Assembly (NCBI GenBank): GCA_016214905.1 | Contig: JACRMQ010000004.1 | Location: 124,001-188,000 of the forward strand | DNA: 64,000 nucleotides | Reading direction: 5' to 3' | Source: Ignavibacteriales bacterium | GTDB taxonomy: Bacteria > Bacteroidota > Ignavibacteria > UBA10030 > SZUA-254 | Shown here: piece by piece, positions 1 through 64,000 of the stretch | Position numbering within the stretch: position 1 is the first letter of the stretch | Layout: every line of letters begins with the position of its first letter | Notes under the pieces: generated by a model | The model's input: only the letters and a program-made list of their open reading frames with translations | What the model was told of the DNA's origin: nothing | Databases searched by the model: none | Program-made: the position numbers and the translations under genes

Positions 1-1
1 T

Positions 2-2239
2 TTATTTATTTTCATATTTTTACAAGGGATAGATCTTAGCGCTCAGGTAACGGGACGATTAACCATCAGATGTTTTACTTCTATTGATTCCACACCAATA
101 TTCAATTATTCAGCGTTGTTAAAGAATGGTTCAGGAATACCGCTTGATTCTTCTTTCTCAGGAGAATCAAATGAGATACAATTCAGTGTAGATATAACAT
201 CGATACAAAATGAAAATTATAATTTGTCTGGTTTTAACCTAGAAGATAATTATCCAAATCCCGCAAATCCAAGTACAGTAATAAAGTTCGAAATCGGTCA
301 ATCATCTCAAACATCGCTTGAGATATATAACATACTCGGTCAGAAAGTTCGCACGATCATCAATAATCATCTCTCATCAGGTTCTTATAGAGCTTTATGG
401 TACGGAGAAAACGATGATGGTATTCCGACTGCTAACGGAGTATATTTTTATAAACTTGTTTCTGGTTCGAATCAGGCAGCGAAGAAGCTCGTTTATTTTG
501 GTGGCGGTTCTGGCGGATTGTTGTCTACATATCACCAAATCGAGAATCGGAATATTCCTTCGCATTATTTAAACGAGTATAGTCTCCATTACTTTGTTAG
601 CCTTATCTCAACTAACCTAACTTTTCCCATGTTTGAAGATACAAGTTTGAGTATTGATATTTTGTCTGATACTTTAATGAACGTTTATCTTACACCATTT
701 CCGATAGTACCACTATTTGATACGATTCCTAATTTTAATTTGATGGAGGATGATACACATGCCGATACATGTAGCATAGATTTATGGTTATATGCTACCG
801 GCTTCGAGAAAAACGGTCAGATTTCATCTGATTCATTATTGCTATTTAGATTGTTACCTTATGACTCGAGCAAAGCACAGCTCGGCATTCGAAATAATCA
901 GATTCTTTATGTCAAGGGTTTGACATCAGACTCAAATGGTGTGACAGAAGCAACAGTTGAAGTCGAGTCACCTAATGGCGGAGTTGCACGACAAAAAGTT
1001 CATGTGATTGTTGATCCTCAAAGAGATATCAGAGTCGTTGCTAAAGATTACCAAGGCAAAAATGTCGATGCCTGGATAATGGCAAAAAATGAGCTTGGCG
1101 ATTCAGTTACTGCAAGAAGTGGAGAACTATGGAGTCAATATCCAGTTGTTCACAGCACATCAAGAAAGGGAGGCACAACAGGAAACAAAGGTGGCGGAAA
1201 ATATCGCAATAGTCCAGCAGACAGCATTGCACATGTTCAAATAAGGCCGAGCGACGGAGACACACTTTATACTCGTTTACTAAATGATCCAAAATGGATT
1301 AAAGTTGGATATTTGCCAGGCGATAAAGATACAATGGGTGTGTATATGTTCCCAGCACCACCAAGAAATGTTTCAGGATCATTGGTTGACTTTGAAAACA
1401 ACCCCAGAAATGGGATAATCATGGCCACCAATGATTTAGGAGACACAATAAGGGCTTTAACAGACTCAGCAGGACATTTTGCTTTAGTTATCCCTCGAGG
1501 GAATTATGTTGATTTAAAGGGGCATATTATCAATCCAAATCATCCAGGTGGATTTATTAGAACAATGCCAAGAATAGAGGGAACTCGGGACACATCTGGA
1601 GTCTTAATTGATGTCGTTCCGGATTTAGCAGATAGTGTTTATATTGATAGGGATACAATGAGGCTTGCAGCATATTTTGCAAATTTCAGATCTGGCTCAG
1701 GAATGCCTTTTGAAGGATTGAAAAAAGGATCTGCCGAGTTTGACCATATCTCTAGCAGAGCTTGGACTGGAGATACATTATTTGCAGACGAACAAGACTC
1801 AATTGATGCAATAACTACCAGAAATATCGATCCATTAATTGGTTTACCATCGATAAAATATCATGTTCCACAAGATAGTTTGACCAATGGTGCTGTGCCG
1901 GGTGCTGTTACATGGGTAAAAAAGAAAGACATCGCCGGCGCATCCGAAAGAGTTAATGTAGATCCTGAGCAAGATGGGCAATATTATACTTTGGTGAGGT
2001 TAAAGTATGTTCCTTTCAATCAACGGGGGATAACAAAGGAACGTCTCCATGCAGCTGCCGCACCATTTGATATTATCAACGCAAATAATGCTATAGCAGC
2101 AAACAAAACCCTTTTCCATAGTCAAACACCACATTCAAAACCACAGCCTTTTGATGAATGGTTAACAAAAATTGTGAAAAAATATCCAACATTAACACAA
2201 CAAGACATAATTATGTTGATTGGTAATTTGCAGCAATAA
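2..2239 (+). CDS. Secreted protein with internal T9SS/FlgD-like sorting module (5' partial)
   Basis: The frame is open from base 2, so the gene begins upstream of the window. An internal TTG at 116 is not the real start. The first visible codons read LFIFIFLQGIDLSAQ, which is the end of a signal peptide. At about 242-499 lies a typical Por-secretion (type A)/FlgD-like module: NYPNPANPSTVIKFEI, then LEIYNILGQKVRT, then NGVYFYKLVSG. In this family the module is normally the extreme C-terminus, but here about 570 more residues follow. That tail has a DPQRDIRVVAKD segment, Gly-rich stretches and no enzyme motif that I recognise. Function unknown; export across the inner membrane is well supported. 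The gene ends 152 bp before the next one, with no clear terminator. Confidence 0.75.
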   Translation, partial: LFIFIFLQGIDLSAQVTGRLTIRCFTSIDSTPIFNYSALLKNGSGIPLDSSFSGESNEIQFSVDITSIQNENYNLSGFNLEDNYPNPANPSTVIKFEIGQSSQTSLEIYNILGQKVRTIINNHLSSGSYRALWYGENDDGIPTANGVYFYKLVSGSNQAAKKLVYFGGGSGGLLSTYHQIENRNIPSHYLNEYSLHYFVSLISTNLTFPMFEDTSLSIDILSDTLMNVYLTPFPIVPLFDTIPNFNLMEDDTHADTCSIDLWLYATGFEKNGQISSDSLLLFRLLPYDSSKAQLGIRNNQILYVKGLTSDSNGVTEATVEVESPNGGVARQKVHVIVDPQRDIRVVAKDYQGKNVDAWIMAKNELGDSVTARSGELWSQYPVVHSTSRKGGTTGNKGGGKYRNSPADSIAHVQIRPSDGDTLYTRLLNDPKWIKVGYLPGDKDTMGVYMFPAPPRNVSGSLVDFENNPRNGIIMATNDLGDTIRALTDSAGHFALVIPRGNYVDLKGHIINPNHPGGFIRTMPRIEGTRDTSGVLIDVVPDLADSVYIDRDTMRLAAYFANFRSGSGMPFEGLKKGSAEFDHISSRAWTGDTLFADEQDSIDAITTRNIDPLIGLPSIKYHVPQDSLTNGAVPGAVTWVKKKDIAGASERVNVDPEQDGQYYTLVRLKYVPFNQRGITKERLHAAAAPFDIINANNAIAANKTLFHSQTPHSKPQPFDEWLTKIVKKYPTLTQQDIIMLIGNLQQ

Positions 2240-2391
2240 TCCTTTAGATATAATCTTTCACTTTATTTCTTATTAATTCAATATCTTTCTCTTTCATCGC
2301 TTGTCATTCTTTTTTTGCATTTCTCTTTTCATTCCTTTACATTCTAAAGTTCCAAATTTCAATTAAACCATCATTCGCACGGAGATATTTT

Positions 2392-5300
2392 ATGAAAAGA
2401 TTTCTATTAAATTTTGTCTCTCTATTCATCATACTTACAATTTCTTTATTCGCTGAATCGAAAAAAGATTCGAAGCAGGAAGATACATCAAAAACAAAAG
2501 ACCCGATGCAGTCGGGAACATTTTCGGGACTAAAGTTTCGCTCTATCGGTCCCGCGCTTATGTCGGGAAGAATTTCCTCTATTGCAATAAATCCAACTGA
2601 TAAATCAAACTGGTTTATAGGAGTTGCCTCCGGCGGAGTCTGGAAAACAACGAATTCAGGTACGACATGGAATCCAATATTTGATGATCAAGGTTCGTAC
2701 TCAATCGGTTGTGTAACTCTCGATCCGAATAATCCATTAGTTGTTTGGGTTGGAACAGGTGAGAATAACAGTCAGCGAAGTGTTGCTTATGGTGATGGTG
2801 TTTACCGCTCGGATGATGGAGGGAAATCGTGGAAGAATATGGGATTGAAAAAATCTGAGCACATCGCCCGTATAGTTGTTGATCCTAGAAATTCATCTGT
2901 TGTTTATGTAGCTTCCCAAGGTCCGTTGTGGGGAGCCGGCGGTGAGCGCGGATTATTTAAAACAACCGATGCCGGTAAAACATGGAATAATATTTTAAGC
3001 ATCAATGAAAATACGGGTGTAACTGATCTGGTGATTGACCCAAAGAATCCTGATATTATTTATGCCGCATCATACCAAAGACGCAGGCATGTTTGGACTT
3101 TGATTGACGGCGGTCCCGATGGTGGTATTCACAAATCGACAGATGCAGGTGCAACATGGACGAAATTAAAGAACGGTCTGCCAGGCGGTGATGTTGGCAG
3201 AATAGGATTAGCAATTTCTCCGGTTGATAATCGTGTTCTATATGCAATGGTTGAAGCACAAACAAAGAAAGGCGGATTTTTCCGTTCTTTAGATTGCGGC
3301 GCAAACTGGGAAAAGCGCGGCGAATATGTAGCAGGCAGTCCGCAATATTACCAAACCATCTACTGCGATCCAAAAGATGTTGACAGAGTTTATTCAATGG
3401 ATGTATTTCTAATGGTATCTGATGATGCGGGAAAAACGTTTACAAGACTCGGAGAAAAATCAAAACATGTTGACAACCATGCGATGTGGATTGATACCGA
3501 AGATACACGGCATTACATTGTTGGAAGCGATGGCGGTTTATACGAGAGTTTCGACCGCGGACAGACTTGGGATTATTTTGCCAATCTTCCGATCACTCAG
3601 TTTTACGATGTCTGTGTCGATAATTCGAAACCGTTTTATTATGTTTATGGCGGGACGCAGGATAATTCAACTCTTGGTGGACCGTCCCGAACACGTAATG
3701 CTTCAGGCATAACCAATCAAGATTGGTTTATTACAACAGGAGGAGACGGATTCCAATCGCGGGTAGATACTGAAGACCCGAATATAGTTTACAGCGAAAG
3801 TCAGTATGGCGGACTTGTTAGATACGATAGACGAACAGGTGAAGAAATTGGAATTCAACCTCAGCCGGGAAAAGGTGAAGAAGGATTGCGTTGGAACTGG
3901 GATTCACCACTTATCATAAGTCCACACAGTCATACACGTTTATATTTCGCGGCGAATAAATTATTCCGGAGTGATGACCGCGGAGATTCATGGAAACCTG
4001 TAAGCGGTGATCTTACACGGCAAATCGACAGAAATCAACTTGAAGTTATGGGGAAAATCTGGAGTGTTGACGCTGTTGCGAAGAATGCATCAACTTCGCT
4101 TTATGGTAATTGCACAGCTCTTTCTGAATCTCCAATGAAAGAAGGTATGATCTACGTTGGAACAGATGATGGACTCATTCACGTTACCGAAGATGGCGGT
4201 ACATCCTGGAAGAAATATGAAAAGTTTATCGGAGTTCCGGAAAAAACATATGTCAGCAGAATACTAACTTCTCAACACGATCTTAATACCGTTTATACCT
4301 CGTTCGATAATCATAAGATGGCAGATTTTAATCCATATATCCTTAAGAGTATCGATGCAGGTAAAACATGGACATCAATAAAAGGAAATCTTCCGACTAA
4401 CGGACCAGTTCTTGCAATAGCAGAAGATCACATCAATCCGAATTTATTATTTGTCGGAACGGAGTTTGGTGTTTTCTTCACAGTCGATGGCGGCCAGAAA
4501 TGGATTCAAATGAAAAGCGGACTTCCAACAATTGCTGTGCGTGATATCGCAATCCAAAAAAGAGAAAACGATTTAGTGTTGGCAACATTCGGCAGGGGAT
4601 TTTATATTCTTGATGATTATTCACCGCTACGCATAATAAAAAAAGAAATACTTGAAAAAGATATTGTTACATTTCCTGTCAAAGATGCGATGATGTTCAT
4701 GCAGTCGTATCCTCTTGGTGGTTCAAAGAAGGCAACGCAGGGAGAGTCATTCTTCAACACACCGAATCCTCCGATTGCTGCAACTTTTACATATTACATC
4801 AAAGATGCATTAAAAACTAAGAAAGAAATTCGTCAGGAATCTGAGAAAGAAGCAGAAAAGAAAAAACAACCTGTCCGTTATCCAACTTTCGATGAACTCA
4901 GGGCTGAAGATGAAGAGGAAGCACCATCAATTATATTGACTGTTACAGATGCAGATGGAAATGTTGTTAGAAAATTGATGGGTGCAAATGCAAAAGGGAT
5001 AAACAGAACAGCGTGGGATTTGCGATACCCGCTTCCATATCTAGCTTCACCGCCGCCACCTGGTAGTGATGATGAACCGGAAGGTGGTCCGATGGTGATG
5101 CCCGGGAAATACACAATCTCTCTCTCTAAAAAAGTTAATGGCATTGTCACTCTGCTCGGTGAGCCGCAGTCGTTTATAGCATACGTACCCGAGCAGGATA
5201 AAATGAATCCTGATGATAGAAAAATGTTGGTTGAGTTTCAGAAGAAAGCGGCAAAGTTACAGCGGGCATTCAGTGGAGCTTCACAGATGGCAGGTGAAAT

Positions 5301-5685
5301 AAAAAATCGACTTGCTTCAATTAAACGCGCACTAAACGAAACTGCATCTCCTGTCGATAATTTAGTTAGTGATGCGCTCTCTTTAGAGACACAGCTTAAT
5401 GAAATAATCCGCAACTTCCGCGGGGATCAAACAAAACGTTCACGTAATGAAAATTCACGACTATCTATTAGTGATCGTGTAAACAAAGTGGTCTATGATA
5501 TGAGCAGCTCGACTTCGCGTCCAACTCAAACAGTTCAAGATGCATACGTAATTGCGAATGATGATTTTACCATTGAGCTTCAGAAATTGCGCACACTTGT
5601 AGAGGTCGATCTGCCAAAGCTCGAGAAGGCAATGGAAGCGGCAGGTGCACCATGGACAAGCGGCAGAGTGCCGGAGTGGAAGTGA
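2392..5685 (+). CDS. Secreted BNR/Asp-box (sortilin/sialidase-like) beta-propeller protein
   Basis: 1097 residues starting MKRFLLNFVSLFIILTISLF, a clear Sec signal peptide, followed by a Lys-rich spacer. The body carries many Asp-box motifs of the form S-x-D-x-G-x-x-W, for example KTTNSGTTW, RSDDGGKSW, KTTDAGKTW, KSTDAGATW, RSDDRGDSW and VTEDGGTSW. They alternate with DPKNPDIIYAAS-type strands, which is the pattern of VPS10/sortilin-like and exo-sialidase-like propellers. A helical charged region follows the propeller. The C-terminal part resembles the tail of large proteins of this type annotated as glycosyl hydrolase, but no sialidase catalytic set is visible. It is most likely a periplasmic or surface binding/scaffold protein, or a peptidase accessory. 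The ATG follows an A-rich CGGAGATATTTT stretch. Confidence 0.8.
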   Translation: MKRFLLNFVSLFIILTISLFAESKKDSKQEDTSKTKDPMQSGTFSGLKFRSIGPALMSGRISSIAINPTDKSNWFIGVASGGVWKTTNSGTTWNPIFDDQGSYSIGCVTLDPNNPLVVWVGTGENNSQRSVAYGDGVYRSDDGGKSWKNMGLKKSEHIARIVVDPRNSSVVYVASQGPLWGAGGERGLFKTTDAGKTWNNILSINENTGVTDLVIDPKNPDIIYAASYQRRRHVWTLIDGGPDGGIHKSTDAGATWTKLKNGLPGGDVGRIGLAISPVDNRVLYAMVEAQTKKGGFFRSLDCGANWEKRGEYVAGSPQYYQTIYCDPKDVDRVYSMDVFLMVSDDAGKTFTRLGEKSKHVDNHAMWIDTEDTRHYIVGSDGGLYESFDRGQTWDYFANLPITQFYDVCVDNSKPFYYVYGGTQDNSTLGGPSRTRNASGITNQDWFITTGGDGFQSRVDTEDPNIVYSESQYGGLVRYDRRTGEEIGIQPQPGKGEEGLRWNWDSPLIISPHSHTRLYFAANKLFRSDDRGDSWKPVSGDLTRQIDRNQLEVMGKIWSVDAVAKNASTSLYGNCTALSESPMKEGMIYVGTDDGLIHVTEDGGTSWKKYEKFIGVPEKTYVSRILTSQHDLNTVYTSFDNHKMADFNPYILKSIDAGKTWTSIKGNLPTNGPVLAIAEDHINPNLLFVGTEFGVFFTVDGGQKWIQMKSGLPTIAVRDIAIQKRENDLVLATFGRGFYILDDYSPLRIIKKEILEKDIVTFPVKDAMMFMQSYPLGGSKKATQGESFFNTPNPPIAATFTYYIKDALKTKKEIRQESEKEAEKKKQPVRYPTFDELRAEDEEEAPSIILTVTDADGNVVRKLMGANAKGINRTAWDLRYPLPYLASPPPPGSDDEPEGGPMVMPGKYTISLSKKVNGIVTLLGEPQSFIAYVPEQDKMNPDDRKMLVEFQKKAAKLQRAFSGASQMAGEIKNRLASIKRALNETASPVDNLVSDALSLETQLNEIIRNFRGDQTKRSRNENSRLSISDRVNKVVYDMSSSTSRPTQTVQDAYVIANDDFTIELQKLRTLVEVDLPKLEKAMEAAGAPWTSGRVPEWK

Positions 5686-5823
5686 TAATAAATAGCTGGA
5701 CCATTATCCAATGAATTACCTAATTAAGATAAATATCTCTTATTTTGTATCATTTTTATAATTTCACCGTATCAAAGATAGCCCAAAAATATCCACTAAA
5801 ATATTTAATCAGGAGAATAATAT

Positions 5824-7350
5824 ATGACAGACATGAATCGTCGGGATTTCCTGAGGAAGAGTGGGGCAGGACTTGCTGCCGGAATTACATCGGCAATGTG
5901 GTTTGATTTGCTCGCTCATGGTAAAATCCCTCCGCCTTCTTCTGCATTCTTCGAAGAACGCTTCGGCGTCTCGCCGGAAGATATGAGGAAGATTTTGGAA
6001 ATAGCTCTCTCAAAAGGAGGAGAGTTTTCTGAATTGTTTTTCGAGTACCGTGTTTTGAATTCTGTAAGGATGGAAGAAGATATAATTAAAGATTCATCCG
6101 AGAACATTTCTCTCGGTGTCGGTATCCGTGTTCTTAAAGGAGCCCAAACCGGTTATGGTTATACGGATGATCTATCTTTCGAGAAGATGAAACAGACAGC
6201 ACTAACTGCCGCCGCAATCGCGGCAGGGATGTCGAAACTCTCGGTTGCTAATCTCACACAAAAATCGTCGAATCTACAAGTGTACGATTTGAAATCTCCG
6301 CTTAACGAGATGAGACTCGCTCCAAAAGTCGATCTTGTGAAAGAAGCATACGAGGCGGTTAAATCTTATGATTCACGTATCGTCAAAGCTCAAGCTTCAT
6401 TGATGGATGAAATTCAATACGTTACTATTGCAAACAGCGAAGGATTGCTTATATCTGATGTTCGTCCCCAAGTGATGATGATGGCATCTGCGACTGCAGA
6501 AGATAAGGGAGTTCGAAATACAGGTTTCAAAACGGCGGGTGGCCGTTATGGACTTGGATTTTACCAGAACATTATGACCCCAAAAGAGGTTGGTAAGAAA
6601 GCCGCGCAAGACGCGATAACACTTCTTTCAGCAATTGATCCGCCGGCAGGCGAACAACCTGTCGTGTTAAGTTCGTATCAATCCGGTGTGATGATTCACG
6701 AAGCAGTCGGTCATCCGCTCGAAGCCGACGGCAATCGAAAGAAGACATCGATTATGTGGGATAAGTTAGGCAAGCAGGTTGCCAATCCCATCGTTACAAT
6801 ATATGACGATCCAACAATTCCAAACTATCGAGGAAGTCTTAATATCGATGATGAGGGAACGATCCCAACCAAAAAAATGCTGATCGAAAATGGAAAACTT
6901 GTAGGGTATCTGCAAGATCGTCTCTCCGCGAAATTAATGGGTATGGAATTAGATGGTCATGGACGCAGACAGACATATCAAAATAATCCGATCCCCCGTA
7001 TGGGAAATACAGTATTGGCGCCAGGAGATGCGACTCCGGAAGATATAATCAAGTCAGTGAAAAAAGGTTTTTACGCAGAAACATATCAAGGTGGTCAAGT
7101 GAGTGATACGGGAAAGTTCACATTCTCTGTTAATATGGGTTACATGATTGAAGATGGAAAACTTACCAAGCCCGTAAAGAACGCAACACTGATTGGAACA
7201 AATGTGCAGATACTGAATGAAGTTGAGATGATAGCAAACGATACAGAATTCTTCCTCGGTACGTGCGGTAAAGATGGACAATCAGCAGCAGTGACAGCCG
7301 GTACACCAACACTCAAACTTCGTCAGATGACGGTAGGAGGTCGACAATGA
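5824..7350 (+). CDS. tldD: TldD-type metalloprotease with Tat-like signal
   Basis: 508 residues. The N-terminus MTDMNRRDFLRKSGAGLAAG is a twin-arginine-type leader (RRDFLRK), which is unusual because classic TldD is cytosolic. The zinc-protease motif HEAVGH is at residues 292-297, followed by PLEADGNR, as in the TldD (U62) family, in which TldD/TldE degrade or mature small peptides. The C-terminal segment GTCGKDGQSAAVTAG-TPTLKLRQMTVGG is also typical. The ATG has AGGAG about 8 bases upstream. The stop overlaps the start of the tldE homologue by four bases (ATGA), so the two are translationally coupled, consistent with the known heterodimer. Family assignment is firm; the exported location is inferred from the leader. 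Confidence 0.92.
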   Translation: MTDMNRRDFLRKSGAGLAAGITSAMWFDLLAHGKIPPPSSAFFEERFGVSPEDMRKILEIALSKGGEFSELFFEYRVLNSVRMEEDIIKDSSENISLGVGIRVLKGAQTGYGYTDDLSFEKMKQTALTAAAIAAGMSKLSVANLTQKSSNLQVYDLKSPLNEMRLAPKVDLVKEAYEAVKSYDSRIVKAQASLMDEIQYVTIANSEGLLISDVRPQVMMMASATAEDKGVRNTGFKTAGGRYGLGFYQNIMTPKEVGKKAAQDAITLLSAIDPPAGEQPVVLSSYQSGVMIHEAVGHPLEADGNRKKTSIMWDKLGKQVANPIVTIYDDPTIPNYRGSLNIDDEGTIPTKKMLIENGKLVGYLQDRLSAKLMGMELDGHGRRQTYQNNPIPRMGNTVLAPGDATPEDIIKSVKKGFYAETYQGGQVSDTGKFTFSVNMGYMIEDGKLTKPVKNATLIGTNVQILNEVEMIANDTEFFLGTCGKDGQSAAVTAGTPTLKLRQMTVGGRQ

Positions 7351-8669
7351 AAAACGATAATCTCTTAAAATTAGCCGAAGATTTAGTTTCCCTTGGACGG
7401 AAAAAAGGTGCAAGTCAAATAGAAGTTTCAATCAGACAGGGAAGTGAGTTTTCTCTCGATGTTCGTGAAGGTGAAGTGGAACGATTGGTTGAAGCCGGTT
7501 CGAAAGGACTTTCACTTCGACTTTTTGTGGAAGGAAAGATGGCACGCGCAAGTTCTTCCGACCTTTCAAAAGAAACATTGGAAAAACTAGTTGAGAACGC
7601 TATCGAGCGGGCGAAACTTTCAAATTCCGATCCGCTTGCCGGTCTTCCTGAAAAGGAAGTGATATCCGTAGACGTAGAAAAATTGAAAATGTGGGACCCG
7701 GCCATTCTTGAACTTCTACCAGAGAAAAAAATCGCGGTAGCAATGGAGATCGAGAAAATCTGTTTATCCGATAAACGCGTTAAGAAGAGCTATGGCTCGT
7801 CTTATGGAACATATACCGGCGAAACATTTCTTGCCAACTCAAGCGGTTTCAGCGGTTCGTACAAACGGACTTCATGCTCATCAGGTGTTTACCTGCAATC
7901 GGGTGAAGAACCGAATCTTTTCGATGAAGGATGGAACGATTCTTCAAGAATTCTTAGTGAATTAGAATCTCCAGAAGAGATTGCAAAGAAAGCGATTCAT
8001 AGAGTTACACGACTCATTGGCGGAAAGAAAGTTGATACGCAGAACGTACCGGTTGTGTTCGAATCACCGATGACTGCAAGTCTGCTGAGTTTCCTTTATA
8101 ATTGCATTAACGGAAATAGCATTTATCTCAAGCAATCGTTCCTTGCCGGTAAAATCGGTGAGAAGATTGGAAGTGATCTCGTGACTGTAACTGATGATGG
8201 ACTTATTCCCGGTGCCTCTGGTACAAAACCGTTCGATAGTGAAGGTGTTCCCACAAGAAAAACGGTTGTCATAGAAAATGGTGTTCTTAAAAATTACCTG
8301 ATGGATACTTACGCCGGTAAAAAATTAAATTTAAAATCTACCGGTAACAGTGCAGGTGCGAACAATTTCTATCTGTCACCCGGCAAATCTACGCCCGAAG
8401 AAATTATCAAATCGGTTGATAAAGGATTATTCCTGACAGGCACAATAGGATTCGGTTTGGTGCCAACGACCGGTGATATTTCCCGCGGTGCGTACGGTTT
8501 ATGGATTGAGAAAGGCGAACTGACATATCCGGTTTCGGAAATTACATTCTCAGGAAATCTAGGTCAACTTTTAAAAGGTATCGAGATGGTTGGTAACGAT
8601 GTGAAATTTAAAGATTCCATCACTGGTCCGACTATCAAAGTTGCCGAGATGACTGTGGGTGGAAAGTAA
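7347..8669 (+). CDS. pmbA: TldE/PmbA-family partner of TldD
   Basis: 440 residues of the PmbA/TldE family: GSEFSLDVREGEVERLVEAG near the N-terminus, a long central region, and the C-terminal TGPTIKVAEMTVGG block that mirrors the TldD ending. It lacks the HExxxH zinc motif, as expected for TldE, which completes the active site of TldD in the heterodimer. It starts inside the tldD stop (ATGA overlap). Unlike its partner it has no evident signal peptide, so if the TldD leader is functional the two would have to be co-exported, or TldE would work elsewhere. Downstream comes a palindrome and the DUF559 gene. Confidence 0.9.
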   Translation: MKNDNLLKLAEDLVSLGRKKGASQIEVSIRQGSEFSLDVREGEVERLVEAGSKGLSLRLFVEGKMARASSSDLSKETLEKLVENAIERAKLSNSDPLAGLPEKEVISVDVEKLKMWDPAILELLPEKKIAVAMEIEKICLSDKRVKKSYGSSYGTYTGETFLANSSGFSGSYKRTSCSSGVYLQSGEEPNLFDEGWNDSSRILSELESPEEIAKKAIHRVTRLIGGKKVDTQNVPVVFESPMTASLLSFLYNCINGNSIYLKQSFLAGKIGEKIGSDLVTVTDDGLIPGASGTKPFDSEGVPTRKTVVIENGVLKNYLMDTYAGKKLNLKSTGNSAGANNFYLSPGKSTPEEIIKSVDKGLFLTGTIGFGLVPTTGDISRGAYGLWIEKGELTYPVSEITFSGNLGQLLKGIEMVGNDVKFKDSITGPTIKVAEMTVGGK

Positions 8670-8684
8670 CCCTCACCCTATAAT

Positions 8685-8708
8685 CCCTCTCCCGCGTGCG
8701 GGAGAGGG
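8685..8708. repeat. Perfect palindrome abutting the DUF559 start codon
   Basis: Two 11-base arms, CCCTCTCCCGC and GCGGGAGAGGG, are separated by GT. The right arm ends one base before the ATG at 8709. A nearly identical palindrome follows the stop codon of the same gene. Just upstream, CCCTCACCC at 8670 looks like a decayed half-copy. There is no T-tract, so it is not a simple terminator. Confidence 0.9.
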
Positions 8709-9074
8709 ATGTTAAACAGCATTATGTCTGCGTATCCACATTATATTATCGATGTTGCGCGGCAGTTGCGTAAGAGATCCACAATTCCAGAGAAATTATT
8801 GTGGGAACGATTACGCCGACATCAACTTGATGGATTGAAGTTTAAACGCCAGCATCATATCGGGAGGTACGTCGTCGATTTCTTTAGTGAAAAGTTGAAT
8901 CTTATTGTTGAGTTAGAAGGTGGTATTCACGAGAAAGATAATCAGAAAGAATATGATGAAGTGAGGTTCGAAGAATTAATATCACGTGGATTCAAGATAT
9001 TGAGAATAAAAAATGATGAAGTCATCAATAATATTGAAAATGTTTTGAAGAAGATTTTAAAGTTTAAGCAGTGA
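8709..9074 (+). CDS. DUF559 endonuclease-like protein
   Basis: 121 residues, or 116 if the second ATG at 8724 (MSAYPHYIIDV) is used. The protein matches the DUF559/Vsr-like fold throughout: ARQLRKRSTIPEKLLWERLR, then LDGLKFKRQHHIGRYVVDFF, then the putative active-site strand LIVELEGGIH, then GFKILRIKNDEVINNIENVL. Members of this family are related to very-short-patch repair and restriction-like nucleases, but a substrate has not been established for most. The coding region is framed by two almost identical palindromes, one touching the start codon and one the stop codon. This suggests that gene and palindromes move or persist as one unit. The annotated ATG at 8709 overlaps the hairpin edge, so the downstream ATG may be the used start. 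Confidence 0.85.
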   Translation: MLNSIMSAYPHYIIDVARQLRKRSTIPEKLLWERLRRHQLDGLKFKRQHHIGRYVVDFFSEKLNLIVELEGGIHEKDNQKEYDEVRFEELISRGFKILRIKNDEVINNIENVLKKILKFKQ

Positions 9075-9131
9075 CCCTCTCCCGTGTACGGGAGAGGGAT
9101 GTCGTCGACGAAGTCGAGGACAAGGAGAGGG
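9075..9131. repeat. Palindrome abutting the DUF559 stop, plus second imperfect palindrome
   Basis: Immediately after the TGA at 9072-9074 lie the arms CCCTCTCCCGT / ACGGGAGAGGG around GT (9075-9098). This differs from the upstream copy only at the innermost arm pair. It is followed by GTCGTCGACGAAGTCGAGGAC, itself nearly self-complementary, and a further GGAGAGGG at 9124-9131. Confidence 0.88.
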
Positions 9132-9164
9132 TAGAAACATACAATAAAAGGAAACATATTTATT

Positions 9165-10409
9165 ATGCCAGATACTAAAATACATGATGTTCTCAACCGT
9201 ACCGCTGAATCATACGTTAAACTCGTTCTGTCGGTTGGTCAGCACGACGGAAGTTATGTGGATGCTTATTACGGACCGGTAGATTATCTTCAGGAAGTAA
9301 AATCTGAGAGGCGCACACTCCCTGAAATAAAATCATCGGCTGAAAATGCAATAGCGGAATTGAAGTCACTTGATTGCGCACGGGAAGAAGAAATCGTTCA
9401 GTTACGATGGCAGTATCTTAAAACGCAGTTACAGTCGCTGATAGCACGCGTTGAGATGTTGGAAGGGAGGAAGTATTCATTCGACGAAGAAGCGAAAGCA
9501 TTATACGATGCAAATCCACCTTCGTACCCGGAGAGTCATTTTCAGAAAATTATTTCTGAGATGAATGAATTATTACCCGGTGATGGATCGGTGAGCGAGA
9601 GATATGACCAGTTTAAAAAAGAATTTATCATTCCTAAAGATAAATTAGATTCAGTCTTTAAGGCAGCAATTACCGAGTGCCGCCAACGGACGAAAGAATA
9701 TATTGAGCTTCCTGAAAATGAAAGCTTTACAATCGAGTATGTAAACGACAAACCTTGGAGCGGATATAATTGGTACAAGGGCGGTGGATTTAGCTTGATT
9801 CAAATGAATACTGATCTGCCGATTTACATCGATCGTGCAGTTGATCTTGCCGCGCACGAAGGTTATCCCGGACATCATGTCTATAACTTTTTGCTTGAAA
9901 GTATTCTCTACAAAAAATACGGATGGGTGGAGGCATCGGTTTATGCTTTGTTCAGTCCGCAATCTTTGATTGCAGAAGGTACGGCAAATTTCGGTATCGA
10001 TGTGGTTCTGCCCGGAAAAGATAGAATTGAATTTGAAAAAAAGATTTTATTTCCCATCGCCGGTATGGATAGCAATAAAACCGAAAGTTATTACCAAATC
10101 CATGAGCTGTTTTTAAAGTTAGGATATGCCGGTAACGAAGCCGCACGAGGTTATCTCAACGATACAATGACACGCGATGAAGCGGCGATATGGCTTGTGA
10201 AGTACGCGCTCATGTCACCTGACCGCGCGCTACAACGCACGCGCTTTTTTGATACTTACCGCAGTTACGTGATTAACTATAATCTCGGACAGGATTTGGT
10301 GAAGCGGTATATCGAGAAGTGCGGCGGCACACCCGATAAACCCCAAAAAAGATGGGAAGAATTTAAGAAATTGATTTCATCACCGAGGTTGCCGTCGGGG
10401 TTGGTATGA
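9165..10409 (+). CDS. DUF885-family putative zinc peptidase
   Basis: 414 residues, no signal peptide. The motif HEGYPGHH at residues 231-238 is the zinc-binding signature seen in DUF885 proteins (HExxPGHH), distantly related to gluzincin carboxypeptidases. A helical N-terminal half precedes it. Downstream segments such as SPQSLIAEGTANFGID supply a plausible third ligand in an EG motif (AEGTAN). The protein ends with a short basic tail. It stands alone between the DUF559 unit and a convergent gene. Substrate unknown; peptidase activity is inferred from the motif. Confidence 0.8.
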   Translation: MPDTKIHDVLNRTAESYVKLVLSVGQHDGSYVDAYYGPVDYLQEVKSERRTLPEIKSSAENAIAELKSLDCAREEEIVQLRWQYLKTQLQSLIARVEMLEGRKYSFDEEAKALYDANPPSYPESHFQKIISEMNELLPGDGSVSERYDQFKKEFIIPKDKLDSVFKAAITECRQRTKEYIELPENESFTIEYVNDKPWSGYNWYKGGGFSLIQMNTDLPIYIDRAVDLAAHEGYPGHHVYNFLLESILYKKYGWVEASVYALFSPQSLIAEGTANFGIDVVLPGKDRIEFEKKILFPIAGMDSNKTESYYQIHELFLKLGYAGNEAARGYLNDTMTRDEAAIWLVKYALMSPDRALQRTRFFDTYRSYVINYNLGQDLVKRYIEKCGGTPDKPQKRWEEFKKLISSPRLPSGLV

Positions 10410-10485
10410 TGTTGTGTGGCAATACGCTTGGATTGAGGAACATTTAAGTATTAGGCAAAATCGTTGTATTTATTCTCATCATGTT

Positions 10486-11532
10486 CTATGGATTAATAAT
10501 CTTGATCGGGACGAGAACCCATACAGCATAACATTTTGCATCTAACATTGCGGATTTGAATTTCCATTTCTTCAATTTATTACAAGCATGATCATTAAAT
10601 AATGAATTGCTGCTTGCAAATGCAAAAGACTTCTCGACAATCCCCGTTTTGGAAATTAATACCTTTACCAAAACAATATCTGTAGAATCATTCGGTCGCT
10701 GTTCAACCAAGGGCACAGGAATTCGATGATTGATAGTATCTAAGTTATTATTAATGGTAGTAGTATCTTTTATGAAATCCTCAATTCCTGAATATATTTT
10801 TTTTGTGCTAACAATTGGGATGGGGGGTTTGTCTACAGGAACAAATTCTGGAGGACCAGGAGAGTAATAATTTGTAATATAAGAAGTACCCCAAAAACCA
10901 AGTGTGTCGTCTACAATGGAGCTCTCTGGAGAATCAGATTTGGTAATTTCCGATTGAATTTCATTAACATCCCATTCTAGACCATCACCAATACTAGATA
11001 ATAATTTGTGGCAATTATTATCGCCCAGATAAGCCGCACGGCGGCATGATGATAACCAGGAAATGCTGTCGTTTAGCTTTTGATAAATTTCTGTTATAAG
11101 TAACCAGGTTTGAACGTAATCAGGTTTCAGCGTGATACATTTTTTTGCTAAAGAAAGTGCTTGATCGATATTACCAGTTTTGGAAACGTATTTTGCCATC
11201 TGATGATAGGTGTATGGAATTGTTGTTGTATTTTCGATGGCTTTTCGATAATAATAGATTGATATTGTATCAATATTTAGCATCTGATAGCAATAGCCGC
11301 AGGCAGAATACAAATCTCCTAAATATTTCTTATTGATATCCTTATTATCTCTAATGTAGTTATCTAATATCGATATAGCTGTGTGATATTCTTTTGCTTG
11401 GATTATAGTTCTGACTCGGTGAATAAGTGCTGAATCCTGGGAGAACAAAAGATTATAACTCATCAATAATGATAGGCAAACGTATCGGAAGGTCATCATG
11501 ATATGAATGCAAGCTCGTTTATTAATTACCAT
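10486..11532 (-). CDS. TPR protein with TonB-like C-terminal domain
   Basis: 348 residues if the first ATG is used. The methionines at codons 12-13 (MMTFRYVCLSLLMSYNLLFSQ) give a cleaner signal peptide and may be the true start, at about 11499. After the signal come TPR-like helices (AKEYHTAISILDNYI, ALSLAKKCITLKPDYVQTW). A Pro-rich linker follows (PGPPEFVPVDKPPIPIV). The C-terminal domain resembles TonB_C: VLISKTGIVEKSFAFASSN, then CNKLKKWKFKSAML, then VWVLVPIKI. TonB C-domains contact outer-membrane receptors, but this protein has no clear N-terminal ExbB/D-binding anchor, so an energy-transducing role is uncertain. It is convergent with the DUF885 gene. Confidence 0.75.
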   Translation of the reverse strand: MVINKRACIHIMMTFRYVCLSLLMSYNLLFSQDSALIHRVRTIIQAKEYHTAISILDNYIRDNKDINKKYLGDLYSACGYCYQMLNIDTISIYYYRKAIENTTTIPYTYHQMAKYVSKTGNIDQALSLAKKCITLKPDYVQTWLLITEIYQKLNDSISWLSSCRRAAYLGDNNCHKLLSSIGDGLEWDVNEIQSEITKSDSPESSIVDDTLGFWGTSYITNYYSPGPPEFVPVDKPPIPIVSTKKIYSGIEDFIKDTTTINNNLDTINHRIPVPLVEQRPNDSTDIVLVKVLISKTGIVEKSFAFASSNSLFNDHACNKLKKWKFKSAMLDAKCYAVWVLVPIKIINP

Positions 11533-11600
11533 ATGTGTCCCATTTTAATCTCTGAAGAATATAAACCTTGGTCTGGTGAAAGTCAAAAAAGTCCCTGCGT

Positions 11601-11680
11601 CATGCTGAACTTGTTTCAGCATCTATACAAGGCTAGCAGGTTTGCTGCGTTTAGATTCCGAAACAAGTTCGGAAAGATGG
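11601..11680. repeat. Dispersed palindromic element (CATGCTGAAC.. type)
   Basis: The sequence CATGCTGAACTTGTTTCAGC followed by ATCT, then about 25 bases, then AGATTCCGAAACAAGTTCGGA. Each arm is itself a small hairpin (GCTGAA/TTCAGC and TCCGAA/TTCGGA), and the two arms also pair with each other (GAACTTGTTTC with GAAACAAGTTC). The element lies between two minus-strand genes. A relative with the arm TGTCATTCTGAACGGAGCG (as read on the minus strand) occurs at 31.7 kb. Confidence 0.75.
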
Positions 11681-11694
11681 ATTTCCTTAGTTTT

Positions 11695-12093
11695 TTACTC
11701 ACACAACTCTATCAACACACCACCTGTTGATTTTGGATGGAGGAAGGCAATATTTAAGTCCTCACCACCTTTACGAGGTTGTTTATCAATCAATTGAACG
11801 CCTTTAGATTCCATCTCCTCCAGCGAAGATTCAACATTGTCAACAGCAAACGCGATATGGTGAATGCCTTCGCCTTTCTTCTCTATGAACTTCGCGATTG
11901 GACCATCCGGCTCAGTCGATTCTAATAATTCAATCTTTGTTTGTCCGACGTTGAAAAAAGCGGTTTTTACTTTCTGGTCTCGTACCTCTTCGATGGCATA
12001 GCATTTCAATCCAAAAACATTCTCATAGAATTTGATTGATGCTTGCAGGTCTTTCACCGCAATGCCAATATGTTCGATGTGTGTTGGTTTCAT
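11695..12093 (-). CDS. mce: Methylmalonyl-CoA epimerase
   Basis: 132 residues from [17 protein letters not shown]. An upstream in-frame extension to 12144 overlaps the mutase gene and is not expected. The protein is a vicinal-oxygen-chelate fold enzyme with the family signatures [22 protein letters not shown] and the final GGVLIELCE, in which the His and Glu residues bind the divalent metal. It interconverts (2S)- and (2R)-methylmalonyl-CoA on the route between propionyl-CoA and succinyl-CoA. Its ATG overlaps the stop of the mutase gene (ATGA), so the two are translationally coupled in the order mutase then epimerase. Confidence 0.93.
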
Positions 12094-13763
12094 GCTATAA
12101 TGCTCTCCTGATATTCTCCAAATACTTCTCGCAGTGTGTTGCATATTTCTCCGATACTCGCATAACTCCGCACAGCATCGATGATTGGCGGCATAAGATT
12201 CTCATCACTCGAAGCTGCGGATTTTAATTTTGCGAGTTTTGTTTTCACTTCTGCATTGTTTCTCTCCGAGCGCACTTTGTTGAGAAACTTGATTTGTTCT
12301 TCCGGCACTTTCATATCGATCTTTAAAGTTTTCGGTGGTTTTTCTTCTTTAACCTGATATTTATTCACTCCAACTACTATCCGTTTTCCGGATTCAATTT
12401 CCTGCTGATAACGGTAAGCCGATTTTTGGATTTCAGCTTGCACATATCCTTTTTCGATTGCCTCAGTCATTCCACCCATCGCATCGATTCGATTTATATA
12501 ATCTTCGGCTTCTTTCTCGATCTGATCCGTCAGAGCTTCGATGTAATACGAGCCGGCAAGCGGATCGATTGTATTTGTAACTCCACTCTCATGAGCAACG
12601 ATCTGCTGTGTGCGAAGTGCAATCTGTACTGAATCTTCCGTTGGAAGAGCTAGCGCCTCATCGCGCGAGTTTGTATGCAAACTTTGCGTCCCGCCTAAAA
12701 CCGCCGCAAGTGTTTGAATTGTTACACGGACGATGTTGTTATCAATTTGCTGAGCGGTTAAAGTTGAACCGGCAGTTTGAGTATGAAACCGAAGCATCAT
12801 CGATTTTGGCTCTTTTGCATTAAAACGTTCTTTCATAATTCTGGCCCAAAGCCGACGGGAGGCACGATACTTTGCAACCTCTTCTAGCAAATCGTTGTGT
12901 GCATTGAAGAAGAACGAGAGCTGTCCGGCAAAATCATCAACATTCAATCCGGCTTTGATTGCGGTATCAACATAAGCAACTCCATCCGCAAGTGTAAACC
13001 CAACTTCCTGTGCGGCGGTTGAGCCGGCTTCTCTGATGTGATAGCCGGAAATTGAAATCGTATTCCATTTCGGAATTTCCTTCGAACAGTATTTAAAAAT
13101 ATCTGTCACCAACCTCATCGATGGTTTCGGAGGGAAGATGTAAGTGCCCCGCGCAATGTACTCTTTCAAAATATCATTCTGAATCGTTCCGCTTATTTTA
13201 TCTTTGCTAACTCCTTGCTTTTCTGCAACTGCAATGTACATTGCAAGCAGAACAGAAGCGGGGGCGTTAATCGTCATAGATGTAGAAACTTTATCAAGCG
13301 GAATCTTATCGAACAAGATTTCCATATCTGCCAATGTATCAATTGCAACGCCGACTTTTCCAATCTCACCGTTAGCAATCGGTGCATCACTGTCGTATCC
13401 GATTTGTGTCGGTAGATCGAATGCTACAGACAATCCTGTCTGCCCTTGAGATAGAAGGTAGCGATATCGTGCGTTCGATTCCCGAGCGGTACCGAATCCG
13501 GCGTATTGCCGCATCGTCCATAACTTTCCGCGATACATCGTCGGCTGTGTACCGCGCGTGAATGGATATTCACCCGGATACCCGATCGTATTCTCATAAG
13601 AATTCAGATCAACATCAAATGGAGTATAAAGCGGTTTAATTTTATCTTCACTGATAGTTGTATCATTCTCCTGCTTTTTACCTTTGTGTAACGCTGGGAT
13701 GTAAAGATTCGATTCCCAATCTTTTAATCTGTTTTTCGGTTTATTCTTTTCCATAAATTTCAA
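12090..13763 (-). CDS. Methylmalonyl-CoA mutase, large (catalytic) subunit
   Basis: 557 residues. Family landmarks are [20 protein letters not shown], then [19 protein letters not shown], then [18 protein letters not shown], and [15 protein letters not shown]. This is the TIM-barrel, acyl-CoA-binding half. The protein ends after [24 protein letters not shown] and carries no cobalamin domain with its DxHxxG motif. It is therefore the large chain of a two-part mutase whose B12-binding small chain must be encoded outside the window. The ATG at 13763 or the next Met (MEKNKPKN) could be the start. The gene is followed, with overlap, by the epimerase. Confidence 0.92.
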
Positions 13764-13768
13764 ATAAA

Positions 13769-14014
13769 TTAGATCGTATTGCTCGTCTTGAATTCATATA
13801 GAATATATAGGTTTTGATTGATTTCCAAATTATTTAAGTTGATTTTTGTTGAGGATTCATCTATATTTCCGATGATACTAAACGGAACTTGTTGATTGAA
13901 TACCGTCTTGAATGGTTCATATTTTCGGGTGTTACCGTTATCAAATCCCATCTTCCAATGGAATACCGAATATTCATCCCTTTTTCTAAATAAATACAAG
14001 ATATTTTGCATCAA
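13769..14014 (-). CDS. Small hypothetical protein upstream of the mutase gene (doubtful)
   Basis: An 81-codon frame ([18 protein letters not shown]..) ending five bases before the mutase start and beginning 23 bases from the divergent GAF-GGDEF start. No domain, signal peptide or strong ribosome site is visible. Because the space between the divergent genes would otherwise be only 23 bases, this stretch may instead hold the promoters for both directions. Listed because it is the only open frame in a 270-base interval and it reads in the mutase direction. Confidence 0.3.
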
Positions 14015-14037
14015 TTTTAATAATCAGTGGAGGTCTC

Positions 14038-14967
14038 ATGATTATCGATAAAGAATTAATTTTAAAGTCGACCAGTAACATTATACGACTGATGAAATCG
14101 ACTGCACATCATGAACGTATATTTCATGAGATAATTATTCTATCGAGTACTGTGTTGAAATGCAGATCATGCGCATTCGTTATAATAAATCCCAAGACAG
14201 AATACCTGAACATTGTCACCAGTCATGGGTTATCGCATTTATTCGTAAAAGATTATCAGAGTAAAATTGCAACATCCGCGATAGGTCGTTTGCTTTGGAC
14301 CGGTAAACCAATTTTGATGAAAGATAATTCCGGTGATCCGGTGTTAGCCGATGAAATTAAGTTGGAATATCCTTTCGGTTCATGCGTTATTGTTCAGGTA
14401 GCTATTCATCAAAAGACACTTGGATTCTTATTCGCCGATAGCGAAAATAAAAATTATTTCCAGGAAGAGGATGTGGAAATATTCCAGTTGCTGGCAGATA
14501 TCGCGGCGATATCGTATTACAAATTTCTGATTTGTGAAGAGAATTTACGCCTCGACAACTTCGATCACGATCTTGAAATTGAAAAATATCATTCTTTCTT
14601 GTCGCGCCTGAACGATGTCGTGAAGAAAAGTGAGAAGCTGAACATCCCGATTAGCGCAATAGCGTTGGATGTTGATAATTTTAAGATCATCACGAATACT
14701 TATGGATCGGAGGTAGGGACTCTTGTGCTCAAAGATATCGTGAAAATTGTTCATGAAGAATTGGAGGGAATATTTCATGTAGGGAGATTCGGATTCGATG
14801 AAATTATCGTGATGATAGAAGACTGTCCGCTCGAGAGTGCAATCAGGTATTCGCGCAATATCGTTGAACGAATCGATAAACACAAATTTACAAAACAAAA
14901 TATATTATCAACCGTGAGTATAGGTATAGCGAATATATCGAGGAACGCTTCTACTGCCGAGGGTTGA
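14038..14967 (+). CDS. GAF domain plus degenerate, frameshifted GGDEF domain
   Basis: 309 residues as read. Residues 15-160 look like a GAF sensor (LLWTGKPILMKDNSG, VAIHQKTLGFLFADS). Residues from about 195 form a GGDEF domain, but every signature position is altered. The FKxINDxxGHxxGD segment reads FKIITNTYGSEVGT, and GGDEF reads GFDEI, so diguanylate cyclase activity is unlikely. The frame stops at SIGIANISRNASTAEG. The missing last helix of the domain continues out of frame up to 15053. A strong GGAGGT precedes the ATG. This is either a recent frameshift or an assembly error in a gene whose cyclase domain was already serving only as a structural or receptor domain. Confidence 0.8.
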   Translation: MIIDKELILKSTSNIIRLMKSTAHHERIFHEIIILSSTVLKCRSCAFVIINPKTEYLNIVTSHGLSHLFVKDYQSKIATSAIGRLLWTGKPILMKDNSGDPVLADEIKLEYPFGSCVIVQVAIHQKTLGFLFADSENKNYFQEEDVEIFQLLADIAAISYYKFLICEENLRLDNFDHDLEIEKYHSFLSRLNDVVKKSEKLNIPISAIALDVDNFKIITNTYGSEVGTLVLKDIVKIVHEELEGIFHVGRFGFDEIIVMIEDCPLESAIRYSRNIVERIDKHKFTKQNILSTVSIGIANISRNASTAEG

Positions 14968-15053
14968 TAGTCTGCTTAAAGAATGCGTTATTCGAAGCCC
15001 AGAGGACGGGGAAAAATAAAATCTTTTATTATGATAAAGAATTATACAGATGA
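14962..15053 (+). other. Out-of-frame C-terminal end of the GGDEF domain
   Basis: In the frame that skips two bases after GAG (14959-14961), the codons from 14964 read LIVCLKNALFEAQRTGKNKI and then FYYDKELYR before a TGA at 15051-15053. This aligns without gaps with the usual GGDEF ending (ELIxxADxALYEAKRxGKNKI). One missing base near 14961-14964 would restore a single protein of about 338 residues. Confidence 0.8.
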
Positions 15054-15080
15054 TATTACTCATCTCAGGAGAAATGATCT

Positions 15081-15260
15081 ATGAAAATATCAAAGGATAA
15101 AAAAAGTAAAATAACGAAGGGTGAAAATGTTGAAGATAATAAGAATAAATTATTGAGACATAAAATTCGAACTTTAGAAAAACAAATCTCCAAATGTGAA
15201 GACCAGATAAAGGTACTTCGAATAAAACTCCAGCGTGGCATTCAAGATTTATCTTCCTGA
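15081..15260 (+). CDS. Small basic coiled-coil protein
   Basis: A 59-codon frame starting MKISKDKKSKITKGE, with AGGAG nine bases before the ATG. It ends at a TGA at 15258-15260. The second half (HKIRTLEKQISKCEDQIKVL) has the heptad pattern of a short coiled coil, and the N-terminus is Lys-rich. The good ribosome site and clean stop support translation. No family recognised. It lies between the GGDEF gene and aconitase. Confidence 0.55.
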   Translation: MKISKDKKSKITKGENVEDNKNKLLRHKIRTLEKQISKCEDQIKVLRIKLQRGIQDLSS

Positions 15261-15411
15261 AGGGTGTTTATCCCGTCATTTGTCGTCAAGAAATTACGAA
15301 AACCAAATCTGCCGAATAAAAATATTATTTTCATTCAACGTTTTTTATTCTTGCCAAAAATATTTAAATTAGTCAAACAAAAATATCAACATGCAATAAT
15401 CGGAGAATCTG

Positions 15412-18099
15412 ATGAGCAAGAACAGCTTTAACACTAAGAAATTAATGGCGTTTGGGAAGAAAAACTATACAATATACTCATTAAGCCAACTATCCAAGAA
15501 CATCGATCGGTTTCCATTTTCTATCAAGATTCTGCTGGAAAATTTGTTGAGGCATGAAGATGGGATAAATGTACGGGCAAAAGATATCGAGGCGTTGGTG
15601 AATTGGAATCCGAAAGAACAATCGGATAAGGAAATATCTTTTATGCCCGCACGTGTATTGCTGCAAGATTTTACCGGAGTTCCTTGCGCAGTTGATTTAG
15701 CAGTTATGCGCGATGCAATGGTTGAGATGGGTGGCGATCCGAAAAAAATCAATCCATTGCAGTCGGTTGACTTAGTTATCGATCATTCTGTCCAGGTTGA
15801 TTATAATGGCTCTCCTGATGCCTTTAAGAAGAATACCGAACTTGAATATCAAAGAAACAAAGAGCGATACACATTTTTAAGATGGGCACAACAAGCGTTT
15901 AAAAATTTCAGGGTTGTTCCACCCGAAACAGGAATTATTCATCAGGTGAATTTAGAGTATTTAGCTCAGGTCGTTTTTACGAAAGAGGTGGATGGAATAG
16001 AATATGCTTATCCGGATACTCTTGTTGGTACAGATTCTCATACAACCATGATCAATGGTTTGGGTGTTTTGGGTTGGGGAGTTGGCGGGATTGAAGCAGA
16101 AGCAGCGATGCTCGGACAATCGAGTGCCATGTTAATTCCACAGGTTGTCGGATTCAAAATTTATGGTAATCCAAAACCCGGAATAACTGCCACGGATATC
16201 GTTCTGACCGCAACTCAACTGTTGCGGAAAAAAGGTGTGGTAGGAAAGTTTGTTGAATTCTTTGGTCCCGGAATTGATTCACTGAGTTTAGCAGATCGTG
16301 CAACTCTTGCCAACATGGCACCGGAGTACGGCGCAACGATGGGTTATTTCCCTGTCGATCAGGAAACTTTAAACTATTTAAAATTCACAGGTAGAAGTAA
16401 CGAACAAATAACTCTCATAGAATCTTACTGCAAGGAGCAGGGATTATTCCGCGACAATTCAATGCCGGATCCGATATTTTCAGATACACTCGAGCTTGAT
16501 CTTTCAACAGTTGAGCCAAGTCTCGCAGGTCCAAAGCGCCCGCACGATCGTGTTTCATTAACTGCCGTAAAAACCGGCTTTCGTTCTGAACTTGCAAAAA
16601 TGTTGGAGCCGAAAGGAATAAAAGTTGATGGAACTCTTCGCTCTGCTTCGGTACAAAATAACGGTTCATCCTTCAACCTTGGTGATGGATCAGTGGTTAT
16701 TGCTGCTATCACAAGCTGTACTAATACATCCAATCCCTCAGTACTCGTTGCGGCTGGATTGGTTGCGAAGAAAGCAGTTGCTCTCGGTTTAAAATCGAAA
16801 CCATGGGTGAAAACAAGTTTAGCTCCGGGTTCGAAAGTTGTGACTGATTATTTGAATAAAGCACAGTTAACCGAGCCGTTGAACAAACTTGGTTTCAATC
16901 TTGTGGGATATGGATGTACAACATGTATAGGCAATAGCGGACCTTTACCGGAACATCTGGTTAAAAGTATACAAGAAAACGACTTCGTGGCAGTTGCCGT
17001 TTTATCGGGCAACCGGAATTTTGAGGGCAGAGTTCATGCGAACGTGAAAGCGAATTATCTTGCCTCGCCGCCATTAGTGGTTGCATATGCAATTGCAGGC
17101 ACCATAGATATCGATTTCCAAAACACTCCGATCGGATTGTCGGATAACGGTAAGGAAATATTTTTGAAAGATATTTGGCCCACCACCGAAGAAATCAACG
17201 CAACAGTAAAATCTTCTATCGGCTCCGACATGTTTATAAAACAATATTCAAATGTTTTTGAGGGTGATAATCATTGGAAAAATCTTCAAGTACCTTCGGG
17301 CGACAGGTTCACGTGGGATCAAAATTCAACATATATTAAAGCAGCACCGTATTTTGAAAAAATGCCAAAGGCACATGCGGATTTAAAAGATATTCGGAAT
17401 GCGAGAGTTCTCGCTATGTTTGCTGACTCCATTACTACAGATCACATTTCTCCGGCAGGATCAATTTCAGCCAAAGGACCTGCAGGAAAATATCTCAACA
17501 CACTCGGAATCGAGCAGAAAGATTTCAACCAGTATGGAGCGCGTCGCGGAAATCATGAGATAATGATGCGCGGAACATTCGCCAACATCCGGCTTAAAAA
17601 TCTTCTCGTGCCGGGAGTTGAAGGTGGAGTTACAATTCATCCTTCATCAAAAGAACCAATGAGCATATTCGATGCGGCGATGAAATATAAAAACGATGGA
17701 GTGTCACAGATAATCATTGCGGGCAAAGAGTATGGATCAGGATCTTCGCGCGATTGGGCGGCGAAAGGTCCGAAACTTTTAGGCGTCAACGCTGTCATTG
17801 CCGAAAGTTATGAAAGAATCCATCGAAGCAATTTGATAGGAATGGGAATACTTCCGTTGCAATTTGAACCGGGACAAAATCGAGAATCGTTGCTTCTAAC
17901 CGGATTTGAATTATATGATATCGAAGGTATCGTTGATAATCTCGCCCCGGGTAAAAAAATGAAAATAACGGTTAAGCAAGATGAAAAAAGAATTAAGACA
18001 TTCAGTGCGATATGCCGTCTCGATACTCCGATGGAAGTTGAGTATTATAAGAACGATGGAATACTTCATTATGTTCTGCGATCATTATTAAAGAAATAA
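15412..18099 (+). CDS. acnA: Aconitate hydratase, AcnA/IRP1 type
   Basis: 895 residues, the usual length for the AcnA/IRP1 branch. It catalyses citrate-isocitrate interconversion in the TCA cycle. The [4Fe-4S] ligands are visible as Cys436 (SCTNTSNPS) and Cys502/Cys505 (GCTTCIGNSG). The substrate-binding segments DSHTTMINGLGVLGWGVGG and the C-terminal swivel-domain motifs GRRGNHEIMMRGTFAN-like and GSGSSRDWAAKG are intact. It is followed after 6 bases by an FmdB zinc ribbon and then DUF302, so these three appear to form one operon ended by the hairpin at 18.77 kb. Confidence 0.96.
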   Translation: MSKNSFNTKKLMAFGKKNYTIYSLSQLSKNIDRFPFSIKILLENLLRHEDGINVRAKDIEALVNWNPKEQSDKEISFMPARVLLQDFTGVPCAVDLAVMRDAMVEMGGDPKKINPLQSVDLVIDHSVQVDYNGSPDAFKKNTELEYQRNKERYTFLRWAQQAFKNFRVVPPETGIIHQVNLEYLAQVVFTKEVDGIEYAYPDTLVGTDSHTTMINGLGVLGWGVGGIEAEAAMLGQSSAMLIPQVVGFKIYGNPKPGITATDIVLTATQLLRKKGVVGKFVEFFGPGIDSLSLADRATLANMAPEYGATMGYFPVDQETLNYLKFTGRSNEQITLIESYCKEQGLFRDNSMPDPIFSDTLELDLSTVEPSLAGPKRPHDRVSLTAVKTGFRSELAKMLEPKGIKVDGTLRSASVQNNGSSFNLGDGSVVIAAITSCTNTSNPSVLVAAGLVAKKAVALGLKSKPWVKTSLAPGSKVVTDYLNKAQLTEPLNKLGFNLVGYGCTTCIGNSGPLPEHLVKSIQENDFVAVAVLSGNRNFEGRVHANVKANYLASPPLVVAYAIAGTIDIDFQNTPIGLSDNGKEIFLKDIWPTTEEINATVKSSIGSDMFIKQYSNVFEGDNHWKNLQVPSGDRFTWDQNSTYIKAAPYFEKMPKAHADLKDIRNARVLAMFADSITTDHISPAGSISAKGPAGKYLNTLGIEQKDFNQYGARRGNHEIMMRGTFANIRLKNLLVPGVEGGVTIHPSSKEPMSIFDAAMKYKNDGVSQIIIAGKEYGSGSSRDWAAKGPKLLGVNAVIAESYERIHRSNLIGMGILPLQFEPGQNRESLLLTGFELYDIEGIVDNLAPGKKMKITVKQDEKRIKTFSAICRLDTPMEVEYYKNDGILHYVLRSLLKK

Positions 18100-18105
18100 T
18101 CTGCC

Positions 18106-18342
18106 ATGCCAATATTAGAATATGAATGCATAGGATGTGGAACGAGGTACGAAGTATTCCACTTCACTCGCGAAAAAGAAGAAGACATTGTTTGCCCGGA
18201 TTGTAATTCAACAAAATATAAAAAGATGATCTCGGTTCCTTCCATCAATTCTCGCATCAAATCAGATACATCCAGCAACGCACCCGCGTGTAAATATGCG
18301 AATACAAGTATGTGCCATGGAAATTGTGATTCAATGGAATAA
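18106..18342 (+). CDS. FmdB-family zinc ribbon protein
   Basis: 78 residues beginning MPILEYECIGCGTRYEVF. Two CxxC knuckles (Cys8/Cys11 and Cys30/Cys33) form the zinc ribbon typical of the FmdB/CxxC_CXXC_SSSS family. A further two cysteines sit in the tail (ACKYANTSMCHGNC), which is slightly unusual and could bind a second metal. The family is often called regulatory, but the function is not settled. It starts seven bases after the aconitase stop. Confidence 0.85.
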   Translation: MPILEYECIGCGTRYEVFHFTREKEEDIVCPDCNSTKYKKMISVPSINSRIKSDTSSNAPACKYANTSMCHGNCDSME

Positions 18343-18361
18343 ATTTTGAAGGAAAGATAAA

Positions 18362-18745
18362 ATGAAGTACGGGTTTTCAAAAAAGGTAGATTTGTCATTC
18401 GAATCTGCCATCGAGAAAGTAACTTCCGAATTAAAGAAGGAAGGCTTTGGAATTTTAACCACGATCGATGTTAAAGAAACTTTGAAGAATAAACTCAATG
18501 TCGATTTTCCAAGATACAAAATACTCGGCGCGTGCAATCCGCCATTAGCTCATCAAGCGCTTTTGAATGACGATCAAATCGGTCTTCTGCTTCCATGCAA
18601 TGTAATCGTCTATGAAAAAGAGAATCAAATTCATGTAAGCATCTTTGATCCGCTGATGTTATCGAGGATAACCGAAAATAGCAGCATGAATGAGATGGCA
18701 GAGAATGTAAAAATGAAATTAGAACGCGTTTTGCAGGCAGTTTAA
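18362..18745 (+). CDS. DUF302 domain protein
   Basis: 127 residues. The sequence follows the DUF302 pattern closely: an N-terminal FESAIEKVTSELKKEGFGIL helix, then DVKETLKNKLNVDFPRYKIL, then GACNPPLAHQAL, then LLLPCNVIVYE. No signal peptide. DUF302 proteins are small alpha/beta proteins of unknown biochemical role, often near redox or metal genes. It is the last gene of the aconitase operon and is followed by a strong terminator. Confidence 0.9.
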   Translation: MKYGFSKKVDLSFESAIEKVTSELKKEGFGILTTIDVKETLKNKLNVDFPRYKILGACNPPLAHQALLNDDQIGLLLPCNVIVYEKENQIHVSIFDPLMLSRITENSSMNEMAENVKMKLERVLQAV

Positions 18746-18764
18746 AATTTAATTCAAAAAATGA

Positions 18765-18805
18765 TAAAAAGGAATCCTCACAAAGTGGTGAAGATTCCTT
18801 TTTTG
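18765..18805 (+). terminator. Rho-independent terminator after DUF302
   Basis: AAAAAGGAATCCTCAC, then a short loop, then GTGGTGAAGATTCCTTTTTTG: a 13-14 bp stem with small mismatches followed by a T-tract. It closes the acnA-FmdB-DUF302 unit. Confidence 0.9.
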
Positions 18806-18860
18806 TTATTTACCTAAAATTTACCTAAATTTTTTTAAAGATTAATAGGATTATTTGATT

Positions 18861-19712
18861 ATGAACACGATGAAAACAGTCATTCTTATGACCGCTATAA
18901 TGGTTCTGCTGATTCTGGTAGGATCATTCGTTGGTGGTGAGCAGGGAATGATAATGGCGTTTGTTATATCTTTATTGATGAATTTTGGCGCATACTGGTT
19001 CTCCGATAAAATTGTTTTGATGATGTACAAAGCAAAAGAAGTAACCGAAGCAGACGCACCAAAACTATTTTCTATGGTAACGAGAGTGGCAACTCAGGCA
19101 CAGCTTCCCATGCCGCGGGTATACATCATACCGGGAGAAACTCCTAACGCCTTTGCAACAGGTCGAAATCCGGAGAATGCCGCGGTAGCAGTTACCGAAG
19201 GAATTATGCGCACACTTAGTGATGATGAATTGGAGGGAGTTCTTGCACACGAATTTGCTCATATCAAACACCGCGATATATTGACCGGAACGATTGTGGC
19301 TACACTTGTTGGTACAATAACATTCATTGCACGGATGGCAGGTTGGTCAATGATGTTTGCTGGAAGAGGAAGTGATCGCCGCGATTCAAACGGTTTAGCT
19401 GAGCTCGCGCTTCTCATAATCGCTCCGATTGCAGCAATGCTGATACAACTTGCGATTTCAAGATCGCGCGAATTTGCGGCAGATGAAGGTGCGGCGAGAA
19501 TGTCAGGGCGACCATTATCTTTGGCAAATGCTTTGCAAAAATTAGAAAAGGGAGTAGAGCGCCTGCCGATGAGCGGTGTATCTCCTGCATCAGCGCATAT
19601 GTTTATCGTCAATCCATTGCGCGCAGGTGGAGTTATGAAGTTATTCTCGACTCATCCTCCCATTTCAGAGAGAATTGAACGACTTGAAAATATCGCACGA
19701 GGCGGTATATAA
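18861..19712 (+). CDS. htpX: HtpX-family membrane zinc metalloprotease
   Basis: 283 residues from the ATG at 18861, preferred over a TTG six bases earlier. Two N-terminal membrane segments (TVILMTAIMVLLILVGSF and MIMAFVISLLMNFGAYWF) precede a cytosolic M48 catalytic domain. The zinc motif HEFAHIKH starts at residue 130, and the third ligand lies in SREFAADEGAARMSG. Two more hydrophobic segments lie between them, as in E. coli HtpX. The ending FSTHPPISERIERLENIA is the usual C-terminal motif. The enzyme cleaves misfolded membrane proteins in quality control. Confidence 0.95.
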   Translation: MNTMKTVILMTAIMVLLILVGSFVGGEQGMIMAFVISLLMNFGAYWFSDKIVLMMYKAKEVTEADAPKLFSMVTRVATQAQLPMPRVYIIPGETPNAFATGRNPENAAVAVTEGIMRTLSDDELEGVLAHEFAHIKHRDILTGTIVATLVGTITFIARMAGWSMMFAGRGSDRRDSNGLAELALLIIAPIAAMLIQLAISRSREFAADEGAARMSGRPLSLANALQKLEKGVERLPMSGVSPASAHMFIVNPLRAGGVMKLFSTHPPISERIERLENIARGGI

Positions 19713-19758
19713 TTAAACTGCTTCTCCAATTTCAATTGAAAGATCTGAAAAGAATAAT

Positions 19759-20388
19759 ATGCCTAAAAGTGTAATATTCATTTTTATATCTTGCCTGTCA
19801 TATTTCACAGCGCCAGCGCAGCAGGAAAAATCATCAAGTATACCATATTCAAATTTAAAAATGATTGAAAATGGTGTAGCACTTATTATCGATTCAGTAT
19901 TCACTCATAATCAGATTCCTCAACAACGTGCTGTTTTTCTCTCAACAGAAGCGTTTGAATATAATTGGATACCGAAACAAGCTGTCTCGAATATTCTGAA
20001 AGAAAAAGGTCATTCTATTTACGAGGATAAGGTTGATTCAGCACTATCGTTGAGGATCAGTAGTTTTAAATCGGATATTATTTATGGATCTCAATTCCGT
20101 GAAAGTTTATTCGGTCAATCAAAAACTGAAAGACAGATTCAGATTCAGGTCGGTTTTTCTCTGACTGATAATAACTCAAAAGAAATTTTACTCAATTCGT
20201 TATTTCAATCGATGGTCAGGGACACGATATTTGCAAATATGATTTCTATCGTCGAAGACAAATCAATCCCACTAACAATTGCACCTTTACCGTCCGGGAA
20301 TTATTTAGACCGGTTAATTGAACCGATTTTGATTCTAGGGGCAACTGGCGCGGCTGTGTATCTTTTCTATCATGTAAGAACAAAATAA
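19759..20388 (+). CDS. Exported hypothetical protein with C-terminal membrane segment
   Basis: 209 residues. The N-terminus MPKSVIFIFISCLSYFTAPAQ is a signal peptide. The soluble part (VALIIDSVFTHNQIP, SALSLRISSFKSDIIYGSQF) has alternating strand/helix character reminiscent of small periplasmic proteins. A single hydrophobic helix PILILGATGAAVYLFY sits near the C-terminus. No family recognised with confidence. It stands eight bases before bamD in the same direction, so an outer-membrane or envelope role is a reasonable guess from context only. Confidence 0.7.
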   Translation: MPKSVIFIFISCLSYFTAPAQQEKSSSIPYSNLKMIENGVALIIDSVFTHNQIPQQRAVFLSTEAFEYNWIPKQAVSNILKEKGHSIYEDKVDSALSLRISSFKSDIIYGSQFRESLFGQSKTERQIQIQVGFSLTDNNSKEILLNSLFQSMVRDTIFANMISIVEDKSIPLTIAPLPSGNYLDRLIEPILILGATGAAVYLFYHVRTK

Positions 20389-20395
20389 ATATTTT

Positions 20396-21190
20396 ATGAA
20401 AATAAATATGAACAAAATAACAGTCTTATCCTTGAACATTATAACAATGTTCTTACTCACTTCTTGTTCTTCATCCGATGTCACCAAATCAATCACTGCC
20501 GATGAACGGTTCGAGATGGGTAAAAAGTTATTCGATGATGAGGATTATTTAGAAGCGATACACGAATTTGAAATAGTGAAAATTCAATTTCCGGGAAGCA
20601 CTGTTGCGGACGATGCCCAATATTATCTCGCCGAATCACGTTACAAGATGGAAGAATATTTACTTGCCGCGCAGGAATATCAGGAATTAACAAGGAATAT
20701 GTCTGCAAGCTCGTTTATTCCGCTTGCACAATTTAAAGTCGGTATGTGCTATTATAATCTTTCCCCATCATCATCGTTGGATCAGCAATACACCCACCGT
20801 GCAATAGATGAATTTCAATCTTTTATCGAATATCATCCGACTCACGAATTAGCTCAGGAAGCTACGGCGAACATAAAAAAGCTAAATGAGAATCTTGCTA
20901 AAAAATTGTATGAGACTGCTGAATTATACATGAATATGGAATATTACAAATCCGCAACAATCTATTTCAACAACGTGATCGAGAAATTCCACGACACACC
21001 TTTTGCGGAAAACGCTTATCTGGGAAAAGTTCGTGCATTGATTCTCCGTAAAAAATATTCCGATGCCGGTAAAGAAATCAATAAATATTTTGAAAAATAT
21101 CCGAGTGGATTGATGAAAAATGCTGCGGAAAATCTCAAAAAACAGATTGATGGAGAATTAGAGTCAAATAAATCTAACCATAACCAATAA
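20396..21190 (+). CDS. bamD: Outer-membrane assembly lipoprotein BamD
   Basis: 264 residues. The lipobox LLTSC places the lipidated cysteine at residue 24, followed by the acidic/Ser-rich linker. Successive TPR-like repeats follow: FEMGKKLFDDEDYLEAIHEF, then VADDAQYYLAESRYKMEEY. The BamD-typical insertion YYNLSPSSSLDQQYTHRAIDEF and the YHPTHELAQEA segment are present. BamD is the essential TPR lipoprotein of the BAM complex that folds beta-barrels into the outer membrane. The gene follows the exported hypothetical and precedes a thioesterase by 19 bases. Confidence 0.88.
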   Translation: MKINMNKITVLSLNIITMFLLTSCSSSDVTKSITADERFEMGKKLFDDEDYLEAIHEFEIVKIQFPGSTVADDAQYYLAESRYKMEEYLLAAQEYQELTRNMSASSFIPLAQFKVGMCYYNLSPSSSLDQQYTHRAIDEFQSFIEYHPTHELAQEATANIKKLNENLAKKLYETAELYMNMEYYKSATIYFNNVIEKFHDTPFAENAYLGKVRALILRKKYSDAGKEINKYFEKYPSGLMKNAAENLKKQIDGELESNKSNHNQ

Positions 21191-21209
21191 TTATACGGCA
21201 TCCGATATT

Positions 21210-21698
21210 ATGAAAACCATTTCAAAAAATAAACGCTTTGTCAAAGCATCTCAGGTAGAAATGACACAACTTGTACTGCCGAACGATACGAATCAACTCG
21301 GTAACTTATTGGGCGGACGCTTGATGGAATGGATTGATATTGCTGCGGCAATCGCGGCACAGCGTCATTCAAACCGCGTTTGTGTAACCGCCGCACTGGA
21401 TAATCTGGTGTTTCATCATCCGATCCATTTAGGAGAAGTAGTAACACTTCAGGCATCTGTAAACCGCGTGTTTTCCACTTCGATGGAAGTGGGAGTTAAG
21501 GTGATCGCGGAAAATCAGTTGACATCAGATCGGAGGATTACCAATACGGCATATCTTACTTTTGTTGCAGTGGACGATCATGGTAAATCTGTTAAAGTGT
21601 CGCCGATAAATCCCCAAACCGTGGATGAAAGAAAACGGTATAAAGAAGCTCTCGTTCGTAGAGATTCTCGCCTTCTTAAAAAAACACAACAAAGGTAA
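21210..21698 (+). CDS. Acyl-CoA thioesterase, YciA/BACH hot-dog family
   Basis: 162 residues. It begins with the family motif EMTQLVLPNDTNQLGNLLGG (catalytic Asp/Asn region), followed by MEWIDIAAAIAAQRHSN on the hot-dog helix, then DNLVFHHPIHLGEVV and SMEVGVKVIAEN. It would hydrolyse acyl-CoA thioesters in the cytosol. It sits in the same-direction string between bamD and the VCBS protein with short gaps, so it is probably co-transcribed. Confidence 0.9.
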   Translation: MKTISKNKRFVKASQVEMTQLVLPNDTNQLGNLLGGRLMEWIDIAAAIAAQRHSNRVCVTAALDNLVFHHPIHLGEVVTLQASVNRVFSTSMEVGVKVIAENQLTSDRRITNTAYLTFVAVDDHGKSVKVSPINPQTVDERKRYKEALVRRDSRLLKKTQQR

Positions 21699-21709
21699 GC
21701 GCTCACTTA

Positions 21710-23908
21710 GTGTTTAATTCTTACTTCCATAAATCATTTAAAATAATCTTTTTTCTCTTTATTATCATCAACATTATTTATCCGCAAGATAAAAAAGAAA
21801 GTGAATATTATCATGAAACATTCGGTATCGTTTATGATTATAAAACACAAACGTCTCCATTGAAATTGATCAAAGGTGATTTTAATGGAGATGGGTGGGA
21901 CGATATTTCCGTAATTGGAAATGATCAATTGAAAATATTTTATCAAAATAATGATTCGTTGGAATTGAACTATTCGATCATTAATTTTTCTGAGCGCATC
22001 ATAGATGGCGCGATATCAAAACTCCAAAAAGATATATTCCCGATCTTTGTTATCGGTACAACCGAACCCTTCAAAATTCGGTGTTATTATCCGCTTAATT
22101 TAAATAAAAAGAAAATACTGTGGAAAACCATACTCAATGAACCGCTCGAGAATATAGTACTGAATGATTTGGATGGAGATAAAAAAACAGACATTCTATT
22201 ATTCGGCCGTAAACAATTGGGAATTACATATTATCGCGGCAATGGTGACGGGACATTTAAAAAACCGCTCCGGTTATTTAACGATTATTCATTTAATAAT
22301 ATTTCAGTCGCACGATTGCACGACGGTGGAATGCCGGATTTTGTAGCATCAAGCTGGCTAACAAACCAAATTCTGATTTACGCAAATAACGGAAATTTGC
22401 AATTCAGCCCTCCATATATCATTGATGTTGCGGCTGAAACGGATAATATTATTGCCGCTGACATTGATAACGATAATTACATAGATCTTTTAACCTCAAG
22501 TTCAATCGAAAATACAGTATATCTCTACAGAGGAGATTTTGGTGGTGGATTTCTTCCTAGGGGAACAAAATCGATTAAAAGTTTTCCGACAAAAATTGAA
22601 ATTGCTGATTGCAATAACGATGGAGTGAGAGACATTGTTGTCGGAAGTTCAACTTCTAAGAATATCACGGTTTTTCTTTGCGATAAAAGAGGAAACTTTG
22701 TTGAAGAGATTCCTATTGGTGGTGGAGAATCTATCTCAGATATGATTACTTTCCGAAATACAAAATCATCCTCGAATAATTTGGCAATTCTGGATGCATC
22801 CAACTGTAAATTAAAAGTGTTTTATAATGTAGCAATTCAGCGAAGATATTCTGAAAACATCAATTACGCTGTTGGAGTGAAACCTGTATACCTATGCGTA
22901 GAAGATATTGATAATGACAGATTGTTGGATATTATTGTTTCTAATAATGAGTCAAAATCAATTTCACTTTTTATTAACTCTAGTACAAAAGGAATAAACG
23001 GACAAATTGCATATGATATGCCTGGACATCCGTCTGCACTAAATATTTGTCGAAATAAAGATAATAATGTAGTAATAGTAACTTCAGATTATGATGAATT
23101 TAAAATTCTAATATCTGAAATAAATATGTTATCATTCTCTTCAAAATCATCAACATTTATAACGCACAATAAATCGATTATATTAAATACTTTTTCAGGT
23201 ACAAAATCTGAACCACTAAGGATATTTTGTTTACAGGAGATTCCGAAAAATAAATCGTTATCATTTGTCCTCTATCAACGCTTACAGCGTGAAATGTTTA
23301 TTGAGAAAGTTATGAATCCAGTTCCATGCGAAATTTTGAAAGATTTAACATTTGTAGGTAGGGGTAAAAACATAATTTATGCATCGCTTGTATCGGCTAA
23401 GAACAGGATTGATTTATATCATTCAAGATTTACTACTGATGAAGAAATATCAATAGGGAAATTATTCTTTACAATAGATAGCGTTCAAGATTGTTCCCTT
23501 AAGTTATATTCAGTTAGATTGAATGATGATGAAATAGATGATTTGGTTGTTTCACTTGGAGAACCAGAAAATAAACTTTATATTTTTTATGGAACAAAAG
23601 ACAAATTTAAAGATATTTCTAAAAATCAAGTCGATGTAATATTGAATAAAAATGAATCTGCCGGTATCCAATTTTATGATCTGGATAATAACGGTTTAAA
23701 CGATATAACATATTTGAATAATAAAACTAAAGCTATCGACGTTCGATTCGCCGAAAAAGATGGCACATTCGGTAATCCTCGCCAGATTAAATCAGTGGGC
23801 GAAATATCGGATTATAAATTTACCGATTTGAACAACGATAGTTTACCTGAACTTTTACTGACAGATTCTAAAAACAGTTTGTTGAAAATAATTCGATTGA
23901 AAGATTAA
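21710..23908 (+). CDS. Secreted VCBS/FG-GAP repeat protein
   Basis: 732 residues from a GTG codon. The N-terminus FKIIFFLFIIINIIYPQD is a signal peptide. At least seven calcium-loop motifs of the FG-GAP/VCBS kind are spaced along the chain: DFNGDGWDDI, DLDGDKKTDI, DIDNDNYIDL, DCNNDGVRDI, DIDNDRLLDI, DLDNNGLNDI and DLNNDSLPEL. These make a seven-bladed integrin-like propeller. It has no recognisable C-terminal sorting domain. It is followed after five bases by a metalloprotease-like protein, suggesting a functional pair on the cell surface. Confidence 0.82.
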   Translation: MFNSYFHKSFKIIFFLFIIINIIYPQDKKESEYYHETFGIVYDYKTQTSPLKLIKGDFNGDGWDDISVIGNDQLKIFYQNNDSLELNYSIINFSERIIDGAISKLQKDIFPIFVIGTTEPFKIRCYYPLNLNKKKILWKTILNEPLENIVLNDLDGDKKTDILLFGRKQLGITYYRGNGDGTFKKPLRLFNDYSFNNISVARLHDGGMPDFVASSWLTNQILIYANNGNLQFSPPYIIDVAAETDNIIAADIDNDNYIDLLTSSSIENTVYLYRGDFGGGFLPRGTKSIKSFPTKIEIADCNNDGVRDIVVGSSTSKNITVFLCDKRGNFVEEIPIGGGESISDMITFRNTKSSSNNLAILDASNCKLKVFYNVAIQRRYSENINYAVGVKPVYLCVEDIDNDRLLDIIVSNNESKSISLFINSSTKGINGQIAYDMPGHPSALNICRNKDNNVVIVTSDYDEFKILISEINMLSFSSKSSTFITHNKSIILNTFSGTKSEPLRIFCLQEIPKNKSLSFVLYQRLQREMFIEKVMNPVPCEILKDLTFVGRGKNIIYASLVSAKNRIDLYHSRFTTDEEISIGKLFFTIDSVQDCSLKLYSVRLNDDEIDDLVVSLGEPENKLYIFYGTKDKFKDISKNQVDVILNKNESAGIQFYDLDNNGLNDITYLNNKTKAIDVRFAEKDGTFGNPRQIKSVGEISDYKFTDLNNDSLPELLLTDSKNSLLKIIRLKD

Positions 23909-23913
23909 AAATT

Positions 23914-25617
23914 TTGCCGCTAAAAATAATATATCCGACATTGCTCATCATTCTAATCTTGTTTGGCAGTAGTCAAAGTCTGTCTCAAAAGATCGGAAAT
24001 CGGAATGTTGAATTAAAGGAGTTATTAGATAATTCCGATCTTCATAATTCCTTGTTAGAATCTTCAGGTGGTAAATGCGGACTTGGATTGATGTTCCAAC
24101 TGCGCAGTCAGATAAAAAATATGAGTAGTAAGCAAAAAGATCGGTTGAGTGCTCTCCTATCTCCACCGATACTTCAAGTGGACACGATCATCGGAAAATT
24201 CCGGATATTTTATGATACCACAGGAGTCAACACACCGGCATTGTTGGATGATCAATTTCAAAGAATCGCGGGTACCTGGAGTGCATACGTTGATTCTCTT
24301 GGTAGGTACCTGAATTACACTTGGAATTACTTTGTCGATAATCTTGGATACGATTCACCGCCATTCCAATCGGGCAATAATTATTATAATATATACATCG
24401 AAGAATTATATACACCGTACAATCCGCTTTATGGAGAAACTGTATTTCAAGAATCAGATAGGTACGGCAGTTTTATTCCTCCTCGCTTCACATCTTACAT
24501 CAGGATTGATAATGATTTTAAAGATTTAAAAAGCGAAGGAATAGCAGGTCTTTCTGTTACTTGTGCACACGAGTTGCATCATGCTTTTCAACTTGGCAGT
24601 TACGGTTACCGTGAAAACGATATTTATTTTTATGAGATCACATCAACCTGGATGGAAGAATTATTGTTTCCTGATGTAAATGATTATTTACAATATTTGA
24701 GAGGATCACTGGGTTATCCAAAAGGGCAGTTTCTTTATCCGGATGTTTCTTTTACATCATCATCATGGATGGTAAGCTACAGCCGCGCTATTTGGGGGAA
24801 ATATATTCAAAAAAAATACTCGCCTCTGGTTATGAGAAACTCGTGGAATTATTTCAGACAAAAGAATGCGTTGAATGCTATCGATGAAGCGCTGGCTGAG
24901 GTTGGGAGTTCTTTCCGAAAATCATTTTTAGAATGGACTATTTGGAATAACAACACCGGTCCGGGTTGCGATACAACGTTGTATTACGATGATGGAAAAT
25001 ATTTTCCACAAATTAAATCTAACGCTCCCATAGAGTATATTTCGGACATGAGAGCATTTAGTGATTCACTCGAAAATCTCAGTTCGGTATACCAACCGGT
25101 ATGTTTGCTAAAATCTATTTCGGATAATTGTAATTCAAGTCCGCAGATGATGGTAATCGTAACAAATCTGAATTCAACATACCCGGCAGGCACAATATTT
25201 ACATTCAATTATGAACTGTCACCAAGGGGTGGGTGGGATTATAAAGAACTGTCGAACGGAATATTTACACGACTAAATGTTCCCGATCCTGAAAACTGGT
25301 CATCACAAGAAAGTATCCCAAGTATTGTCTCAGATATAGTGGTATATCCAAATCCGTTCAAACCGCAAAATATGAAACCGCTGACGTTCCGATTGCCACC
25401 AACGAAAAAAGATAATGTTAATTTGTCGATATTCACTTCATCAATGGATAAAGTCATCCAAAAAGATTTGGATGTGATGAGTCAAAATTACGAACCATAT
25501 ATCAGTTGGGACGGGCATGATGAAAGCGGAAGATTAGTTGCTAGCGGAATATATTTTTATGCTCTTAAATTGAATGATAAAGAATACATCGGAAAATTTG
25601 CGGTAATTAAAGAATGA
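23914..25617 (+). CDS. Secreted putative metalloprotease (MXAN_6640-like) with FlgD/T9SS-like C-terminus
   Basis: 567 residues from a TTG codon. A signal peptide (LLIILILFGSSQSLSQ) is followed by a propeptide-like region and a catalytic domain with HELHHAFQ at residues 219-226 and a downstream TSTWMEELLF. This is the HExxH...E arrangement of the MXAN_6640-type secreted proteases. The C-terminal 100 residues (VVYPNPFKPQNMKPLTFRL, then SGRLVASGIYFYALKLN) form a FlgD-like/Por sorting module, as expected for a cargo of type IX secretion. Its stop overlaps the ccmA start by four bases, so it is translationally tied to the cytochrome maturation genes. Confidence 0.82.
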   Translation: MPLKIIYPTLLIILILFGSSQSLSQKIGNRNVELKELLDNSDLHNSLLESSGGKCGLGLMFQLRSQIKNMSSKQKDRLSALLSPPILQVDTIIGKFRIFYDTTGVNTPALLDDQFQRIAGTWSAYVDSLGRYLNYTWNYFVDNLGYDSPPFQSGNNYYNIYIEELYTPYNPLYGETVFQESDRYGSFIPPRFTSYIRIDNDFKDLKSEGIAGLSVTCAHELHHAFQLGSYGYRENDIYFYEITSTWMEELLFPDVNDYLQYLRGSLGYPKGQFLYPDVSFTSSSWMVSYSRAIWGKYIQKKYSPLVMRNSWNYFRQKNALNAIDEALAEVGSSFRKSFLEWTIWNNNTGPGCDTTLYYDDGKYFPQIKSNAPIEYISDMRAFSDSLENLSSVYQPVCLLKSISDNCNSSPQMMVIVTNLNSTYPAGTIFTFNYELSPRGGWDYKELSNGIFTRLNVPDPENWSSQESIPSIVSDIVVYPNPFKPQNMKPLTFRLPPTKKDNVNLSIFTSSMDKVIQKDLDVMSQNYEPYISWDGHDESGRLVASGIYFYALKLNDKEYIGKFAVIKE

Positions 25618-26258
25618 TGAACACGATATTATTTCAAACCGAAAACATCGCGAAGACATTTAACAATCGTAAGATATTCAGCGAAATATCATTTTCACTG
25701 AAAGAACGAGATTCAATTGCAATAACAGGAAGAAACGGATCGGGGAAATCAACATTATTGAAAATTCTTGCCGGTGTACTTACCCCCACACGCGGTACAA
25801 CCGATCTGAAAATTAACAATACAACCATAAAACCTGAAGACTACTATAATCAACTCGGGTTGGTTTCTCCATACTTACAACTGTATGATGAATTCACCGG
25901 ATGGGAAAACTTAGATTTCTTCCGACGCGTACGCAATATTAATGTTGAAGATAAATATTTAGATGAACTGCTATATAAATATAATATTTGGGAAAGAAGA
26001 AACGATTACGTACGTACTTATTCATCCGGGATGAAGCAACGTTTGAAATACGCATTCGCAATGATCCATAAGCCGCCGATACTTCTCTTGGATGAACCAA
26101 CATCAAATTTAGATGCCGAAGGGATTGCGACAGTTTATAATACTATGGAGGAACAGAAAAAAGTCGGAATTCTAATTGTCGCTACAAATGATGCTGAAGA
26201 TATCAAGCATTGCGGTCAGGTGATCGACCTGAATCAACAAGCAGGGAGAAGAAAATAA
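25614..26258 (+). CDS. ccmA: ABC transporter ATPase, CcmA (cytochrome c maturation)
   Basis: 214 residues with Walker A GRNGSGKST at about residues 39-47, a Q-loop region, signature YSSGMKQRLKYA and Walker B PILLLDEPTSNLD. Together with CcmB and CcmC it forms the complex that releases holo-CcmE using ATP. It starts inside the stop of the upstream protease gene and ends one base before ccmB. Taken alone it could be a generic ABC-2-type ATPase; the following ccmB-ccmC-ccmE order makes CcmA the right call. Confidence 0.9.
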   Translation: MMNTILFQTENIAKTFNNRKIFSEISFSLKERDSIAITGRNGSGKSTLLKILAGVLTPTRGTTDLKINNTTIKPEDYYNQLGLVSPYLQLYDEFTGWENLDFFRRVRNINVEDKYLDELLYKYNIWERRNDYVRTYSSGMKQRLKYAFAMIHKPPILLLDEPTSNLDAEGIATVYNTMEEQKKVGILIVATNDAEDIKHCGQVIDLNQQAGRRK

Positions 26259-26259
26259 T

Positions 26260-26934
26260 ATGGGTGATTCGATAAAAATTATATATTCAATCTTTAAAAA
26301 AGATTTATCCTCTGAATTAAGAACCAGGTATGCTCTTAACGCATTGCTGATGTTTGTGATTACTACTCTATCGATAATTCTATTTTCAATCGGAAACGAA
26401 AACGTATCACCTGAGTTATTATCGGGAGTCTTATGGATTATCATTTTCTTTTCCACCATGTCTGGGTTGTCAAGAACTTTCGTCAGCGAAGAGGAGAGAG
26501 GCACAGTCATGACTCTCCACTTAATTGCGAAACCATTAAAAATATATATCGGCAAACTGTTCTTCAATCTTGTCCTGCTGTTTGGATTAAATATTTTTAC
26601 TGTCGTACTTTACCTTATATTCGTCACGAGCTTTTCAATAGGAAATTATGCGATTTTTATTACAACGATCGTCTTGGGTACCTTCGGGCTCGCAAGCGGT
26701 TCAACAATTATCGCGGCGATAATAGCAAAGGCAAACACTAAAGGAACCTTATACCCTGTGTTGTCGTTTCCAATATTATTACCGCTGCTTCTAACGGTAA
26801 TCAACGCAACAAAACTATCGGTTGATAACGTACCGTTTGCAGATGCTTTAGGAGAATTTCAAATTTTGTTCTCATATCTCATCGTGCTAACGGTTATATC
26901 TTTTTTGTTGTTCGAATTCATTTGGAAAGAATAA
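26260..26934 (+). CDS. ccmB: Heme exporter subunit CcmB
   Basis: 224 residues with six hydrophobic segments. Family features are the N-terminal SIFKKDLSSELRTRYALNA, then GLSRTFVSEEERGTV followed by LHLIAKPLKIYIGKL, and a closing PLLLTVINATK segment. This matches the membrane subunit that pairs with CcmA. The 78-base gap to ccmC contains no terminator. Confidence 0.92.
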   Translation: MGDSIKIIYSIFKKDLSSELRTRYALNALLMFVITTLSIILFSIGNENVSPELLSGVLWIIIFFSTMSGLSRTFVSEEERGTVMTLHLIAKPLKIYIGKLFFNLVLLFGLNIFTVVLYLIFVTSFSIGNYAIFITTIVLGTFGLASGSTIIAAIIAKANTKGTLYPVLSFPILLPLLLTVINATKLSVDNVPFADALGEFQILFSYLIVLTVISFLLFEFIWKE

Positions 26935-27012
26935 AAGATATTTTGCTCCCTATTGTTAATTTGCGTATTTTACATTGTAATTAATCATAAAACAGTTGAA
27001 TTTCGAGCATAA

Positions 27013-27699
27013 ATGGCATTTAAACTGATTCTTGGTGCTTGGTTGGGTGTTATTCTCATAGTCGGGTTTTCTTTCCCAATAACGCCAAATCCGGCACATT
27101 GGTACGATCTTCCGTTCGTCCCTGGACTGGAAGATAAAGCACGCATATTATTTTTTCATGTCCCGATGGCATGGGTAACAACACTCGCTTTTATTATCTC
27201 TTTAATTTATGGAGTCAAATATCTCGCGAAGAAAAATTTAGATTCTGACCTCATCTCGTTTTCTTCCGCCGGACTCGGAATGATGTTTTGTATCCTGGCA
27301 ACAGTTACAGGTTCCTTATGGGCAAAGTTTACGTGGGGGTCGTTCTGGAATTGGGATCCGAGAGAAACTTCTATTTTTGTTTTGCTCTTAATTTACGGTG
27401 CTTACTTCGCGCTGAGATCAGCGATTGAAGGTGCTGAAAAGAAAGCGACGCTTTGTGCAGTGTACGCAATAATTGCCGGCATTACGGTACCGTTCTTCAT
27501 TTTTATAATGCCACGGATAGTTGAAGGACTCCATCCTAACGAAGCAATAGTTAGTAAAGGAAAAATCTCCATGAATGTAACAATGCTGGTGATATTTTTA
27601 AGTTCACTCGCAGGTTTTACGGCATTGTTTTTCTGGATACTAAATTTAAAAGTCCGGGCGGAACGACTCGAATCAAAATATCATCTGAAAGGAGAATAA
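27013..27699 (+). CDS. ccmC: Heme-handling protein CcmC
   Basis: 228 residues, six membrane helices. The tryptophan-rich heme-binding loop WAKFTWGSFWNWDPRET is intact. The two conserved periplasmic histidines flanking it are present in FFHVPMAWVT and VEGLHPNEA. CcmC loads heme onto CcmE in the periplasm. The next frame starts at the base after the stop, with GGAG inside the end of ccmC as its ribosome site. Confidence 0.93.
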   Translation: MAFKLILGAWLGVILIVGFSFPITPNPAHWYDLPFVPGLEDKARILFFHVPMAWVTTLAFIISLIYGVKYLAKKNLDSDLISFSSAGLGMMFCILATVTGSLWAKFTWGSFWNWDPRETSIFVLLLIYGAYFALRSAIEGAEKKATLCAVYAIIAGITVPFFIFIMPRIVEGLHPNEAIVSKGKISMNVTMLVIFLSSLAGFTALFFWILNLKVRAERLESKYHLKGE

Positions 27700-27834
27700 G
27701 TGTTCGAATTTTTCTCACAAAACGCGTTATACATTGTCTTATCAATCGTTCTTATCGGATGGGTGGGAATCTTTTGGTACCTTTTGCGGTTAGATAAGAA
27801 AATGGCAAAACTTGAAAAGATGTTTAAGGATTAA
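27700..27834 (+). CDS. ccmD: CcmD-like small membrane protein
   Basis: A 44-codon frame starting with GTG at the base after the ccmC stop, with AAAGGAG overlapping the end of ccmC. It reads as one hydrophobic helix (LYIVLSIVLIGWVGIFWYL) followed by a basic, charged tail (RLDKKMAKLEKMFKD). Size, topology and position between ccmC and ccmE match CcmD, which stabilises the CcmABC-CcmE complex. CcmD sequences are too short for certain assignment. Confidence 0.75.
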   Translation: MFEFFSQNALYIVLSIVLIGWVGIFWYLLRLDKKMAKLEKMFKD

Positions 27835-27837
27835 AAA

Positions 27838-28227
27838 ATGAAATTGAAGATCGTGATCGGTGGAATAATCGTAGTTGCCGCAATCGTTTTCGGTGCCCTC
27901 TCATTCGTTGAATCGAATGTTGAGTATATGGATTTCGGTAAAGCGATGAGTGTAAAGAAGAAAGTTCAGGTTAAAGGAACCTGGATGAAAGAGAAGGAAT
28001 CTTCGTTTGACGCAAACTCAAAAGAATTTTCTTTTTATATGAAAGATGATAGCGGGATTGAGCAAAGAGTGGTATTCAAAGGAGCCAAACCGAATAATTT
28101 TGAAATAGCTGACGCGCTTGTTATAAAAGGAAAGTACAATAACGGAACATTCCATGCGAGCGAAATATTAACGAAATGTCCGTCGAAATATGATGTTAAG
28201 CCGGGTGAACAAAGCAAGCCGATGTAA
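27838..28227 (+). CDS. ccmE: Heme chaperone CcmE, CxxxY variant
   Basis: 129 residues. An N-terminal anchor (IVIGGIIVVAAIVFGAL) precedes the OB-fold domain (KVQVKGTWMKE, RVVFKGAKPNNFEIADALVI). The heme-attachment region reads EILTKCPSKYD. Cys114 replaces the classical histidine and Tyr118 follows, giving the CxxxY motif described for deltaproteobacterial and archaeal CcmE rather than the HxxxY motif of E. coli. The gene is the last of the ccm cluster and is followed by a strong terminator. CcmF and CcmH are not in the window. Confidence 0.93.
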   Translation: MKLKIVIGGIIVVAAIVFGALSFVESNVEYMDFGKAMSVKKKVQVKGTWMKEKESSFDANSKEFSFYMKDDSGIEQRVVFKGAKPNNFEIADALVIKGKYNNGTFHASEILTKCPSKYDVKPGEQSKPM

Positions 28228-28255
28228 ATATTTTTTACAATCCGGATCATTATTG

Positions 28256-28286
28256 AAGGTTGTCTCGAAGAGGCAACCTTTTTTTA
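28256..28286 (+). terminator. Terminator of the bamD-ccm transcription unit
   Basis: AAGGTTGTCTC, GAA loop, GAGGCAACCTT and a run of seven T: an 11-bp stem with one G-T pair. It closes the ccm genes. Confidence 0.92.
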
Positions 28287-28359
28287 TTCCGGTAACTCCA
28301 GTAGTGACTATTGAGCAATTGGATTTATTTTATTATCTTTTACAAAAAAGGGGCATAAT

Positions 28360-29076
28360 ATGAAATCTAAAAAATCACGTTTAAAAATTACCTGGTTAGG
28401 TCATGCGGCATTTCTGATTGAAACTTTAAAAGGGAAGAGAATACTGATAGACCCCTGGTTAGAGAATCCAAAAGCGCCACCGAACACAATTGGTATTCAA
28501 AATATCGATTTGATATTAATTACACACGGACATTCAGATCATATCGGAAACGCTGTTGCGATAGCAAAGAAAACAAACGCAAAAGTAATCGCTATTTTCG
28601 AATTGTATCTTCACCTTGCTAATCAAGGATTGTCGAATGCGCAAGGGATGAATAAAGGAGGCACGTTGGTTCATGATGATATAAAAATCACGATGGTCGA
28701 CGCGAAACATAGTTCAGGCGTCGATTATGAAGCGAAGGTAATTACGGGAGGTGAAGCCGCAGGTTTTGTCGTCGAGTTGGAAAATGGATTTAAAGTTTAT
28801 CACGCAGGAGATACATCGGTGTTCGGCGATATGAAAATAATCGGAGATATATATAAACCTGATTTAGTTTTGTTGCCAATCGGTGGTCTATATACAATGG
28901 GACCAGAAGAAGCGGCTTATGCATGCAGGTTACTAAAACCAAAATATATTATCGGGATGCATTACGCCACATTCCCTATACTTACGGGCACACCTGAAGC
29001 GTTGAAAAAATTATTACCGGCAGAAATGAAAAATAAGGTTATCGAATTAATCCCCGGAGAGATGATCGATATCTGA
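28360..29076 (+). CDS. Metal-dependent hydrolase, UPF0173/YtkL-type metallo-beta-lactamase fold
   Basis: 238 residues, no signal peptide. It begins with the family's LKITWLGHAAFLIETLKGKR and carries the metal site HGHSDH at residues 56-61. Further expected ligands lie in DAKHSSGVD, YHAGDTSVFGD and IIGMHYATFP. The length and motif order match the UPF0173 hydrolases, which have an unknown natural substrate. It is a single-gene unit with an A-rich leader and a good GGGG-like ribosome site (AAAAGGGGC) before the ATG. Confidence 0.9.
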   Translation: MKSKKSRLKITWLGHAAFLIETLKGKRILIDPWLENPKAPPNTIGIQNIDLILITHGHSDHIGNAVAIAKKTNAKVIAIFELYLHLANQGLSNAQGMNKGGTLVHDDIKITMVDAKHSSGVDYEAKVITGGEAAGFVVELENGFKVYHAGDTSVFGDMKIIGDIYKPDLVLLPIGGLYTMGPEEAAYACRLLKPKYIIGMHYATFPILTGTPEALKKLLPAEMKNKVIELIPGEMIDI

Positions 29077-29089
29077 TGGGGTGGTATGT

Positions 29090-29323
29090 TTACTTTGATT
29101 TAAAATCTTTTTGATTTACAGGTTCAGCGATAAATAAACGTGAACAAACATCACCGTTGAATTTCTTCGTTATTTTACATTGCTCATGATGTTGTTTTAT
29201 CTCTTCAATATTGTTTACATCGGAAGAAAAACAATAATTATCCAGAACTTCGCCGCATTCTGTACAATATTTTACCGGACTCTGTGTAGATTTGTTATTT
29301 GATTTTTTAGCAATTCTCTTCAT
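29090..29323 (-). CDS. Small Cys/His protein, possible zinc-binding
   Basis: 77 residues (MKRIAKKSNNKSTQSPVKYC..). Cysteines occur as CTECGEVLDNYC, then HHEQC, then DVC, an arrangement that could bind one zinc ion. Basic N-terminus, no membrane segment. It is convergent with the upstream hydrolase gene, with only 13 bases between them. No family recognised. The metal-ligand spacing makes a real gene more likely than a chance frame. Confidence 0.6.
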   Translation of the reverse strand: MKRIAKKSNNKSTQSPVKYCTECGEVLDNYCFSSDVNNIEEIKQHHEQCKITKKFNGDVCSRLFIAEPVNQKDFKSK

Positions 29324-29434
29324 ACACTATTTTATGTTAATTGAACATATTAATATACAAAATTGGATTTTAAATTTCCTATTATTTAAAACAGAAGAAT
29401 ATCAAAAGTAGTTCAAATATTAAAGACGAATATT

Positions 29435-30478
29435 ATGAAATCACACCTAAACACTCTCTTACTGATAATCACCATTCTTCTTCTTGCTTTTACGGGGGTG
29501 GCACAATCTGTCCGGCCGATTCGCGACGATGTTGGATATTGCTGGAAAATGAGTGATATAACCAAATTAATCGATTATCTTGAAGTAAATGAAACAGGGA
29601 AAAAGATAGATAATATCATTGCAGGTATTTTACCGCATGATGATTATCTCTACGCGGCAAGAATATATTATCCGCTTTTTCGTTCGATAAAATCGAAAGA
29701 AGCTGTAATCTTTGGCGTAACACACGGAACCGTGCGCAAAGAAATCGGTGATCCGCAGAATATAATATTGCTGGATGGATATGATGAATGGAAGGGGCCT
29801 ATAAAAAACATTCAGATATCACCGCTTCGGGAGTTTATCAAGGCGCATCTTGATACATCCCTCTTTAGAGTAAACAATAAAGCTCATGAACTGGAGCATT
29901 CAATTGAAGGACAGTTACCTTTCCTGCAATATTATAATCCCGACATAAAAATAACACCGATCATGGTAACGGCAATGACGTTTGAAAAAATGGAAGAGGT
30001 TTCGGCGAAACTGGCTGCAATCATTTCGGAATATGTTAAGGAAAAGAATTTGATAATCGCGAAGGATATAGTTTTCTTGATCTCATCGGATGCAAATCAT
30101 TATGGCAAAGACTTTAACAACATTCCGTTTGGAGAAGATTCTGCCGCTCATAAGAAAGCGATCGAGCAAGATATAAGAATCGCTGATAATTATTTGAAAG
30201 GTGAAATTCAACCTGAAAAGATAAAAAAGTTTACTGAAGAGATGAAGAATGTAGTTTGGTGCGGGAAGTATTCCATCCCTTTCGGTTTATTAACGACAAA
30301 GAAAGTCGTTGAGATTGTTCAGGATAAGAATATAAAAGGTGAAATAGTTAGATACTCTGACACATACACCGAAGGCGTGCTCCCGGTAAAAGGGACAGAG
30401 TTAGGAACAACCGCCCCATTTTCACTCAAACACTGGTGCGGATTTTTGAGTGGGGTGTTCTATACTGACATTAAATAG
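29435..30478 (+). CDS. Exported MEMO1/AmmeMemoRadiSam-B family protein
   Basis: 347 residues. An N-terminal signal peptide (LNTLLLIITILLLAFTGVAQ) precedes a MEMO-like domain whose landmark residues are all there in order: His68 (GILPHDDYLYA), His97 (GVTHGT), EHSIEGQLPFLQYY, SSDANHYG and the Cys of WCGKYSIPFGLL. Classic members are cytosolic and lie beside an AMMECR1 and a radical-SAM gene. Here the protein is exported and alone. The metal site suggests an enzyme, but the family's substrate is not known. Confidence 0.85.
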   Translation: MKSHLNTLLLIITILLLAFTGVAQSVRPIRDDVGYCWKMSDITKLIDYLEVNETGKKIDNIIAGILPHDDYLYAARIYYPLFRSIKSKEAVIFGVTHGTVRKEIGDPQNIILLDGYDEWKGPIKNIQISPLREFIKAHLDTSLFRVNNKAHELEHSIEGQLPFLQYYNPDIKITPIMVTAMTFEKMEEVSAKLAAIISEYVKEKNLIIAKDIVFLISSDANHYGKDFNNIPFGEDSAAHKKAIEQDIRIADNYLKGEIQPEKIKKFTEEMKNVVWCGKYSIPFGLLTTKKVVEIVQDKNIKGEIVRYSDTYTEGVLPVKGTELGTTAPFSLKHWCGFLSGVFYTDIK

Positions 30479-30532
30479 TTGTCCAGTCATTAATTACTTC
30501 ATCAACTGATCTTGATTTTGGATCGAAGCTTA

Positions 30533-31651
30533 TTATTTTGATGGAGAGCTTTCACATCTAAATTTATCGAAAGTTTTGATCTGTTGCCGCAGTTCTTCAG
30601 ATTTGATTTTCATTTTCCATTTCTTAGCCGCGCGTGTTGCATGATTAACATGAATGTCAAATGAATAATCTTTCAACTTATCGGTAATATCACCTGAGAG
30701 TCTTTCATTTATATCAATCATTTTTATAGGAGATTGACAGGAGAAGTCTAGTTCCTCAAAGTCTATCATTCTAATTTCGTTGTGATTGATGGTTTTAAAA
30801 AATATGCGGCGACTCTTTGTATCAAAAACCATACTCCAAAGCGTTGGACTCCCATTTATCTTTTGACCACTTACCTGATCCAGTATTTCGAAGGCATAGT
30901 TAATAACCGATTGGGAATCGCCCGGCTCATATGATGATACCATTTCTGCGGCTCTTGTGAATCGGCGTAAGGACGAGTTCGTTTTTGCAGCCGGCTTTAC
31001 AATCTTATTCAGAACGGAGATTTTATTCCATTCCGATATTGATTGATCATAAGTACTGTTTGCCAGAACAGTGACCGGAAGATTTTTACCTGAGTGAGCC
31101 ACCATTTTCCCGTTCAGGAATTCAATGGTAGCACAATTACCATATTTGTCGCTGATCAGGTAATGAGGAATAAAGTAAGGCGGAACATTTCCAAATGTAC
31201 GCAGGGAGGAATCGGTTGCAATAACTTCTTCAACCGTTGAGAAATTATCGAGCATGTACTGTAACCATAAAGAAGTATGTATCCATGGTCGCTCATCAGG
31301 TTTAGGAAATTTACTCTCTCTAAGTCCCATTAAACTGATGACGAGTCCTGCCTCGTTCATCCCCGCGAACGCGGCTTGACCCGTAACCAGATTGAAGCTG
31401 ACACTTCCATACTTCGATCTCCAGCATAGATGTTTGCTGAACGAATCAGATTCTAAAAAATCTTTTGATACGTTCCGTTTGTTGACAAAAATCAATCCCT
31501 CAGGAATATCTTTCGGATAATCGTAATTTGATCCGAATACAGCATAACCACTATTCCTTAGACAGAACGATGTACACTCCTGCGGTGCCGGTTGAGCCAG
31601 TATAAGATTGATTGAAATGATGAAGAGGAGGAAATAATATTTAATTTTCAT
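30533..31651 (-). CDS. Secreted linear-amide C-N hydrolase (choloylglycine/penicillin V acylase type)
   Basis: 372 residues. The signal peptide MKIKYYFLLFIISINLILAQ is followed by PAPQECTSFCL, where Cys26 or Cys30 would become the N-terminal nucleophile after processing. Family motifs are VFGSNYDYP, GMNEAGLVISLM and the conserved Asn in NSTYDQS. This is the Ntn-hydrolase superfamily that cleaves linear amides such as bile-salt conjugates, penicillin V or N-acyl homoserine lactones; substrate cannot be told from sequence. It is a single gene, convergent with the MEMO gene. Confidence 0.88.
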   Translation of the reverse strand: MKIKYYFLLFIISINLILAQPAPQECTSFCLRNSGYAVFGSNYDYPKDIPEGLIFVNKRNVSKDFLESDSFSKHLCWRSKYGSVSFNLVTGQAAFAGMNEAGLVISLMGLRESKFPKPDERPWIHTSLWLQYMLDNFSTVEEVIATDSSLRTFGNVPPYFIPHYLISDKYGNCATIEFLNGKMVAHSGKNLPVTVLANSTYDQSISEWNKISVLNKIVKPAAKTNSSLRRFTRAAEMVSSYEPGDSQSVINYAFEILDQVSGQKINGSPTLWSMVFDTKSRRIFFKTINHNEIRMIDFEELDFSCQSPIKMIDINERLSGDITDKLKDYSFDIHVNHATRAAKKWKMKIKSEELRQQIKTFDKFRCESSPSK

Positions 31652-31682
31652 AAATGCCGTTGTGAAGTGAACTTTCTTTCAG

Positions 31683-31766
31683 TTGTCATGTTGAGCGCAG
31701 CGAAACATCTCAATGATCGAAGTATAAGATTCTTCACTTCACTACGCTCCGTTCAGAATGACATGT
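31683..31766. repeat. Dispersed palindromic element (TGTCATTCTGAACGGAGCG type)
   Basis: TTGTCATGTTGAGCGCAGCG.. at 31683, and on the opposite strand from 31764 TGTCATTCTGAACGGAGCG.., each ending in AATCT/ACATCT. The arms face each other over a 16-base spacer. It belongs to the same broad class as the element at 11.6 kb. It sits upstream of the Ntn-hydrolase gene and downstream of the first cassette-like gene, and it may have disrupted the attC-like site there. Confidence 0.75.
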
Positions 31767-31863
31767 GAGAGCAACAGTATGTTCCGGTGAAAAATAAACG
31801 ATGCAGGATATCTTTTTATATTGACGGCGCCTGTCTCATCATCTTTTGATGGGAACCTTTTAT

Positions 31864-31887
31864 AAAGTGTTATGCGAAACGCGGCTA
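31864..31887 (-). repeat. attC-like half site (R''-type) at the end of a hypothetical gene
   Basis: On the minus strand, TAGCCGCGTTTCGCATAAC starts at the TAG stop of the gene and contains GCATAAC at 31875-31869. This is an inverted near-copy of TAGCCGCGTTGCGCATAAC at 32437-32454 on the plus strand. The partner core expected further left was not found; a palindromic element occupies that place. Confidence 0.5.
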
Positions 31888-32397
31888 TGGTATAATATTG
31901 AGTTCACATATATCTTCTGCTTGGGTTCCTGCTATTAGGTCATGAAGCACTGCCCGAATTTTGTATTTTCCTAATGGATCGCCTATTTCAGGCATAATTG
32001 TGAATGCGCGATCTGCAAGAATATAACCGAAGTTTGAAGAAACATGTTTTTTAGAATCTAGAAATTCATCATTACGATACACTTCTTTTCCATCTGGCCC
32101 TTCAACGCTAATGTCAATTCTGTAATGTCGAATTGAATCGCGAGAAAGCGAAAGGTTTGCAACAATGAAGCCAGCGTTTACCATCTGCCCAACATGTGCA
32201 ACATTAGTCGTATCAATGCGCGGATGATGGTGATAGTCAGTTGTCATCCATTCTTCTTCAAAATTCAAATTTGCAGAAATAAATGCGTCTATAAATGGAT
32301 AAGACGGTTCATCGTGAGATAATGTGTCATTTTGGGCTTGCGTTATAGTAAGCAAACATATTTGCAGGATCGTAACGTATATTAGCCTTTTAGTCAT
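31885..32397 (-). CDS. Secreted hypothetical protein (cassette-like)
   Basis: 170 residues from MTKRLIYVTILQICLLTITQ, a clear signal peptide; the open frame extends 10 codons further upstream. The mature part has a His-rich stretch (WMTTDYHHHPRIDTT). It is followed by beta-sandwich-like sequence (HYRIDISVEGPDGKEVY, DPLGKYKIRAVLHD) that resembles an accessory Ig-like fold. No family assigned. Its stop codon lies inside the left half of an inverted repeat, and the right half lies 40 bases upstream of its start. This fits a gene carried as a mobile integron-type cassette. Confidence 0.7.
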   Translation of the reverse strand: MTKRLIYVTILQICLLTITQAQNDTLSHDEPSYPFIDAFISANLNFEEEWMTTDYHHHPRIDTTNVAHVGQMVNAGFIVANLSLSRDSIRHYRIDISVEGPDGKEVYRNDEFLDSKKHVSSNFGYILADRAFTIMPEIGDPLGKYKIRAVLHDLIAGTQAEDICELNIIP

Positions 32398-32435
32398 ATA
32401 ATAAATGCCTTCAAAGAATTGGTACAAAGTTTATA

Positions 32436-32524
32436 TAGCCGCGTTGCGCATAACGCTGCGCGGGAAAAACGAACGTGCGAGCGAACGGCTCTTGCCCATT
32501 GAGGGGTGTAGCCCGCACAACGAT
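32436..32524 (-). repeat. attC-like recombination site (integron cassette boundary)
   Basis: Read on the minus strand the region has the arm CGTTGTGCGGGC (from 32522), about 45 bases with an imperfect palindrome, then CCCGCGCAGC immediately followed by GTTATGC (32454-32448). The two arms pair over 11 positions with two G-T pairs. GTTATGC is close to the attC core GTTRRRY. A diverged copy lies at 33491-33560, and both lie just before same-strand genes. Confidence 0.5.
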
Positions 32525-32549
32525 TTTGAGACATCATAATAGAGTATTG

Positions 32550-33461
32550 CTATTGTTCAATACGTTTCCTCAACTTGTTTGCCATCTCAATGTCGAGCGT
32601 CTTAAGCTTTTCATAAATAGTCGAAGCGGAATCTTTGTGCCCAGTCAGAAGATAGCATTGACCAAGAGCGTAGAAGTTCATGGGGTCAGATGACCCAAGC
32701 TTGGCGGCGTGGTTTAGAGCGACAATGGCTTCAGCGTATTTCCCCATCTTCCCGTATACAACGCCTGAATTAGTATAGGCTTTTGAAAATTTATTATCTA
32801 GTCCGATTGCCTTTTGAAAACACTCAGATGCTTTTTCTAACTGCCCAAGTTTTCCGTAGGCTTCTCCCAGAGCATTATGAAGGTCAGCCTCATCGTTATG
32901 AAGCTCCACAGCCTTCTTATACGATTCGGTTGCTTCGGGGAAACGATTGAGTTTCGCTTGGATGGAGCCTAGACGTGCATATGCTCTCCAGTTCTTTGGA
33001 TCCCTGACTGTTCCTCCGAGAAAAATGGCTGCCTTCACTTCGTCTGTGGATAGCCCAATAAGTTTCTCGAGTCCTTCTCCTCCATGGCCAGAACCTATCT
33101 CCTTGATAGATGCTATTATCTCTTTAGCTTCTTCAACTTTGCCTAAGACAAGATCGGTTAGAACGAGGTTGTGAAGGGCTATTATTTTATTTTGTGAAGA
33201 GCGTAATTCGAGAAACGTATTTCTTGCACCTTCCCAATCACCTTCGATGGTTTGTGCAACACCCATGTTCAGTTTAATGTTGTCATAGTCGTGCGTATTT
33301 TCTTTGACATGCGATAACAACTCGCGGTAGTAGCCTACAGTAAAATCTTCAACAGTTGATTGGGCAAATAGATTGCAAGCGATAATTAGAGATAAGAAAG
33401 TTAAAAACACAATTGACTCAGTATGGTAATTTGATCGTTCAGTAATAGTTTGAATTTGCAT
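32550..33461 (-). CDS. Secreted TPR-repeat protein (cassette-like)
   Basis: 303 residues. After the signal peptide (SIVFLTFLSLIIACNLFAQ) come at least five tetratricopeptide repeats, for example WRAYARLGSIQAKLNRFPEA, DLHNALGEAYGKLGQLEKA, AYTNSGVVYGKMGKYAEA and NFYALGQCYLLTGHKDSA. TPRs mediate protein contacts, and a periplasmic scaffold is the likely role. The base composition looks richer in G+C than that of neighbouring genes. The gene lies between two related attC-like sites in the orientation expected for a cassette gene. Confidence 0.82.
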   Translation of the reverse strand: MQIQTITERSNYHTESIVFLTFLSLIIACNLFAQSTVEDFTVGYYRELLSHVKENTHDYDNIKLNMGVAQTIEGDWEGARNTFLELRSSQNKIIALHNLVLTDLVLGKVEEAKEIIASIKEIGSGHGGEGLEKLIGLSTDEVKAAIFLGGTVRDPKNWRAYARLGSIQAKLNRFPEATESYKKAVELHNDEADLHNALGEAYGKLGQLEKASECFQKAIGLDNKFSKAYTNSGVVYGKMGKYAEAIVALNHAAKLGSSDPMNFYALGQCYLLTGHKDSASTIYEKLKTLDIEMANKLRKRIEQ

Positions 33462-33490
33462 GAAAACTCCTTTCCTAATAGTTGCGTGGC

Positions 33491-33560
33491 ACCTATCATT
33501 GCGCAGGAAAAACTAAGTGAGCGGACGTGAGCTTCTTTTGCACACGAACCAACCACACAC
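33491..33560 (-). repeat. Second, diverged attC-like site
   Basis: The plus strand reads ACCTATCATTGCGCAGGAAA then AACTAAGTGAGCGGACGTGAGC. It shares the block GCGC(A/G)GGAAAAAC(T/G)AA and the following GTGAGCGGACG-like block with the site at 32.45 kb. On the minus strand the core position reads GATAGGT, one base from GTTAGGT, a canonical GTTRRRY core. A short arm TGTGCA can pair with TGCGCA. Confidence 0.42.
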
Positions 33561-33885
33561 ATTTTGTCGCTACGCTTTTTATTTTCAATTTAATTATCTA
33601 ATATTTTATATTCGTCTTTCATGCAAGCTCATCAACATACTCACGCACTCTAAATTTCCCTATATCAACTTCCACTACGCGTGAGTTCTCTCAATATCAA
33701 CCCATCTCTTCGTGATGTTTAAATTAGGGAACATTCTTCAAAGAGTCAAGCAAAATATCTTCCGTCAACACTAGATTTTCATCTTTTTTATTATCTTATC
33801 TGCATAACCGTCTCCCATTAAAAGGCGCCGCCTGTACATATATGGTGTTTAAGTTTATTTATTGGCAATAATGCTTAAAATGAAC
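33561..33885. other. Non-coding AT-rich stretch
   Basis: No supported gene. Near 33800-33835, GCATAACCGTCTCCCATTAA followed by AAGGCGCCGCC partly matches the minus-strand sequence at 31.82-31.87 kb (GCATAAC.., TCCCATCAAAAG, GGCGCCG), so a further decayed site of the same family may be present. Confidence 0.4.
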
Positions 33886-33889
33886 GTTT

Positions 33890-34300
33890 TTAAGGGAAAA
33901 TACGGTTCGCACATTCAATCGGGGAGTTCTAACTTCCAACCGGTGCTCTTACAGGTGTTGGGCGGGACTTCCAACTCCCAATCTGTAAGCCCGTACTTAC
34001 TATCCGTCAATCTCCAATTACTATCCAGGACTCTCTATTTACAAGATGCCCCGGTTATCGCACCGCCATACACTCTCCAAATACAATTTGTAACATCGCA
34101 CTCATCGTCTGCAAATCTCCAACTTCCATCCGTAACTCCGCACCAACTGTACGGGGCTACCCGGCGGGATCTGCAGGTCCGCACTTCCCATTTGGAGAGT
34201 TGCACTTTCCTTTTGCATACCCGCACCCGGCAAGTGCCCACTTGCTCTTGCCGTTTGGAGAGTGTACGGTGATAGGAATATTTACCTCGATACCTTCTGC
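33890..34300. repeat. Degenerate tandem-repeat tract
   Basis: Repeated variants of a CTCCAACTTCCATCCGTAAC-like unit recur irregularly: ACTTCCAACTCCCAATCTGT, AATCTCCAATTACTATCC, ACTCTCCAAATACAATTTGT and AATCTCCAACTTCCATCC, then two TTTGGAGAGT units. The stretch is markedly richer in G+C than its surroundings. Open frames exist on both strands but look like by-products of the repeat (SNLQLPS-like on one strand, DWELEV/GSWRF-like on the other), so no gene is called. Confidence 0.6.
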
Positions 34301-34410
34301 GTTTACCCGCACGGGCGGTGCGCACTGTATCCTGCTTGATGGGAAACCCACGCCGTTAATTGGAAAAACAACTACAGCGCAAATAATCTCCCACACTGGG
34401 GTATACTGCT

Positions 34411-34500
34411 GGGAGGGAGCTTTGCTCCTGACCGAATATATCGGTGTACAGGTCGGGAGTATGTGCGCCAGAGGCGCATCAGCCTTAGGCTGAAACTCCC
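34411..34500. repeat. Multi-hairpin element
   Basis: Three compact hairpins in a row: GGAGC-TTT-GCTCC (34416-34428), TGCGCC-AGA-GGCGCA (34464-34478) and CAGCCT-T-AGGCTG (34480-34492). They are enclosed by GGGAG at 34411 and CTCCC at 34496. No T-tract. It is comparable in design with the element at 35.28 kb. Confidence 0.7.
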
Positions 34501-34638
34501 TGCCAACGAAAGTAAAAGAAAATAACTCATCCTTTATCTTTTATCCTTCATCCTTCTACTCAAATTGCATTTCTCCAAAAATATTCCAATCTTTTCAATC
34601 ATCACAATTATTTCAATCATTACAATCATTCAATTAAA

Positions 34639-35187
34639 ATGAACAGACAAGATGCTTTATCTCTTCTGAAAGAATACACAAAAAACGAAGCGCTGTTAAA
34701 ACATATGTACGCGGTTGAAGCGGCTATGCGCGCCTATGCCCGCAAGTCGGGTGAAGATGAAAATAAATGGGGGATAGTTGGTTTACTCCACGACTTTGAT
34801 TATGAAATGTACCCAAACGCGCCCGATCATCCGCTAAAGGGATCTGAGATATTGAAAGATAAAGGATATCCTGAAGATGTTCGGCGAGCAATTCTGGGAC
34901 ATGCAACCTACAGCGGTGTTCCGCGCGATACGCAAATGGCAAAAACTTTATATGCTGTAGATGAATTGTGCGGATTTGTTATGGCATGCTCGCTTGTGCG
35001 TCCGAATAAAATTGCCGACCTGCAACCATCGTCGGTCAAAAAGAAATTGAAAGATAAAAGTTTTGCCGCCAATGTGAACAGGGAAGATATTATAAAAGGA
35101 ACAGAAGAGTTAGGCGTTCCGCTGGATGAGCATATCCAGTTTGTTATAGATGCGATGCGCTCAATTTCGTCGGAACTTGGGCTGTAG
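34639..35187 (+). CDS. HD-domain hydrolase
   Basis: 182 residues. Metal-binding HD residues are visible as His22 (LKHMYAVEAAM), His51-Asp52 (LLHDFDYEM) and His88 (ILGHATY), with a later Asp in AVDELCGF. This is the compact HDIG-like phosphohydrolase fold; close relatives are annotated only as HD-domain proteins and act on nucleotides or similar phosphoesters. No signal peptide. The gene stands alone between two repeat-rich stretches. Confidence 0.88.
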   Translation: MNRQDALSLLKEYTKNEALLKHMYAVEAAMRAYARKSGEDENKWGIVGLLHDFDYEMYPNAPDHPLKGSEILKDKGYPEDVRRAILGHATYSGVPRDTQMAKTLYAVDELCGFVMACSLVRPNKIADLQPSSVKKKLKDKSFAANVNREDIIKGTEELGVPLDEHIQFVIDAMRSISSELGL

Positions 35188-35279
35188 CTGCACATTATAC
35201 TTTGTTGTAATGAAACTTCTCATGACCAAAAGAGAAATGTCTGCCTGGTTATTGGGATTGACACAAAAGGAAATTTTCA

Positions 35280-35428
35280 GGTAGCCGCAGACTTTATGTC
35301 TGCGATAGTATCACAGAAACGCAACCTGAAGGTTGCGACTACCACCTAAATCTTACTTATTGGTCAAGACCAAAAGAACAAAACTGCTAAGGTTGTAGGG
35401 AGTTGTCACAAGGTAAACCTCCCAGCTT
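35280..35428. repeat. Two-hairpin palindromic element and a nearby GGGAG/CTCCC hairpin
   Basis: CGCAGAC-TTTAT-GTCTGCG (35286-35304) and CGCAACC-TGAA-GGTTGCG (35320-35337) are enclosed by GGTAG (35280) and CTACC (35339). A second structure, GGGAGTT..AACCTCCC, spans 35398-35428 up to the end of the next gene. The first matches a style of repeat often seen scattered in FCB and planctomycete-like genomes. Confidence 0.7.
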
Positions 35429-36347
35429 AGAAATCAACATTAAATCCCGCGCCAATTGTTTCTAAACGCTGATCGTAATATTCACCAAAGAGATGTCTAC
35501 CTTTGTAGTATGAAAAGAAAAGATTGAATCCTTTCCCATACGCGCTTCCGATTTTAATCCCAGCTTCGGCATGATGAGATGGGGAGTATTTTGGCGTACC
35601 TGTCATTGTCATGGTGTATGAAATGAATGGAGATAAATTTTGGTTGAGGATCTTCAAGTTCAACCGTGATGTTGTAAACTCGATACCTGCCAAACCTGCA
35701 AGTCGCTTAAATTCAGCCGGCCTGTTTAGAGTGGCGTAAGATATTCCGCCGTAGTAGCGCAGTTGCTCTGTTCCGTAATTAAGATGGTGAAGTAAAACAA
35801 GTTCGCCAAAGTCACGCGAAAAGGGGATGGGACCACCTTCTTTACTCCACTCGCGCGGATATGTGTGAATCCAGTAATTCCCATCAGCAAGATGAGCGCT
35901 GTGATGAAGAATCCGTAAACGCGCCATCGGTTTGCTGAATGAATCTGTACATGCGACTGTAATGTTTCCGCCGAAGAATCCGTCTATCGCATCGATCTGA
36001 AGATAAAGTCCCTCAGAATCTTTTACGTAGGCGTAAGCGAAGAAATCAATGCCTACTCTGAAAACTAATTTGTTAAGAGCAGTTTTATATTCAATAAGAT
36101 CGATTGAATTGCCAAGTTCAACTTTCATTTGTGCGCGGTCTAAGAAACGAACCAAACCAACTCGTGTTTCCTCAGTATTTGTCTTCAATGGCGGAAATTG
36201 CAAACCGCCGGGGAAGAGGTTGAAATTCGAAAGCGATTCCGGTTGAAAATTCTCATCTACGGCTTGTGAATATGCACGAGGGCTGATGATATTCAGAAAG
36301 ATAAAGAAGATTAGAGACGAAAAATATTTAAAACGCATCATTTGCAA
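35427..36347 (-). CDS. Outer-membrane-type protein, DUF1207-like
   Basis: 306 residues. A signal peptide (YFSSLIFFIFLNIISPRAYS) is followed by alternating amphipathic strands and ends in ETIGAGFNVDF, an aromatic-terminated barrel-type C-terminus. Segments FPGGLQFPPLKTNTEETRVG and RILHHSAHLADGNYWIHTYP are what I associate with DUF1207 proteins, but the match is from memory and not certain. Role unknown; envelope localisation is likely. It is a single gene, divergent from the next. Confidence 0.68.
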   Translation of the reverse strand: MQMMRFKYFSSLIFFIFLNIISPRAYSQAVDENFQPESLSNFNLFPGGLQFPPLKTNTEETRVGLVRFLDRAQMKVELGNSIDLIEYKTALNKLVFRVGIDFFAYAYVKDSEGLYLQIDAIDGFFGGNITVACTDSFSKPMARLRILHHSAHLADGNYWIHTYPREWSKEGGPIPFSRDFGELVLLHHLNYGTEQLRYYGGISYATLNRPAEFKRLAGLAGIEFTTSRLNLKILNQNLSPFISYTMTMTGTPKYSPSHHAEAGIKIGSAYGKGFNLFFSYYKGRHLFGEYYDQRLETIGAGFNVDF

Positions 36348-36467
36348 ATTAACTCCGTAAAATAATTCGTCAATATAACGAATTTGTAAAAGAAAAAGAA
36401 TATTTTGGAACTGTGCGGATATTTTAATACATTTTCCAAATTGAAAATATTTATTAGGAGAACTAAA

Positions 36468-37244
36468 ATGAAGCGATTGTTATTAATAAGCGGATTGATC
36501 TTTATCTTCTTTCTTCCATTGTTATCTCAAGAAGATGAAGAAGAAATACCTATGCCACCAAAGAGGTCTCTACCTGCGAAATTAGGTGGTGCGGGTGGAT
36601 TCACACAAAACCTGCTATTCTTAAACCTGGATCCGATAAACGATTATCTTGGGCGAAGTGGTGCCGCGAAATTCGAAAAACAACCGATGCTATTACTTGG
36701 CGGACAAGGTTACGGATATATCATGCTTGTGCAGAATCTTCGCATCGGCGGAGTTGGTGCCAGCGGAACGATGAAGAGTGCTTCAATCGATACGGGTATC
36801 TACCCAAATATGAGGCGTGACGTTGAACTGTCTGTCGGTTTTGGCGGAATGACAATAGAATATGTTTTACCTATAGTACCGCGACTCGATATTTCTGCAG
36901 GCATCATGCTTGGCGCCGGTTCTACCACATTGAAAATATGGCGTAACCAAAACCCGAATAAAATCTGGAACGATATCTGGGATGAATACGGGAATAATAA
37001 CATTTCATCGTATGAATATGCACGCACATTGAATGGGGCATTCTTCATCTACCAACCGCAGGTCAACATTGAATATGCGGTTTTGCGGTGGGTTGGAGTA
37101 CGATTAGGAGTTGCTTACAACGGTATGGCTGCGCCGGAATGGAAGTTAGATGATAAGTACGATCTTATCGGAGTTCCATCGAATATCAGCGGTAAAGGTT
37201 TGATGCTTAACGGAGGAATATTCCTGGGTACATTCCTATTTTAA
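36468..37244 (+). CDS. Exported Gly-rich beta-strand protein, function unknown
   Basis: 258 residues from MKRLLLISGLIFIFFLPLLS, which has AGGAG 8-9 bases before the ATG; a longer frame from 36405 lacks these features. The mature protein starts with an acidic EDEEEIPMPPKR linker. It then has repeated Gly/aromatic strands (GGQGYGYIMLVQNLRIGGVG, VGFGGMTIEYVLP, MLNGGIFLGTFLF), suggesting an outer-membrane barrel or a lipocalin-like fold. It is followed by a strong terminator. No family recognised. Confidence 0.75.
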   Translation: MKRLLLISGLIFIFFLPLLSQEDEEEIPMPPKRSLPAKLGGAGGFTQNLLFLNLDPINDYLGRSGAAKFEKQPMLLLGGQGYGYIMLVQNLRIGGVGASGTMKSASIDTGIYPNMRRDVELSVGFGGMTIEYVLPIVPRLDISAGIMLGAGSTTLKIWRNQNPNKIWNDIWDEYGNNNISSYEYARTLNGAFFIYQPQVNIEYAVLRWVGVRLGVAYNGMAAPEWKLDDKYDLIGVPSNISGKGLMLNGGIFLGTFLF

Positions 37245-37261
37245 AAAGAATTATTATCAAA

Positions 37262-37297
37262 TCAATCGGAGCCGGTTTTTTACCGGTTCCGATTTTT
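37262..37297 (+). terminator. Terminator after the exported Gly-rich protein
   Basis: AATCGGAGCCGGT-TTTTT-ACCGGTTCCGATTTTT: a 12-13 bp stem with one mismatch and a T-tract. It abuts the stop of convergent hisC. Confidence 0.92.
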
Positions 37298-38387
37298 ATT
37301 TTCCTCTTAACAACTCTTTCAACTTTCCAATAAAAATTTGATTTTGTTCCATTGTTCCTACAGTTACGCGGATACAATGCGGTAATCCAAAAGCTTTAAG
37401 CGGGCGAACTATGATTCCTTTCGATAATAACCCTTGGTAAATCTGATTCACAATGTTTTCATCTTTAAACACGATTGTTACAAAGTTGGCATGTGAAGGA
37501 ATCACTTGCAGATGCAGATCGCGCAACGCATCGGGTAGATACCTCAATCCTTGATTATTCAGTTCAACCGCGCGTTTTACAAAATCTCTGTCATCAAGTG
37601 CCGCGATACCCGCCGCCTGTGCCAATAGATTTGGCTCGAAAGATAATTTAACTTTCATCAGGTTTGTGATTAGATTTTTATGAGCGAAACCATATCCGAG
37701 TCGCAAGCCCGCGAGGCCATAAATTTTAGAAAATGTCCGAAGTGTTATAACATTGTCGTAACGGTATTGCATTGAATCGGGGTATTCCGGATTATGCTGT
37801 GCATATTCGAAGTACGCTTCGTCGAGTATAATTAAAGTGCGCTCTGGAATATTTTTATAGAAAACATCGAACTCTTGCTTGCTGAAAATTGTGCCTGTAG
37901 GATTATTGGGATTTGCAAGGTAAACTATTTTTGTATGGGCGTTCACTTGCTTGGCAAGCGCGGGAAGATCGTAATGCCAATCGCGGTAAGGGACAGTTCT
38001 GTACTTAATACCGCGCGATCGTGCTAAAACCTGGAAGCCGATAAATGCCGATTCGGTTGTAAGAACTTCATCATCGTCGCACAAAAAAGTACGGATAATG
38101 AAAGACATTATCCCATCAGAACCATTGCCGACAATTACGTTATCAATTTTCAGATTGTACAATTTCGCCAGCTTGACTCTCAAATCATATCCGCCGTTTG
38201 GGTAGAAATTAACTTCACCGATATGTTTTTGGATTGCAGCGATAGCAAGAGGAGAGGCGCCAATCGGATTTTCATTCGAAGCCAACTTTATAACTTTCTT
38301 TATCCCGAATTCACGCTGAACTTCGTCTATCGGTTTTCCCGGTTTATATGGTTGTAACGATTCAATATATGGTGGAACTAAGGGCAT
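37296..38387 (-). CDS. hisC: Histidinol-phosphate aminotransferase
   Basis: 363 residues of the class I/II PLP aminotransferase fold, HisC branch. It has IKLASNENPIGASPLAIAA near the N-terminus, NVIVGNGSDGIMSFI, ANPNNPTGTIFS, IILDEAYFEYA and the PLP lysine in TFSKIYGLAGLRLGYG. It converts imidazole-acetol phosphate to histidinol phosphate with glutamate; some members prefer aromatic amino acids. No other his gene is beside it, so a broader aminotransferase role is possible. Confidence 0.9.
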   Translation of the reverse strand: MPLVPPYIESLQPYKPGKPIDEVQREFGIKKVIKLASNENPIGASPLAIAAIQKHIGEVNFYPNGGYDLRVKLAKLYNLKIDNVIVGNGSDGIMSFIIRTFLCDDDEVLTTESAFIGFQVLARSRGIKYRTVPYRDWHYDLPALAKQVNAHTKIVYLANPNNPTGTIFSKQEFDVFYKNIPERTLIILDEAYFEYAQHNPEYPDSMQYRYDNVITLRTFSKIYGLAGLRLGYGFAHKNLITNLMKVKLSFEPNLLAQAAGIAALDDRDFVKRAVELNNQGLRYLPDALRDLHLQVIPSHANFVTIVFKDENIVNQIYQGLLSKGIIVRPLKAFGLPHCIRVTVGTMEQNQIFIGKLKELLRGK

Positions 38388-38513
38388 AACAATAAGGATT
38401 ATTGGTGATCAAGATAAATTTTGTGTCAAAAGATAAGAAAGAGAGAACTTAAAATCAATTATCGCTTTGGATATAATTAACAATTTCCTTACTTTTTAAC
38501 CATAGTGATAATG

Positions 38514-38562
38514 AAAGGAGAATGATGAACGACGGTTACGAATTATTTTAATGATCAATTAA
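38514..38562 (+). promoter_or_regulatory. Ribosome site with tiny leader frames before the large envelope gene
   Basis: GAAAGGAG precedes ATGATGAACGACGGT.., a 9-codon frame stopping at 38549-38551. Its TAA overlaps the ATG of a 3-codon frame (38551-38562). The large gene then begins at a TTG at 38577 with no Shine-Dalgarno of its own. A leader-peptide or re-initiation arrangement is possible, as is a frameshifted original start. Confidence 0.35.
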
Positions 38563-38576
38563 CTACAATCAACATT

Positions 38577-41500
38577 TTGTTATATAACCGTTGTAAAATA
38601 TTCTTTCTCATCATCAGCATCCTGCTGGGTTATTTCTGTGCTACTGCTCAATTGGGCAGCTATGGCGTATCGAATGAATTAAAATTCCGCCTCTCTAAAT
38701 TCAAAGATACTACAATTGTTCTTACCCATCCCTTTATTATTCCAACATCATTAACGGTCCGCGCCGATTCGATCGACCTCAAAGATTCAATCGATTACAT
38801 TTATGATCAATCGTTGAATACGATTACAATAAAAAAGGTTTTTAAGGATGATATTAATCGGGATAACAACAATCGCGCAATCGCAATAAAATATCGGCAA
38901 GCACCTTTTCTGATTAAGAAAAATTATAAACACCGGATTCCGCAATCGTTGAGCGATAGTATGAAAACGATTTCGGAACGAATAAGCAAACCAAGAACAT
39001 CTTTTTCAGTCGATGATTTATTCGGTTCAAATCTTCAGGCATCAGGGAGTATTGTCAGGGGATTTACGTTGGGGACGAATCGTGATTTGTCTTTGAACTC
39101 CGGCTTCCGTATGCAGATGTCGGGTAAGCTGGCAGATGATGTGGAAGTCATAGGATCGTTGACAGATGAAAACTCTCCACTTCAACCGGAAGGAACAACA
39201 CAAACACTCCAGGAAATTGATAAGGTGCTGATTGAAATACGAAGTGAAAATATGTCTGCCACACTTGGCGATATAAATATAAATGTTGCAGGTAATGAGT
39301 TTGGTAACTTAAATCGGAAGTTATCGGGAGCGAAAGGATCAATTAATTATAGCGTCGGTAAGGTCGGGGGAGATTTTCATATTGCCGGTGCAGTAACCCG
39401 CGGTAAATTTACAACGAATGAATTTCAGGGATTTGATGGTGTGCAAGGACCGTACCGGCTAACTGGTGAACGCAATAACCGTAACATTATAGTGATTGCC
39501 GGAAGCGAGCGTGTGTATCTAAACGGAGAGAAAATGTTACGTGGTGAGAACGCGGATTATACTATTGATTACGCGACTGCCGAAATAACATTCACCATCA
39601 AACGATTGATAATGCGCGGCAGCAGAATTATCACCGATTATGAATACACGGATAGACAATATAACCGTAGTTTATATGGCGGTAAAACAGGCATTCGTCT
39701 CATGGACGATAAATTGAAAATGAATTTCATGTTTTTCCAGGAAAACGATAACGAGAATGCGCCGATAGATATCTCTCTTAGTGAGTCCGATAAATCAATC
39801 CTTCGTGACGCAGGAAATGATCCGCAGAAAGCTTATCGTTCAGGTATTGAAGAAGTAGGGATTGGCAAAGGTCAGTATATGGCTATCGATACTGTTGTAA
39901 AAACAGTCGCGAATACCGACTCGATTCTTAGAATTTATCGATTCAATCCTGTTGATACAGTTCATTCGATTTACAATTTATCGTTTGCTTATACGGGAAC
40001 TGGAAGTTATAAAAAAATAAGCATAGGCAGGTATGAGTTCGCCGGTATAGGGCGCGGCAATTATGAACCGATCAAATATTTACCTGTACCTGAGAGCCGT
40101 TCGTTATTTGATTTTGATATAAATCTGAAACCGGTCAAAGATTTTGAAATAACCGGTGAATATGGAGTGAGCAATTATTCAGCAAACAAGTTCGCACCAG
40201 AAGCCAAGGTTATTGACAATGCGCTTTCTTTGAAAGCAATCTATTCTCGCGAAAATCTGAATGTCGCAGGAATTAATTTTGGATCGCTCGATTTCGGGAT
40301 CAAAGAACGATTCGTGGGAAAATCTTTTTCTCCCTTGGATAGAGTTAATGAAGTAGAATATAACCGGAATTGGAATATATCCGATCATCTAAAAGAAGAT
40401 GAAAATCTCATCGAAGGCAATCTCACATACAAACCGAAACAATTCTTGACGTTTGGAACAAATGCCGGAAAAGTCACACGGGGAGATGGATTCAATACGT
40501 TGAGATATAGCATCAGCGGTGAGATAAGCGATGAATTATTTCCATTCGTCCGGTATAGAATGGAAAATATAAAAACTCAGAATAATTTATTCGATTCGAA
40601 AAGCAAATGGAGTAAACAATATCTCGATAGCAGATACAAATATGGAATTATCGAACCTCGAATTCAGCTTTCGTATGAAGATCTTAAAACGCGACGTATT
40701 TCAAACGATTCATTGATCTCGGGAAGTTATTTATGGACCGATATTGGCGGAGGAGTTGGGATAAAACCATCAGATAAACTGTTGCTGGAAAGTAATGTGA
40801 AAATGCAACGAGATGATTCACTCAATCACGGGAAAATAACCCACGTGTCAGATCGGTTTATTCAGGAATATAATGCGCGCTGGGTGCCCGATGAAACATT
40901 CTCCACGAACGTGGAAGTTGCAGCTCAACAGAGAAAATTCACAGATGATTATATTCGACGAGGGAATGTTGATAATTCTAATATCCTTTTTCGATGGCAA
41001 ACCAACACGAGTTTTATAAATCGCGCTTTTGAAACTGAATTATATTACGAAGCAACAAGGGGGATGACAGCAAAATTGGAGCGATTATTTCAACATGTGC
41101 CAAAAGGAACCGGATCATACATCTATCTGGGTGACTTGAATAATAATTTAATAATTGATCAGGAAGATTTTCAATTAAGCCGGTTTGACGGAGAGTATGT
41201 TGCGGTGGTTGTACCCGGAGACCAGTTAATTCCGGTTGCTGAAGTGAAAGCGGCGAGCCGTTTTAGATTAGAACCTGAACGGTTGTTTAAATCTAATTCA
41301 ATGTTACAAGAAGTTATATCTGCTGTCTCCACAGAAACATATCTTAGGGTTGAAGAAAAAAGCAGCAAAAGCAATGTGGAAGATATTTATTATTTGAAAT
41401 TGAATCGCTTTCAAGATGAATCAACAACTCTCGCAGGCAGTAATCTTGTTGTTCAAGATATTCACCTGTTAAAAGATAATCAGATCTTTTCATCGACATA

Positions 41501-42071
41501 TCGTTACACGCAGAGCAAATCGATGACTCAGTATGCATCATTCGGAGAAAAGAGATATCGGAGAGAACATTTCGGTAGAATTCGCTGGCAATTGATCGAG
41601 GAGATAAGTAATCAAACAGAATTATCGCAAAAATCTGATATACGAAGCGGTTATAATGGCGGCTTACGCTCATGGTCGATCAGTTCGAATTCTTTTTTAA
41701 CAGATTGGTCATATCGTCCATGGCAAGAACTTGAAGTGGGATTCAAATTTGGATTTGGAGAAGCGATAAATTGCGATACTATTGCCGCAGATATGAATGA
41801 TCAATCTTTGAGGTGCCAATACACCATCTCTGCCGATGGGCAGTTAAGAATAGAGTTCACACGTGAGGAAGTTACTGTTAATAAGACAATCATAGAACCG
41901 CTGTTTGAATTAACTGAAGGAAAGTTACGTGGACAAAGTTGGTTATGGAGATTTCTGTTTGAATACCGCCTTGTAAAGAATCTTCAGATGGAAATAAATT
42001 ATTTTGGAAGAAGTGAAGGAAGGAACGCGGCGATGCACAACGTAAAAGCGGTACTTAGAGCATTCTTTTAA
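38577..42071 (+). CDS. Very large outer-membrane/envelope protein
   Basis: 1164 residues from a TTG codon. The N-terminus CKIFFLIISILLGYFCATAQ is a signal peptide. The rest is dense in alternating strands, with a segment SERVYLNGEKMLRGENADYT.. followed by IDYATAEITF. I associate this YLNGxxLxxGxDYxIDY pattern with large FCB outer-membrane proteins. A later DxNNxxxIDxED-like calcium loop (YLGDLNNNLIIDQEDF) resembles a dockerin-style motif. The C-terminus RLVKNLQMEINYFGRSEGRN.. ends in KAVLRAFF, aromatic as in barrels. Function unknown. The start has no good ribosome site; a tiny frame with a strong one lies 55 bases upstream. Confidence 0.75.
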   Translation: MLYNRCKIFFLIISILLGYFCATAQLGSYGVSNELKFRLSKFKDTTIVLTHPFIIPTSLTVRADSIDLKDSIDYIYDQSLNTITIKKVFKDDINRDNNNRAIAIKYRQAPFLIKKNYKHRIPQSLSDSMKTISERISKPRTSFSVDDLFGSNLQASGSIVRGFTLGTNRDLSLNSGFRMQMSGKLADDVEVIGSLTDENSPLQPEGTTQTLQEIDKVLIEIRSENMSATLGDININVAGNEFGNLNRKLSGAKGSINYSVGKVGGDFHIAGAVTRGKFTTNEFQGFDGVQGPYRLTGERNNRNIIVIAGSERVYLNGEKMLRGENADYTIDYATAEITFTIKRLIMRGSRIITDYEYTDRQYNRSLYGGKTGIRLMDDKLKMNFMFFQENDNENAPIDISLSESDKSILRDAGNDPQKAYRSGIEEVGIGKGQYMAIDTVVKTVANTDSILRIYRFNPVDTVHSIYNLSFAYTGTGSYKKISIGRYEFAGIGRGNYEPIKYLPVPESRSLFDFDINLKPVKDFEITGEYGVSNYSANKFAPEAKVIDNALSLKAIYSRENLNVAGINFGSLDFGIKERFVGKSFSPLDRVNEVEYNRNWNISDHLKEDENLIEGNLTYKPKQFLTFGTNAGKVTRGDGFNTLRYSISGEISDELFPFVRYRMENIKTQNNLFDSKSKWSKQYLDSRYKYGIIEPRIQLSYEDLKTRRISNDSLISGSYLWTDIGGGVGIKPSDKLLLESNVKMQRDDSLNHGKITHVSDRFIQEYNARWVPDETFSTNVEVAAQQRKFTDDYIRRGNVDNSNILFRWQTNTSFINRAFETELYYEATRGMTAKLERLFQHVPKGTGSYIYLGDLNNNLIIDQEDFQLSRFDGEYVAVVVPGDQLIPVAEVKAASRFRLEPERLFKSNSMLQEVISAVSTETYLRVEEKSSKSNVEDIYYLKLNRFQDESTTLAGSNLVVQDIHLLKDNQIFSSTYRYTQSKSMTQYASFGEKRYRREHFGRIRWQLIEEISNQTELSQKSDIRSGYNGGLRSWSISSNSFLTDWSYRPWQELEVGFKFGFGEAINCDTIAADMNDQSLRCQYTISADGQLRIEFTREEVTVNKTIIEPLFELTEGKLRGQSWLWRFLFEYRLVKNLQMEINYFGRSEGRNAAMHNVKAVLRAFF

Positions 42072-42425
42072 AGATGTTCTGCTAATAAACAGGTAAGATG
42101 TAACAAAAAATATTTTTTAAAATATTTAGTTAATCGTTTCACGGGGTTTCACGTAAAAATAATCTTCTGACAATTTCTAATCTGAATATTCACCACTCAC
42201 AAATAGTAAAAATATTTTTTAAAAGTTCATTTTTTACTTGCTTTTCTATCTCAATCTTTTTATAATAAATCCACATTAATTTTGCTCACAGGGTTTGCTC
42301 GCACAACTCACCCAACAATAGAAATAAAAAATTTATCATGGTTTATTTTAACATCCGATTAATAATTTCCAAAATTAATTCTAAGAAAAATATTAATTAT
42401 GGGAATGATGAAAATGAGGGTTTAG
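42072..42425. other. AT-rich intergenic stretch
   Basis: No gene seen. Two similar A/T tracts (AAAAAATATTTTTTAAAA at about 42.10 kb and AAAAATATTTTTTAAAAG at about 42.21 kb) and an overall very low G+C content suggest a promoter region for the ogt gene. Confidence 0.4.
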
Positions 42426-43046
42426 ATGTTTGAATATGCTGCAGTAGCTGAAATGCCGCGGACTGCATTGCAGACGCGTAACCGAATAGTTTCCGAAAAT
42501 CAACGAGGTAATTTTAATCCGAAAAATTCCGTGTTACAGGAAGAAATATACTGCACATCGTTCGACTCACGAATAGGGAGGATTTATGTTGCGTCGACTG
42601 AGGATGGAGTTTGCAAAATAAGTTTACCGAAGGAAAATAGGAAAGATTTTTACAGTTGGTTGAAAGTTCATTTTGATCTTGATTTGGTGATTGATAACCG
42701 ATCGCGCAATCGTGATGTAATAGACCAGTTGACGCGTTATTTCAACGGCCGATTGGCGAAATTCACATGTCCGGTCGATCTTATTGGGACTCCGTTTCAG
42801 GTGCGTGTTTGGAAAGAATTATCCAAAATACCATACGGTTCCACGATAACATATAAACATCTCGCGAAACGTGTTCATGCGCCGAAAGCATTTCAAGCAG
42901 TGGGGCGTGCTAATGGGGCCAATCCGCTTCCAATAATAATTCCGTGTCATCGCGTCATCGGTTCTGACGGTTCTCTAGTGGGATATGCTTATGGTGTTAA
43001 AACGAAAGAATTTTTCCTGCGACTCGAAGGGGCAATCATAATATGA
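42426..43046 (+). CDS. ogt: Methylated-DNA-protein-cysteine methyltransferase
   Basis: 206 residues. The alkyl-acceptor motif IPCHRVIGSDGSLVGYA places the reactive cysteine at residue 174, preceded by the DNA-binding helix region VHAPKAFQAVGRANGANP. The N-terminal domain (FDSRIGRIYVASTEDGVC) is of the Ogt/MGMT type, with an extra 40-residue leader of low similarity. It repairs O6-alkylguanine by suicide transfer. Possibly co-transcribed with the downstream helicase, although 140 bases separate them. Confidence 0.93.
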   Translation: MFEYAAVAEMPRTALQTRNRIVSENQRGNFNPKNSVLQEEIYCTSFDSRIGRIYVASTEDGVCKISLPKENRKDFYSWLKVHFDLDLVIDNRSRNRDVIDQLTRYFNGRLAKFTCPVDLIGTPFQVRVWKELSKIPYGSTITYKHLAKRVHAPKAFQAVGRANGANPLPIIIPCHRVIGSDGSLVGYAYGVKTKEFFLRLEGAIII

Positions 43047-43185
43047 ATTAACGTGTAATAATTTATAATTAATTTCACATCAAGTTATTCACTTCTTTAA
43101 TTCACATCTTATAAAAAAATATTTTCAAAGTTTGGAGGTAAGAAAATATTTACCTACTTTTTTACAACCTCATAATCGACGTTTA

Positions 43186-45411
43186 ATGAAATATCTTCAA
43201 AATGTAAATCAACAGCAGCGCGAAGCTATAGAAACTATAAACGGTCCAATTATCGTCGTGGCCGGACCGGGTAGTGGCAAGACACGCGTTCTTACACACA
43301 GGATGGTGTACCTCATGTCAAATGGTATTCCATCGTATAATATTCTTGCGCTCACGTTCACAAATAAAGCCGCTAATGAGATGAAAGAAAGAATCACCGG
43401 ATTGATCGGGCAAAGCGCGAACTATTTATGGATGGGAACATTTCATTCAGTCTTTGCCAGAATTCTCAGAATGGAATGCGATAAAATAGGATTTCAAAAA
43501 AATTATTCCATCTATGATGAAAACGATAGTCTCAAATTGATTAAGCGGATCATGACCGATCTGCACATTCCGGTTCAGCAATATTCACCTCAAGGAATTC
43601 GGTACAGGATCAGTCAGGCGAAGAATTCCGTCATCACACCCGATGAGTTCGCACGAAATGTATATGATTTGACAGGTGAACAAACTGCAAAAATATTCAA
43701 AGAGTATGCTAGTCGTTTAAAAGAGAATAATTCAATGGATTTTGATGATTTACTGATAAAACCGATTGAGTTGTTTCAAAGGCATAAAGAAATTCTAACC
43801 GCGTATCAAAGCAGATTTCGATATCTGCTCGTAGATGAGTATCAGGATACGAATCATGCTCAATATCTAATGCTGAAATTGCTTGCTGAGAGGCAAAAAA
43901 ATATATGTGTAGTTGGAGATGATGCTCAAAGCATATATGCCTTCAGAGGAGCAGATATTAAGAATATTCTAGAGTTCCAAAAAGATTACCCCGATTGTAA
44001 ATTCATCCGGCTCGAGCAAAATTACAGGTCAACCAAAACCATTCTCGCCGCAGCAGATTCTGTTATAAAATTCAATCAAAGCCAGATTACAAAAAATCTT
44101 TGGACAGAAAATGAAGAAGGTGATCGTATAACTCTTCTTCAATGCGGAGACGATCGTGAGGAAGGCCAGGAGATCGTTACAAGAATTTTTGTCGGTGTGA
44201 ATAATCAAGAGATTCATTATCACGATGTTGCCATCATGTATCGGACGAATGCGCAATCGCGTTCAATCGAGGATGCTTTGCGGAAAAACGGTATACCGTA
44301 TGTCATCATCGGAGGGATTGAATTTTATCAAAGAAAAGAGATAAAAGATGTTATTGCTTACTTCCGGCTTTTAGTGAATCCACAAGACAATGAAAGTTTT
44401 CTTCGAATAGTTAATTTCCCCAACCGTGGACTCGGTGATGTTGCATTGGGTCACCTTAAAACATATGCAATGTCGACGAATACAACTTTCCTTTCTGCAG
44501 CAGGTGAGTCGGGTAAAATCGCGCAATTATCAAAGAGGGCACAATCTGGATTTTTAGCTTTTAACTATCTGATAAGTAAATATCGAAAACTTATATCCGA
44601 ATTATCAATTTCTGAGTTGACAAGAGCACTAGTGGACGAGACAGGAATTCTGAAACATCTCAAAGAGGAAGAGACGCCTGAGTCTTTAGCAAGGATGGAA
44701 AATATTCACGAACTTCTTTCGGCTATCTCAGAATATGCGGATGAACATAAAGACGCGACGGTCGAAGGATTTTTGCAAGAAGTATCGCTCGTCGCCGACA
44801 TAGATCAATGGGACAGCAAAGCAAATGCGGTTACGTTGTTGACATTGCACAGCGCCAAGGGATTGGAATTTCCGGTAGTATTCATTACCGGCTTAGAGGA
44901 AGGATTGTTACCTTATTATAATTCATCTTTAGAAAGTATTGAACTCGAAGAAGAACGAAGGTTATTTTACGTCGGTATAACGCGCGCGATGAAAAAATTG
45001 TTTTTAAGTCACTGCATGACGCGGTATAGGTTTACCGAATTATCAATGCAATCTCCGTCGCGTTTTATTACCGAACTTCCCGATAATCTTATAGAGAAAC
45101 CATCCTTAAGGAGAACTCATTTCTCCAATGGAATAAAAAGGTATGGTTCAACACGCAAAGGTAAAGTCGATAAAAAGATCGGCGCAAAAAAAGAAGATTC
45201 TTATTTCACAGATGTGCAACCTGATTACGAAGAACACTCGGATGAAATAAAAAATATCCGATCCGGTGTCCTTGTTCATCATGAAACTTTCGGAAAGGGA
45301 AAAATTATGCATGTTGTGGGGAAAGGTGAGGTATGTAAAGTAGTTGTTCATTTCGATGCGGTGGGATCAAAAACTCTCATGTTGAAATATGCGAGGTTAA
45401 GATTAGTATGA
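43186..45411 (+). CDS. pcrA: UvrD/PcrA-type DNA helicase
   Basis: 741 residues from ATG at 43186; an earlier TTG at 43132 adds 18 unlikely residues. All superfamily 1A motifs are seen: Walker A AGPGSGKT (residues 26-33), LTFTNKAANEM (Ia), LVDEYQDTN (II), VVGDDAQSIYAFRGA (III), LEQNYRST (IV), TLHSAKGLEFPVVF (V) and RRLFYVGITRA (VI). The C-terminal GVLVHHETFGKGKIMHVVGKG matches the Tudor-like RNA-polymerase-binding tail of PcrA. It unwinds DNA 3'-5' in repair and at transcription conflicts. The stop overlaps the next gene by four bases. Confidence 0.95.
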   Translation: MKYLQNVNQQQREAIETINGPIIVVAGPGSGKTRVLTHRMVYLMSNGIPSYNILALTFTNKAANEMKERITGLIGQSANYLWMGTFHSVFARILRMECDKIGFQKNYSIYDENDSLKLIKRIMTDLHIPVQQYSPQGIRYRISQAKNSVITPDEFARNVYDLTGEQTAKIFKEYASRLKENNSMDFDDLLIKPIELFQRHKEILTAYQSRFRYLLVDEYQDTNHAQYLMLKLLAERQKNICVVGDDAQSIYAFRGADIKNILEFQKDYPDCKFIRLEQNYRSTKTILAAADSVIKFNQSQITKNLWTENEEGDRITLLQCGDDREEGQEIVTRIFVGVNNQEIHYHDVAIMYRTNAQSRSIEDALRKNGIPYVIIGGIEFYQRKEIKDVIAYFRLLVNPQDNESFLRIVNFPNRGLGDVALGHLKTYAMSTNTTFLSAAGESGKIAQLSKRAQSGFLAFNYLISKYRKLISELSISELTRALVDETGILKHLKEEETPESLARMENIHELLSAISEYADEHKDATVEGFLQEVSLVADIDQWDSKANAVTLLTLHSAKGLEFPVVFITGLEEGLLPYYNSSLESIELEEERRLFYVGITRAMKKLFLSHCMTRYRFTELSMQSPSRFITELPDNLIEKPSLRRTHFSNGIKRYGSTRKGKVDKKIGAKKEDSYFTDVQPDYEEHSDEIKNIRSGVLVHHETFGKGKIMHVVGKGEVCKVVVHFDAVGSKTLMLKYARLRLV

Positions 45412-46280
45412 TTGGAATATTACAAAAGGTAATGAAATTCATTCTTTATTACACAAAAGGAATTTATCGTAAGGTGAACGAAGAAAATATATTTTTCCTT
45501 TCAGCAGGAATTGCATTTAATGGCATTCTCTGTTTACTTCCGGTATTATTACTTTTTACATCAGTGATAGGAATGTTTCTTCACTCTTCAAGCATTTCCC
45601 TTCAAAAAATAGATCAGATATTGGATACGGCTTTTCCGCCACAACCATACGCACAGCAAATTCAACAATCGCTGAAGGGAATAGTGAGAGACATTATCCG
45701 CTACCGTTCCACTTTTGGATTTTATGGCATCGGTATTTTGCTGTATGCATCTGCTTCTATGTTCAGTTCAATAAGGCATGTGTTGAACACAATATACCAA
45801 TTGAAATCTTCAAAGTTGGTTATAGTCACCATTCTTGAAAACATTCTTCTGGTTATCGTTCTTGGAGCATTATTCGTTATTGCAAATATTTTCTCATGGG
45901 TTCTTCTTCCCGTCGCTACACTTCTAAAAGAAATACCGGATCTTGGAATTATTGATTTGGGGAGCTTAATGAAGTCCGTTACATTTGCCGCTTCATATAT
46001 TCCGGCATTTATCATGTTCTATGTGATAAATCGATTTATTCCTGAGAGGGGAATAACAAACAAAGTAGCGCTTGTTTCTTCAATCACAACCACATCGCTT
46101 TGGTGGATCGCAGGAAAAGGTTTTAGCTGGTATTTAGCTGCATTTCATTCATACAGCAAATTATACGGAACCTATGCTTTTATTCTGGTATTTCTTCTCT
46201 GGGTTTATTATTCTTCTATAGTATTTGTGGTGGGCATAATGGTAGGACAGCTATATCGCGAGAGAATAACAGCTAAGTAG
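45408..46280 (+). CDS. YihY/BrkB-family inner-membrane protein
   Basis: 290 residues with about six membrane helices. It starts with a basic amphipathic stretch then ENIFFLSAGIAFNGILCLLPVL, the conserved YihY opening, and later YTYAFILVFL-like GTYAFILVFLLWVYYSSIV. An ATGA overlap couples it to pcrA. The family is sometimes called ribonuclease BN or virulence factor BrkB, but it is best seen as an integral membrane protein of unresolved function. Confidence 0.88.
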   Translation: MIGILQKVMKFILYYTKGIYRKVNEENIFFLSAGIAFNGILCLLPVLLLFTSVIGMFLHSSSISLQKIDQILDTAFPPQPYAQQIQQSLKGIVRDIIRYRSTFGFYGIGILLYASASMFSSIRHVLNTIYQLKSSKLVIVTILENILLVIVLGALFVIANIFSWVLLPVATLLKEIPDLGIIDLGSLMKSVTFAASYIPAFIMFYVINRFIPERGITNKVALVSSITTTSLWWIAGKGFSWYLAAFHSYSKLYGTYAFILVFLLWVYYSSIVFVVGIMVGQLYRERITAK

Positions 46281-46928
46281 TATTCTACCGTTCCAATTTC
46301 CTCATTTATCTTCGGAATGATTTTGATGAATATTTATCAAAATGCAGAATAATTTCAAATCTCGAACCTTTTAAAACACTTTCCTCTTTTTGCATCTTGA
46401 CTATGATTGAAAGAGAAATTAAATTTAACTAACACTCCATTATTATAATCAACACAATTTAAGATAACTTATCCGCATTGAGTTTTAATTAATTTGTGTG
46501 GAATGAATTAAAATAATGAATTAACCGTAATAACCTCCGAAGTGGGCGATGAGATTAATCATCGCCCGTTTTATTATCGGTAGGTAGGTTAGTTGGCAGA
46601 TATCAGAACCAATTGAATATTAGAAACTATGCAGATGGGGAATATTCTTGGGTGGCTTGAATTACTCATTTATCTAATGATTTTTCGAGATATTTTTCAT
46701 TCTCATGACAGAAATCAAATCAGATATCAGTAAATATTTTTAGTATAAATCTATATTTGCGAATGGAAATGAATTTAGATATCAAAAAGGTTTAATTCTC
46801 TAAATTAAAGAATCTTGTTGACATTAGTTGTATTAGCGCTTAGATGTGCATCCACATATCAGGCGAAAAATTCTAAAATCAAAATGTTGGAGGATTATTC
46901 TTAAGAAAATATTATTTCTCTGGTAATC
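46281..46928. other. 650-base intergenic region with one terminator-like hairpin
   Basis: No gene found on either strand. The perfect 9-bp stem GGGCGATGA/TCATCGCCC at 46544-46567 with GTTTTATT after it divides the region. Upstream of it are short AT-rich stretches; downstream is the likely promoter region for the pilin-like operon. Confidence 0.55.
46544..46575 (+). terminator. Terminator-like hairpin
   Basis: GGGCGATGA, loop GATTAA, TCATCGCCC, then GTTTTATT. It lies 260 bases after the YihY gene, so it may end a longer untranslated tail or a separate small transcript. Confidence 0.7.
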
Positions 46929-47519
46929 ATGAATCTTGGACAAATATTATTGATAGTTTTAGCGTTGGCACTTTTAGCTACTCTGCAACTCACGATTCAT
47001 TCATCAATATTACGAGAATCGTTAGTAACAATGGATAACGAAGCGAAAATTGATGCGATATCAATTGCGCAAGCGATGATTGATGAAATAAATTCAAAAT
47101 CTTTTGACAGTAGTACTGCAAATAAAGTTGTGCACTTTACCAATGAATTAACACCTCAAAATAGATTTGGACCCGAAGGCACCGAATCAACTGTTCCTGC
47201 ATTAGATCAGGAACCATTTAAATCTCAAACAGTATTCAATGATGTGGATGATTATCATCGATACACCCGTCTTGATCATTCTTCCACTCTTGGCGCGTTT
47301 AGAGTAAGGGACAGTATCATTTATGTGACTGCCACGAATCAAGATTTATATTCAGCATCGCCCACCTGGTATAAAAAAATATTTGTTATCGTGAAACATC
47401 CTAATCTAATCGATTCTATTGTTGTAAGTTCATCCTCTCGGACTGCACCTAAACGGGTCTCTTACGTGGGAGATTCCATAATGGTTAAATCTTTATCGGT
47501 CTACCGTGAATATTTCTGA
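46929..47519 (+). CDS. Membrane-anchored PilV-like protein
   Basis: 196 residues. The N-terminus MNLGQILLIVLALALLATLQ is a single helix without the Gly-Phe/Glu5 prepilin cleavage signature. It is followed by a long amphipathic helix with the PilV-like pattern DNEAKIDAISIAQAMIDEIN, and a C-terminal beta part with many Ser/Thr. It is the first of three consecutive genes of similar design followed by a GspE-type ATPase. The resemblance is structural and positional; no database family can be named with certainty. Confidence 0.68.
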   Translation: MNLGQILLIVLALALLATLQLTIHSSILRESLVTMDNEAKIDAISIAQAMIDEINSKSFDSSTANKVVHFTNELTPQNRFGPEGTESTVPALDQEPFKSQTVFNDVDDYHRYTRLDHSSTLGAFRVRDSIIYVTATNQDLYSASPTWYKKIFVIVKHPNLIDSIVVSSSSRTAPKRVSYVGDSIMVKSLSVYREYF

Positions 47520-47539
47520 TTATAGTAAGGTTTGATTGA

Positions 47540-48121
47540 ATGTCAATAATGCTCGACATATTTGGATCACTTCTCATAGCAGGAATTATGTTCCTGACTA
47601 TTTTTAGTCTGATGGGAAATATTAATCAGACGAGCATCGAGAAAACCTTGAATGTAAATGTTCAGGGAAATATCATCATTCTTGCAAGTGTTATCGAGTC
47701 GGATCTTCTCAAGATTGGTTATCATTCAAAGAATGATGCAATCCAATATGCTGATAGCTCGGGTATTAGATTTAAGTCGGATATTCTTAATGATAGTAAT
47801 GTAATCTCGGTGCAGTATTCGTTAGGCAACCATGTGATGAATACAAAAAACCCTAGTGATAGATATATAATAAGATCGGTTGGTGGACAAGCAACTATTA
47901 ATGCGAGTGTTGGATTGATATATATACGTTACACTTATTTCGATTCTTTAGGAAGAGAGCTAACGCCTCCATTAACAACTACTATACGCCTAGATTCGAT
48001 AAAAGCAATCAGGGTGAAGATGCGATTAGAGAGCGCCGAACCGGTTTCATCACCGTTTTCCATCATTCCGACATATCAAAGCGTATTTTGGGAAAAAACA
48101 ATTTATCCACGAAATTTATAA
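47540..48121 (+). CDS. Membrane-anchored PilW-like protein
   Basis: 193 residues. The N-terminal helix MLDIFGSLLIAGIMFLTIFS leads into NVQGNIIILASVIESDLLKI followed by GYH, which mirrors the PilW pattern (a helix, then a DLRxAGY motif). The remainder is beta-rich (TINASVGLIYIRYTYFDSLG). No prepilin peptidase signal. The gene follows the previous one after 20 bases and the next one starts nine bases later, so the three are one transcription unit. Confidence 0.68.
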   Translation: MSIMLDIFGSLLIAGIMFLTIFSLMGNINQTSIEKTLNVNVQGNIIILASVIESDLLKIGYHSKNDAIQYADSSGIRFKSDILNDSNVISVQYSLGNHVMNTKNPSDRYIIRSVGGQATINASVGLIYIRYTYFDSLGRELTPPLTTTIRLDSIKAIRVKMRLESAEPVSSPFSIIPTYQSVFWEKTIYPRNL

Positions 48122-48130
48122 ATTATTATT

Positions 48131-49141
48131 ATGGGCAGTAATTCATTTTTAGGTGTTCTCACGTTATTGATATTTTTTGGACTAATTAATTCCTCTCTAA
48201 ATGAGCGAAATAGGAGAGCATCAGATGATACATATGGCTATATAAAAATTACGACTGCTCGTGAGATCGGAAGAAGTTCAATCAATATCGCTTTGAAAAA
48301 ATTATCGGACAGCAGTAGCATCACATCGGTCTCGGGAACATTAGATGGAGGTTCTTACATCGTTTCATTGACGCGTGCAGATAGTATCATGAATATAACT
48401 TCCACATCACGATTTAATGATTCAACCTACAGAATAATTTCAAAATTATTAGTTTATCCCAAACCTTTTCCAAAAGATTCAGCGGCAGTTTCCTTGCATG
48501 TAAATTCGATCGGCATGAAGATGAATGGAACACCGCTTATCGATGGGCTAAATTATGATATCAACGGAGAAAATCCTAGTGAAACCGGATCTGTTGCAGG
48601 TATTGCCGTGTTGTCGAAAACCGATAGCACCAATCTTGCGAAGTTCGGGGGGTATATAAATGGTTCACAAGACATTGTAGTAAATCCTGGGCTTCCCGAT
48701 CCCGATGCATTTGTTGCTGAGTATATGGCAAGCGCGCATTATGTATTAACTCCCGGCGGATCGCCATACAGTGGAAATACATCGTATGGTAGCCCAACAG
48801 AACCAAAAATTGTTTTCATTGATGGAAGAGATTCTACACATCCTGTTAAAATATCAGGGGGAATACAGGGTTGGGGAATTTTAGTCGTAAGAGGTTTTTT
48901 TCAGTTAACCGGAACTATGGATTGGCATGGATTAGTTGTTGTATCAAGTAGCTCGGTTTTCGATTTTTCTTTGGCAAAGGGAACTCCCAGAATTATCGGA
49001 TCACTCCTAATGGGCGGACCCGCAGGAAGCACATTAGAAATGCGGGGAACTTCTAAAATACTTTACAGTAGCGAGGCATTAAGACAATCACAATGGATAG
49101 GTAAACTTTTAGCGTATCACATCCTCGATTGGTACGAATGA
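48131..49141 (+). CDS. Membrane-anchored PilX-like protein with large beta domain
   Basis: 336 residues. A short N-terminal helix (FLGVLTLLIFFGLINSSLN) precedes TTAREIGRSSINIALKKLSD, like the helix of PilX minor pilins. After it comes a long domain containing an IDGLNYDINGENP motif and GGIQGWGILVVRGFFQLTGT, which resembles bacterial proteins with a polymer-forming/bactofilin-like or pilus-tip beta-helix. It is the last gene before a terminator. Function unknown. Confidence 0.68.
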   Translation: MGSNSFLGVLTLLIFFGLINSSLNERNRRASDDTYGYIKITTAREIGRSSINIALKKLSDSSSITSVSGTLDGGSYIVSLTRADSIMNITSTSRFNDSTYRIISKLLVYPKPFPKDSAAVSLHVNSIGMKMNGTPLIDGLNYDINGENPSETGSVAGIAVLSKTDSTNLAKFGGYINGSQDIVVNPGLPDPDAFVAEYMASAHYVLTPGGSPYSGNTSYGSPTEPKIVFIDGRDSTHPVKISGGIQGWGILVVRGFFQLTGTMDWHGLVVVSSSSVFDFSLAKGTPRIIGSLLMGGPAGSTLEMRGTSKILYSSEALRQSQWIGKLLAYHILDWYE

Positions 49142-49165
49142 CATTAGTAAAAATCTTTCTCTCGG

Positions 49166-49195
49166 GAGATTTGTGTATTCACAAAATCTCTTTTT
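49166..49195 (+). terminator. Terminator of the minor-pilin-like operon
   Basis: GAGATTTGTG, loop TATT, CACAAAATCTC, then TTTTTAC; one bulged base in a 10-bp stem. It separates the three anchored proteins from the ATPase gene. Confidence 0.85.
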
Positions 49196-49282
49196 ACTTC
49201 ATTTAAAAAATCATTATATTCAGACTAATTATCGAATGAAACGGTTCAAGATTAGTATAAAAAAATCAGCAACCTATCAAGT

Positions 49283-51139
49283 ATGTCGGAATCAAAAGAA
49301 TCAAATTATATTTCCCATCCAGATGAATCAAATAAAATGCCAGCAATCGAGAATCAGGATGCAAAAAAACAACCTTTCGTAGCCGATGGTATCACCGGAT
49401 TCATAGAATCATTAATTCGGAATAATATAGTTTCCCGAAAAACTGTCAATGATGCTGTTGCTTGGAAAAAAATAAACAATGGGAATGATAAAAGATTACT
49501 TTTTCAAATTCTTATTGATGAATTTCACGCTGATAGAGAAACTGTATATGCGGAGTTCGCACGTTATTATTCATTCAAAACTATAGAACTTAGCGATAAA
49601 GATTTAGAACGTGATCGTCTGATTTTCATTAATAAACTTCTAGATGGAATCCCACGAAAAATTCGGGAGTCGGCGATTCTAAATAAAATTCTTCCGTATC
49701 AACAAGCGGAAGGGGATGCTTCAAAGCTTCAAATCATCACGCCCGACCCGTCTAATCCTGAAATCGCCACGATAGCACGAGCTTTCCCATATCCTAAATA
49801 TGAAATATGTTATGTGGCTCTGAACAATTACGATGCGTTATCACGTGAACTGCTTGCCGACACTCAAAGTCGGCCTGCTTCGACCTCCATGGAATATTTG
49901 GATGAAGAGCAAGAAGTACAGATTGATGAACTCGATGAGGAAATCAGGAAAGGGCATCTTAATGAGATCGTTGATAACATATTTTCTGATGCAGTTCGTT
50001 TAAACGCAAGTGATATTCATATAATTCCGAAAGGTGCAAGAAAAACTGAAATTCATTTCAGAGTTGATGGACATCTCTCGTTATGGCAGACGCTTGATGA
50101 TTTAAGAGCCGACGCTGTTGCGGCTGTAATAAAAGATATTGCGAAGGGAACAGATCGGTTTGAGAAAAACACTGCCCAAGACGGTTTTGTTCAATTGACT
50201 ATTGATAATAAAATCATCCGATTTCGCGTTTCTATCATTCCACTCATCGGAAAAGAACTTAAAGTAAAATTAGAATCTATTGTTCTGCGGGTGCTTCGAG
50301 ATCCTGAGGCAAGCATAACGGTAGAAAACATCGGCTTTCAACCAGCTGCTTTGGAGCGGTTTAAAAAAGCTATAGATAAACCTTACGGAATCGTCATTCT
50401 CACCGGTCCAACAGGAAGTGGTAAGAGTACTACATTGCTTGCAGCATTGCGAGCAGTAATGAATCCCGCTTTCAATATAATTACAGTCGAGGATCCTGTT
50501 GAATATTTCATTGACGGAGCTCGGCAAGTGAAGTTAAATCCCAAATTGAATTTTGACGAAGCGCTCCGTGCCATTCTTAGACACGATCCCGACATCGTGA
50601 TGGTTGGTGAAATCCGCGATAAACAAACGGCTGATCTCGCAGTCAAGCTTGCGAATACGGGACATTTGACATTCTCGACGCTTCATACTAACGACGCTCC
50701 AAGTGTCATAGCACGACTTTATAAAATGGGAATTGAACCATTTCTGTTGGCATACTCGATCAATATAATCGTAGCTCAACGGCTTCTCAGGAAGCTATGT
50801 CCACGTTGTAAAGCGGTAGACACAGAAATACCCCACATTACATTAGAAAGACTCGGTTTCACCGAGGAAGAAATCCCAAATACCAAAGTATACCGTCCTG
50901 TTGGTTGCTTATATTGCCTGAAAGGTTATAAAGGGAGAACTGCAATCCACGAAGTTCTTTACTTCACTAAAGAGATTCGCCAACTAATTTTAGAGTCCGG
51001 TTCTTCCATTAATGAAGAAGCATTACGCCAGCTTGCAATCAAACAAGGGATGCAGACGCTCAGACAATCGGGCATTGAACTATTAAGGCAAGGTATTACC
51101 ACAATGGAAGAAGTAGCGACGACAACCATGGATGATTGA
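49283..51139 (+). CDS. GspE/PilB-type secretion or pilus assembly ATPase
   Basis: 618 residues. An N-terminal MshEN-like domain comes first (VSRKTVNDAVAWKKINNG). The ATPase follows: Walker A GPTGSGKST at residues 375-383, Asp-box EDPVEYFI, Walker B HDPDIVMVGEIRD and the His-box HLTFSTLHTNDA. A Cys4 zinc element lies in CPRCKAVD and CLYCLKG. This is the hexameric motor of type II secretion or type IV pili; PilB and GspE cannot be separated here. The ATG has no strong ribosome site. The three upstream minor-pilin-like genes are the only candidate partners in the window; no GspF, GspD or prepilin peptidase is present. Confidence 0.93.
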   Translation: MSESKESNYISHPDESNKMPAIENQDAKKQPFVADGITGFIESLIRNNIVSRKTVNDAVAWKKINNGNDKRLLFQILIDEFHADRETVYAEFARYYSFKTIELSDKDLERDRLIFINKLLDGIPRKIRESAILNKILPYQQAEGDASKLQIITPDPSNPEIATIARAFPYPKYEICYVALNNYDALSRELLADTQSRPASTSMEYLDEEQEVQIDELDEEIRKGHLNEIVDNIFSDAVRLNASDIHIIPKGARKTEIHFRVDGHLSLWQTLDDLRADAVAAVIKDIAKGTDRFEKNTAQDGFVQLTIDNKIIRFRVSIIPLIGKELKVKLESIVLRVLRDPEASITVENIGFQPAALERFKKAIDKPYGIVILTGPTGSGKSTTLLAALRAVMNPAFNIITVEDPVEYFIDGARQVKLNPKLNFDEALRAILRHDPDIVMVGEIRDKQTADLAVKLANTGHLTFSTLHTNDAPSVIARLYKMGIEPFLLAYSINIIVAQRLLRKLCPRCKAVDTEIPHITLERLGFTEEEIPNTKVYRPVGCLYCLKGYKGRTAIHEVLYFTKEIRQLILESGSSINEEALRQLAIKQGMQTLRQSGIELLRQGITTMEEVATTTMDD

Positions 51140-51220
51140 GTAAGAATCTTTTGCTTCTTTCTAAAAGTTTCAGTACGTTCTACAACAAACTGAATGGATT
51201 AATTTTAGAATGAGGATTTT

Positions 51221-51448
51221 ATGGAAGGTTATGTTGTTGCTGAAACATTTTTAAATGAGATAGATGCTGAGCTTGCCCAGGCGACCTTATCTGCCGCGGG
51301 TATTGAATCGTTTTTAAAATATGAAGACACCGGACATATGATGCCCGTGTTACAGCAAGCGGAAGGAGTGAAATTATTTGTCTTACCGGAAAATCTTGAA
51401 GAAGCCAAAGCGATTCTGACAACCGCGTCTCAAGATGCAGAAGGTTGA
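51221..51448 (+). CDS. DUF2007-family small protein
   Basis: 75 residues (MEGYVVAETFLNEIDAELAQ..). The pattern of an N-terminal strand, a helix (AELAQATLSAAGIES), and the closing VKLFVLPENLEEAKAIL is that of DUF2007, sometimes called a putative signal-transducing protein. GAGGATTTT lies before the ATG. Context gives no specific partner. Confidence 0.85.
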   Translation: MEGYVVAETFLNEIDAELAQATLSAAGIESFLKYEDTGHMMPVLQQAEGVKLFVLPENLEEAKAILTTASQDAEG

Positions 51449-51493
51449 CGAACACAACTCATCTTTGAATCAATTTGAATTAAAATAAATCTT

Positions 51494-53008
51494 ATGTTAC
51501 GTCAACTCTTCGAAACAAAAAGTTTAGACAGAATAATCCGTGATTCTGAACGATCTGAACATAAATTAAAAAGGGTCTTAGGATCCATGGATTTGGTTGC
51601 ACTCGGTATCGGTGCTATAATCGGATCAGGAATATTTGCAACTGTTGGAACTGCCGTTGCCGGTGATGCCTTAAGGCCCGGGGCAGGTCCTGCAATAATC
51701 CTTTCATTTTTTTTAACAGCGGTTGCATGCGCGTTTTGTGGATTATGTTATGCCGAGTTCGCTTCGTTAGTTCCGATTTCAGGTAGTGCATATACATACT
51801 CTTATGCAACACTAGGAGAATTAGTCGCGTGGATTATTGGTTGGGACTTGATAATCGAGTATGCAGTGGGAAATGTTGCTGTGGCAATCGCATGGTCGGC
51901 ATATTTTCATCAATTGTGTGCGGGTTTGGGTTGGCACATACCTGCATGGCTTGCGGTCGATTATCGCTCAGCTATGCAAGCTGCTGCTGCGGTAACTCAA
52001 GCCGGAGGACATATCGATCCTTCAATCTCATTGTTTTATAGCGCATGGATGAATCATCCCACACTATTTGGTATACCGATAATATTTAACTTTTTAGGTG
52101 TAAGTATAGTGATGCTTATTACCTGGTTACTCGTAATAGGAATTAAAGAGTCGGCGAGAGCAAATACTATTATGGTTGCCATCAAATTAGTGATCCTGTT
52201 TTTCTTTATTTATTCGGGATGGAAATTCGTAAGGACGGAAAATTGGTCACCGTTTATGCCAAATGGGTTCCCCGGTGTATGGGTGGGGGCGAGCTTGATA
52301 TTTTTTGCATACATCGGTTTCGATGCAATCTCTACTGTGGCTGAAGAATGTAAACGCCCCGCTCGCGATTTACCAATCGGAATATTCGGTTCGCTGATCA
52401 TTTGCACCATTATTTACATTCTTGTTGCCGGTGTGCTTACAGGAATGGTTCCATGGTATAAGTTGGGTGTTGCTGATCCACTGGCGGCGGCTTTCGCTTA
52501 TGTAGGTGCTGATTTTTCCGCCGGCATTGTTGCATTGGGTGCTGTAATATCCATGACCGCGGTTCTTCTTGTATTTCAGATGGGACAGCCGAGAATATTT
52601 TTCTCTATGTCGCGCGATGGCTTACTGCCAAAATATTTTGCAAAAGTACATCCTAAATATAAAACACCTCATGTTACAACCATCTGGACAGGAATAGTCG
52701 TCGCGTTTATTTCGGCGTTTGCAAACATCAATGAAATAGTGGAGTTGACGAACATAGGAACTTTATTCGCATTTGTTCTGGTTTGTATAGGTGTTCTCAT
52801 CCTCAGATATCGAGAACCGAACAGACCAAGGGGATTTCGTACACCGTTCGTTCCATGGATACCTATACTTGGTATTCTCTCGTGCGGTTATTTAATGCTA
52901 GGATTACCTTGGATAACCTGGTGGAGGTTTTCCATCTGGCTGTTAATCGGAATTATCATCTATTTGGTTTATGGTTATCGAAATAGCCGGTTGAGACAAC
53001 CGGAATGA
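51494..53008 (+). CDS. APC-family amino acid permease (CAT-like)
   Basis: 504 residues, about 12-14 membrane helices. The first helix carries the substrate/sodium-site motif GIGAIIGSGIFATVG, and the rest shows the APC pattern (GLCYAEFASLVPISGSAYTYS, then FFAYIGFDAISTVAEECKRP). A cytosolic N-terminal stretch ERSEHKLKRVLGSMDLVAL is also typical of the CAT/YfnA branch. It is a near-paralogue of the permease at 59.1-60.7 kb (FFAYIGFDTVSTHAGEAKNP). Likely imports amino acids. Confidence 0.93.
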   Translation: MLRQLFETKSLDRIIRDSERSEHKLKRVLGSMDLVALGIGAIIGSGIFATVGTAVAGDALRPGAGPAIILSFFLTAVACAFCGLCYAEFASLVPISGSAYTYSYATLGELVAWIIGWDLIIEYAVGNVAVAIAWSAYFHQLCAGLGWHIPAWLAVDYRSAMQAAAAVTQAGGHIDPSISLFYSAWMNHPTLFGIPIIFNFLGVSIVMLITWLLVIGIKESARANTIMVAIKLVILFFFIYSGWKFVRTENWSPFMPNGFPGVWVGASLIFFAYIGFDAISTVAEECKRPARDLPIGIFGSLIICTIIYILVAGVLTGMVPWYKLGVADPLAAAFAYVGADFSAGIVALGAVISMTAVLLVFQMGQPRIFFSMSRDGLLPKYFAKVHPKYKTPHVTTIWTGIVVAFISAFANINEIVELTNIGTLFAFVLVCIGVLILRYREPNRPRGFRTPFVPWIPILGILSCGYLMLGLPWITWWRFSIWLLIGIIIYLVYGYRNSRLRQPE

Positions 53009-53117
53009 TTGAATATTTTAATAGGTTCTTAGTATCAATTAGAGAAATAAATTATATTTCAGTAAGTCAATTATATCATTTGTATTATCGTAAATAAACA
53101 TTACAAGGAGAAATATT

Positions 53118-53606
53118 ATGATCAGTAAATCTATGCAGGATGCAATAAACGAACAGATAAATGAGGAACTATATTCTTCATATTTATATTTATCGATGGC
53201 GGCACATTTTGATTCACAGAATTTACCCGGTTTCGCGCATTGGATGAAAGTACAATCAGAAGAAGAGCGTTCCCACTCGATGAAATTTTACAGCTATGTA
53301 TATGATCGGGGTGGTACTGTAACATTCAAAGCGATTGCACAGCCACCAGCAAAATATAAATCACCTCTCGAAATATTCAAGCAAGTATTGGCTCATGAAG
53401 GTAAAATTACAAAACTAATCAACAAACTTTACGAGCAAGCTTTGAAAGAAAAAGATTACCCTACTCAAAACTTATTACAATGGTTCATAAACGAGCAAGT
53501 GGAAGAAGAGAAAAACGATAACGAGATAATCAATTACCTCGAAACCCTTGGTGATTCACCTGTCAGTTTGATGATGCTTGATAGGCGACTTGCTGAGAGA
53601 AAATAA
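53118..53606 (+). CDS. ftn: Bacterial non-heme ferritin
   Basis: 162 residues, the usual length for bacterial ferritin A. Ferroxidase residues are seen in EELYSSYLYLSMAAHF (Glu17), SEEERSHSMKFY (Glu50, His53) and QWFINEQVEEEKND (Gln/Glu of helix D). There is no heme-binding Met as in bacterioferritin. It stores iron as a 24-mer. The ATG is preceded by AAGGAG. It is followed by a strong terminator shared with the convergent gene. Confidence 0.96.
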   Translation: MISKSMQDAINEQINEELYSSYLYLSMAAHFDSQNLPGFAHWMKVQSEEERSHSMKFYSYVYDRGGTVTFKAIAQPPAKYKSPLEIFKQVLAHEGKITKLINKLYEQALKEKDYPTQNLLQWFINEQVEEEKNDNEIINYLETLGDSPVSLMMLDRRLAERK

Positions 53607-53624
53607 TTTAATTCCTCATACCGG

Positions 53625-53656
53625 AAGGGGTTTGAATAGACAAACCCCTTCTTTCA
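53625..53656. terminator. Bidirectional terminator between ferritin and the DUF6249-like gene
   Basis: AAGGGGTTTG, loop AATAGA, CAAACCCCTT, with CTTTCATTTG on the plus side: a perfect 10-bp stem between two convergent genes. Confidence 0.85.
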
Positions 53657-53669
53657 TTTGTTTGATATA

Positions 53670-54023
53670 TTAGTGAGGTTGATTAAGTTTCTTCACCGCG
53701 ATAGAGTAGAAAAGTATTAGCGCGATTCCGACGAATAGTGTAATCAATCCGATTATCACACCTTCATCAACATTGTAAACCATGTGGAGGTAATTCCCCA
53801 ATAAGATAGCCATACCTGCAAGCAATGCCATCAATCCCCACTTGAGCGATGTAAATGGATCTCTTTTGATATCCCGATGATACATCGCTTTTATTTCCTC
53901 GTGCGACAAACCTTTTTCAATCATTGTCGCTCGTTCTCTATGGCGTGTGATGATCCAAATGATGGATATTGCGGCCATAGTCAAAAACATGGTTATTGGT
54001 ATTAGAACTTCTTCCGGATTCAT
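53670..54023 (-). CDS. Small membrane protein, DUF6249-like
   Basis: 117 residues with three hydrophobic segments (LIPITMFLTMAAISIIWII, LKWGLMALLAGMAILLGNYL, GVIIGLITLFVGIALILFYS). Between the first two lies a charged RHRERATMIEKGLSHEEIKA motif. This layout corresponds to the DUF6249 type, often found next to ECF sigma factors. Here it is divergent from one, with about 150 bases between the starts. Function unknown. Confidence 0.72.
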   Translation of the reverse strand: MNPEEVLIPITMFLTMAAISIIWIITRHRERATMIEKGLSHEEIKAMYHRDIKRDPFTSLKWGLMALLAGMAILLGNYLHMVYNVDEGVIIGLITLFVGIALILFYSIAVKKLNQPH

Positions 54024-54171
54024 GAATATCTCCTTTTAATGATTCATTTTTTATATAGTAGCTCTGAAATATTTGACTTGAGCTTTTGTCTGAAGGTTTC
54101 ACTTTCTCAGAAAATATTATTATGATAAAATATGAAACCAAGAGCGGACTTTGGAAGTCTAAATTTCAGAT

Positions 54172-54747
54172 ATGGCTTTATCGGATAATCAAATAATCGA
54201 CGAAATACGAGGTGGAAAAAGACAGTATTTTACCACGTTAGTAGATCGTCATAAAGATCGCGCGTTTACACTTGCAGTAAGAATGCTAAGGAATCGCGAA
54301 GAAGCTGAAGAAGCCGCTCAGGATGCTTTTATTCGTGCATATAACGCTTTAAACAGATTCGAAGGGAAGGCGCGGTTTAGTACATGGTTTTACAGAATTC
54401 TATACAATGTTTGCCTAACGCGGATTTCAAGGCGAAAGGACATTTCATTGACGACCGAATTTAATGATGGAATGGAGTACTCCGAATCCGAGACGATGTT
54501 GGCTTATAATGGTGCAAACAATTACGAGCTGAACGATACGATTGAATTCATAAAAAAAATGATGGATACTTTACCTGTGAAATATCAAACTATCCTGACA
54601 CTATTTTATCTGCAGGAGTTATCGCACGATGAAATCGCTGAAGTAACTCAAATGCCGATCGGTACAATTAAAACGCATCTCTTTCGGGCAAGGCAAATGT
54701 TGCAGCAACTCATCCAAAAAGAATATGAATTGGAGAAGTCAGTATGA
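54172..54747 (+). CDS. ECF-type RNA polymerase sigma factor
   Basis: 191 residues, sigma-70 family ECF class. Region 2 reads RAFTLAVRMLRNREEAEEAA then QDAFIRAYNALNRFEGKARF, STWFYRILYNVCL. Region 4 reads YQTILTLFYLQELSHDEIAE then MPIGTIKTHLFRARQ. The stop overlaps the downstream anti-sigma start by four bases (ATGA), so the pair is made in fixed proportion. It is likely an envelope-stress or cell-surface signalling sigma factor. Confidence 0.95.
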   Translation: MALSDNQIIDEIRGGKRQYFTTLVDRHKDRAFTLAVRMLRNREEAEEAAQDAFIRAYNALNRFEGKARFSTWFYRILYNVCLTRISRRKDISLTTEFNDGMEYSESETMLAYNGANNYELNDTIEFIKKMMDTLPVKYQTILTLFYLQELSHDEIAEVTQMPIGTIKTHLFRARQMLQQLIQKEYELEKSV

Positions 54748-55298
54748 ATCATATTATTTCAGAAATAATTCAGGAATATTTAGACGGTGTTCTAAATACT
54801 GAAATGAAAGATAATATTAAAATGCACTTAGACGAGTGTAGTATCTGTCGAGATAACCTAAATTCTTTTCAAGTTGTCGATTCGGCTCTTCATCAAATGC
54901 GGGTGGAGAATACGAAACCTCAATTTACTCATGATGTGATAAAACGTTTAGGAATAAAAGAATCTCCCTCAATTATCTGGTCTATATTTAAAAATCTTGC
55001 TCCACTTTTCGGACTAATAATAATCGTTGGCATTATTTACGGGGTATTAAAATTCACAGATAAACTGGATGGATCAGGAGTTGGTGATAGTATCACGGCA
55101 ACGCAATCGGTATTCAATACCGCCTCATCGGGAGTGTCAAACGGAATTTCTACATTCACTCAGTGGATGAAAAATATATTTCCTTTTCTTTATACAAAAA
55201 GCAGCTACAGCTTGGCTGCTTTCCTGATTGTATTCTTCATCATCGTTGCATTGCTTGATAAATTTATCTTCATGCCAATAGCAAGACGAAAATTGTAG
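54744..55298 (+). CDS. Membrane anti-sigma factor with zinc-finger domain
   Basis: 184 residues. The N-terminal zinc-binding anti-sigma domain has His28-x3-Cys32-x2-Cys35 in KMHLDECSICR. Two membrane helices follow (LFGLIIIVGIIYGVLKF and SLAAFLIVFFIIVALLD) with a periplasmic loop between them. This is the usual design for a regulator that holds an ECF sigma at the membrane until a signal triggers release. It is translationally coupled to the sigma gene. Confidence 0.9.
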   Translation: MNHIISEIIQEYLDGVLNTEMKDNIKMHLDECSICRDNLNSFQVVDSALHQMRVENTKPQFTHDVIKRLGIKESPSIIWSIFKNLAPLFGLIIIVGIIYGVLKFTDKLDGSGVGDSITATQSVFNTASSGVSNGISTFTQWMKNIFPFLYTKSSYSLAAFLIVFFIIVALLDKFIFMPIARRKL

Positions 55299-55375
55299 CG
55301 CGGATATTCCATTGCAATAAAAAATAGTTTAAAGACTTGATTTTAATATCCATTTATATTATATTTACATAAGTT

Positions 55376-55450
55376 TAACACCATCTTCGGACTCCCCCTA
55401 GTGCTGCCGGCCCTCCCACGGCATCACACCGTCTGAAGATGGTTTTTTAT
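55376..55450 (+). ncRNA. Candidate structured small RNA ending in a terminator
   Basis: Nested pairing: an outer stem ACCATCTTCGGAC/GTCTGAAGATGGT and an inner hairpin GTGCTGCCG-GCCCTCCCA-CGGCATCAC. The outer stem is followed directly by TTTTTTATT, so the RNA would end at about 55450. A plausible -35/-10 pair (TTGATT near 55337 and TATATT near 55354) lies upstream. The inner loop GGCCCTCCC resembles the 5' hairpin of small SRP RNAs, but the conserved SRP core is absent, so this is not SRP RNA. It could alternatively be an elaborate terminator. Confidence 0.5.
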
Positions 55451-55567
55451 TACCTTTCCACGCAAAAAACATCTATTCCGAATAAAAACTCGGTAAAAAA
55501 ATATTATTTTTACTCAAAGAAAAATTTTGTTAGAGAACGAGTTATTTTCATAGTATACGGGTGGGTG

Positions 55568-56407
55568 TCAGCGGTAAAGAATATAAATCCAGATCGCTAT
55601 ACCAAGTAAGATTCTATATGAAATGAAAATATATGTAGTATGCTTTTGAAGATATTTGAGGAGAAAAGAAATCGACCAGTATCCAATAATACCGGCAACC
55701 ACGGATGAAATCAAAATGGTATCGATACCGATATCACCAATATGATGACGCGCTTCGTAGAGTTGGTAAAAGCCGCTTGCAAGAACTGCAGGAATACTCA
55801 GGTGAAAAGAAAATCTTGCCGCTGTTTCTCTGTCTAAACCGAGAAATAAACCGGCTGTGATTGTTGTGCCTGAGCGTGAAGATCCCGGGATCAATGCAAG
55901 TGCCTGAGCAATACCAACAATGAGGGCATCTCTCCAATCTGTGTGCTGTTCATCTCTGTTATGTTTTCCAACTTTCTCAGCAAAATAAAGAAGCAAAGCA
56001 AGCGCAATTAAACTTGTTGCGATAGTGCTTAATTCTTTCGTAAAAGTTCCCTCAATAAAATCTTTAAACAGTAATCCGATTATTACAACCGGCAGCGTCC
56101 CGATGATAACAAATAATGACAGGCGAGTCTCGTTACTCCAATGATTATAATTCTTCAATTTACCGGTTTGGTAATCGGTTAAAAGATTTTTTCCCATGAG
56201 TAAATAATCTTTCAGGAAATGAATGATTACGGCAGCAACCGTACCGAGTTGCATAATTGCCATGAATGCTGTCCAATCTTCCGGATCTAAAGTTTGTACA
56301 ATCCCAAATACTTTCCCGGCGAGTGTGAGATGTGCGGTACTGCTGATAGGGAGGAATTCAGTTATGCCTTGTATAATTCCTAAAATAATCGCTTCGAAAA
56401 TATTCAT
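55568..56407 (-). CDS. uppP: Undecaprenyl-diphosphatase UppP (BacA)
   Basis: 279 residues, about eight membrane helices. The two signature segments are GIIQGITEFLPISSTAHLTL near the N-terminus and ALIPGSSRSGTTITAGLFLG, with the active-site Glu/Arg/Ser residues. It recycles undecaprenyl pyrophosphate for peptidoglycan and glycan synthesis. It is the last gene of a minus-strand run of four membrane-transport genes. The distance to the candidate small RNA is 118 bases, tail to tail. Confidence 0.95.
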   Translation of the reverse strand: MNIFEAIILGIIQGITEFLPISSTAHLTLAGKVFGIVQTLDPEDWTAFMAIMQLGTVAAVIIHFLKDYLLMGKNLLTDYQTGKLKNYNHWSNETRLSLFVIIGTLPVVIIGLLFKDFIEGTFTKELSTIATSLIALALLLYFAEKVGKHNRDEQHTDWRDALIVGIAQALALIPGSSRSGTTITAGLFLGLDRETAARFSFHLSIPAVLASGFYQLYEARHHIGDIGIDTILISSVVAGIIGYWSISFLLKYLQKHTTYIFISYRILLGIAIWIYILYR

Positions 56408-56422
56408 TCTCTACAACTCCAA

Positions 56423-57637
56423 TTAAACAGTCTGACCCGGCTGGAATTCACCTTCCCACCGAGCGATAACAACAGATGCAAGACAATTTCCAATAACATT
56501 CACAGCAGTTCTTCCCATATCCATAATTTCATCTATTCCTAAGATTACCGCAACTCCCTCTAAAGGTAACCCGAAAGAACTTAGCGTACCGGCAAGAATA
56601 ACAAGCGACGCGCGGGGAACACCTGCAACACCTTTACTCGTCAGCATCAATGTAAGCATCATTAGAATTTGCTGACCAATTGTTAGTTCAACACCTGCGG
56701 CTTGCGCAACAAAGATGGCAGCGAGTGAAAGATAAAGAGTTGAACCGTCTAAATTAAAACTATAACCTGTTGGTATAACAAACGATACAATTCTGCGAGG
56801 CACACCAAATGATTCCATTACCTCCATAGCTTTCGGCAATGCTGCCTCGGAACTCGTTGTGGAAAAAGCTATAATAGCAGGCTCTTTGACTGCCTTGAAA
56901 AATTTCTTTATCGGTATTTTTGCGAGGATTGCTACAGCACCAAAGACAAAAACAATAAAAAAGATGAGAGCCCCATACATTGTTAATATCAATAATCCTA
57001 AGTTCATCATAACGCCAATGCCTTTATGCCCAACCGTAACAGCTATTGCCGCGCCTACTCCGATTGGTGCGTATCGCATAACGATACCGGTAAATTTAAA
57101 CATCGTCTCGGCAAGTGAATCGCAAAACGACAAAATAGTTGTTCTTTTTTCCAGCGGTACTAATGCGAGTGCAAAACTGAAAATGATCGCAAAGACAACA
57201 ATTTGCAAAACTTCACCTTCAGCCGCTGCATGAAAAAAACTTTGTGGGACAATATGGGTAATAACTTCTGTGATTGTTTGCTTTTTGGAGACGATATCTG
57301 CCGCTTGTGGATCCATGTGCAATTGAACACCAACACCGGGTTGTGTAAGGTTAACTGCAACTAATCCAATCACTAGGGCAAGCGTTGTGACGATTTCAAA
57401 ATAGATTATCGATTTCAATCCCATACGTCCAACCTGCTTAAGGTTTCCGTGACCCGCGATTCCGACAACAAGAGTTGCGAAGATGAGAGGCGCGATAATG
57501 GACTTAATCAATCTGAGGAATATAATACTAAGAGGGCGGAGCTGAGTGCCGACATCTGGGAATATCCATCCAACGCATAAACCAATTCCCATCCCTATAA
57601 AAATCCATTGAGTGAGAGTTGGTTTGAGAAATTTCAT
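56423..57637 (-). CDS. Dicarboxylate/amino-acid:cation symporter (GltP/DctA family)
   Basis: 404 residues with the DAACS pattern: eight helices and two re-entrant loops. The hairpin signature AFSTTSSEAALPKAMEV and the NLDGSTLYLSLAAIF segment carry the substrate and sodium/proton sites. The sequence VGIAGHGNLKQVGRMG is also typical. Likely imports glutamate, aspartate or C4-dicarboxylates. It follows a permease gene after 33 bases and precedes uppP by 15. Confidence 0.95.
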   Translation of the reverse strand: MKFLKPTLTQWIFIGMGIGLCVGWIFPDVGTQLRPLSIIFLRLIKSIIAPLIFATLVVGIAGHGNLKQVGRMGLKSIIYFEIVTTLALVIGLVAVNLTQPGVGVQLHMDPQAADIVSKKQTITEVITHIVPQSFFHAAAEGEVLQIVVFAIIFSFALALVPLEKRTTILSFCDSLAETMFKFTGIVMRYAPIGVGAAIAVTVGHKGIGVMMNLGLLILTMYGALIFFIVFVFGAVAILAKIPIKKFFKAVKEPAIIAFSTTSSEAALPKAMEVMESFGVPRRIVSFVIPTGYSFNLDGSTLYLSLAAIFVAQAAGVELTIGQQILMMLTLMLTSKGVAGVPRASLVILAGTLSSFGLPLEGVAVILGIDEIMDMGRTAVNVIGNCLASVVIARWEGEFQPGQTV

Positions 57638-57670
57638 GATACTTAATTGTAAGAATGATTATTCAATGAT

Positions 57671-59119
57671 TTATTTGCTTGAAAAATTTCGCCAAAGGAA
57701 ATAAATCGGGACACCGGTCATGACAATAAGAAATCCATACCATGTGTAAGATTTATAGATTAACAGGTCAACCGCGATTGCAGTGGCGATAAATACATAT
57801 ATCGCCGGAAGAAATGGATAACCGAATGCTCTATACGGTCTTTCATCATTTGGTCTTTTTTTACGAAGGATGAATAGCCCGATTATTGTCAATATATAAA
57901 ATATGATTACCGCGAACATTACGTAATCGAGCAATTCATTGTATGTACCTGAAAGGCAAAGTGCGCTCGCCCAGATACCCTGGACTATCAATGCAACTCC
58001 CGGGACTGAATTTTTATTAAGTGTTCCGATCTTTTTGAAGAAAAGATTATCCTTTGCCATTGCAAAATAAACACGGGCACCAGAAAGAATCAAACCGTTA
58101 TTACAGCCAAAAGTAGAAATCATAATTAATATCGCCATTATGATTGCTGCTGGCTCACCAAAAATAGTTGTAGCCGCCGCAATCCCAACTCGATCGCTTG
58201 TCGCAAATTGAATTCCGCGTTCCGTTACATTTGCTCCGTTTGGATCGCCGGTTAAAGGGAGAACAAAGATATAAGAGAAATTTGCGGCGATATAAAGTAT
58301 TGTTACTATACCGGTTCCCAGAACAAGACTTAATGGAATAGTTTTCTTCGGATTGATAACTTCACCTGCTGTGAATGTTATATTATTCCACGCATCGCTG
58401 GAAAATAAAGAGCCAACCATCGCCGCACCGATTGCAGAAAATATTGCAATACCGGATAATGATTCAAAGGAAACTATCTTACCATCTGCAATGTGTGTCC
58501 AGTTGGCGTTCCAGAAATTAGAGAAGTTAGCCGCAATCGCACTCGAATTACGACCGATGAATATCCCGAGCAATATCAGGCCGAATAATGCGATTGCCTT
58601 TGTAAATGTAAAAATATTTTGGACATATTTTCCTTCCCTCAATCCTCCAATATTGACGAGTGTCAGAACCATTATACTCGCAATAGCCAAAACTTGTGCG
58701 GCTGTAATCTTTAATCCGAATAAGTAAAAAAGAATATGCGATTCACTGAACCAAGGAATTAAAACGCCCGTGAATTTTGCGAAGGCAACACCCACCGCGG
58801 CAATGGTTCCGGTTTGTATGACTGCAAACAGAGTCCAGCCGTATAAAAATCCAATAAGCGGATTATATGCTTCACGCAAATATACATATTGGCCACCCGC
58901 ATGAGGCATCATACCGGCAAGCTCGCCGTAACTAAGTGCCGCAATAATGGTGATGACTCCGGTAATCAGCCACACAAGAAGTAGGTAGCCGGGTGATCCG
59001 ACCGTGCGTGCGATATCCGCGCTCACGATAAAAATGCCTGAGCCGATCATCGACCCTATTACAATCATCGTCGAATCAAATAATCCGAGCTCGCGCTTAA
59101 AATGCGTTTGTTCTGTCAT
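57671..59119 (-). CDS. APC-family amino acid permease (LAT-like)
   Basis: 482 residues, about 12 helices. The first helix shows GSMIGSGIFIVSADIAR and later segments GELAGMMPHAGGQYVYLREA and SDAWNNITFTAGEVINPKKT fit the L-type/heteromeric amino-acid transporter branch of the APC superfamily. It differs from the two CAT-like permeases in this window. It starts nine bases after the end of the upstream permease gene, so they are co-transcribed. Confidence 0.93.
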   Translation of the reverse strand: MTEQTHFKRELGLFDSTMIVIGSMIGSGIFIVSADIARTVGSPGYLLLVWLITGVITIIAALSYGELAGMMPHAGGQYVYLREAYNPLIGFLYGWTLFAVIQTGTIAAVGVAFAKFTGVLIPWFSESHILFYLFGLKITAAQVLAIASIMVLTLVNIGGLREGKYVQNIFTFTKAIALFGLILLGIFIGRNSSAIAANFSNFWNANWTHIADGKIVSFESLSGIAIFSAIGAAMVGSLFSSDAWNNITFTAGEVINPKKTIPLSLVLGTGIVTILYIAANFSYIFVLPLTGDPNGANVTERGIQFATSDRVGIAAATTIFGEPAAIIMAILIMISTFGCNNGLILSGARVYFAMAKDNLFFKKIGTLNKNSVPGVALIVQGIWASALCLSGTYNELLDYVMFAVIIFYILTIIGLFILRKKRPNDERPYRAFGYPFLPAIYVFIATAIAVDLLIYKSYTWYGFLIVMTGVPIYFLWRNFSSK

Positions 59120-59128
59120 CCAATATTT

Positions 59129-60676
59129 TTATGCTTTTTCTTTTGAGAGTAGTTTTGCCAACACACTATGATGCTTACCGTACATGAAATATATTAGCAT
59201 TCCAATTGCAAGCCATCCTACAAGTCGGGCCCAATTTTGCCACTCTAATGTCAACATCATGCCGAGGTTAAAAATAACCCCCATTGGTGCAACAAACCAA
59301 ATCGCAGGCGTTTTAAATGGGCGATGCCTGTTTGGTTCTTTTTTCCTCATCACCCAAACGGCGATGCAAACCATAACGAAAGCGAGCAACGTGCCGATAT
59401 TAACCATTTTGGAAATAGAATCTATCGGTGTGAAGGCAGAAACAAGCGAGACAATAAAACCGATAAGAATATTCGCTTTGTATGGTGTGCGGTAGGTTGG
59501 ATGGAGTTCACCAAATGTTTTTTTCGGAAGCAAACCGTCTTTCGATATCGCAAAGAAGACACGTGATTGACCAAGCAGCATAACGATAAGTACAGATGTG
59601 AGTCCGGCTATCGCTGCTATTGAGATAATAAAAACCGCGTAACTCAATCCCTGCGAACCAAATGCGGCTGCAATGGGTGCGGTGATATCTATGTCTTTAT
59701 AATTAACCATACCTGTTAATACCAAAGCGACAAGTATATAAAGGATGGTGCACAGGATCAGAGATGTTATAATGCCGAAGGGAACATCCTTCTGAGGGTT
59801 CTTAGCTTCACCAGCATGAGTAGAGACAGTATCGAATCCTATGTAGGCGAAAAAGATGTATGCGGCTCCGGCCACAATTCCTAATAATCCATACGCGCTG
59901 TGGGTTCCTCCAAGAGCATCAATATAATATCCTCTCTCCGGAATGAATGGTTTCCAATTCGCAGTGTTAATATATTGAGCTCCCAGAATAATAATGAAAA
60001 GAACCACAATTACCTTTATTGCAACCATAATATTATTCGTGCCTGACGCTTGCTTAATTCCGCGCACAAGGATAGCAGTAATGATCCAGATGATAATCAG
60101 CGCGGGAAGATTGACAGCAATATCCACACCCATAATATTCGGGAAGCTTAAATCGGAATACCTCGTTGCAAGATTAGCTATTGTCCCTTTGTGCGTCGCA
60201 TCTGCAATCATTTCTTTTGCGGTGAACACATCGTTCATCAACCAGATCGGAAATTTTATATCGAACAAGTGCAGAAATTTTGCTAAATAACCGGACCAAC
60301 CCACAGCCACGGCAGATGCACCCATTCCATATTCGAGAATCAAGTCCCATCCAATTATCCATGCAAAAAATTCTCCCATCGTTGCATAAGAATATGCGTA
60401 AGCAGAACCTTCAACCGGTAGGAACGATGCAAATTCGGCATAACATAACGCAGCAAAAGTGCAACCTATACCTGCAACTACGAACGAAAGAGCAAGTGCG
60501 GGTCCCGCGTACTCTTTCGCTCCCACGCCGGTCATTACAAAAATTCCGGCTCCGATAATCGCACCTACGCCAAGAGATGTTAAACCCCATTTGCCTAAAA
60601 CTCGCTTGAGTTTACTTTCCTTCATCTCTGTTTCAAAATGTTCTACCGGCTTGCGCTGCCACAGTTGATTACCCAT
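59129..60676 (-). CDS. APC-family amino acid permease (CAT-like)
   Basis: 515 residues. GVGAIIGAGIFVMTGVGAKE in the first helix, CYAEFASFLPVEGSAYAYSY, and FFAYIGFDTVSTHAGEAKNP make this a close relative of the 51.5-kb permease. The insertion after the fourth helix (NDVFTAKEMIADATHKGT) is also seen, in another form, in that paralogue. It is the first gene of the minus-strand unit permease-permease-symporter-uppP. Likely a cationic or general amino-acid importer. Confidence 0.93.
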   Translation of the reverse strand: MGNQLWQRKPVEHFETEMKESKLKRVLGKWGLTSLGVGAIIGAGIFVMTGVGAKEYAGPALALSFVVAGIGCTFAALCYAEFASFLPVEGSAYAYSYATMGEFFAWIIGWDLILEYGMGASAVAVGWSGYLAKFLHLFDIKFPIWLMNDVFTAKEMIADATHKGTIANLATRYSDLSFPNIMGVDIAVNLPALIIIWIITAILVRGIKQASGTNNIMVAIKVIVVLFIIILGAQYINTANWKPFIPERGYYIDALGGTHSAYGLLGIVAGAAYIFFAYIGFDTVSTHAGEAKNPQKDVPFGIITSLILCTILYILVALVLTGMVNYKDIDITAPIAAAFGSQGLSYAVFIISIAAIAGLTSVLIVMLLGQSRVFFAISKDGLLPKKTFGELHPTYRTPYKANILIGFIVSLVSAFTPIDSISKMVNIGTLLAFVMVCIAVWVMRKKEPNRHRPFKTPAIWFVAPMGVIFNLGMMLTLEWQNWARLVGWLAIGMLIYFMYGKHHSVLAKLLSKEKA

Positions 60677-60837
60677 GCAAAGGTTCTCCTATTTAATTGG
60701 ATCTTAAAAATGAATTAATTTCAGATAAAAACTGATTGTTGAAAATAAGAAAAAATAACGAGAAGCTCAATAAAAATCTAAAATATTCTAAAACTCTTTT
60801 CTTGATTGTAGACGAATGTTTTCGTATTTTAATCAAA

Positions 60838-61689
60838 ATGAATGAATACAGCATCCGCTTAGAACATTTTGATATCTATAATCAGGGCGGAAATCGCATT
60901 CACGGAGATATTCGGTATGCACCGACACTGAAAGAGATGCCGGTTATTGTTATTTGCCACAGCTTCATGGCATTTAAGGACTGGGGATTTTTCCCGTTCG
61001 TTGCAACGAGATTTGCCGAGTGCGGTTATGTTACGGTAATATTTAATTTCTCCGGTAATGGTGTTGAAGGAGATAATGATCGCATAACCAACTTCGACAG
61101 TTTCGAGAAAAATACTTTCTTAAAGGAAGTTGAGGATCTTAAAACTGTAATCGATTCGATATGGAATGGCGAAATAGGCGCCGGAATAATTGATAGATCA
61201 AATATCATATTACTCGGACATTCACGAGGCGGTGGTGTTGCGATACTTGAAGCAGCTAGAGATGATCGGGTTAAAGCCATGGTGAGTTGGTCTACAATCG
61301 GGACATTTATCAGGTGGACTGAACATCAAAAGAAAGTTTGGCGGGAATATGGATTTTTCCCTCTCGCTAAAAATACAACAGCGAGCCCTCTGCGGCTTGG
61401 AACCGATTTGTTGCATGAAATTGAGAACGAGAAAGTTCAACTCGATTTACTAAGCGCGGCAGCAAGAATTAAAACACCATGGTTATTAATTCATGGTAAA
61501 ACCGATAAAACAGTATCGGTGAAAGAAACAGAAATGTTACTCACAGCAGCTGTAAATTCGAAAGCCGAATTATTATTGCTCGATCATGTCGGGCATCTTT
61601 ATGATGCTGCAACAAAAGAAGAAGACGATTACAAAACAATAGAAATGGTATTTCAGAAAACAAAAGATTGGCTACAAAAAATCAAATGA
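60838..61689 (+). CDS. Alpha/beta hydrolase of the dienelactone/peptidase-like type
   Basis: 283 residues from the ATG at 60838 (MNEYSIRLEHFDIYNQGGNR); an upstream TTG adds only a poor extension. The nucleophile elbow GHSRGGG, the oxyanion region VICHSFMAFKDWGFFP, the acid loop LIHGKTDKTVSV and the catalytic His in DHVGHLYDA are all visible. The fold is a soluble serine hydrolase acting on esters or small peptides; substrate not known. It precedes bioY by 11 bases in the same direction. Confidence 0.88.
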   Translation: MNEYSIRLEHFDIYNQGGNRIHGDIRYAPTLKEMPVIVICHSFMAFKDWGFFPFVATRFAECGYVTVIFNFSGNGVEGDNDRITNFDSFEKNTFLKEVEDLKTVIDSIWNGEIGAGIIDRSNIILLGHSRGGGVAILEAARDDRVKAMVSWSTIGTFIRWTEHQKKVWREYGFFPLAKNTTASPLRLGTDLLHEIENEKVQLDLLSAAARIKTPWLLIHGKTDKTVSVKETEMLLTAAVNSKAELLLLDHVGHLYDAATKEEDDYKTIEMVFQKTKDWLQKIK

Positions 61690-61700
61690 AAGGATTTTAG

Positions 61701-62249
61701 ATGAATAAAAGTTCAGTAATTCAAACAGGTATTTTAAGTCAAGAGAAAGCGATAACTCAGGTGCTCTGGATAGTGGGGTTTACCGCGCTTACTGCTGTTG
61801 GCGCGCAGTTCGAAATTCAGCATCAGCCGGTTCCGTACACGTTGCAAACATTATTCGTACTGCTTGCAGGCGCAGTTCTTGGAAAACGCAATGGCGCAAT
61901 AAGTCAAGTTGCTTATTTACTGGCAGGTGTAATTGGAGTTCCTGTATTTGCGGGCTTCAGTTTTGGTTTGGTGAAAATCATCGGACCAACCGGCGGTTAT
62001 TTGTTAAGCTTTCCGATTGCCGCATTTGTTGTGGGTTATCTGCTTGAACAACGGAAGAGTTTTATTTGGACTTTAATTTCAATGTTCATAGGATTGTTTA
62101 TTATTTTCAGTTTAGGAACATTGCATCTCAATTTGATTTATTTCCATAATTGGAGTGATTCAATTGCTGGAGGATTCTTTATATTTTCGTGGTGGGATGG
62201 ACTAAAATTATTTGCCGCGGCATGTATTGCATATCGGTTGAGGAAATAA
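61701..62249 (+). CDS. bioY: BioY-type biotin transporter (S component)
   Basis: 182 residues with six hydrophobic segments. The BioY pattern is clear: QFEIQHQPVPYTLQTLFVLL, AGAVLGKRNGAISQVAYLLA, GVIGVPVFAGFSFG and GPTGGYLLSFPIAAFVVGYL. It binds and imports biotin, either alone or with an ECF ATPase/T-subunit pair that is not in this window. No biotin-linked regulatory site was recognised upstream; the gene is most likely co-transcribed with the hydrolase before it. Confidence 0.93.
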   Translation: MNKSSVIQTGILSQEKAITQVLWIVGFTALTAVGAQFEIQHQPVPYTLQTLFVLLAGAVLGKRNGAISQVAYLLAGVIGVPVFAGFSFGLVKIIGPTGGYLLSFPIAAFVVGYLLEQRKSFIWTLISMFIGLFIIFSLGTLHLNLIYFHNWSDSIAGGFFIFSWWDGLKLFAAACIAYRLRK

Positions 62250-62260
62250 ATATTTGTTAT

Positions 62261-62307
62261 GTGCGACTCACCTCCAGCGGTGTTTCTCCCTTGATGGTGA
62301 GCCGCAC
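62261..62307. repeat. Inverted repeat between bioY and the exonuclease gene
   Basis: GTGCGACTCAC and GTGAGCCGCAC pair over 11 positions with one mismatch around a 25-base loop. There is no T-tract. It lies between convergent genes and just before the TGA of the minus-strand gene, and could end transcription in both directions or be a palindromic repeat. Confidence 0.6.
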
Positions 62308-62308
62308 G

Positions 62309-63151
62309 TCATACAACCCGCAAATCCAAAATCCTATCTATCCTAAAATTTCTCTCGGTATTTGCGGAATGGCAATGAGCAATAAGGTATGTCGCGCGGT
62401 TCTTACCGATTTGATCTGTGAAATATTCTTTCGGAGTTATAATCCGGTCTGAGATTTCTCCGTTCAAAGGGGAGAGGTATTTAATCCAAAGGTTTTGCCG
62501 CGCTTCTAAAGCGTTGTTGACAATATTCAATCTAAAATTGTGCAGGAGCTGATTCAAATCTTTTCGCCATAAATCAGAAACAAATTTACAATCGTGGGCT
62601 TTAAGAATTGATGTGAATATTGTGAAGAGTTGCGCAGTGGCTGTTGCATCTTCCAATGCTCTGTGCCGGACAGGGAAGGATACTCCTGCGATTCTTGCCA
62701 CATTGCCTTGTTGATACGATTGAAGTCCCGGCAAAAGTTGCCGCGCAATTGATAATGCATCGACTACCAAATTCTCAATTGGAGGATAACCTATAAGTCT
62801 AAATTCAGATGTTATGAATGACAGGTCGAACGGAGCGTTGTAAGCTACGAGCACAGAATCTTTCATCATTTTCCACAATCGTTCAGCAACATCTGAAAAT
62901 AGAGGTGCGTCGATTAACATCTCCGGTGATATACCATTAACTGCATACGCGCCGGCAGAGATTGGCTGCTGTGGATCAATTAGCGTTCCATAAGTTTCAA
63001 TTATCGCACCGCCTCGAAGCTTTACTGCGCCGATCTCGCAAACTCTATCACCGCGATCAGCAGAAAGACCGGTCGTTTCCACATCGATTACAAGATAATC
63101 TCTTTCATTAATCAGTTCTGAATCAGTTGAAAATAATTTCGATGATCTCAT
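62309..63151 (-). CDS. DnaQ-like 3'-5' exonuclease (DEDDh)
   Basis: 280 residues. ExoI motif VIDVETTGLSADRGDRVCEI holds the first Asp/Glu pair; ExoII is in VAYNAPFDLSFITSEF; ExoIII in FPVRHRALEDATATAQLF contains the His and Asp (HRALEDA). A C-terminal 90-residue extension of unclear role follows. Such stand-alone proteins resemble the epsilon proofreading subunit or the exonuclease part of GIY-YIG/DnaQ fusions; no UvrC-like part is seen here. It is nine bases downstream of the next exonuclease gene, so they form one unit. Confidence 0.88.
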   Translation of the reverse strand: MRSSKLFSTDSELINERDYLVIDVETTGLSADRGDRVCEIGAVKLRGGAIIETYGTLIDPQQPISAGAYAVNGISPEMLIDAPLFSDVAERLWKMMKDSVLVAYNAPFDLSFITSEFRLIGYPPIENLVVDALSIARQLLPGLQSYQQGNVARIAGVSFPVRHRALEDATATAQLFTIFTSILKAHDCKFVSDLWRKDLNQLLHNFRLNIVNNALEARQNLWIKYLSPLNGEISDRIITPKEYFTDQIGKNRATYLIAHCHSANTERNFRIDRILDLRVV

Positions 63152-63160
63152 TTATACATT

Positions 63161-63832
63161 CTATTTTATATTTAAAAACTCGTTCCAGCGTTTATATAAA
63201 TCTGCTGTTGCAATTACGTCGCCAATGCAGTACTCGGCGATCTTCCGAAATTGTCCATCTTTGTATAAAGGTCCTAAATCTAAACCTGTTATACCTTCAC
63301 TCTTCGGACTTTTAATTCCAAACGATTTACAATAAAAATCGAGATTGAATTTTCGCACAACTCCATAAAAAGTGAGTTGCTCAAGCAGATCGCAATGTTC
63401 AGATGTATCGTAACGGTAAGGCATTATGTTGCGTATAGGTTTAACTCCGTTTATAGCTGAACGAAGCATGATGAAAGGATTATCGAATCCTCGACCGTTA
63501 AATGTTACATATCGATCATATCGCTGAATCGTTGTCCAAAAGTTTTTCAAAATCTCTTTTTCATCTCCTGAAACATATTCAATCTTACCATCTTCCGAAG
63601 AATAATTATCTTTTACGTTTGATTGATAAAAGACTTTCCCGCTCATCGTATCGGGATTAAGCATTCCGATAGCGATGATTTGTGCGGTGAGCGGATAAAG
63701 GTTTAGTTTTTGTAATTCGGCTTCCTGTTTCTCAACAGTGTCGGCGAATTTCATCAGATATTCCTGTTGAACCTCGTCGAATGTTTCAAAAGGGAGCGCG
63801 AGCGTTTCGATATCGAAAATAACAGATGCCAT
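63161..63832 (-). CDS. Predicted 3'-5' exonuclease related to PolB exonuclease domain
   Basis: 223 residues. MASVIFDIETLALPFETFDE supplies the ExoI DIE motif; YVTFNGRGFDNPFIMLRSAI the ExoII region; and IAEYCIGDVIATADLYKRW the ExoIII YxxxD-type motif. Together they indicate the DEDDy RNase H-like fold of proteins annotated as predicted PolB-like 3'-5' exonuclease. It starts immediately after the stop of the upstream recX-like gene and is followed by the DnaQ-like gene, which suggests a small repair operon. Confidence 0.85.
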   Translation of the reverse strand: MASVIFDIETLALPFETFDEVQQEYLMKFADTVEKQEAELQKLNLYPLTAQIIAIGMLNPDTMSGKVFYQSNVKDNYSSEDGKIEYVSGDEKEILKNFWTTIQRYDRYVTFNGRGFDNPFIMLRSAINGVKPIRNIMPYRYDTSEHCDLLEQLTFYGVVRKFNLDFYCKSFGIKSPKSEGITGLDLGPLYKDGQFRKIAEYCIGDVIATADLYKRWNEFLNIK

Positions 63833-64000
63833 TTATTCATCCTCCTGAGCAGAATAATTTTTGAATATTTGTTTTAATACTTTGGATGTTAGAGACCAAT
63901 CAAAACCCCGACGCATTAATGCCTGTGAAATACGTCTGATTTGATCTTTCCTATCAACCGGTTTTCTTGATGTCTTGAATTTCTTGAAATATTTCTTCGC
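63833..64000 (-). CDS. recX: RecX-like regulator, C-terminal end (partial)
   Basis: An open minus-strand frame running from the window edge to a TAA at 63833-63835. Visible residues include KKYFKKFKTSRKPVDRKDQI and RRISQALMRRGFDWSLTSKV, then LKQIFKNYSAQEDE. The sequence QALMRRGFDWSLTSKVL matches the last repeat of RecX, the modulator of RecA filaments. The start lies beyond the window. It is joined to the two exonuclease genes downstream with no gap. Confidence 0.72.
   Translation of the reverse strand, partial: AKKYFKKFKTSRKPVDRKDQIRRISQALMRRGFDWSLTSKVLKQIFKNYSAQEDE

Follow-up and report, generated by a model that had tools for sequence, protein, structure and literature searches.

In the 64-kb stretch of DNA analysed here (the window), the minus strand carried, in transcriptional order, a promoter-like leader, a recombinase stub, a half-site, a TPR gene, another half-site, a cassette coding for 180 aa and a terminal half-site. 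The first-pass annotation had described two genes on the same strand, and both were indeed on the minus strand (TPR gene, 33461-32550; 180-aa ORF, 32427-31885). The TPR gene (32550..33461), the first cassette-like gene, codes for 303 aa matching PF00515 and other TPR families, with a signal-like segment visible by eye at the N-terminus. The cassette gene (31885..32427) codes for an exported-looking protein of 180 aa, or of 170 aa if translation starts from the ATG at 32397; it matched no Pfam family, and no match at E <= 1e-4 was found among the 59 other genomes searched. Rfam at gathering scores gave no match within the window. Integrase profiles gave 17 matches genome-wide with E up to 10, none of them within the window, in agreement with the annotation, which had reported no integrase there.

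The 180-aa gene was bounded by cassette-type ends, a start at 32434..32454 (minus), G|TTATGCGCAACGCGGCTATA, and an end at 31866..31894 (minus), TATAGCCGCGTTTCGCATAAC. The two ends are inverted repeats of each other, 91% complementary over arms of 23 nt. This was the sole pair in the window with at least 21 of 23 positions complementary and starts 400-900 nt apart, and no inverted pair like it appeared in any of 20 dinucleotide shuffles. The GCATAAC core that had been placed right at the stop codon of this gene was present (31875-31869, minus), but its position is 9 nt past the stop codon.

The blocks GCGC(A/G)GGAAAAAC reported before each gene were found at 32458-32470 and 33501-33513. Of the cores said to accompany them, GTTATGC was found at 32454-32448 (minus), while the other was the degenerate GATAGGTGC at 33497-33489 (minus). 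Half-site A1 (33489..33513, minus), before the TPR gene, consists of the L' box GTTTTTCCTG and this degenerate core, which scored 6.9 bits against 18.8 bits for the core of half-site A2. A2 (32446..32524, minus), between the genes, is an attC without its R''-L'' half, in which L'-R' GTTTTTCCCGCGCAGCGTTATGC follows the repeat GAGCCGTTCGCTCG. An apparent deletion junction was located at this repeat (32491-32478), where the stretch of A2 homologous to C1 (89%) shares 14 nt with the stretch homologous to C4:236k (98%). The terminal element B (31806..31875, minus), RYYYAAC-ACTTTATAAAAGG..., forms the 3' conserved segment of the platform and may be either the left half of an attC or the decayed remains of one. 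It has copies of 97% identity at C4:233.5k and 93% at C6:765.6k, each of which ends a cassette-like gene.

Copies elsewhere in the genome, which the annotation had proposed to search for, were found for the terminal element (E 1e-25), for the site between the genes (E 2e-16) and for the site before the TPR gene, which matched those same copies at 83-85% over 39-47 nt. The proposed scan of 31.6-33.9 kb with an attC covariance model, run with a model of the genome's own attC, gave no match; with E up to 10 there were four hits in the window, all outside that region (best E 0.31, weakest 4). We therefore rejected the window sites as complete attC, since each keeps the L'-R' half only. The GCGC(A/G)GGAAAAAC block was also considered as an attI and rejected, because at C4:236k, as judged by eye, it is part of the attC belonging to a cassette that is non-coding and has matching ends.

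Upstream of the first half-site lies the platform leader (33590..33760, minus), with a promoter-like TTGACT-N17-TAATTT at 33749-33721 and an inverted repeat, GAACTCACGC (33688-33678) / GCGTGAGT (33650-33639). A sigma-70 consensus scan did not pick the promoter-like element, so that it is a promoter by resemblance only. The leader was found at eight loci with E <= 2.1e-6, the window included, and at two weaker ones, about ten genomic sites in all. The copy on C1 (81%, E 7e-33) precedes the full recombinase gene, which is followed by a classic cassette array. Upstream of the leader in the window is a 5' box, GGCGCC-TTTTAATGGGA-GACG-GTTATGC (33802..33829, minus), and, by eye, the platforms at C7:243k and C7:31k are preceded by similar boxes. 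The 3' part of the leader region contains the recombinase stub (33590..33622, minus), what remains of the last codons of such a gene, MKDEYKILDN*, which by eye compares with ..TKDEHKIQHGTQKLLK*. In a sister species, the same leader and (by eye) the stub were found at the same position beside the same HD gene, followed by different cassettes with an attC between them (E 1.2e-13).

Genome-wide, the attC model found 29 sites at E <= 1e-3, 16 of which were its training set. In the attC stems, 98.9% of 176 cells were paired, compared with 67.5% in shuffles, and two-sided changes numbered 51 versus 15, indicating strong covariation of the L stem. Thus, attC with paired R and L boxes were present in the genome, not in the window.

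At E <= 1e-40 the genome has a single match to the recombinase, C1:164721-165644, and the array that it heads supplied six attC to the attC model. This recombinase scored 245 bits against TIGR02249, below the cut-off of 265, and passed the XerA-type model NF040815 (230, cut-off 220). The annotation had also proposed looking for an IntI that carries the extra helix; this genome, which is 99.6% complete, had nothing scoring above the TIGR02249 cut-off, and the recombinase at the head of the array lacks that domain. In one alignment, the I2 insertion was absent from all 20 homologues included (this one and 19 from relatives) and present in 13 of 13 canonical proteins and in IntI1. The top three fold matches of the C1 recombinase were 4a8e (Z 21.9, rmsd 9.8/254), 2a3v (Z 20.5, 8.7/257) and 5hxy (Z 19.2, 9.9/245). 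4a8e and 5hxy are archaeal XerA, and 2a3v is IntI4, which, unlike the C1 recombinase, has the I2 insertion. From a set of 80 loci, four fragments were left out and 76 were aligned, 21 with I2 and 55 without. The pattern scan for I2 missed L185, L198, L211 and L213, four members of the IntI clade whose I2 columns contain 20-26 residues.

In a tree of 14 rows with I2 columns kept, IntI with I2 formed one clade excluding the I2-less proteins (100/100), and the clade was recovered in a tree of 35 rows with I2 columns dropped (SH-aLRT 100). Loss of I2 from modern IntI is not supported, as the I2-bearing IntI form one clade without I2-less rows. The genome's own Xer-like proteins (L011 and L012) fell outside the I2-less and IntI groups (100/100, 14-row tree), so that the recombinase did not group with them as a XerC/XerD chromosome dimer resolvase would. 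The I2-less rows were not resolved as one group in the 14-row tree, the six Bacteroidota array rows did not group together in the 35-row tree, and the deeper forks of the larger tree were weak (56). Since these trees are also unrooted, an ancestral and a parallel origin of the I2-less state both fit.

An attI was found adjoining the recombinase gene. In 13 of 19 loci, the recombinase gene was followed by a core with the cassette-start extension (p < 0.01 each, scripted test). At L073 the best core score was in the coding sequence, and a downstream core was visible by eye; the attI of the genome studied here has a core without TT. The eight attI examined were chosen by eye for a palindrome.

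We scanned the sites beside I2-less recombinases for bulges. In 13 loci of this order (40 sites), 33 sites had perfect stems, four had R''-L'' bulges and three had bulges on the other arm; the extrahelical bases on the R''-L'' arm, which I2 reads and by which canonical attC are defined, were thus not the rule. Some isolates of Bacteroidota also have attC-like rows beside I2-less recombinases. Cultured relatives in which attC-like sites follow such a recombinase include Algibacter onchidii, Seonamhaeicola aphaedonensis and Rufibacter sp. SYSU D00344. Six Bacteroidota loci gave four perfect stems, eight L'-R' bulges and one R''-L'' bulge and, being mostly bulged, they indicate that bulge-free stems are no rule of all I2-less systems. 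Of 37 perfect-stem sites (19 loci), 34 had an L'-R' spacer that was the longer by 2-3 nt, in a scan that allowed 0-7 nt on both sides and in which the absolute spacers are inflated by ties. Earlier attC scans restricted R''-L'' spacers to 0-3 or 1-3 nt, and one of them limited L'-R' spacers to 4-6 nt, which partly predetermined the range seen. From the rows of that scan, L094:3972 was discarded as a false hit, so that the 48-site motif of the core test excludes it.

We propose, with a probability of roughly three in four, that the locus is the relic of a chromosomal integron platform of an I2-less, codirectional kind. The earlier reading as an integron-cassette remnant holds, given the cassette-type ends, the real attC elsewhere in the genome and the sister species, in which leader and stub recur with other cassettes. 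It had further been taken as an attC cluster lacking an integrase. The window has no integrase, but the half-sites fail the attC model and are preceded by the leader and the recombinase stub, which points to a platform from which the integrase was deleted. In the intact form, the probable outward promoter of the leader would read through the recombinase gene and attI into a row of promoterless cassettes on one strand. In the window, the recombinase gene would have been deleted except for its last codons, the attI or first site would have decayed, and the attC between both genes would have lost its left half, probably via deletion between direct repeats. One cassette with intact ends would remain, closed by the terminal half-site.

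The parent system would be an integron class with a recombinase naturally lacking the I2 helix. This recombinase is expected to cut at G|TTRRRY, like IntI, and to recognise attC as folded hairpins, whose stems in this order have few extrahelical bases. With so few of these, strand polarity would have to come from some other asymmetry, for example the unpaired spacer, 2-3 nt longer on the L'-R' side. Circular cassettes would be inserted at attI, directly behind the recombinase's own gene, and the one recombinase left could act in trans on satellite platforms like the window locus. The sequences themselves show the anatomy, the copies, the stub, the missing I2, the paired stems and the association with arrays, whereas recombination activity, a single-stranded substrate, the origin of polarity, action in trans and promoter activity are inferred.

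The distribution among genomes bears on whether these arrays belong to the I2-less recombinase. Its homologues were found in 23 of 60 genomes, many of them at the head of attC arrays, and canonical IntI over the family cut-off in 13 of 60. With the own genome excluded, at least two attC of this type were found in 18 of 22 genomes with an I2-less recombinase versus 5 of 37 without (Fisher p 2e-7, which overstates the link because the genomes are related; the attC-model survey scored only 56 candidates per genome). Fewer than two were found in four of the 23 genomes with the recombinase (G013, G035, G037 and G050), and G046 and G049, with neither recombinase at the cut-offs used, had seven and nine. 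Canonical IntI showed no link to these sites (at least two in 5 of 13 genomes with it and 18 of 46 without). This result, the absence of canonical IntI from a nearly complete genome and the core that immediately follows the I2-less gene, even among diverged homologues, make it unlikely that the arrays are ordinary debris built by a canonical, I2-bearing IntI since lost or rarely sampled, with the I2-less recombinase a Xer-like bystander at the array head. Such debris would suit the canonical form of the cores (GTTRRRY/RYYYAAC), the scores of the recombinase against TIGR02249 and NF040815, and the presence of canonical IntI in several genomes of the set. It would also suit a bulge-free site (L122, perfect stem, 2/6 spacer) adjoining the canonical IntI of G038, and G020, G028 and G029, which have canonical IntI only and two or three attC-model matches.

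It is very improbable that the integron parts merely lie within a dispersed repeat or transposon-like element that moves as a unit, with the 5' box and B as its inverted ends. By eye, the 5' box, GGCGCC..TTTTAATGGGA..GTTATGC, does resemble a diverged inverted copy of B, whose complement reads GGCGCC..TTTTGATGGGA..GTTATGC, and a long 5' flank is common to three loci, but C6:765k has B with another 5' flank. Single cassettes dropped into the ordinary chromosome at attG-type sites by a recombinase elsewhere, with no platform here, would account for both ends being intact in one cassette only; this is scarcely credible when the leader, stub and B are common to other platform loci, and leader and stub occupy the same position in the sister species.

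The proposed platform shares with canonical IntI integrons (class 1, plasmid NR1) the G|TTRRRY / RYYYAAC cores, hairpin attC, promoterless cassettes in one orientation and a recombinase beside attI. It differs in that the recombinase lacks the I2 domain and is codirectional with the cassettes; also, the NR1 aadA1 attC has one extrahelical base on the R''-L'' arm, whereas the attC stems of this order mostly have none. Codirectionality is common to Treponema-type chromosomal integrons, in which intI is transcribed toward attI in the cassette direction and which, in the accessible text, are treated as ordinary intI integrons (PMC3607928). CALIN, as described in the text available (PMC9024848), likewise have cassettes without an integrase in cis, but the window has half-sites, a leader and a recombinase stub. 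Nor did the window region contain two or more attC without an integrase, as CALIN are defined, there being no attC-model match. IntegronFinder uses a profile for the extra (I2) domain. If our reading is true, such systems may be overlooked, or classed as CALIN, by tools that require this domain.

In the accessible parts of earlier work, the insertion was termed essential for integron function in describing an 'integron-like' subgroup of simple tyrosine recombinases (PMC8138268), the I2 helix was considered necessary for cassette capture and an innovation enabling single-strand recombination (PMC7790495), and its origin was posed as a chicken-egg paradox (PMC4792948). The literature searched, a partial collection from which most subscription papers and all preprints were missing, showed no integron whose integrase lacks I2. 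We give even odds to the wider claim that a natural I2-less integron class exists, in which recombinase and hairpin sites make up complete gene capture, widespread in this order and also in Bacteroidota, as a pre-I2 state or a parallel solution, with integrase-less platforms refilled in trans. Such a class would bear on how I2 and attC evolved one without the other, and a living attC/array/attI system without I2 would make the origin of I2 testable in cultured bacteria.

For comparison, 16 control loci were put through the same bulge scan. Four canonical attC were counted, two from L131 and one each from NR1 and L187, and all had an R''-L'' bulge and spacers of 4-5 / 6-7; a third L131 site could be read either way, and the hits in L174, L190 and L214 were ambiguous. 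A folding search for attC beside canonical IntI gave sites of mixed kinds in 4 of 14 stretches. The control attC are few, and the spacer asymmetry occurs in them too.

The two genes of the locus lie on the minus strand. One, at 33461-32550, codes for a 303-aa protein matching Pfam TPR families, and the other, at 32427-31885, for an exported-looking protein of 180 aa without a Pfam family. At the ends of the 180-aa gene is an inverted repeat whose 23-nt arms are 91% complementary. This was the sole pair in the whole window with a match of at least 21/23 and starts 400-900 nt apart, and 20 dinucleotide shuffles gave no such pair. Judged by sequence, the matching ends, G|TTRRRY ... RYYYAAC, are of the gene-cassette type. 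The blocks and cores named in the first-pass annotation were found when placed on the window, and its claim of attC sites held in part: the L'-R' halves are present, but a covariance model built from 16 attC sites of the same genome had no match at the locus. Complete attC sites of this genome have the order RYYYAAC, short spacer, L'', loop, L', longer spacer, GTTRRRY, of which both window sites retain L'-R' alone; they are half-sites. The core before the TPR gene is degenerate (GATAGGTGC; motif score 6.9 bits, the other core scoring 18.8). The site between the genes matched the region behind the recombinase gene on contig C1 of the same genome at 89% and an attC at C4:236k at 98%. These two homologies share 14 nt at the direct repeat GAGCCGTTCGCTCG, which suggests that R''-L'' was lost by deletion between repeats of this kind. 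We concluded that the locus is an integron platform from which the integrase has been deleted, with decayed sites and a single cassette whose ends are intact. Behind the cassette region, an intergenic inverted repeat (CGTTGTGAAGTGAACTTTCTT / AAGATTCTTCACTTCACTACG) was noticed at 31658-31746.

The leader upstream of the TPR gene has eight copies in the genome at E <= 2.1e-6, the window counted. Two weaker copies (E 0.001 and 0.004) were similar on reading, and a further match at E 0.09 was left out of the count. At C1:164.6k the same leader stands upstream of a full tyrosine recombinase gene, followed by a cassette array as far as the contig end, six of whose attC sites are in the model. By eye, the recombinase is down to its last codons at the window, C7:243k, C6:462k, C6:765k and C6:374k (window stub MKDEYKILDN, intact end TKDEHKIQHGTQKLLK). 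The terminal half-site at 31806-31875 has copies at C4:233.5k (97%) and C6:765.6k (93%), both at the end of a cassette-like gene. The further attC copies that the annotation proposed to search for do exist, as the model found 29 sites genome-wide at E <= 1e-3, including the 16 training sites. Three model matches at C6:693382-696110, away from the platforms examined, probably mark another array.

Several side observations were made on these platforms. By eye, a box upstream of the leader, at 33802-33829, resembles the terminal half-site as a diverged inverted copy. Both have GGCGCC, TTTTRATGGGA and GTTATGC in that order, and the platform as a whole looks as though flanked by two halves of one attC. 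A repetitive stretch (repeats D1, D2 and I6) adjoins the leader at 33900-34330, and the leaders at C7:243k and C7:31k have similar sequence on their upstream side. A REP-like cassette that is non-coding and has an attC of its own (CGGGAAAAAC .. GTTTTTCCCG; loci L021 5660-5900, L018 9930-10230 and L020 5960-6240) occurs in several platforms, and a similar one is found in a relative's locus, L081 (CGGGAAGTAC). The arrays encode secreted proteins whose tails resemble sorting signals, which would point to the Bacteroidota-Ignavibacteriota side.

The HD-domain gene beside the locus was found in 11 of the 12 genomes searched, its own counted. In G001, the sister species from the same genus, the leader (79%, E 3e-24) lies in the same place upstream of this gene, with the same recombinase stub by eye. 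Conservation of both window genes in place in relatives, which the first-pass annotation named as contrary to its reading, was not seen: neither was found in the 15-kb stretch of G001 (tblastn E 1e-4). Their place is taken by two other genes, one lipoprotein-like and one for a secreted protein of 383 aa, which are separated by an attC (E 1.2e-13). The 180-aa protein had no match at E <= 1e-4 among the 59 other genomes. The far flank is not conserved, the genes at 30533-31651 and 29435-30478 not being found in the G001 stretch. Since the stub is common to both species, loss of the recombinase here probably predates their divergence, and the change of cassettes probably followed it. Such a change would require either a recombinase acting in trans or a larger common array from which parts were lost. 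Another relative, G005, has a broken recombinase and attC sites near the HD-domain gene; its recombinase lacks I2, the insertion helix defining canonical IntI.

The C1 recombinase also lacks the whole I2 insertion when compared with IntI4 (2a3v) and IntI1. In its family R146, K171, H238, R241, H264 and Y273, which we take to be the catalytic residues, are invariant. It scored 245 bits, under the cut-off of 265 of the IntI profile TIGR02249, and the IntI with the extra helix suggested by the annotation was not found, no protein of this genome matching above that cut-off. Homologues at E <= 1e-40 were present in 23 of 60 genomes (own counted) and IntI above cut-off in 13/60, both kinds occurring together in G019 and G023. 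I2 was absent in all 20 homologues fetched and aligned, and present in 13/13 canonical proteins and IntI1. The AlphaFold model (mean pLDDT 79) predicted no helix at 194-215, where I2 is expected; its best fold matches were archaeal XerA (Z 21.9, rmsd 9.8 over 254) and IntI4 (Z 20.5, rmsd 8.7 over 257). In trees, I2-bearing IntI formed one clade without I2-less proteins (100/100), also in a larger tree with the I2 columns dropped (SH-aLRT 100). The I2-less proteins of the order were grouped at SH-aLRT 90 in the larger tree and not resolved as one group in the first.

With the own genome excluded, at least two attC model matches were found in 18 of 22 genomes with an I2-less recombinase vs 5 of 37 without (Fisher p 2e-7, an overstatement given the relatedness of the genomes). 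The same count for canonical IntI was 5/13 with vs 18/46 without. Fewer than two sites accompany the recombinase in G013, G035, G037 and G050; G046 (7 sites) and G049 (9 sites) lack both kinds of recombinase at the thresholds applied; G020, G028 and G029 have canonical IntI only and 2-3 sites. Canonical IntI genes of the order mostly lack a recognisable array nearby, and when 14 stretches around canonical or partial IntI genes of relatives (L122-L135) were searched by folding, four gave candidate sites. A cassette-start motif (GTTATGCGCAATTGCC-like), built on 48 sites from the 13 loci in which sites had already been seen, was looked for in the stretch of up to 310 nt following each recombinase, and was found at p < 0.01 each in 13/19 loci. 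The exceptions were the own locus and L062 (no core TT), L059 (a GTTCCGC variant), L077 (p 0.03), L076 (fails) and L075 (cut off). Several attI are palindromic beside the core, 89/112 cells pairing in eight copies chosen by eye, while sliding gave 58 or fewer. In the sole locus with a full recombinase, the attI (L021 5690-5705) has a core without TT, GATG|ATGCGC, as do L020 and L062; cassettes may no longer be accepted there.

In the 16-site alignment, 98.9% of L-stem cells were paired (shuffles 67.5%; no more than 49.4% on sliding), and two-sided changes numbered 51 vs 15 in shuffles. A scan permitting one bulge in either arm found 33 perfect stems in 13 loci of the order, besides 4 stems bulged in the R''-L'' arm and 3 in the L'-R' arm; the corresponding figures for six Bacteroidota loci were 4, 1 and 8. 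Control hits with an R''-L'' bulge were the attC of plasmid NR1, two of L131 and one of L187. According to PMC7790495, I2 docks extrahelical bases of attC, those of the R''-L'' bulge; the order thus lacks both I2 and most of its ligand, which is not true in the same form for Bacteroidota. Beside a canonical IntI of G038, a 75-nt site (L122 9296-9370) has a perfect L stem with no bulge, fully complementary R boxes and a 2/6 spacer, resembling the sites of I2-less arrays. The L'-R' spacer was longer by 2-3 nt in 34 of 37 perfect-stem sites, the canonical controls also differing by 1-3 nt. In VCR sites with extrahelical bases removed, the spacer can still impose strand choice (PMC2727003). The spacer may set polarity in the present sites.

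The available parts of PMC7790495, PMC4792948, PMC2727003, PMC8138268, PMC9024848 and PMC3607928 contain no description of arrays headed by an I2-less integrase. The window locus itself is of modest interest; the putative class of integrons with an I2-less recombinase to which it leads would be of high interest if activity were shown.

Beyond the order, the best 80 of 590 loci in named genomes were taken; I2 was absent in 55 and present in 21 of the 76 that could be aligned. Most I2-less homologues among these best 80, such as those of Alphaproteobacteria, showed no array by these scans. In 63 of the 80 counted I2-less by a pattern that overlooked four IntI-clade proteins, attC-like hits downstream numbered 27 on the coding strand vs 6 on the other, and upstream 11 and 10. 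Sixteen of the 27 were in four loci, of Rufibacter sp. SYSU D00344, Seonamhaeicola aphaedonensis, Algibacter onchidii and the MAG GWF2_41_31. Another scan contributed two sites each in Flavobacterium aciduliphilum and Winogradskyella ursingii.
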